Below are positions 1-22,009 of a DNA stretch of 22,009 nt, one piece after another. Source of the stretch: a virus; the IMG/VR virus record IMGVR_UViG_3300010354_000772, positions 1-22,009 of that record; one strand, 5' to 3'. The notes beneath the pieces were generated by a model. The model was not told where the DNA came from and made no database searches. It saw nothing but the letters and a program-made list of their open reading frames with translations. Both the position numbers and the translations under genes were made by a program. Every line of letters begins with the position of its first letter. Position 1 is the first letter of the stretch.

Positions 1-161
1 ATTGGTTGGCTAGGACTGCCGTCAGATCCAGCTGTGTTAGGACCAAGATATTTGTGTATCAAAACATCAGTACCGCCAACTTGGAACATTTCCCAAATAT
101 TGCGATCTATGAACTTATAATCGTTGCCCTTTTGTGGGCGATAAAGGCTTAAACGTGGCAT
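1..161 (-). CDS. N-terminal part of a predicted T4-like virion (neck-region) protein
   Basis: The ORF opens with ATG at 161 and runs off the left edge, giving 53 visible residues that begin MPRLSLYRPQKG. The segment IWEMFQVGGTDVLIHKYLGP follows at about residues 22-41. I recognise this opening from structural proteins of aquatic T4-like phages, but cannot assign a T4 gene number. The pattern of an aromatic/acidic helix, then 'Q-x-G-G-x-D-V', then a Tyr-rich strand loosely recalls the gp14 neck protein; that is a guess. The start is supported by a minus-strand TAAATA placed five bases before the ATG. It is divergent from gp13, separated by only 31 bases that hold both promoters. No Shine-Dalgarno sequence is visible. 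It runs opposite to almost every other gene here. Confidence 0.65.
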   Translation of the reverse strand, partial: MPRLSLYRPQKGNDYKFIDRNIWEMFQVGGTDVLIHKYLGPNTAGSDGSPSQP

Positions 162-166
162 AATTG

Positions 167-172
167 TATTTA
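167..172 (-). promoter_or_regulatory. T4-type late promoter core, leaderless spacing
   Basis: Read on the minus strand the sequence is TAAATA-CAATT-ATG. The core sits exactly five bases from the start codon at 161. The T4 late -10 element is TATAAATA, with initiation about six bases downstream, so the transcript would start at the AUG. Confidence 0.7.
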
Positions 173-181
173 CCGTAAGAA

Positions 182-187
182 TAAATA
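182..187 (+). promoter_or_regulatory. T4-type late promoter core, leaderless spacing
   Basis: The sequence is AATAAATA-GCTAT-ATG, so the core is again exactly five bases before the start codon at 193. It lies back to back with the minus-strand core at 167-172; only nine bases separate the two. There is no Shine-Dalgarno sequence. Confidence 0.75.
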
Positions 188-192
188 GCTAT

Positions 193-951
193 ATGAGCCA
201 AGTTGACCAAGCTAGACAGGAAGTCTATAACTACTGCAAAACCATGTTAGGCGATGGTATGATTGATGTTGAGTTAGATCCTCAACATTATCAGACAGCA
301 GTAGACCGCGCTTTAGCTGTTTTTAGACAGCGTAGCGATAACGCCTACGAAGAAAGTTTTGCATTTTTAACTATACAGAACGAACAAAACGAATATATCT
401 TACCAAAAGAAATTCAACAGGTAAGACAAATTTACAGACGTAGCATTGGTAGCAGAACGGGCAGCGGCTCCGGCGGCACAGTATTTGAACCTTTTAATTT
501 AGCCTATACTAACACTTACCTACTAAGTTCTACTAACATGGGGGGATTGTTAACCTATGAACTGTTTGCAGGTTATCAAGAGTTAGTGGGTAAAATGTTT
601 GGTAGCTTTATAAACTTTCACTGGAATCCTCAGGCGCATAAACTTACGATTCATCAACGTCCTCGTAGCGACGAAGAAGTAATGCTTTGGGTATACAACG
701 TTAAACCAGACTTTGCCATAATTAACGATGTATACGCCGGCCAATGGATCAAAGATTATAGTCTAGCCAATTGTAAAATGATGCTAGGCCAGGCCCGCGA
801 AAAGTTTGCTCAAATTGCAGGTCCGCAAGGTGGAAGTTCACTTAACGGTGCTGCGCTCAAAACAGAAGCTCAGGCTGAAATGGAAAAACTAACTGATGAT
901 TTAATGAAGTTAGTACCAGGCGGCCAGGGATATACATTTATAATAGGTTGA
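193..951 (+). CDS. 13: Neck protein gp13-like (head completion)
   Basis: This 252-residue protein resembles the gp13 neck proteins of aquatic T4-like phages. In T4, gp13 and gp14 form the collar that closes the filled head and receives the tail. The recognisable parts are the N-terminal helix (LGDGMIDVELDPQHYQTAVDRAL, in two pieces around residues 19-41), a central segment with 'HWNPQAHKLTIHQRPR' (about 144-159), and a C-terminal region with 'AGPQGGSSLNGAALKTEA' followed by a terminal YTFIIG. A short Gly/Ser-rich loop lies near residues 87-95. T4 gp13 is somewhat longer (about 309 residues). The start is fixed by TAAATA-N5-ATG. A dNMP kinase gene follows after 48 bases. The family assignment is from memory of related proteins, not from a search. 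Confidence 0.75.
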   Translation: MSQVDQARQEVYNYCKTMLGDGMIDVELDPQHYQTAVDRALAVFRQRSDNAYEESFAFLTIQNEQNEYILPKEIQQVRQIYRRSIGSRTGSGSGGTVFEPFNLAYTNTYLLSSTNMGGLLTYELFAGYQELVGKMFGSFINFHWNPQAHKLTIHQRPRSDEEVMLWVYNVKPDFAIINDVYAGQWIKDYSLANCKMMLGQAREKFAQIAGPQGGSSLNGAALKTEAQAEMEKLTDDLMKLVPGGQGYTFIIG

Positions 952-999
952 CCTAAATCATAATTTGTCATAAACTTTACTAAACGTAAAGGATAAATT

Positions 1000-1620
1000 A
1001 TGATCATTGGCATTTGCGGGTGGATAGGCAGCGGCAAAGATACTGTAGCAGATTACCTAGTAAATTTTCACGAATTCCGTAGAGAAAGTTTTGCCGGACC
1101 GCTTAAGGATGCCGTATCAGCAGTTTTTAATTGGGATAGAACGCTGTTAGAAGGGCGAACTAAAGAAGCTCGCGAATGGCGAGAGCAGGTAGATCCTTGG
1201 TGGGCAGAACGTTTGGCTATGCCCACCCTCACTCCTCGTTGGGTACTTCAATATTGGGGCACAGAAGTTTGTCGTAAAACTTTTCACGACGATATCTGGA
1301 TCGCCAGCGTGGAAAATAAACTGCGCAACACAAAGGATAATGTAGTCATATCCGATTGCAGATTCCCCAATGAAATTGCTTCTATCAAACGATCAGGTGG
1401 AAAGATAGTATGGGTTCAGCGGGGAGATCATCCTAATTGGTTTGAACACGCTGTATTGGCCAACGAGGGCAACAATGCTGCTATTAACGCTATGAAAAAA
1501 CTAGGCATACACGCCAGTGAATGGGCTTGGGTAGGTAGTGACTTTGATGCAATTATAGAAAATAATCAGTCTATTGACGATCTATACAATAAAATAGAGT
1601 CTTTAGTAATCAGCAACTAG
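1000..1620 (+). CDS. 1: Deoxynucleoside monophosphate kinase (T4 gp1 family)
   Basis: This 206-residue P-loop kinase is predicted to phosphorylate dNMPs to dNDPs for phage DNA synthesis. The Walker A motif is at residues 7-15 (GWIGSGKDT, K13), like T4 gp1 'RSGKDT'. Further family matches are 'FAGPLKDAV' near residue 31 (T4 'LAGPIKDAL'), 'VLQYWGTEVCRKTFHDDIWI' in the middle (T4 'LMQALGTDLIVNNF'), and 'VVISDCRFPNEI' followed by 'GGKIVWVQR' (T4 'PDTRQDHEM'). It is shorter than T4 gp1 (241 residues). The start is preceded by GTAAAGGA, a usable Shine-Dalgarno sequence, so it differs from the leaderless genes nearby. Its 3' end overlaps the convergent Cys-rich gene by 18 bases. A metabolic gene between neck and sheath genes is not the T4 order. 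Confidence 0.85.
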   Translation: MIIGICGWIGSGKDTVADYLVNFHEFRRESFAGPLKDAVSAVFNWDRTLLEGRTKEAREWREQVDPWWAERLAMPTLTPRWVLQYWGTEVCRKTFHDDIWIASVENKLRNTKDNVVISDCRFPNEIASIKRSGGKIVWVQRGDHPNWFEHAVLANEGNNAAINAMKKLGIHASEWAWVGSDFDAIIENNQSIDDLYNKIESLVISN

Positions 1621-1938
1621 ATCTCCTTGCTTCCAAGTAACTCCTTCTTTAGCCAGTACTTGAGCACAATTAGAACAAACTGTTTTTAAATTAACGTGGC
1701 GGCAATTATCTAGATTTCCGTCTACATGAAATACTCTAAATACTTCCTTGTGCGGACTGCGAAATCCGCATTTGTCACAGGAATTCTTAGCCTTGTACCC
1801 AGCTCGTTGCCATCTGGGTATACCATAGTACAATCCGTGTGCTAGGCAAATCTCACAGAGACTTCTGTAATAAGTTTTATTTTTTTTCTTGTAATTTATT
1901 GCTCGTGGTCGTTGCCCACATCTACAAAGCGGCCTCAT
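1603..1938 (-). CDS. Cys-rich HNH-like zinc-binding protein
   Basis: This 111-residue basic protein carries four cysteine pairs: C5/C7, C28/C31, C54/C57 and C88/C91. The last part, with 'FHVDGNLDNC' at 70-79 and 'NLKTVCSNC' at 83-91, looks like the beta-beta-alpha HNH layout (H-x-D-G...N...NLxxxCxxC). It could be a homing-type or DNA-nicking endonuclease, or a non-catalytic zinc ribbon; conserved small proteins of this style occur in aquatic T4-like phages. The frame is open to 1986, but the ATG at 1938 is preferred because a minus-strand TAAATA lies exactly five bases upstream and homologous-looking proteins begin MR-LC-CG. It is transcribed against its neighbours and its end overlaps the dNMP kinase end. 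The exact catalytic residues cannot be confirmed from sequence alone. Confidence 0.7.
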   Translation of the reverse strand: MRPLCRCGQRPRAINYKKKNKTYYRSLCEICLAHGLYYGIPRWQRAGYKAKNSCDKCGFRSPHKEVFRVFHVDGNLDNCRHVNLKTVCSNCAQVLAKEGVTWKQGDLVADY

Positions 1939-1943
1939 ACAAA

Positions 1944-1949
1944 TATTTA
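1944..1949 (-). promoter_or_regulatory. T4-type late promoter core, leaderless spacing
   Basis: On the minus strand the sequence reads TAAATA-TTTGT-ATG. It is identical, spacer included, to the plus-strand element at 6301-6314. It decides the start of the Cys-rich gene at 1938. Confidence 0.7.
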
Positions 1950-2005
1950 CACCTTTTTGACCCCTTTTCTCGCTACCGTAAAGCACCGTTTTTAATGTTT
2001 CTCGC

Positions 2006-2011
2006 TAAATA
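2006..2011 (+). promoter_or_regulatory. T4-type late promoter core with leader, sheath gene
   Basis: The element is GCTAAATA, 33 bases before the ATG at 2045. Initiation about six bases downstream would leave a leader of roughly 28 bases. This leader contains AGGAGA at 2032-2037, a Shine-Dalgarno sequence at normal spacing. This is unlike the leaderless genes. Confidence 0.65.
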
Positions 2012-2044
2012 TTAATACATTGATTAACACCAGGAGAACATCCA

Positions 2045-5000
2045 ATGGCACTAACATCACCAGGCGTAGAAGTTACAGTAATTGACGAGAGTTTTTATAC
2101 ACCAGCTGAACCTGGTACAACTCCTCTTATTGTAGTTGCAACAGCCGAGAATAAATTAAACGGAGCTGGCACAGCCACAGCTTCAGGAACAACTCTTGCT
2201 AATGCAGGCAGAGTATTTAAAGTCACAAGTCAACGTGAACTTGTTGATCTATTTGGAGTACCTTTCTTTGAAAAGACTGCCAGCGCAAGTCCAGTACACG
2301 GCGGCGAACGCAACGAGTACGGTCTACTAGCAGCTTACAGCTATCTTGGTGTTTCAAATGCAGCATTTATTTTACGTGCTAATATTGATCTAAACGAACT
2401 AGAAGGATCAACATCAACCCCGGGAGCCGAACCAAGCAACGGACAGTGGTGGTTCGACGTTCAATCCAGCAGATGGGGTATCTTTGAGTGGGATTCTGCT
2501 GCTGTTGCAGACGGCGGTCAAAAATTCACTAACAAAGTTCCTTTAATTTTAACCGACGATGATACAGCTAATGTAGATTCAGTAACCTACGGTTTGACAG
2601 GTTACACATATGACGGTGCGCCAAAAGGATCGGTGGGTAGCATTGGTGACTACGCAGTTGTTTGGAGAACAGTCAAAGAAGACGGCAGTTTTGCTGCTGA
2701 TAAAGAATTTGCTAGACTATGGTACAAGAGTGCAGGTAACTCAACAGCAGGTATTAGTGCAGGAAGTTGGGTCCTAGTTGGTTCTCCTGAGTGGGCAGCA
2801 AGTCATCCTACAGCATTTAGCTCGGCAGCGGTAGCATCGCTTACACCTGGAGAGAGTTTCACAGTCAACGGAGTATCTGTAACTGTTGCAAGCACACTTG
2901 CTCTTACAGTTACTAACTTTAATGCTGCTTTAGCTAATAGTGGTATTACTGCTGTTGCTAAAAATAACAGAATGTATATCTTCAGTGACGGTACTTCAAC
3001 TGCTGAAGGCGGCGACTCTTCTGCAACAGCAGGTGGTACTGGTTCAGTTATTCTTGCAAACAATTCAGGTACACCATTAACTGCATTACAGTTAACTGCA
3101 GGAACATACATGTGTCCTGCTCTTGCCCAACAAGCCCACTTTACAGTTCCTTTGTTTAAGAGAACAGACTTTAGCACAACTGTAAATGGTAGACCAACTG
3201 GTTCTCTATGGCTAAAGACTACAGAACCAAGCAATGGTGCAAGACTAAGATTAAAAAGATACAATGCTTCTACAACAACATGGGTAGCCAACGATGCTAA
3301 CCTATATGCAAGTACACACGATGCATTGTACAACTTAGACAGATCAGGTGGCGGCTCAAATCTAAGCGCCGATCAAGTATTCGTTCAATACAACGCATTA
3401 GAACACCAAGGTTCTTATGATGCAACTACAGGACATAATGTACTCTTTGGTGCCCTTGACCAAACATTGGCCAATGCAAGTTATCGTGCTTGGATTAGAA
3501 AGTCAGGACCCGAAACTGAAGTTAAATCAATTATCATTGAATCTGGAACATTAACAGCTGGTGCGGTCACATTTACTATTAGACAAAGTATCGTAGCTGA
3601 TATGGATCTAAGTGCAGCATCTACTGTTTCAGTAACTTTAAACGGCGATGCAGATGACGCAACATTACTTGCAGCAGCCATTAACGCATTGTCGTTTGAT
3701 GATTCAAACGGTGATGAGATTACAAATAATGTTGTTGCTAGCGTGACAACAAATAATGAACTAGTAATCAAGCACAAGAAAGGTGGCGACATTAGATTAA
3801 AGATTGGTACTGGATCTCCTTTAGACGAACTTTTCACAGTTTATAATCTAAATGACGGTACAGGAAACTTAAATTATTACGGATTAACACCAGCAGTTGG
3901 TGGCGTAACCGACGGTGCAGAAGATGATTATTTAATAAGCTTATGGCAACCAATGGTTGTTGAAGGCTTTGACGTAAGCACTGACACACCTCTAAACGAG
4001 CCAGCCAACAATCAATTGTGGTATAATCCAAGCTTTGGCGATGTAGACATTATGATTCACAATGGATCAACATGGGTAGGTTACTTGGATTCAACTAGTC
4101 CTTTCTACAGCGCAACTGAAAGTTTAAAAACAGACCCAAATGGTCCTATTGTAAGCGCCACAATGCCTGAAGAGCAGAGTGATGCTACACCATTACGCAA
4201 TGGCGACCTTTGGATCAGCACAGCTGATTTAGAAAACTTCCCAACTATCTATAAGTTTAATCCAGATGCAGGCACAGTTCTAGCAGACAGATGGGTACTT
4301 GTAGATAAGACAGATCAGGTCAGCGAAGACGGAGTATTGTTTGCCGATGCTCGCGCTGGCACAAGCGGCGGCACAGCAACTACAGCTCCAACCGGAACAA
4401 TCAAAGAAATGCTAACCAGCAATTTCCTAGATCCCGATGCTCCAGATCCCGATTTATATCCAAAGGGCATGTTACTATACAATCTACGTAGAAGCGGTGG
4501 CAACGTTAAAAAGTATCAAAACAATTACATTGATCTAACTGCTGACAATACACGTATGCCCGGCGAGCCTCCAATGACCAGTTACTGGCCAGATCGCTGG
4601 ACTACAGCAAGTCCAAATAATGAAGATGGCAGTGGTAGCTTTGGACGTAAAGCTCAGCGTTCTACTGTAGTTGCTGCTCTAAAAGCAGTAACAGACACTA
4701 GCGAGGAAGCTCGAGACGAAGAACGTCGCAACTTTAACTTAATTGCTTGCCCAGGTTACCCTGAGCTACTAAGCAACTTAATTAACCTAAACTTAGATCG
4801 TAAGGTAACTGCTTTCGTAGTTGGTGACACACCACTAAGATTAAGAGCAGATGCAACAAGTCTAACAACTTGGGGAACTAATGCTAATCTTGCAACAGAC
4901 AACGGCGATGCCGGTATAGTAACTTACGACGAATACTGTGCTGTGTACTATCCAAACGGATTTACAACTGACCTTACTGGTGCTAATGCTGTTGTTCCAG

Positions 5001-5578
5001 CAAGCCATATGATGCTAAGAACCATTGCTTTAAGCGACCAGGTATCTTATCCATGGTTTGCTCCAGCAGGTACACGCCGTGGCGGTATCACTAATGCTAC
5101 ATCAGTAGGTTATATTGATGTAAGCACTGGCGAATTCAACGTAGTAGCTTTGAATAACGGACAACGCGATACTTTATACGACCTAAAGATTAATCCAATT
5201 CCATTCTTTGTTGGAGTAGGACTAGTAGCATACGGTCAAAAGACTCGTGCAAGAAATGCTAGCTCATTAGACAGAATTAATGTGGCACGTTTAGTAGTTT
5301 ACCTACGCAGCCAGTTAACTAAACTAGCTCGTCCATATGTATTTGAACCAAATGATCAAATTACAAGAGACGAAATTAAGCAAGCAGTAGAAAGCTTGTT
5401 GTTAGAACTAGTTGGATTGAGAGCTATCTATGACTTCGCTGTGGTTTGTGACGAAAGTAACAACACACCGGCTAGAATTGATCGCAATGAACTATATGTA
5501 GACGTAGCAATTGAGCCAACTAAGGCCGTTGAGTTTATCTACATACCATTGAGACTCAAGAATACTGGCGAAATTTAA
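2045..5578 (+). CDS. 18: Tail sheath protein gp18, greatly enlarged
   Basis: This 1177-residue protein is the contractile tail sheath subunit; T4 gp18 has 659 residues. The N-terminus (ALTSPGVEVTVIDES, then 'GTTPLIVVATAENK' at 24-37) and the C-terminal half (about 895-1177) carry the family signature. The latter includes 'RNFNLIACPGYPELLSNLIN', 'SYPWFAPAGTRRGG', 'RINVARLVVYLRSQL', 'FEPND' and 'VDVAIEPTKAVEFIYIPLRL'. Between about 120 and 860 lies extra material. It holds a recurring beta module of the form P-x-x-G-x-LWyd...i...g.sWv (around 125-152, 199-247, 383-414, 648-680 and 715-754) and two 'FTVNGVSVTV/VTFTIRQ' type domains (about 269-352 and 495-590). The extra domains probably face outward on the sheath. 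The gene has a late promoter core, a leader and a strong Shine-Dalgarno sequence, as expected for an abundant protein. Confidence 0.9.
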   Translation: MALTSPGVEVTVIDESFYTPAEPGTTPLIVVATAENKLNGAGTATASGTTLANAGRVFKVTSQRELVDLFGVPFFEKTASASPVHGGERNEYGLLAAYSYLGVSNAAFILRANIDLNELEGSTSTPGAEPSNGQWWFDVQSSRWGIFEWDSAAVADGGQKFTNKVPLILTDDDTANVDSVTYGLTGYTYDGAPKGSVGSIGDYAVVWRTVKEDGSFAADKEFARLWYKSAGNSTAGISAGSWVLVGSPEWAASHPTAFSSAAVASLTPGESFTVNGVSVTVASTLALTVTNFNAALANSGITAVAKNNRMYIFSDGTSTAEGGDSSATAGGTGSVILANNSGTPLTALQLTAGTYMCPALAQQAHFTVPLFKRTDFSTTVNGRPTGSLWLKTTEPSNGARLRLKRYNASTTTWVANDANLYASTHDALYNLDRSGGGSNLSADQVFVQYNALEHQGSYDATTGHNVLFGALDQTLANASYRAWIRKSGPETEVKSIIIESGTLTAGAVTFTIRQSIVADMDLSAASTVSVTLNGDADDATLLAAAINALSFDDSNGDEITNNVVASVTTNNELVIKHKKGGDIRLKIGTGSPLDELFTVYNLNDGTGNLNYYGLTPAVGGVTDGAEDDYLISLWQPMVVEGFDVSTDTPLNEPANNQLWYNPSFGDVDIMIHNGSTWVGYLDSTSPFYSATESLKTDPNGPIVSATMPEEQSDATPLRNGDLWISTADLENFPTIYKFNPDAGTVLADRWVLVDKTDQVSEDGVLFADARAGTSGGTATTAPTGTIKEMLTSNFLDPDAPDPDLYPKGMLLYNLRRSGGNVKKYQNNYIDLTADNTRMPGEPPMTSYWPDRWTTASPNNEDGSGSFGRKAQRSTVVAALKAVTDTSEEARDEERRNFNLIACPGYPELLSNLINLNLDRKVTAFVVGDTPLRLRADATSLTTWGTNANLATDNGDAGIVTYDEYCAVYYPNGFTTDLTGANAVVPASHMMLRTIALSDQVSYPWFAPAGTRRGGITNATSVGYIDVSTGEFNVVALNNGQRDTLYDLKINPIPFFVGVGLVAYGQKTRARNASSLDRINVARLVVYLRSQLTKLARPYVFEPNDQITRDEIKQAVESLLLELVGLRAIYDFAVVCDESNNTPARIDRNELYVDVAIEPTKAVEFIYIPLRLKNTGEI

Positions 5579-5582
5579 TTGA

Positions 5583-5588
5583 TAAATA
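5583..5588 (+). promoter_or_regulatory. T4-type late promoter core with leader, tube gene
   Basis: GATAAATA ends 20 bases before the ATG at 5609. A Shine-Dalgarno GGAG (5597-5600) lies eight bases from the start, so the tube message has a short leader. Confidence 0.6.
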
Positions 5589-5608
5589 TTATTATCGGAG
5601 TATAAGAC

Positions 5609-6247
5609 ATGCCAATTACAACACTAACAAATCACAGTATTAACCCAGCTGGTGCAGGTTCAAACACTGGTATGTTAATGCCAAAGTTAAAGTATCGTTT
5701 CCGCGTAACACTACTAGGATTTGGTACTTCGGCTAGCACAGAACTTACTAAACAGGTAAGTGATGTAACAAGACCAAAAGTAAGCTTTGAAGAAATCCCA
5801 ATCGAGATTTATAACTCAAAGATTAAACTAGCAGGAAAATATACCTGGGAACCTATTACACTAAACATTAGAGACGATGTAAGCAGTAACGTAATTAAAT
5901 TAGTCGGTCAACAGATCCAGAAACAATTTGATTTCCATGAGCAGGCAAGTGCTCGTGCTGGTGCTGATTACAAATTTACTACACGTATTGAAGTACTGGA
6001 TGGTGGTAACGGAGCGGTAAGTCCTCAGGTTCTCGAAACATGGCAACTATATGGTTGTTTCTTACAGAACACAGACTACGGTGACCTAAACTATGCAACT
6101 AACGAAGCTGCAACTGCAGCATTAACGATTGTATATGATAGTGCAGACAATACTCCAAGCGCAGTTGGTGTAGTTGGTATAGGCACAGCCGGCGCAACAA
6201 GACCAACAGAAGTTGGAGGCTTGATTTCAGGCTCGGCTGGTATCTAA
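5609..6247 (+). CDS. 19: Tail tube protein gp19
   Basis: This 212-residue protein is the inner tail tube subunit that stacks inside the sheath. It follows gp18 directly, as in T4, and the family features are visible. They are 'LMPKLKYRFRVTLLGFG' (about 23-39), 'VTRPKVSFEEIPIEIYNSKIKLAGKYTWEPITLNIRDD' in the first half, 'FDFHEQASARAGADYKF', and the 'LETWQLYGCFLQNTDYGDLNYA' segment. Its length is slightly above T4 gp19 (163 residues) because of extra N- and C-terminal tails; the C-terminal 35 residues are Gly/Ala-rich. The gene has its own late promoter core and Shine-Dalgarno sequence, and is followed by a strong terminator at 6267-6294. Confidence 0.9.
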   Translation: MPITTLTNHSINPAGAGSNTGMLMPKLKYRFRVTLLGFGTSASTELTKQVSDVTRPKVSFEEIPIEIYNSKIKLAGKYTWEPITLNIRDDVSSNVIKLVGQQIQKQFDFHEQASARAGADYKFTTRIEVLDGGNGAVSPQVLETWQLYGCFLQNTDYGDLNYATNEAATAALTIVYDSADNTPSAVGVVGIGTAGATRPTEVGGLISGSAGI

Positions 6248-6266
6248 TAAAAAACTTTATAAGTTT

Positions 6267-6294
6267 AAAAACCCGGATTTACTCCGGGTTTTTT
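6267..6294 (+). terminator. Rho-independent terminator after tail tube gene
   Basis: An 11-bp stem is formed by AAAAACCCGGA (6267-6277) and TCCGGGTTTTT (6283-6293), with loop TTTAC and a run of seven or more T. It separates the tube gene from the next late promoter, which follows within 10 bases. Confidence 0.9.
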
Positions 6295-6300
6295 TATGGC

Positions 6301-6306
6301 TAAATA
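6301..6306 (+). promoter_or_regulatory. T4-type late promoter core, leaderless spacing
   Basis: GCTAAATA-TTTGT-ATG: the core is five bases from the start at 6312. The strong terminator just upstream leaves no room for another promoter or a Shine-Dalgarno sequence, so this element must serve the gene. Confidence 0.8.
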
Positions 6307-6311
6307 TTTGT

Positions 6312-7394
6312 ATGGCCAATAAGTTTACTCGTTTTATCAACAGCCTTCCCGGCGGTCCAAAGGGTGTCGTAAGTAATTTTCGTCACGCCGAACGGATTTT
6401 TGTAGACAACTATTACAGATTATCACCTAGAACCAAATTTCTTTATTATGTGGTTTTAAGGGGAGCTGATAAAGAAGTATCGCTATTAGTTAAATCTGCT
6501 GATCTTCCAAAATATTCATTTCAAAGTGTTACAAAAAATGTTTATAATAGAACCAAACATGTCTATAAAATGATGAACTATGAACCTTTGACATTTACCT
6601 TTCACGACGACAACGAAGGTTTAGTAAATCAAATGTGGAACGAGTATTACAGCTATTACAGCGACGATCCAGGCGGCAGTCAAGGTAATCATCCTAACGG
6701 TCTTGACAAATATTTTAGTAGTTACGGCATGGGATTTCCAACCGACGAAAATTATTTTAAGAAAATTAGTCTTTATACGATGAGTAGACAACGTTTTAAC
6801 GGCTACGAACTTATTGCCCCTAGAATAAAAACTTGGAATCATACTAATTTAGATTATACCTCTAATGAACCAGCTGATCATACTATGACTATAGATTACG
6901 AAGCTGTAGTGTATAGTACTGGTCGTGTTACCTATGGTAGTCCGGATGGGTTTGCAACTCTTTCATACGATGTCGTCCCTAGCCCAAATACAGTTGGCGG
7001 AGGAGGTTTAAGAGGATTAGCAAATGCATTAGGTGCCGGTGTCGTGGGTGACATTGAATCAATATTTGGACCAATATCTAAAGACAGAATTAAAAAACGC
7101 CCCGGAGAATTTATTTCGGCTGCTATAAAATCTGTGAACACCTATAGAAATTTAACTCCCGGAGGAAGAGATCCCCTTAGCGGTATTGTAGGAGAATTAA
7201 AAAATCCAAATGTGCAGTCAAGTATTGCTAACGCAATAGGTGGAGTCATAGGTGCTAAATTTCCTAAAGTTGGAAACGCACTTGGTGCAGCCGCTGCTAC
7301 AGCAGCCGTAGGTAAATTATTACAAGCTCCTTCGTCGGTCAAATCTTTCGCACAATCGTCGGGCAACGCTAAAAAGCCACCTAAATTTCCATGA
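6312..7394 (+). CDS. Tail-tube-fold protein, probable baseplate tube initiator or cap (gp48/gp54-like)
   Basis: This 360-residue protein has an N-terminal domain (about 25-215) of the gp19/gp48/gp54 tube-fold type. Its markers are 'SPRTKFLYYVVLRG', 'LLVKSADLPKYSFQSVTKNVYNR', 'MMNYEPLTFTFHDDNEGLVNQMWNEYYSYYS' and 'MTIDYEAVVYSTGRVTYGSP'. Similar proteins in aquatic T4-like phages also combine this domain with a low-complexity tail. The C-terminal third (about 225-360) is Gly/Ala-rich with 'GVIGAKFPKVGNALGAAAATAAVGKLLQ', which could be a flexible or amphipathic segment. In T4, gp48 and gp54 nucleate the tube on the baseplate; which of them this matches, if either, cannot be told here. It starts at a leaderless late promoter. 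It overlaps the next gene by four bases (ATGA), so the two are likely translationally coupled. Confidence 0.7.
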   Translation: MANKFTRFINSLPGGPKGVVSNFRHAERIFVDNYYRLSPRTKFLYYVVLRGADKEVSLLVKSADLPKYSFQSVTKNVYNRTKHVYKMMNYEPLTFTFHDDNEGLVNQMWNEYYSYYSDDPGGSQGNHPNGLDKYFSSYGMGFPTDENYFKKISLYTMSRQRFNGYELIAPRIKTWNHTNLDYTSNEPADHTMTIDYEAVVYSTGRVTYGSPDGFATLSYDVVPSPNTVGGGGLRGLANALGAGVVGDIESIFGPISKDRIKKRPGEFISAAIKSVNTYRNLTPGGRDPLSGIVGELKNPNVQSSIANAIGGVIGAKFPKVGNALGAAAATAAVGKLLQAPSSVKSFAQSSGNAKKPPKFP

Positions 7395-7771
7395 GCACCA
7401 CTCCATTAATTAATTTACCGCCGGCTACTAAAGAAGATAGTGCGGCTAAAACTAAACTATTCTTTGATACCTACGGACAAAATCCTTTAGAATTTTCAGC
7501 CGATGAAGTAAACTATAGTGTAGGTTATTTTCTAAGTAAGGGATTTGCAGAAGATGCCGCACAGGCAACTGCTTCTGTATTACTTAGACAGGCAAGAATA
7601 GATGGTGTTAAAGTTTTTGAAATTATAGATCAATTTAAAGAATTAGATGGATTACAATTAGGTAATGTTGTTGCTGAAATACTTAATAGATATCGCCCTA
7701 ATACATCTACTCTTGGATTTAGAGAGACACTAGTATCTAAACCAAATCAAACAAGAAATATTCGACCATAA
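7391..7771 (+). CDS. Conserved small protein of T4-like phages, function unknown
   Basis: This 126-residue protein has no transmembrane or signal segment. It is mostly helical by composition. A central stretch, 'PLEFSADEVNYSVGYFLSKGFAEDAA' followed by 'VLLRQARIDGVKVFEIIDQF', looks like a small helical domain. The C-terminal 'LNRYRPNTSTLGFRE' and 'NQTRNIRP' resemble a tail I associate with conserved hypothetical proteins of cyanophage-type myoviruses. It sits between a tube-fold protein and gp4 and is translationally coupled to both: ATGA overlap upstream, TAATG overlap downstream. A virion assembly or baseplate role is therefore likely, but this is inferred only from context. Confidence 0.65.
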   Translation: MSTTPLINLPPATKEDSAAKTKLFFDTYGQNPLEFSADEVNYSVGYFLSKGFAEDAAQATASVLLRQARIDGVKVFEIIDQFKELDGLQLGNVVAEILNRYRPNTSTLGFRETLVSKPNQTRNIRP

Positions 7772-8211
7772 TGGCAAAATTTGCTCAGGGAAAATTTGAA
7801 ATGAAAAACCCTGACAAATATGTAGGGAAGAAAATACCTTTGGCTCGTAGTTCTTGGGAATTCATTTTTATGCGTATGCTTGATGAGCATCCGGGTGTTC
7901 AAAATTGGGCTAGCGAAAGTATACAGATACCTTATAGAGATCCTCTTACCGGTAGACAAACTATATATGTTCCAGATTTCTTTATTGTTTATGTAGATAA
8001 AAATCAAGGTAAACATGCTGAAGTAGTGGAAGTAAAACCAAGTAATCAAACCCTTAGAGAAGCGGTCGGTAAAAGTCGATACAATCAAGAACAGTACGTC
8101 CGTAATCTTGCCAAATGGGAAGCAGCCAATGCCTGGTGTAAACAACAAGGCATACGTTTTAGAGTAGTTAACGAATCTGACATTTTTCACACCGGAGCCA
8201 AGCGTAGATAA
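7771..8211 (+). CDS. 4: Head completion nuclease gp4 (T4 gp4/gp50 family)
   Basis: This 146-residue protein matches the T4 gp4 head completion protein, thought to trim or protect the DNA end when the filled head is closed. The PD-(D/E)xK-like residues are visible: E30 in 'ARSSWEFIFMRMLD', D69 in 'IYVPDFFIVY', and E87/K89 in 'EVVEVKPSNQT'. This agrees with a TnsA-like endonuclease fold. The end, 'WCKQQGIRFRVVNESDIF', is also typical. Length is close to T4 gp4 (150 residues). It is coupled to the upstream small protein by a TAATG overlap. Confidence 0.85.
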   Translation: MAKFAQGKFEMKNPDKYVGKKIPLARSSWEFIFMRMLDEHPGVQNWASESIQIPYRDPLTGRQTIYVPDFFIVYVDKNQGKHAEVVEVKPSNQTLREAVGKSRYNQEQYVRNLAKWEAANAWCKQQGIRFRVVNESDIFHTGAKRR

Positions 8212-8214
8212 GTA
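8209..8214 (+). promoter_or_regulatory. Variant late promoter core TAAGTA with leaderless spacing
   Basis: TAAGTA-TTTCT-ATG: one base differs from TAAATA, but the five-base spacing to the start at 8220 is the same and the spacer ends in T, as at most other sites. It overlaps the gp4 stop codon. It is weaker evidence than the exact matches. Confidence 0.4.
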
Positions 8215-8219
8215 TTTCT

Positions 8220-8846
8220 ATGTTTTTAATAGAGAAAAAGAATCTTGGTAATTTTCCTTTGGTGGAAGGAAAAATCCTACCTGATCACCTAGATCAAGTT
8301 TATTGGGAGATACTCAACCAGCGCCATGAAATATATCAAGGTTGTTTGGATGATCCAGATTTTGATTATATCGATGCTGTTTGGTCATCTCTAAATTACA
8401 ATGCTGTTGATAAATTTCCAAAACTTGATTTTTTACTGCCTGCTCTTAAAGAAAGTCTACAATTATTAAATGATGATATAGATCAATATTTTTTAAAGAG
8501 TTGGATAAACATATGGCCAGAAGGACAAAGCATAGGTTACCATACACATTATGGTACATGGCACGGATATTATGTTATAAAAGACACAGGGACAACAACT
8601 TATTATTTTCCCAACGGATCAAAAGAACCTGTGGGTCTTGAAAATTTCGATGGACATTTTGTCTGCACAAGCTCTAAAGTTCCTCATTTAGCACAAGTTA
8701 ACAAGAGTAAAACAATTAGAATGAGTCTCGGTTTTAATATTGCTACCTGGGACGAAATTTTAAGAGAAGAACGTAATAGTGTTGATTTGCCCAACATTAA
8801 AATTCGTGAATCTACAAGAGCTTTACGCGATTATTTTCATGATTAA
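8220..8846 (+). CDS. Putative Fe(II)/2-oxoglutarate oxygenase-like protein
   Basis: This 208-residue protein has a C-terminal double-stranded beta-helix look. 'IGYHTHYGTWHGYYVI' at 105-120 supplies the first metal-site histidines (H108, H110, with H115 near). 'TTTYYFPNG' follows, then 'SSKVPHLAQVNKSKTIRMSLGFNI' at 151-174 gives the distal H156 and R167, the usual 2-oxoglutarate anchor position. The metal motif reads H-x-H rather than the classical H-x-D/E, so catalysis is uncertain and a plain cupin is an alternative. The substrate is unknown; phage proteins of this kind have been proposed to modify proteins or nucleotides. It follows gp4 by eight bases and overlaps the next, also oxygenase-like, gene by eight bases. 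Confidence 0.6.
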   Translation: MFLIEKKNLGNFPLVEGKILPDHLDQVYWEILNQRHEIYQGCLDDPDFDYIDAVWSSLNYNAVDKFPKLDFLLPALKESLQLLNDDIDQYFLKSWINIWPEGQSIGYHTHYGTWHGYYVIKDTGTTTYYFPNGSKEPVGLENFDGHFVCTSSKVPHLAQVNKSKTIRMSLGFNIATWDEILREERNSVDLPNIKIRESTRALRDYFHD

Positions 8847-9318
8847 TAAAATTGGAGAGGTTGATTCATCTGTATTGCTAAAAGAATATTTAAAATTAGA
8901 ATCTAAGATTTTTTGGCAAAACAATATGGATAACGAGTTTAATGTAGGACTTTATAGATACGACCAAAAAATATATTTTGGCCAAAATAAAACTCATAAA
9001 GAAAGTGCTTGGGCTTATTGTTCAGCAGACAATACTTCTTATGTAGAAACTGTTTTTGAAAGCATTAAAGAAAATTTCAATCTAAAAAGGATTAGGTTCA
9101 TGTGGCTTAAATATAATAGCTGTTATGAATTTCATTTAGATCCTTTTGAAAATATACATATACCTATTATAACTAATCAAGAATGTTATTTTCTTTTCAA
9201 AAATGGGTATTTAGAACATTTAAAAACCGGTTCAGTATATTTGGTAAACACTAAACTAGAACATACAGTAATAAATGGTGGAGCTAGTTGGAGATTACAT
9301 CTAGTAGGAAATACGTAA
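8839..9318 (+). CDS. Putative aspartyl/asparaginyl hydroxylase-like 2-oxoglutarate oxygenase
   Basis: This 159-residue protein contains a compact Fe(II)/2-oxoglutarate site: H99-L-D101 in 'YEFHLDPFENIHIPIIT', the distal H142 in 'KLEHTVINGG', and R152 in 'WRLHLVG'. The order H-x-D, G(S/T)VYLVN, EHT, N-G-G, R-x-H-L-V matches the AspH-like hydroxylase fold. The reading frame is open further upstream to about 8779, but that part overlaps the previous gene and reads unconvincingly. ATG 8839 overlaps the preceding stop by eight bases, in keeping with tight coupling. The N-terminal 80 residues show no motif I recognise. The substrate is not predictable. Small proteins of this type recur in aquatic T4-like phages. 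Confidence 0.65.
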   Translation: MINKIGEVDSSVLLKEYLKLESKIFWQNNMDNEFNVGLYRYDQKIYFGQNKTHKESAWAYCSADNTSYVETVFESIKENFNLKRIRFMWLKYNSCYEFHLDPFENIHIPIITNQECYFLFKNGYLEHLKTGSVYLVNTKLEHTVINGGASWRLHLVGNT

Positions 9319-9330
9319 ATTGGAAATTAT

Positions 9331-9819
9331 ATGACTAAGAAATTAGAAGAATTGTTTAATTTAGAGGAAAAGGACAAAGCTCATGTGCCTAAAGCACTAA
9401 ATGAAGAGATTGTTCAAAAAGCCAGAGAAGTTAAAAGTCTAGATGAATCTATGCAAGCAGTGAACCAAATTACTCAAAGCTTGCCACATATCAATGAGTT
9501 GAACGATCTAAACGATCAAGAATTAGACGCTCTAGCTGTAAAAGCGGAAAAAGCTTATGACGACTTAATGGATCTTGGCATGAATGTCGAAGTGCGTTAT
9601 AGCGGACGTATTTTTGAAGTGGCCGCTAGCATGATGGGACATGCTATTACCGCTAAATCTAATAAAATTGAAAAGAAGTTAAAGGCCGTAGATTTGCAGT
9701 TGAAAAAGCTTAAAATTGATAACGATGCAGGTGTAGATCCTAATAATGTTATTAACGGACAGGGCTATGTTATTACAGATAGAAACGAGCTCCTGAAAAA
9801 ACTGGGAGGAAAGGTATAA
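9331..9819 (+). CDS. 16: Small terminase subunit gp16
   Basis: This 162-residue protein is predicted to be the DNA-recognition/regulatory subunit of the packaging motor, forming an oligomeric ring that stimulates gp17. The diagnostic part is 'SGRIFEVAASMMGHAITAKSNKIEKKLKAVDLQLKKLKID' (residues about 90-130), a long helix pair typical of T4-like gp16. The N-terminal 'TKKLEELFNLE' is also familiar from related phages. Charged residues are frequent, as expected for a coiled-coil assembly. No clear Shine-Dalgarno sequence precedes the ATG, apart from a weak TTGGAAAT. gp17 does not follow directly; two other genes lie between, which is not the T4 arrangement. Confidence 0.8.
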   Translation: MTKKLEELFNLEEKDKAHVPKALNEEIVQKAREVKSLDESMQAVNQITQSLPHINELNDLNDQELDALAVKAEKAYDDLMDLGMNVEVRYSGRIFEVAASMMGHAITAKSNKIEKKLKAVDLQLKKLKIDNDAGVDPNNVINGQGYVITDRNELLKKLGGKV

Positions 9820-9822
9820 ATA
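9815..9822 (+). promoter_or_regulatory. Full TATAAATA late promoter, leaderless spacing
   Basis: TATAAATA-TAGCT-ATG matches the complete T4 late consensus and sits five bases before the start at 9828. It overlaps the gp16 stop codon. Confidence 0.85.
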
Positions 9823-9827
9823 TAGCT

Positions 9828-10397
9828 ATGAAGACTCTAAAAGAATATCTTGCTGAAAGCAAGAAAGTATATAACTTTAAAATTAAGGTTGCTGGAGATT
9901 TGCCAGAATCTTTTCAGGATAATTTAAAGCAATCCTTAGACCGCTGTAAAGTTGTAAAACTAGAAAAAATTAAAAGCACCCCAATACAAGCACTACCTCT
10001 AGATTTTCCTACTATGAAAAACGTAGAGGTCCACATGTTTGAAGTTATTTGTGAGTATCCTATTACAGCACCCGAAATAGCAAGTGATGTTAAGTCTTTA
10101 GGCTTACGCGAAGAATGTTTTAGGGTTAGAGGCAGTAGTGAGCCTAGCGAAATTGATCAGGAAACCAAGGGGGAAATTCTTAATCCTGAAGGATTATTGA
10201 ATGATAGTCAGTACAAAGAATCAGCAAACGCAAAACATAAAGATTATTTTGGAGACGATTTTAACAAGGCATTTCTAAAAGACTTAGAAAAATCAGCAAA
10301 ACAACGTAAAAAAGATCAAACAGGGCCAACTGAATACAAGCTGCCCAAGGCCAAGGAAGATAAAATAGGTCTTAAAAGCGCCGTGGGGAGTAAGTAA
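9828..10397 (+). CDS. Probable capsid-targeted internal protein with T4-like targeting peptide
   Basis: This 189-residue protein begins MKTLKEYLAES. The first ten residues align with the T4 capsid-targeting sequence MKTYQEFIAE, found on Alt and on internal proteins IPI-IPIII and removed by the gp21 prohead protease after an (L/I)-x-E site. Here L8-A9-E10 fits that site. I therefore predict packaging in the prohead core and cleavage after E10. The rest has an alpha/beta part (about 15-105) and a highly charged Lys/Asp/Glu-rich tail (about 120-189). No enzyme motif is visible. It is expressed from a perfect late promoter and is immediately followed by an acidic protein gene. Its alternative is a minor head or packaging accessory protein. 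Confidence 0.65.
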   Translation: MKTLKEYLAESKKVYNFKIKVAGDLPESFQDNLKQSLDRCKVVKLEKIKSTPIQALPLDFPTMKNVEVHMFEVICEYPITAPEIASDVKSLGLREECFRVRGSSEPSEIDQETKGEILNPEGLLNDSQYKESANAKHKDYFGDDFNKAFLKDLEKSAKQRKKDQTGPTEYKLPKAKEDKIGLKSAVGSK

Positions 10398-11114
10398 ATG
10401 AATTTTCATGAATTGTTAAATAGAATGCGTCAGCTCGACGCACCAGCAGATGCAGTAGTAGAAAAGGATGTTGGAGAATGTGGTCCAGCAATGGCTTCGC
10501 CAAGCCCGATGATGCCAAAGCCAGATACACCACCGCCAAGCCTAAGTATTAATATGAATGCACAGGGTATGGATGATATCGCAGATATTATGAAGTTAAT
10601 TGCCAAGGTAAATCCAGACATGGAAACGCCGCCAGTAGCTTCGATTGGAATGGCTCCAAGTGTAACCGATATTAAACCTGCACTTCCACCTCTAAAGATG
10701 TTACCGGATTTAGACAGTGAACCTCACTCTGAACCAGATGCAGACAATTTTGGTGGCCCAAGTGATATGGATGCTGATAACATGCCTGGCGGAATGGACG
10801 GTGTAAGTAAAGCACAAGGTGATCAAGACAACGACGGTGATCATGATATGGATGATCATGATATGGAACCAAAAGATGACGATAAGGATGCTAAGGACGA
10901 CGAAAAGAAAGAATGGGCTAACGATCCTGATCCTGAATTAAAAGATACAGACTATATGGTCAACAAGTTAGCGGGTGGCCTGAATCGTCCACAAAAAATG
11001 ACACCGCATGGCTATCGTAATGGGGACAATCCATTAGCTATGGAAGGTGATGAGTTACGTGCGTACATTAAATCAGAACTACAACGTAGATTAAACGAAG
11101 CCAAAAACAAATAA
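10398..11114 (+). CDS. Acidic, Pro/Met/Asp-rich low-complexity protein, function unknown
   Basis: This 238-residue protein opens with a helix 'MNFHELLNRMRQLDAP', then 'VVEKDVGECGPAMASPSP' and a Pro/Met-rich spacer. 'MDDIADIMKLIAKVNPDM' (about 58-75) forms a second helix. Residues 141-172 are almost entirely acidic and contain 'DQDNDGDHDMDD', which fits an EF-hand-like D-x-D-x-D-G calcium loop. The C-terminus ends with 'ELRAYIKSELQRRLNEAKNK', a basic/acidic helix with an L-x-E that could be a prohead protease site. The ATG directly abuts the upstream stop, so it is translated with the capsid-targeted protein. Conserved aquatic-phage proteins of this make-up are known only as hypothetical. A head-internal or scaffold-associated role is inferred. 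Confidence 0.6.
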   Translation: MNFHELLNRMRQLDAPADAVVEKDVGECGPAMASPSPMMPKPDTPPPSLSINMNAQGMDDIADIMKLIAKVNPDMETPPVASIGMAPSVTDIKPALPPLKMLPDLDSEPHSEPDADNFGGPSDMDADNMPGGMDGVSKAQGDQDNDGDHDMDDHDMEPKDDDKDAKDDEKKEWANDPDPELKDTDYMVNKLAGGLNRPQKMTPHGYRNGDNPLAMEGDELRAYIKSELQRRLNEAKNK

Positions 11115-11125
11115 TTAGTAAAATC

Positions 11126-11153
11126 AAATAGGCCCTGCGGGGCCTATTTTTTT
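11126..11153 (+). terminator. Rho-independent terminator upstream of large terminase
   Basis: A 10-bp stem AAATAGGCCC (11126-11135) pairs with GGGCCTATTT (11140-11149), with loop TGCG and a seven-T run. It lies just in front of the late promoter at 11157. Confidence 0.9.
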
Positions 11154-11156
11154 GGT

Positions 11157-11162
11157 TAAATA
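11157..11162 (+). promoter_or_regulatory. T4-type late promoter core, leaderless spacing
   Basis: GTTAAATA-ATTGC-ATG: the core is five bases before the start at 11168 and three bases after the terminator's T-run, so no leader or Shine-Dalgarno sequence is possible. Confidence 0.8.
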
Positions 11163-11167
11163 ATTGC

Positions 11168-12754
11168 ATGGGAAAAAGTCTTGACGGCGTATTGATTAAA
11201 AAAGCTCATGCGCCACAACGTTATACTCTAGAAGAGGTTAAGCATCTAGAGGCTTGCATGGATCCATTAACGGGTCCATTATATTTCTGCAGAAATTTTT
11301 TAAAAATACAACATCCTGTTAAAGGCTCTATTCCTTTTGAGCCTTATGGCTACCAGGTAGGATTAATTGAGTCCTACACAAAACACAAACAATGCGTAGC
11401 TATGTTACCTCGACAGATGGGAAAAACTACTTGTGCAGTAGGTTATCTACTATGGTACACACAATTTGTGTCTGATGCACAAGTATTGATTGCTGCGCAC
11501 AAATATGATGGTGCTAAAGATATCATGGATCGATATCGTTTTGCTTATGAAAACCTTCCAGACTTTATTCGTGCAGGTGTCATAACCTATAATAGAAACA
11601 CAATTGAATACGACAACGGAGCTAGGATACAAGCCACAACAACTACGGAAAATACCGGTCGTGGTAAATCACTATCTTTAATTTACTGTGACGAGTTTGC
11701 GTTTGTCCAACCCCCAGAAAAAGCTAAGGAATTTTGGACAGCATTATCTCCAACTTTGGCCACAGGTGGTAAGTGTATTATTACCAGCACACCAAACTCG
11801 GACGAAGATCAGTTTGCTTTAATTTGGACAGAAGCCAATAAGAAATTTGATGAATACGGTAACGAAGCTGAACTCGGACAAAATGGCTTCTTTCCTTATT
11901 TTGCTCATTGGTCAGAACACCCAGATCGAGATGAGAATTGGGCCCGAGTAGAACAAGCCAAAATAGGTGAGGAGAGATTTCGTAGAGAATTTGAATGCGA
12001 ATTCTTAATTTTTGACGAAACTCTAATTAATTCAGTTAAGCTAGCTGAATTAGAAGGTAGAGATCCCGTAATGACCATGGGACAAACACGTTGGTATAAA
12101 GAAATTGATCCTCGCTGCACTTATTTGGTGGCATTAGATCCTAGCTTAGGTACAGGCGGAGATTATGGGGCAATACAAATTTTTGAAATGCCTAGCATGA
12201 CTCAAGTTGGGGAATGGAGGCATAATTTAACTCCCGTACAATCACAAGTTAAAATTATGCGTGAAATATTAAGATATATTCATGATAGAGGACAAGAACA
12301 CGGTGCGGCTCCTCAAATCTATTACAGCGTTGAAAATAATACATTAGGTGAAGCTGCACTAGTAGTAATTAATAATATAGGCGAAGAAAACTTTCCAGGT
12401 TTATTTTTAAGCGAACCAATACGTAAAGGCCATATCCGCAAGTTCCGTAAAGGCTTCAATACTACTCATAGAACTAAAATATCTGCTTGCAGTCAACTAA
12501 AATATATGTTGGAGCAGAAAAAAATGACAATAAGCAGCAAGCCATTGATAAGCGAATTAAAAACATTTGTGGCTAACGGCGTAGGGTTTGGCGCAAAAAC
12601 AGGAGAACACGACGACCTTGTTTCTAGTTGTTTATTAATCATTCGTATGGCGGGCATCCTAAGCGATTGGGATCCAAAAATCTACGAAAAAATGACCGAA
12701 AAGCTTACTGAAGACCAACTGCCTATGCCTATATTTGTAAGCAGTGGATATTGA
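11168..12754 (+). CDS. 17: Large terminase subunit gp17 (packaging ATPase and nuclease)
   Basis: This 528-residue protein is the DNA packaging motor and headful nuclease. The ATPase domain shows Walker A at 81-88 (PRQMGKTT, K86), Walker B at 171-176 (LIYCDE, with E176 as catalytic glutamate), and the coupling motif 'TSTPN' at 206-210. The nuclease domain shows the RNase-H-type acidic triad: D324 in 'LVALDPSLGTGGDYG', E389 in 'YYSVENNTLGE', and D482/D483 in 'GEHDDLVSSCLL'. T4 gp17 is 610 residues; the shorter length here reflects a reduced N-terminus. Start and promoter are tightly defined. The next gene begins 11 bases downstream behind its own late promoter core, which overlaps the terminase stop codon region. 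Confidence 0.95.
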   Translation: MGKSLDGVLIKKAHAPQRYTLEEVKHLEACMDPLTGPLYFCRNFLKIQHPVKGSIPFEPYGYQVGLIESYTKHKQCVAMLPRQMGKTTCAVGYLLWYTQFVSDAQVLIAAHKYDGAKDIMDRYRFAYENLPDFIRAGVITYNRNTIEYDNGARIQATTTTENTGRGKSLSLIYCDEFAFVQPPEKAKEFWTALSPTLATGGKCIITSTPNSDEDQFALIWTEANKKFDEYGNEAELGQNGFFPYFAHWSEHPDRDENWARVEQAKIGEERFRREFECEFLIFDETLINSVKLAELEGRDPVMTMGQTRWYKEIDPRCTYLVALDPSLGTGGDYGAIQIFEMPSMTQVGEWRHNLTPVQSQVKIMREILRYIHDRGQEHGAAPQIYYSVENNTLGEAALVVINNIGEENFPGLFLSEPIRKGHIRKFRKGFNTTHRTKISACSQLKYMLEQKKMTISSKPLISELKTFVANGVGFGAKTGEHDDLVSSCLLIIRMAGILSDWDPKIYEKMTEKLTEDQLPMPIFVSSGY

Positions 12755-12760
12755 TAAATA
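12755..12760 (+). promoter_or_regulatory. T4-type late promoter core, leaderless spacing
   Basis: GATAAATA-TAACT-ATG points to the start at 12766 rather than the TTG at 12751. The core begins on the base after the gp17 stop. Confidence 0.75.
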
Positions 12761-12765
12761 TAACT

Positions 12766-14490
12766 ATGGATGCTACCAACAATATTGCAACTGATTTATT
12801 CTACAAAATTCGCAGTAGATTCACCGGGTTAAAACTGGGTGATGCCAACGGCGCTATTACTATTAATCCAGAAAGCGCACGTTTTTTTGACTTTGATTAT
12901 AAAGACGGAGAAACTGATATTGGTCATGTTAGCATCAGTTTGGCAGAAAATAACAGTATTAAAGTTTATTTTAGTACAGGCATTACAGAATCGATGAATC
13001 CGTTACAAAAACAAAACTGGTACGGATTTCTAAAAGAATTACGATTATTTGCTAAACGCAGATTGATGAGTTTTGACACTAGGGACATTGCCAAAGATAA
13101 TCTAGATCAACGTGATTACGCATTCCTTAGCCAACATAATAAACCGCAAGCACAACCAAATCAAATTATAAAACCCGTTGGAGAAAGTATTATGAGCGAA
13201 AGCGCAATGTATGGTAGCAAAAATGTCAGCTTCCAAAAATTGATGGACACCCGCTTAATTATTAAGCACAGCAAATCAATCATGGATGATACAAATCCAG
13301 GTGCAAGAACAAGAAATATTTCAGCTTTGTTTGTCGAAAATCAAGATGGTGAACGATTCAAATATCCATTTATTCATTTAGCCGGTGCTCGTGCTATGCA
13401 ACGTCACGTTGCTAATGGCGGTTTACCTTACGACGAGATTGGAAAGAGCATTGTAGGCATGAGTGAAGAAATCGCTCAATTAAAAAGTTTTGAATCATAT
13501 GTTGTTCGCAACGATTTAATGAACGCAGTTAACAACGGTATAGTTGAAAAAAGCTCAAAATATCTAAACAAGTTAAGAGAAACTGTTAAGAGTTTGGCCA
13601 AACAAAGTCATTACGAAAATTATAAAACAAATTTTAAACCGATGGAAACATCAGAAGTACCGCAAGAAGTCATAGAACAATTCACTGACCAATTTACAGT
13701 GAGAAATTTTAAAGAAGATGTAAAATCAGTATTTCCAACATTATACAAATTAATGAGAGAAGATGAAATAGGCTATGACGACATAGTCGAAATGACACAG
13801 CCAATGGAAACAGAACAAGCAGAAACAAACCTAGCAGATCCATTTATAAAATTTGAACAATGGGCAATGAGACTAGGCGAAGAAAATTCAATCACTAGCG
13901 AAGATGCTGAAGAGAAATCACAGGCAATTAAAGAATTACAAGAACTAGTTGGTCAACATTTTCCTGCAGGAGTAGATGGTAGCAATGCTATCGAAAGCCT
14001 TAAGGGAATTATTGACGATCCTCAACTATTCATGCAAATTAAAGAAGCAAGTAAGCAAGATCCAGATACCTGTGTTAGAGGCATCGTAAAAGATTGGTTA
14101 GAATCTAATGCACCAGACACACTAGAACAATTAGATTTTGGAGACTTCCAAGAAGAACCAGACGGTGGAGAGATGCCTCCGCAAGAACAGAACACTTCAG
14201 GCGGAGCAGACAGTTCACCGTTAAGTCAAGATAACACAGATGAAAAGTTTGACAAAGAAATGGATCGTAGATTGAATGTAGGTGCTTTAGCAGAATTCCT
14301 ACACAGCTTCTACGATCGTGAAACAGGCACATTCCCTAAAGGTCCAGAAGGTGTTGCTATTATGGTAGGCAAAAAATTTGGTGAACAGGCAGAAATGGTT
14401 GCTCGCAAAATGATCGAAAGAATGGCCCCAACTCAACAAGATCCTACTATGATGGAATTGAGTAGGATTAAAGAGTTAGTTAAATTTTAA
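12766..14490 (+). CDS. Large conserved phage protein of unknown function, probable virion or packaging-associated
   Basis: This 574-residue protein begins MDATNNIATDLFYKIRSR. It is not the portal protein that would be expected near gp17. Visible parts are an N-terminal alpha/beta domain (about 1-130) with 'FFDFDYKDGETDIGHVSISLAEN' and 'SIKVYFSTGI'; a linker with 'KPVGESIMSESAMYGSKN' (about 137-154); a middle domain with 'RTRNISALFVENQDGERFKYPF' and 'HLAGARAMQRHVANGG'; a charged helical stretch (about 265-400); an acidic Gln/Gly/Ser linker (about 460-495); and a C-terminal helix pair (about 500-574). No catalytic motif is clear. I recall similar openings in aquatic T4-like phages, always unassigned. 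It shares the leaderless late promoter of virion genes and lies just after gp17, so a head or head-internal protein is the best guess. Confidence 0.6.
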   Translation: MDATNNIATDLFYKIRSRFTGLKLGDANGAITINPESARFFDFDYKDGETDIGHVSISLAENNSIKVYFSTGITESMNPLQKQNWYGFLKELRLFAKRRLMSFDTRDIAKDNLDQRDYAFLSQHNKPQAQPNQIIKPVGESIMSESAMYGSKNVSFQKLMDTRLIIKHSKSIMDDTNPGARTRNISALFVENQDGERFKYPFIHLAGARAMQRHVANGGLPYDEIGKSIVGMSEEIAQLKSFESYVVRNDLMNAVNNGIVEKSSKYLNKLRETVKSLAKQSHYENYKTNFKPMETSEVPQEVIEQFTDQFTVRNFKEDVKSVFPTLYKLMREDEIGYDDIVEMTQPMETEQAETNLADPFIKFEQWAMRLGEENSITSEDAEEKSQAIKELQELVGQHFPAGVDGSNAIESLKGIIDDPQLFMQIKEASKQDPDTCVRGIVKDWLESNAPDTLEQLDFGDFQEEPDGGEMPPQEQNTSGGADSSPLSQDNTDEKFDKEMDRRLNVGALAEFLHSFYDRETGTFPKGPEGVAIMVGKKFGEQAEMVARKMIERMAPTQQDPTMMELSRIKELVKF

Positions 14491-14537
14491 TTTGAGCATA
14501 TCAAAGTCAACGAAATAGTTTCATTAGGCGTTATATA

Positions 14538-14566
14538 TTATACGCAGGCACTAAGTCTGCGTATAA
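14538..14566 (+). other. Perfect 10-bp stem-loop in the leader of the exported protein gene
   Basis: TTATACGCAG (14538-14547) pairs with CTGCGTATAA (14557-14566) around a nine-base loop. No T-run follows, so it is unlikely to be a terminator. It sits 18 bases before the ATG at 14585, just upstream of the AAAAAGGA Shine-Dalgarno sequence. A message-stabilising or regulatory leader hairpin, or an operator, is possible. I see no convincing sigma70 promoter in 14491-14540; TTGAGC-N18-TAGTTT is a weak candidate. Confidence 0.55.
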
Positions 14567-14584
14567 CCTAAAAAGGAAATTAAA

Positions 14585-14815
14585 ATGAAACTAGTTGCAA
14601 CTTTAATCGCAAGCATGTTCGCAGTTAGCGCATTTGCCGCTGACCCTGCTAAGAAAGAAGAAAAGAAACCAGAAGCCAAACCAGCTGCAACAGCACCTGT
14701 TGCTCCAGCACCGTCAACTAAGCCTGCTGATAAAAAGGCCGAGCCTGCAAAAAGCGAGGCAGCAAAGCCTGCTGCTAAAGCCGAGGATAAAAAAGCCGAA
14801 GCTGCTAAGAAGTAA
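14585..14815 (+). CDS. Small exported Ala/Lys/Pro-rich protein (Sec signal peptide)
   Basis: This 76-residue protein has a textbook signal peptide: MK, a hydrophobic core 'LVATLIASMFAVSAF', and an A-x-A site with probable cleavage between A18 and A19. The mature 58 residues are low complexity, composed almost only of Ala, Lys, Glu and Pro, and would be an extended, highly charged periplasmic chain. Very similar small exported proteins are common in Burkholderiales and Methylophilales, which suggests capture from such a host. It has a Shine-Dalgarno sequence and a leader hairpin but no late promoter core. Superinfection exclusion, envelope stabilisation or a spanin-like part are all possible; nothing in the sequence decides among these. 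Confidence 0.7.
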   Translation: MKLVATLIASMFAVSAFAADPAKKEEKKPEAKPAATAPVAPAPSTKPADKKAEPAKSEAAKPAAKAEDKKAEAAKK

Positions 14816-14816
14816 T

Positions 14817-15026
14817 CCAGCTCGTTTAAGTTTATATTTTGCTAATAATCCTTTATGGATAGAGATTGACGATGATTGGATCTTACCAACTAATATAAAT
14901 CAATTTCCAAGGCGAAATAGAAATTTAGAAGAAACGGACGAAGACGATCTCAGTGACTACGTCAAGTTTAGATTATGGTTAGCCAGACAACTGGCGCTGA
15001 GAAAGTATTACCAAACCCATTCTTAG
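14817..15026 (+). pseudogene. Start-less ORF, apparent C-terminal remnant
   Basis: After the exported protein's stop, the +1-shifted frame reads a believable 69-residue protein. It includes 'FANNPLWIEIDDDWILPTN', 'QFPRRNRNLEETDEDD' and 'SDYVKFRLWLARQLALRKY', and stops at 15024-15026 inside the terminator loop. The segment contains no in-frame ATG, GTG or TTG. The frame stays open upstream only by passing through the repetitive exported-protein gene out of frame. Composition (aromatic and acidic residues, amphipathic C-terminal helix) is unlike the neighbour and typical of a real protein. It may be the tail of a gene whose start was displaced when the exported-protein gene arrived, or it may be read by an unusual start or a +1 frameshift. 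Confidence 0.45.
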
Positions 15027-15039
15027 GAATGGGTTTTTT
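15013..15039 (+). terminator. Rho-independent terminator
   Basis: AAACCCATTC (15013-15022) pairs with GAATGGGTTT (15027-15036) around TTAG, followed by a T-run ending at 15039. The preceding ORF's stop codon falls in the loop. Confidence 0.9.
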
Positions 15040-15040
15040 A

Positions 15041-15069
15041 TTGACCCCTGGTTATTACTGATATATAAC
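15041..15069 (+). promoter_or_regulatory. Sigma70-type promoter for the lipoprotein gene
   Basis: TTGACC (15041-15046), a 17-base spacer, then TATAAC (15064-15069). It starts two bases after a terminator and lies 26 bases before the lipoprotein start. This is a close match to the host vegetative consensus and not a late phage promoter. Confidence 0.75.
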
Positions 15070-15095
15070 ATGTATTGATTTTCAAAGGAGGAATT

Positions 15096-15263
15096 ATGAA
15101 ATCAATTTTAGTTGCAATTCTTGCATCGTTGGCCCTAGTTGCCTGCGGCAAGAAAGAAGAAGTCAAACCTGTTGAGCCAGAATCTGCTGTTACCGTAACA
15201 CCAGTACCGGCATCAGCTCCAGCAGCTTCTGAACCTGCCAAAGTAGAAGAAGCCAAGAAGTAA
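15096..15263 (+). CDS. Small predicted lipoprotein
   Basis: This 55-residue protein has a lipoprotein signal: 'KSILVAILASLALVAC' with lipobox L-V-A-C17, so the mature chain would be a 39-residue lipidated peptide starting CGKKEE. Gly at position +2 favours outer-membrane sorting. The mature part is Pro/Ala/Glu/Lys-rich. Size and proline content recall outer-membrane spanins such as lambda Rz1, but the style is also that of small betaproteobacterial lipoproteins. The ATG at 15096 is chosen because AAAGGAGG (15084-15091) lies five bases upstream; an earlier in-frame ATG is poorly placed. The gene has its own sigma70-type promoter and terminator, so it is an independent unit, probably expressed before late genes. 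Confidence 0.75.
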   Translation: MKSILVAILASLALVACGKKEEVKPVEPESAVTVTPVPASAPAASEPAKVEEAKK

Positions 15264-15265
15264 AG

Positions 15266-15290
15266 TAAAGGCCCGCTAGTCGGGCCTTTA
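15266..15290 (+). terminator. Rho-independent terminator after the lipoprotein gene
   Basis: TAAAGGCCCG (15266-15275) pairs perfectly with CGGGCCTTTA (15281-15290), loop CTAGT. The following T-tract is short (TTTATTC). Confidence 0.8.
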
Positions 15291-15317
15291 TTCTGGCAAA
15301 AAAATATCAAAAAACTA

Positions 15318-15346
15318 TTGCAAATACTAAATAGAAAGCGCATAAT
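15318..15346 (+). promoter_or_regulatory. Sigma70-type promoter with overlapping late core upstream of gp32
   Basis: TTGCAA (15318-15323), a 17-base spacer, then CATAAT (15341-15346). A TAAATA core lies inside the spacer at 15328-15333. Early and late initiation could both feed gp32. An inverted repeat, CGCATAA (15339-15345) and TTATGCG (15352-15358), covers the -10 region and would form the 5' end of a transcript started from the late core. Confidence 0.6.
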
Positions 15347-15402
15347 AAGCTTTATGCGAAAGGCATACATTTTATACACAAGGCTAAAGGAGGCAAAATA
15401 AA

Positions 15403-16386
15403 ATGGCAACACTAGCAGAAATCCGTGCCAAATTACAAGAGGCACAAAACAAGAGTAGCGGTACTTCAACTAGTACCGGCGACAACGCAATTTATCCCCA
15501 CTGGAACATGCAAGAAGGCAAGGAAGCGGTAATTCGCTTGCTGCCAGACGGCGACTCAAAGAACACTTTCTTTTGGGTTGAACGTGCAATGATCAAACTT
15601 CCCTTTGCGGGATTGAAGGATCAAGCAGGTTCTGGCCCTGTTCAGGTACAGGTTCCCTGCGTTGAAATGTACAACGATGGTTCAGTATGCCCGATCCTGT
15701 CAGAGGTTCGCGGGTGGTTCAAAGACAAGAGTCTTGAAGAAATGGGCCGTAAGTATTGGAAGAAGCGTTCATACATCTTCCAAGGTTTCGTTGTAGAAGA
15801 TCCTCTCAAAGAGGAAAAGACCCCCGAGAATCCAATTCGTAGATTCATCATTGGTCCTCAGATTTATCAAATCATTCGTTCAGCTCTAATGGACCCAGAG
15901 TTGGAAGAACTGCCAACAGATTTTCTGCGTGGTGTTGACTTCCGCATTGCCAAGACCAGTAAAGGAGGCTTTGCTGACTATTCTACTTCTAAGTGGAGTC
16001 GTCGTGAACGTTCTCTAACTGACGTTGAAAAGGCAGCTATTGATCAGTTCGGCTTATTCAATCTTTCCGACTTCTTGCCTAAGAAGCCAACTGATGTTGA
16101 GCTCAAGGTCATGAAGGAAATGTTTGAAGCTTCTGTTGATGGCGAAGCTTATGACATGGACCGCTGGGGTCAATATTTCAAACCTGCCGGTATGGGATCT
16201 GCTACTGGTGATCCGGTAAAGGCAGCATCTCGTCCTGTAGCCACACAAGTGGCAGAGGATGATGATCCTCCGTTTGAACCTGCTCCTAAGGTAGAAACTG
16301 CTGCTCCTAAGGCAGCACCTAGCACAGAAAGTGCTAGCCGTGCGCAAGACATTCTTGCCAAGATTAGAGCTCGTCAAGGTCAGTAA
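15403..16386 (+). CDS. 32: Single-stranded DNA-binding protein gp32
   Basis: This 327-residue protein is the T4-type SSB that coats ssDNA in replication and recombination and works with UvsX/UvsY, encoded just downstream. The N-terminal basic helix 'TLAEIRAKLQEAQNK' drives cooperative binding. The core shows 'AIYPHWNMQEGKEAVIRLLPDG', 'NTFFWVE', 'KYWKKRSYIFQGFVVEDP', 'NPIRRFIIGPQIYQII' and 'GFADYSTSKWSRRERSL'. The C-terminus has an acidic segment (about 285-310, 'AEDDDPPFEPAP') then an Ala-rich helix 'AQDILAKIRARQGQ'. In T4 the zinc ligands are H64, C77, C87 and C90. Here C86 and C96 keep the C-X9-C spacing, but the third cysteine position reads L99 (CPIL), so the zinc site may be altered. AAAGGAGG gives a strong Shine-Dalgarno sequence. 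Confidence 0.92.
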   Translation: MATLAEIRAKLQEAQNKSSGTSTSTGDNAIYPHWNMQEGKEAVIRLLPDGDSKNTFFWVERAMIKLPFAGLKDQAGSGPVQVQVPCVEMYNDGSVCPILSEVRGWFKDKSLEEMGRKYWKKRSYIFQGFVVEDPLKEEKTPENPIRRFIIGPQIYQIIRSALMDPELEELPTDFLRGVDFRIAKTSKGGFADYSTSKWSRRERSLTDVEKAAIDQFGLFNLSDFLPKKPTDVELKVMKEMFEASVDGEAYDMDRWGQYFKPAGMGSATGDPVKAASRPVATQVAEDDDPPFEPAPKVETAAPKAAPSTESASRAQDILAKIRARQGQ

Positions 16387-16394
16387 ACATAAAC

Positions 16395-16430
16395 AAGAGT
16401 ACGGGAACAATCCCGTACTCTTTTCTTTTT
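16395..16430 (+). terminator. Strong rho-independent terminator after gp32
   Basis: A 12-bp perfect stem, AAGAGTACGGGA (16395-16406) with TCCCGTACTCTT (16411-16422), loop ACAA, followed by a T-rich tract to 16430. The next gene begins 10 bases later without a visible promoter, so some read-through is likely. Confidence 0.92.
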
Positions 16431-16440
16431 GAGAATAATT

Positions 16441-16896
16441 ATGGATCCAGTAAAACGATATATGGACATCGTATCCGAAGCTATGAGCATTGATGACGAT
16501 TGGTTCAAGGACGGATCGTTCAAGGCATATAAAACACCAGACAAACGAGAACCTTTTGAAGTGGCCAAAGATTCTGGCACTATCGACACTTTAGAAGGTC
16601 CTGTGACCTATTCTAAGGGTGATTACATCATGACAGGACCTAAAGGTGAACAGTACCCCATTTCTCCAAAGACATTCAGCGATCTAAAAGTAGATAACGG
16701 CGATGGTACAGCTAGTCCCAAAAAGGTTATCAAGTTTGTTAAGATGGCCGACCATGATGGTTATGTAATTCTATCTTATAATGGATCTAAACTAAATTAT
16801 TCCAAAGGTGAGGACTATATCGTTCGTCACGGTCCTAATGATTATGGGGTTGTGAAAAAAGATATTTTCAAGCAAACTTATACAACAGAGGAATAA
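16441..16896 (+). CDS. Small protein with a duplicated GDYI-type domain, function unknown
   Basis: This 151-residue protein starts at the ATG at 16441; the frame extends 12 bases further into the terminator, which is not a plausible start. It begins 'MDPVKRYMDIVSEAM', a short helix similar in style to head-targeting N-termini of related phages, though not a clear match. Two copies of a small beta module are visible: residues 53-83 ('YSKGDYIMTGPKGEQYPI...F') and 115-147 ('YSKGEDYIVRHGPNDYGVV...IF'). The first type, GDYIxTGxxGExYPIxxxxF, is a frequent unassigned module in phage proteins. It lies between gp32 and the UvsX group. Confidence 0.6.
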   Translation: MDPVKRYMDIVSEAMSIDDDWFKDGSFKAYKTPDKREPFEVAKDSGTIDTLEGPVTYSKGDYIMTGPKGEQYPISPKTFSDLKVDNGDGTASPKKVIKFVKMADHDGYVILSYNGSKLNYSKGEDYIVRHGPNDYGVVKKDIFKQTYTTEE

Positions 16897-16898
16897 TA

Positions 16899-17111
16899 AT
16901 GGCAAAGGCAATTAAAATTAACGAAAACTTTTCTCTCAACTTCAGTAGCAGAGAAGCCGACAGTGGTGATACTGTTATGGATTGTAATATTAATTTTGAC
17001 AATCCTAAAGATGATAGTACAATTATTCATAGACTGAATACATGGCTCAATGCCATCGGTCGTTCGGATATTGTGGTCGCCCCAAAAGAATATCCCAAGG
17101 GAGTAAAATAA
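16899..17111 (+). CDS. Small conserved protein upstream of uvsX, function unknown
   Basis: This 70-residue protein contains 'AIKINENFSLNFSSREADSG', then 'CNINFDNPKDDSTIIHRLNTWLNAIGRSDIVV', and a basic C-terminus. It has no signal or membrane segment. It begins two bases after the previous stop with a GAGGAATA Shine-Dalgarno sequence, and uvsX follows two bases after its stop, so it belongs to the recombination operon. Similar small proteins sit next to uvsX in cyanophage-type genomes. A role as a regulator or partner of recombination is only contextual. Confidence 0.55.
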   Translation: MAKAIKINENFSLNFSSREADSGDTVMDCNINFDNPKDDSTIIHRLNTWLNAIGRSDIVVAPKEYPKGVK

Positions 17112-17112
17112 T

Positions 17113-18192
17113 ATGGCAAAAGCATTTGATATTAGTAAATTTAGAAAAAGTTTAACAAAAAGCATCGAAGGATTAGGCGTTGGTTTTAATGATCCTACTG
17201 ATTGGGTGCCGACAGGCAACTATGCTTTAAATTATCTTATCAGCGGAGACTTTAACAAGGGTGTACCGCTGGGCAAAGTTACAGTATTTGCAGGTGAATC
17301 CGGTGCCGGTAAGAGTTTTATCTGTTCTGGTAACTTAGTTCGTAATGCACAACAACAAGGCATTTATGTAGTGCTTGTAGATACAGAAAATGCTCTGGAC
17401 AAAGAATGGTTAGAAGCACTGGGTGTAGATACATCAGAGGATAAACTCCTTAAACTCAATATGGCAATGATCGACGACGTTGCTAAAACTGTCAACGAGT
17501 TTATGAAGGAATACAAAGCAATGGCTGAAACAGATCGCCCTAAGGTATTATTTGTATTAGATAGTCTCGGTATGATGTTAACTCCCACTGATGTAAATCA
17601 ATTTGAGGCAGGTGATTTAAAAGGTGATATGGGTCGTAAACCAAAGGCGCTTACAGCGTTAGTGCGTAACTGTGTTAATATGTTTGGCAGTTACAATGTT
17701 GGCTTGGTGGCCACTAATCATACATACGCTAGCCAAGACATGTTTGATCCAGACGATAAAATCTCAGGCGGACAAGGGTTCATTTACGCATCTTCTATCG
17801 TAGTTGCCATGAAAAAGCTCAAGCTCAAGGAAGATGAGGATGGTAATAAAATTTCAGAGGTACGAGGTATTCGTGCTGCCTGTAAAGTTATGAAGACTCG
17901 TTATGCCAAACCTTTTGAATCGGTTCAGATTAAAATTCCTTACGAAACAGGTATGAATCCTTATAGCGGTCTTGTTGATCTTGCAGAAGGCAAAGGCATG
18001 CTGGTAAAGGATGGTAATCGCTTGAGTTACACAACTTCAGACGGCGAAATTATTAAACTATATCGTAAAGAATGGGAACGTAACGAACAAGGTAGTTTAG
18101 ATAAACTCATGGAAGATATTGCCGCCAATGGCGAAAAAACCGTTTCCGAGATAACTAATACAGTTAGCACCGAAACGGAGGGAGCGGAATGA
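17113..18192 (+). CDS. uvsX: Recombinase UvsX (RecA-like)
   Basis: This 359-residue strand-exchange protein forms filaments on ssDNA and drives recombination-dependent replication. The P-loop is at 61-68 (GESGAGKS). Walker B ends at D150 in 'KVLFVLDSLGMM'. The L1/L2-type region includes 'NHTYASQDMFDPDDKISGG', and 'YASSIVVAMKKLKLKEDEDG' follows. Its length is somewhat below T4 UvsX (391 residues). AAGGGAG serves as Shine-Dalgarno sequence. The C-terminus overlaps the next ATG by four bases (ATGA). Confidence 0.92.
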   Translation: MAKAFDISKFRKSLTKSIEGLGVGFNDPTDWVPTGNYALNYLISGDFNKGVPLGKVTVFAGESGAGKSFICSGNLVRNAQQQGIYVVLVDTENALDKEWLEALGVDTSEDKLLKLNMAMIDDVAKTVNEFMKEYKAMAETDRPKVLFVLDSLGMMLTPTDVNQFEAGDLKGDMGRKPKALTALVRNCVNMFGSYNVGLVATNHTYASQDMFDPDDKISGGQGFIYASSIVVAMKKLKLKEDEDGNKISEVRGIRAACKVMKTRYAKPFESVQIKIPYETGMNPYSGLVDLAEGKGMLVKDGNRLSYTTSDGEIIKLYRKEWERNEQGSLDKLMEDIAANGEKTVSEITNTVSTETEGAE

Positions 18193-18434
18193 AAGAAGAT
18201 TTGATTGCAGATATTTGGACCCTAGTTGTAGAACACATTCCTGAGAAATATCGTAAGGATGTAGCTTCGGACTTTATTAATACTTTAATGGATTACGGTA
18301 TTAAAGAAAGTGTGCTCGAAGGTCTTCAAGGTGTGGATCCTTATCTAGATACAGCTATCGAATATGTAATCGACGGTGAAGATTTAGAAGAGGATACAGA
18401 CGAAGATTACGATTACAACGAAGATGAGGAATAA
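18189..18434 (+). CDS. Small acidic protein between uvsX and uvsY, function unknown
   Basis: This 81-residue protein has an alpha-helical N-terminal part 'DLIADIWTLVVEHIPEKYRKDVASDFINTLMDYGIKES' in two helices, and a strongly acidic tail 'DGEDLEEDTDEDYDYNEDEE'. It is translationally coupled to uvsX and abuts uvsY. Similar proteins appear at this position in aquatic T4-like phages. The acidic tail could mimic DNA or bind a basic partner such as UvsY or gp32; this is speculative. Confidence 0.65.
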   Translation: MKEDLIADIWTLVVEHIPEKYRKDVASDFINTLMDYGIKESVLEGLQGVDPYLDTAIEYVIDGEDLEEDTDEDYDYNEDEE

Positions 18435-18890
18435 ATGAATTGGTACGATCGGGTTTCAAAGGATATTTCGGCTATACCTGATGCTGCGGCATATTACGAA
18501 TCAGAATTAATTGCCGCAAAACAAGATACTCGAATTGCAGGTAATATTGAAAAGGCATCAGCATCGATGCCAGGTATTGTTGAAAACCGATTTAACCAAT
18601 TACAGGAAATTGAAGCGATCCTAGAATACTTGAATATTGAATTGCGTAGATTACGAAGTCAACATTTTCGTAAGTATCTTGAAAATTATCAACGAGCTTT
18701 GTCCTCTAGAGACTGTGAAAAGTTTGTAGAGGGTGAAGCCGACGTTGTAGATTTTGAAAAAATCATCAATGATTTTGCTCTGCTACGAAATAAATGGTTA
18801 GGTATAGTCAAAGCATTAGATCAAAAACAATGGCATCTTAGTAATATTGTTAAACTAAGAGTTGCCGGATTAGAAGACGCCACTCTTTAA
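18435..18890 (+). CDS. uvsY: Recombination mediator UvsY
   Basis: This 151-residue protein loads UvsX onto gp32-coated ssDNA. It resembles UvsY proteins of T4-like phages (T4: 137 residues): an all-helical chain with 'ELRRLRSQHFRKYLENYQRALSSRDCEKFVEGEADVVDFEKIINDFALLRNKWLGIVKALDQKQWHLSNIVKLR', quoted here only as a landmark from about residue 71 to 143, split across two long helices. The basic 'RRLRSQHFRKY' patch fits DNA binding. The ATG abuts the previous stop and GAGG gives a Shine-Dalgarno sequence. Confidence 0.85.
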   Translation: MNWYDRVSKDISAIPDAAAYYESELIAAKQDTRIAGNIEKASASMPGIVENRFNQLQEIEAILEYLNIELRRLRSQHFRKYLENYQRALSSRDCEKFVEGEADVVDFEKIINDFALLRNKWLGIVKALDQKQWHLSNIVKLRVAGLEDATL

Positions 18891-18910
18891 TTTAGGCTAT
18901 AATATGCCCA

Positions 18911-18918
18911 TATAAATA
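18911..18918 (+). promoter_or_regulatory. Full TATAAATA late promoter, leaderless spacing
   Basis: TATAAATA-AGACT-ATG matches the complete T4 late consensus five bases before 18924. A TATAAT (18898-18903) lies just upstream but has no good -35 partner. Confidence 0.85.
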
Positions 18919-18923
18919 AGACT

Positions 18924-19679
18924 ATGAAAATAGTCTTAGTAACAGGTGGGTTTGATCCCTTACATTCTGGTCACATTGCTTATTTCAAAGCAGCCAGACA
19001 ACTAGGTAATTTATTAGTTGTGGGCATCAATAGTGACAACTGGCTTATACGCAAAAAAGGCAAATTTTTTATGCCCGCCGTCGAACGTAAAGCCATTATT
19101 GAAAACATTTACCAAGTACACAAGGTAATAGAATTTAACGACGACGACAATAGTGCCATCGACGCTATTAATCAAGTAAAAAAAATGTTTCCTAGAGATC
19201 AAATTGTTTTTGCCAATGGCGGCGACAGAAACAAAGATAACATACCCGAAATGATTGTTGAAGATGTGGAATTTGTCTTTGGTGTTGGGGGAGAAGATAA
19301 AAAGAACTCGAGTAGTTGGATATTAGAAGAATGGAAAGCACCTAAAGTTGACCGACCATGGGGGCATTATCGTGTAATTTACCAAAGTGGGGATAATACT
19401 AAAGTTAAAGAATTAGTTGTGAATCCAGGGAAGAGTTTGTCTATGCAACGTCACTCGGAAAGGGCAGAACATTGGTTTGTTGCGGAAGGTAGAGCTACAG
19501 TCTATACTGTCAATGTAAAATCCGACTTTGAAGTTCAAGGAGTGTATGAACAATTTCAACACATACACATACTAAGAACTCAGTGGCACCAGTTAGCCAA
19601 CGAAACTAATGAACCTCTAAAAATTGTAGAAATACAATACGGCAACAATTGTATAGAAGAGGATATAGAAAGAAAATGA
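18924..19679 (+). CDS. Cytidylyltransferase-cupin fusion (sugar-nucleotide related)
   Basis: This 251-residue two-domain protein has an N-terminal nucleotidyltransferase (1 to about 135) with 'VTGGFDPLHSGHIAYFKAA', whose H14-S-G-H17 is the HxGH nucleotide-binding signature, and 'VVGINSDNWLIRKKG', 'ERKAIIENI' and 'FANGGDR' as in HldE/TagD-type enzymes. The C-terminal part (about 138-251) looks like a type II mannose-6-phosphate isomerase/ManC cupin: 'RPWGHYRVI', 'VVNPGKSLSMQRHSERAEHW' with H177 and H183, and 'QWHQLANET'. It probably makes or epimerises a CDP-activated sugar, or links the two steps. It heads the glycan block and its last bases overlap the next ATG. Confidence 0.8.
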   Translation: MKIVLVTGGFDPLHSGHIAYFKAARQLGNLLVVGINSDNWLIRKKGKFFMPAVERKAIIENIYQVHKVIEFNDDDNSAIDAINQVKKMFPRDQIVFANGGDRNKDNIPEMIVEDVEFVFGVGGEDKKNSSSWILEEWKAPKVDRPWGHYRVIYQSGDNTKVKELVVNPGKSLSMQRHSERAEHWFVAEGRATVYTVNVKSDFEVQGVYEQFQHIHILRTQWHQLANETNEPLKIVEIQYGNNCIEEDIERK

Positions 19680-20347
19680 AAGTTTTTGTTGGTTATGATA
19701 TCAGAGAAGATATAGCATATCAAGTATGCGAATATAGTATTAAAAAATATAACGATGAAATAGAAGTCATTCCTTTAAGACAGCGTGATCTAAGAGATGC
19801 AGGGACTTATACTCGTGCTATTGATCCTTTAAGCTCAACAGAATTCACCTTTACTAGATTTCTAGTACCATATCTTTCAGATTATAAAGGTTGGGCGGTT
19901 TTTATAGACTGTGATTTTGTTTTTACAGACGACATTAAAAAATTATTTGATCTAGCTGATCCAAAATATGCTGTAATGGTTGTTAAACATGATTACACTC
20001 CTGGAGAAGGATTAAAAATGGATGGATGTAAACAAATACCTTATCCTAGAAAAAATTGGAGTTCATCTATATTATGGAATTGTGCCCATCCTTCTAACAA
20101 AGTTATTACCCCAGAAATTGTTAATACACAAACAGGCCAATACCTACATAGATTTCAGTGGTTAAATGATGAAGAAATTGGTGAATTACCTCCTGCATGG
20201 AACTGGTTGGCAGGTTGGTACAACGAACCGCAAGACGGGACTCCTAAAGCTATCCATTACACAGAAGGCGGACCATGGTTCAAAGAATACCGTAGATGTC
20301 CTTATCATAAAGTTTGGAAGCAACATCTACGAGAAATGTTAAAATGA
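19676..20347 (+). CDS. Predicted DxD glycosyltransferase
   Basis: This 223-residue protein is probably a GT-A fold glycosyltransferase, similar in layout to GT8-like phage enzymes. 'MKVFVGYDIREDIAYQV' opens the Rossmann-like strand, 'FTRFLVPYLSDYKGWAVFIDCDFVF' carries the D78-C-D80 metal/nucleotide-sugar motif, and 'ELPPAWNWLAGWY' with 'AIHYTEGGPWF' (H194) lies near the C-terminus. The frame is open to 19649 but the ATG at 19676 is taken because it overlaps the upstream stop (ATGA) and follows AAGAGG. The acceptor is unknown: it could be a virion protein, host LPS or DNA. Coupling to the cytidylyltransferase-cupin gene suggests a shared pathway. Confidence 0.75.
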   Translation: MKVFVGYDIREDIAYQVCEYSIKKYNDEIEVIPLRQRDLRDAGTYTRAIDPLSSTEFTFTRFLVPYLSDYKGWAVFIDCDFVFTDDIKKLFDLADPKYAVMVVKHDYTPGEGLKMDGCKQIPYPRKNWSSSILWNCAHPSNKVITPEIVNTQTGQYLHRFQWLNDEEIGELPPAWNWLAGWYNEPQDGTPKAIHYTEGGPWFKEYRRCPYHKVWKQHLREMLK

Positions 20348-21138
20348 TTTTTTTAAGTAAAGACGGCAACGACGAATATATTAACATGTTTGCACAGGGA
20401 TGCAAAACAAGAATAACTTCCACCTTAGATTTTATATACGATCAAAGCAACGAACCGTTGGTATTAAGAGGTATCCTAAAGAAAAAATGGATTAAACAAT
20501 GTTGGAATGATAATAGAACTTTTTACTACATGGATAATGGATATTTTGGAAACGAAAGAACTAATAATAATCCTAATGGTTGGAAATACTGGCATAGAAT
20601 AGTTAAGAATGATTTACAGCATAGCGAAATAATTAAAAGAAAAGATGATCGATTCAAAATATTCAATAAAAAAATTCATCCGTGGAAAAAGGATGGTAAG
20701 AAAATTTTAGTAGCAAAACCAGATGATAAACCTATGAGATTTTATGATCTCGAGTTAGAGAAATGGTTGACCGATACCGTTGAAGAAATTAAGAAACACA
20801 CAGATAGACCTGTGGTTATTAGAGACAGAGCTGCTAAAAGAATAGATAGGATAGCCACCAACACCTTACAGGAAGCCTTAGACGACGATGTATTTGCATT
20901 AGTTACATTTAATAGTGTAGCAGCTACTGAAGCTATTTTTTATGGTATCCCTGCCTTTACTCTTGCCCCCTCAAACGCAGCTAGCCCTGTTAGTTTACAA
21001 GACCTTTCAAAAATAAATCAACCCTATTATGCCGATCAAGATAAGAGATATTCGTGGGCCTGCCATTTAGCCTACGGACAATTTCATATATCTGAACTTA
21101 AAAACGGTAAGGCAATGGAGATATTATTAAATGAGTGA
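20344..21138 (+). CDS. Glycan-related protein, first of two tandem paralogues
   Basis: This 264-residue protein has motifs shared with the next gene: 'FYYMDNGYFGN' (60-70), 'HRIVKNDLQ' (84-92), 'GKKILVAKP' (118-126), 'ALDDDVFALVTFNSVAATEA' (178-197), 'YGIPAFTLAPSNAASPVS' (200-217) and 'LAYGQF'. The 'FNSVAATEAIFYGIPAF' part resembles the nucleotide-sugar-binding region of capsule polysaccharide synthesis and GT-B proteins (family cue: S/T-x-x-x-EA-x-xxGxP). The preferred ATG at 20344 overlaps the glycosyltransferase stop (ATGA); an earlier start would overlap that gene by 34 bases. Reaction and acceptor are unknown. Confidence 0.65.
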   Translation: MIFLSKDGNDEYINMFAQGCKTRITSTLDFIYDQSNEPLVLRGILKKKWIKQCWNDNRTFYYMDNGYFGNERTNNNPNGWKYWHRIVKNDLQHSEIIKRKDDRFKIFNKKIHPWKKDGKKILVAKPDDKPMRFYDLELEKWLTDTVEEIKKHTDRPVVIRDRAAKRIDRIATNTLQEALDDDVFALVTFNSVAATEAIFYGIPAFTLAPSNAASPVSLQDLSKINQPYYADQDKRYSWACHLAYGQFHISELKNGKAMEILLNE

Positions 21139-21922
21139 TTTTGATCAAGAAGAAAAAGTTGAAGAAATGTTTCTAAATTCAACTCCTAAAAAAAATATTT
21201 CAGTTTACAGAGGAGTGGCTAAAAGAAAACATATACATAGGCACTGGAATGAAAAATCAGATTTTTACTATGTAGATACTGGATATTTTGGTAATTTTAA
21301 AAGTCCAGGAAATCCAAATGGCAAAAAACTTTTTCATAGAATAGTTAAAAATGATCTACAAAAACATTGGATTGAAGATTACCCAGAAGATAGATGGAAC
21401 ACATTATGCGAAATGGATCCCCGTCTTCAGTGGAAGGGGTGGAAAAAGAAAGGTAAGAAAATTCTTGTCATTGTACCTAATAGAAAGTCTTGTGTATTCT
21501 ATGGTCACGACATGGAACCATACGACCAAGGGAAAAGGCCATGGTTAGATAATACTATTGATCAAATTAAAAATTTGACCGATATGGAAGTAGTAATTAG
21601 AGAAAAAGGAAGTAGATCTGCTAGACACGAGTATTCAATTTTTGATGCTTTAGATGATGATATTTTCGCAACTGTAGCATTTAATAGCATAGCGGCTTTG
21701 GAATCTGTTGTATACGGTGTGCCGGCTTTTGTATCAGTACCGTGTGCTGCATCGCCATTAGCATCAAATAATCTATCTCAGTTGACTAATCCTTTTTATC
21801 CAAAGGAGTCGCTCATTAAAAAACATTGTGCATCGTTGGCCTACGGACAATTCACTTACGAAGAAATAACAGACGGTACAGCTTGGAGACTTTTAAATAA
21901 TGAAGTTACTGGTAAACGATAA
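21131..21922 (+). CDS. Glycan-related protein, second tandem paralogue
   Basis: This 263-residue protein is a diverged copy of its neighbour. It shares 'FYYVDTGYFGN' (45-55), 'NPNG', 'HRIVKNDLQ', 'GKKILV', 'ALDDDIFATVAFNSIAALES', 'YGVPAF', 'AASPL' and 'LAYGQF'. The N-terminus differs, with an acidic 'DFDQEEKVEEMF' replacing the first copy's start. Conservation is concentrated in the C-terminal half, which should hold the active site. The start overlaps the upstream stop by eight bases, so both copies are cotranslated. Divergence between copies is high, so they probably have different acceptors or donors. Its end overlaps the next ORF. Confidence 0.65.
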   Translation: MSDFDQEEKVEEMFLNSTPKKNISVYRGVAKRKHIHRHWNEKSDFYYVDTGYFGNFKSPGNPNGKKLFHRIVKNDLQKHWIEDYPEDRWNTLCEMDPRLQWKGWKKKGKKILVIVPNRKSCVFYGHDMEPYDQGKRPWLDNTIDQIKNLTDMEVVIREKGSRSARHEYSIFDALDDDIFATVAFNSIAALESVVYGVPAFVSVPCAASPLASNNLSQLTNPFYPKESLIKKHCASLAYGQFTYEEITDGTAWRLLNNEVTGKR

Positions 21923-22009
21923 AGAACTAGCGTATTTCTTAATGTCTTTAATTGATATTAAAGATCATTGCAAACATATTCAAATTAACGAATCAAATGA
22001 TTCACATGC
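21900..22009 (+). CDS. Start of an ORF cut by the window edge
   Basis: ATG at 21900 opens 36 codons to the end of the window, beginning MKLLVNDKELAYFLMSLIDI. It overlaps the second paralogue by 23 bases. A TAAATA ends directly before this ATG with no spacer, so it does not fit the leaderless promoter rule and is probably coincidental. The residue pattern is sensible for a real protein, but only the N-terminus is visible and a later ATG (21942) is possible. Confidence 0.5.
   Translation, partial: MKLLVNDKELAYFLMSLIDIKDHCKHIQINESNDSH

Follow-up and report, generated by a model that had tools for sequence, protein, structure and literature searches.

Leaderless mRNAs are known from bacteria and from some phages, and in phage T4 hairpins in early RNA hide the starts of late genes (lysozyme gene e and I-TevI). 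Among enzymes, the arrangements nearest to the locus described here are ManC/AlgA, which combine isomerase and sugar-1-phosphate nucleotidyltransferase (NTase) in one chain with a C-terminal PMI cupin, and the KpsC/KrkA/WbbB retaining Kdo transferases. The closest described promoters are the T4 late promoters (gp55/gp33/gp45), which share with this locus the TATAAATA/TAAATA box, structural genes as targets, and gp55 relatives; in T4 the box occupies positions −13 to −6 (PMC1524935). Leadered late promoters are used by T4, PA5oct, CBB, Phosso, Atu_ph07, and P-SSM2, and a leader with a ribosome-binding site, although not part of the promoter definition, is usual in T4 and its jumbo relatives. 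A limited literature search found no paper joining leaderless mRNA with T4-type late promoters, no report of such promoters being built leaderless, and no paper on an NTase-PMI fusion. The moraphages (PMC12619734) are a lineage described in different terms, and the paper on them makes no statement about late promoters.

The window analysed (the whole stretch of 22,009 nt) comes from a large uncultured bacterial virus of a T4-superfamily clade. At its right end it carries, all on the + strand, an NTase-PMI cupin fusion of 251 aa (18924..19679), a GT8-type glycosyltransferase of 223 aa (19676..20347), and two GT-B proteins of 264 aa (20344..21138) and 263 aa (21131..21922). The tightly overlapping run proposed in the initial annotation is real, with overlaps of 4, 4, and 8 nt among these four ORFs and a fifth overlapping ORF behind them. 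The corrected starts are ATG 18924, 19676, 20344, and 21131; the TTG starts given for genes 2 and 3 in the ORF list were rejected as upstream extensions, since the ATG starts within ATGA overlaps fit better.

Our preferred explanation, to which we assign a probability of roughly 0.5, is that the block serves a T4-superfamily jumbo phage as a late operon for making and transferring sugars, with a leaderless start and the fusion as a GDP-mannose enzyme. Transcription by host RNA polymerase, equipped with a gp55-type sigma factor of the phage, would begin on the A of the fusion ATG (18924) and yield a leaderless polycistronic mRNA whose downstream genes would be translated by coupling via the overlaps. 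Fructose-6-phosphate would be isomerised to mannose-6-phosphate by the cupin, the step linking the cupin and NTase reactions would fall to a host phosphomutase, and the HxGH-type NTase would turn mannose-1-phosphate into an NDP-mannose, most likely GDP-mannose. The fusion would thereby act like ManC/AlgA, although its NTase half is unrelated to theirs. The GT8 protein and the tandem KpsC-like GT-B proteins would then assemble a short glycan on its acceptor.

The box TATAAATA (18911..18918, +) ends 5 nt before the fusion ATG. Because the T4 late box lies at −13 to −6, this spacing places the predicted +1 on the A at 18924, 6 nt after the box, and the late mRNA would be leaderless; up to codon 17 of the fusion, ATG 18924 is the sole start codon. 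The initial annotation had relied on a perfect late promoter at the head of the block. The box is present and its spacing is non-random, but the motif by itself is no more frequent than chance would give (2 copies in the window vs. 2.25 expected from shuffles), and TATAAATA was rejected as stand-alone evidence. The same 5-nt distance was found, on the + strand, for AATAAATA (180..187) before the neck gene ATG (193), GCTAAATA (6299..6306) before the second tail tube gene ATG (6312), GATAAGTA (8207..8214) before the 2OG-Fe(II) oxygenase ATG (8220), a second copy of TATAAATA (9815..9822) before the ATG at 9828, GTTAAATA (11155..11162) before the terminase ATG (11168), and GATAAATA (12753..12760) before the ATG of a virion structural protein (12766). 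In the window, 9 genes had TAARTA 4–6 nt from the ATG, as did 13, 29, and 38 genes in three single contigs (P 3e-12 to 3e-23). The distance was exactly 5 nt in 34 protein families of the uncultured T4-superfamily clade, and the families with a known function were mostly structural or assembly genes. Upstream of the fusion itself, 62 of 80 relatives shared the spacing, 60 of them with 5 nt and 2 with 6 nt; counted by distinct upstream sequence, it was 32 of 42. Late regions of six cultured relatives held 0–1 TAARTA sites at such spacing.

Unlike T4 late promoters, these putative promoters lie 5 nt from the ATG, with no predicted leader and, in nearly all genes, no Shine-Dalgarno sequence. Within the TAARTA-spaced class, a Shine-Dalgarno sequence was detected in 1/8 genes of the window and in 0/12, 1/34, and 2/21 contig genes, whereas other genes of the same contigs use one. 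Two late boxes of the window (+ strand) are leadered: one at 2004..2011, in the ordinary T4-like arrangement, lies 33 nt upstream of the sheath ATG (2045) and has a leader containing AGGAG, and one at 5581..5588 lies 20 nt upstream of the ATG (5609) of the first tail tube gene and has a leader containing CGGAG. The base at −1 was a pyrimidine in 30/31 TAARTA-N5 genes compared to 80/172 Shine-Dalgarno genes (p 2e-8), which indirectly supports the inferred start site. Genes with a 4-nt spacing were considered as members of the same class, but they had no pyrimidine bias before the ATG. Relatives of gp55 were encoded by four of five related contigs and were absent from the window fragment. The sequence supports a T4-type late promoter at the head of the block, which is probably expressed late. 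As possible clues to leaderless translation, phage initiation factor IF3 was searched for and not found in relatives, and S21, present in two relatives, was rejected as not specific since PA5oct and Phosso also encode it.

A perfect 8-bp hairpin, AAGACTAT-GAAA-ATAGTCTT (18918..18937, +), spans the fusion start codon; its 5′ arm has eight bases, six of which precede the predicted +1. Start hairpins were enriched (z<-2 in 8/20 vs. 3/82, p 7e-5). A point against the preferred explanation is that predicted AUG accessibility did not set the fusion apart from other genes. The hairpin may keep the fusion gene silent in uvsX-uvsY read-through RNA. This would resemble the T4 hairpins of gene e and I-TevI, where a start hairpin in read-through RNA loses its 5′ arm through the late promoter, with the difference that the late RNA predicted here would have no leader at all.

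Both domains of the proposed fusion of a nucleotidyltransferase with a ManC-type cupin scored above cut-off: CTP_transf_like (PF01467; residues ~1–137) with 52.1 bits (cut-off 21) and MannoseP_isomer (PF01050; residues ~141–250) with 81.7 bits (cut-off 23.6). In the NTase half, H14, G16, and H17 of the HxGH motif were invariant in the alignment and NSSS was conserved too. In the cupin half, Q175, H177, E182, H222, and R250 were invariant in 23 sequences; we take these to be the metal ligands and the catalytic Arg, which would make it a type II PMI cupin with its characteristic residues, and its fold agreed with solved PMIs. The ManC/AlgA model TIGR01479 (GMP_PMI) matched with 78.6 bits only over profile positions 357–460 (cut-off 372.95). 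The NTP_transferase (GT-A-like) guanylyltransferase domain of ManC/AlgA was not detected, the NTase half coming instead from the HxGH cytidylyltransferase-like superfamily. RfaE/HldE domain II and TagD belong to the same superfamily and share HxGH, and heptose-1-phosphate is a mannose-like sugar phosphate. The fusion differs from them in being joined to a PMI and having no kinase domain, and its scores were far below their equivalog cut-offs (TIGR02199, 63.2 vs. 181.5 bits; TIGR01518, 47 vs. 165.4 bits), so that the NTase models assign it to superfamily level only.

A phage-specific origin of the fusion was considered and rejected, as it is common among marine bacteria, SAR11 and SAR86 included, and occurs in others as well; its bacterial homologues lie within surface-polysaccharide clusters. 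No full-length fusion was found in 50,697 phage records, whereas cultured cyanophages have both halves as separate genes (the S-SCSM1 mannose-6-phosphate isomerase and cytidylyltransferase-like genes). The unfused bacterial NTase adjoins a PMI, a PF03332 phosphomannomutase, and GDP-mannose dehydratase (GMD). Among 20 NTase-bearing bacterial genomes, none had ManC above cut-off and 10 had GMD, while the other half, drafts like the rest, gave no GMD match. In five phage contigs a GMD homologue lay 5–6 kb from the fusion, scoring 404–413 of 415 bits, just below the curated cut-off; it was missing from most related contigs and from the window fragment. Because the NTase stands beside PMI, phosphomannomutase, and GMD in genomes devoid of ManC, the more plausible role is that of a mannose-1-phosphate guanylyltransferase, and of the "cytidylyltransferase" label initially applied only the broad superfamily name holds. 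The best reading of these comparisons is that the fusion would be a non-orthologous ManC supplying GDP-mannose to the transferases.

The predicted DxD glycosyltransferase was recovered as a Glyco_transf_8 protein (PF01501; 27.3 bits, cut-off 24.3) with DCD as its DxD motif. The two proteins labelled GT-B/capsule-like had no Pfam or NCBIfam match above cut-off, and the label draws support from the predicted fold. They are paralogues with 43% identity, and the AlphaFold model of GT-B protein 1 (pLDDT 94.6) had the Kdo transferases KpsC, KrkA, and WbbB as its nearest PDB folds (E 1e-5 to 9e-4). These are the closest solved folds, yet identity was ~10% and the superposition on the KpsC-group GT-B fold distant (TM ~0.4–0.5, rmsd near 10); a KpsC-type family-level sequence match was not obtained, and the HP motif seen in distant paralogues is absent from both window copies.

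Several other explanations were weighed. The fusion might make another donor (ADP- or CDP-heptose-like, or a CDP-polyol), in which case the cupin would isomerise some other keto-sugar phosphate and the nearby GMD genes would be coincidental. The top NTase profile matches, heptose-1-phosphate adenylyltransferase and glycerol-3-phosphate cytidylyltransferase, point in this direction, as do the GT-B folds, which resemble Kdo transferases using CMP-Kdo rather than GDP-mannose. However, those profile scores all fell far under cut-offs, and the partner of the NTase, fused or unfused, is a PMI-type cupin found beside phosphomannomutase and GMD where ManC is missing, which renders another donor unlikely. 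As for the acceptor, membrane segments are absent from all four proteins, and as far as the block is visible it contains no recognisable flippase, polymerase, or lipid-carrier transferase, so a cytoplasmic acceptor is mildly favoured, and we infer that a phage virion protein is the more likely target and the host envelope the less likely one. Late remodelling of the envelope (LPS or capsule), e.g., against superinfection or re-adsorption to debris, would suit the KpsC-like folds, which are those of capsule and LPS Kdo transferases, and the surface-polysaccharide surroundings of the bacterial homologues. The lack of a membrane protein or recognisable exporter, and a late promoter class that also drives virion genes, speak against it and leave it a doubtful though serious competitor. 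T4 glucosylates its own DNA, and the glycosyltransferases with which viruses modify DNA are a diverse set (cited in PMC12619734), but glycosylation of phage DNA bases, rather than of protein or lipid, is very improbable here: a thymidylate-synthase/dCMP-hydroxymethylase family gene was found in 0/10 related (incomplete) contigs, with T4 and PA5oct controls positive, and protecting DNA with late-expressed genes would be odd.

The reading of TAARTA-N5-ATG as a promoter has a competitor too, namely that it is the A/T-rich initiation context of a host not using Shine-Dalgarno sequences, on mRNAs with ordinary leaders. A ribosome signal would likewise keep a fixed distance to the start codon. Yet TAARTA is the T4 late box and occurs in the same window 20–33 nt 5′ of Shine-Dalgarno-led tail genes, other genes on the same contigs have Shine-Dalgarno sequences, gp55 relatives are at hand, and a pyrimidine at −1 suits an initiator. 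The motif was also missing at 75/76 loci of bacterial homologues, and the lone exception, with phage-type transferases, appears to be a phage contig that was binned into a MAG. A purely translational signal is therefore improbable.

As a GDP-mannose enzyme, the fusion would fill what looks like a hole in the synthesis of this sugar nucleotide in SAR11, SAR86, and rumen Alphaproteobacteria. An enzyme whose halves fit broad models only would gain a testable function, and for an abundant group of uncultured phages it would be indicated which sugar donor to seek on the virions. In a wider picture, a widespread uncultured clade of T4-superfamily jumbo phages would have tied its gp55 promoters to the start codon as a leaderless late regulon beside Shine-Dalgarno genes, leaderless translation forming part of the late switch; in one operon of this kind a start-codon hairpin would silence read-through RNA, and a non-orthologous PMI/GDP-mannose enzyme shared with SAR11 would feed a late glycan pathway. 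This picture is offered tentatively, at somewhat below even odds.

The block does not end at 21922, as the fifth ORF (21900..22009, +; ATG 21900), which begins MKLLVNDKELAYFL, is cut at the window end and continues past it. The L016 gene in this position begins MNLLLNDKELANFL, a likeness judged by eye. In the closest relative, further transferases and a methyltransferase-looking gene follow downstream in the block.

The window derives from an uncultured myovirus of the T4 superfamily (22-kb fragment) whose terminase has its nearest cultured-phage counterparts in the jumbo phages PA5oct (54%), Phosso (52%), and Atu_ph07 (48%). Its gene order matches that of PA5oct (neck, dNMP kinase, sheath, tail tubes, head closure, terminase, structural protein, UvsX), and the position of SSB ahead of the recombinase is a CBB-like feature. 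A short protein rich in Ala, Lys, and Pro (14585-14815) is encoded between the structural genes and ssb; it begins like a signal peptide and matched no family over the cut-off. Ribosomal protein S21 is encoded in related contigs (G003:33352-33510, G002:292290-292445), as well as in PA5oct and Phosso. Downstream of uvsY (18435-18890), the late box TATAAATA (18911-18918) precedes four overlapping genes and a fifth truncated at the window end.

The initial annotation placed a perfect late promoter ahead of this block. The box is present, but its motif alone occurred at chance frequency (2 copies of TATAAATA in the window vs. 2.25 expected), and the real signal was its 5-nt distance to the ATG. 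Across 162 loci, the end of NNTAAATA lay exactly 5 nt before the ATG in 415 cases, 4 nt in 24 and 6 nt in 11; the 5-nt sites spanned 34 protein families, including neck, tail tube, terminase, and further structural genes. Within single contigs, used because homology cannot inflate the numbers there, 13, 29, and 38 starts had the box 4-6 nt upstream (P 1e-10 to 3e-23). In contrast, the 50-kb late regions of T4, PA5oct, Phosso, Atu_ph07, CBB, and P-SSM2 each contained 0 or 1 site this close to the ATG; another 9-23 sites per region fell 15-40 nt away, and many of these had Shine-Dalgarno leaders. In the window, the sheath gene and the gene for the first tail tube retain leadered late boxes, at 33 and 20 nt, respectively. 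A relative of gp55, the sigma factor for late promoters, was present in four of the five related contigs searched. We consider the late promoter of the block genuine, with a probability of about 0.9.

As the T4 late box occupies -13 to -6 (PMC1524935), a 5-nt gap would place +1 at the A of the ATG. A pyrimidine preceded the ATG in 30 of 31 genes, whereas for Shine-Dalgarno genes on the same contigs the count was 80 of 172 (p 2e-8); such a bias is what a Y(-1)R(+1) initiator would predict. The start of the fusion gene (18924-19679) is not movable downstream, since its first 17 codons contain no further start codon and HxGH begins at residue 14. Judged from these sequence features, the late mRNA is likely leaderless. 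In contigs G002 and G003, a second late-box peak occurred 4 nt before the ATG, where the preceding base was often G, without pyrimidine bias.

A perfect 8-bp hairpin surrounds the fusion ATG in the window, with its 5' arm mostly upstream of the predicted +1, and relatives carry either the identical hairpin or another directly upstream of the ATG. Because the fusion trails uvsX-uvsY by only 33 nt, read-through RNA would include the hairpin and late RNA would lack it, an arrangement used in T4 for some late genes. Of 20 distinct fusion contexts, 8 showed strong local structure (z<-2); the corresponding figure for 33 other families was 3 of 82 contexts (p 7e-5). However, predicted AUG accessibility of the fusion did not differ on average from that of other genes, which makes a role of the hairpin only suggestive, and its control of the fusion is proposed tentatively. 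The version upstream of the ATG could instead be a DNA dyad. In many relatives (L002:5662-5677 among them), the late box of the fusion gene lies in the middle of GCAGATAAATATCTGC, a perfect palindrome of 16 bp that ends at the ATG and may be either a hairpin or a DNA operator.

The proposed fusion of a nucleotidyltransferase (NTase) to a ManC-type cupin was borne out by CTP_transf_like and type II phosphomannose isomerase (PMI) cupin domains, while the narrower label of cytidylyltransferase was not, as the NTase models reach the superfamily only. The predicted structure comprised two confident domains separated by a poorly predicted stretch (131-137), and the solved structures matched by its cupin included phosphomannose isomerases alongside many other cupins. 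Conserved positions included HSGH (HRGH in one sequence), NSSS, and Q175, H177, E182, and H222 of the cupin. In rumen Alphaproteobacteria, the neighbors of the unfused NTase vary, being drawn from a PMI cupin, a phosphomannomutase (PF03332), and GDP-mannose 4,6-dehydratase (GMD). None of 20 genomes with the NTase had a ManC over the cut-off, and the ManC match in each of them covered the PMI end only, save weak N-terminal matches in three. GMD, whose substrate is GDP-mannose, occurred in 10 of the 20 (nine over the cut-off), and a homologue lies 5-6 kb from the fusion in five related phage contigs (404-413 bits, just below the 415 cut-off). On the simplest reading of these gene contents, the fusion would be analogous to ManC but carry a non-homologous NTase. 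PMI activity is very probable, and mannose-1-phosphate nucleotidyltransferase is the somewhat favored prediction for the NTase.

In IMG/VR, at least 597 stretches encode relatives of the fusion. A set of 50,697 phage records contained its two halves apart, but no record that covered 80% of it. Bacterial fusions occurred in SAR11 (syntenic, adjoining polA and an MFS gene), SAR86, and others. The SAR11 loci (L180-L214) keep polA, the MFS transporter, a PEP carboxykinase-like gene, and a two-component pair as neighbors, distant from any obvious glycan cluster. In a tree sampled by similarity to the window, phage fusions formed one clade (99/98). A second phage group (L017, L023, L031, L049, L061, L073, and others) has the fusion in a different neighborhood, with no adjoining GT8 and no late box, the upstream sequence ending in ATGAGGCGTT. 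Three loci assigned to Marinimicrobia, Rhodobacteraceae, and Bacteroidetes MAGs (L174, L182, L218) resemble phage contigs, with the fusion surrounded by phage-type transferases or by genes similar to phage structural ones, and their placement probably reflects binning errors.

A GT8 glycosyltransferase follows the fusion in most relatives having downstream genes (40 separate ORFs) and is fused to a GT-B domain in ten ORFs; GT-B paralogues number one to five per locus. The description of the GT-B proteins as capsule-like agreed in part with the predicted model of the first (pLDDT 94.6), which was nearest to KpsC, KrkA, and WbbB, but with a TM of only about 0.5, and the HP motif is absent from both window copies. 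Hydropathy indicated membrane segments in none of the four block proteins of the window, and we lean slightly toward a virion or other cytoplasmic acceptor. Another gene with a late box at 5 nt (GATAAGTA) encodes a 2OG-Fe(II) oxygenase (8220-8846); one virion protein could be the target of both hydroxylase and glycosyltransferases from this late class.
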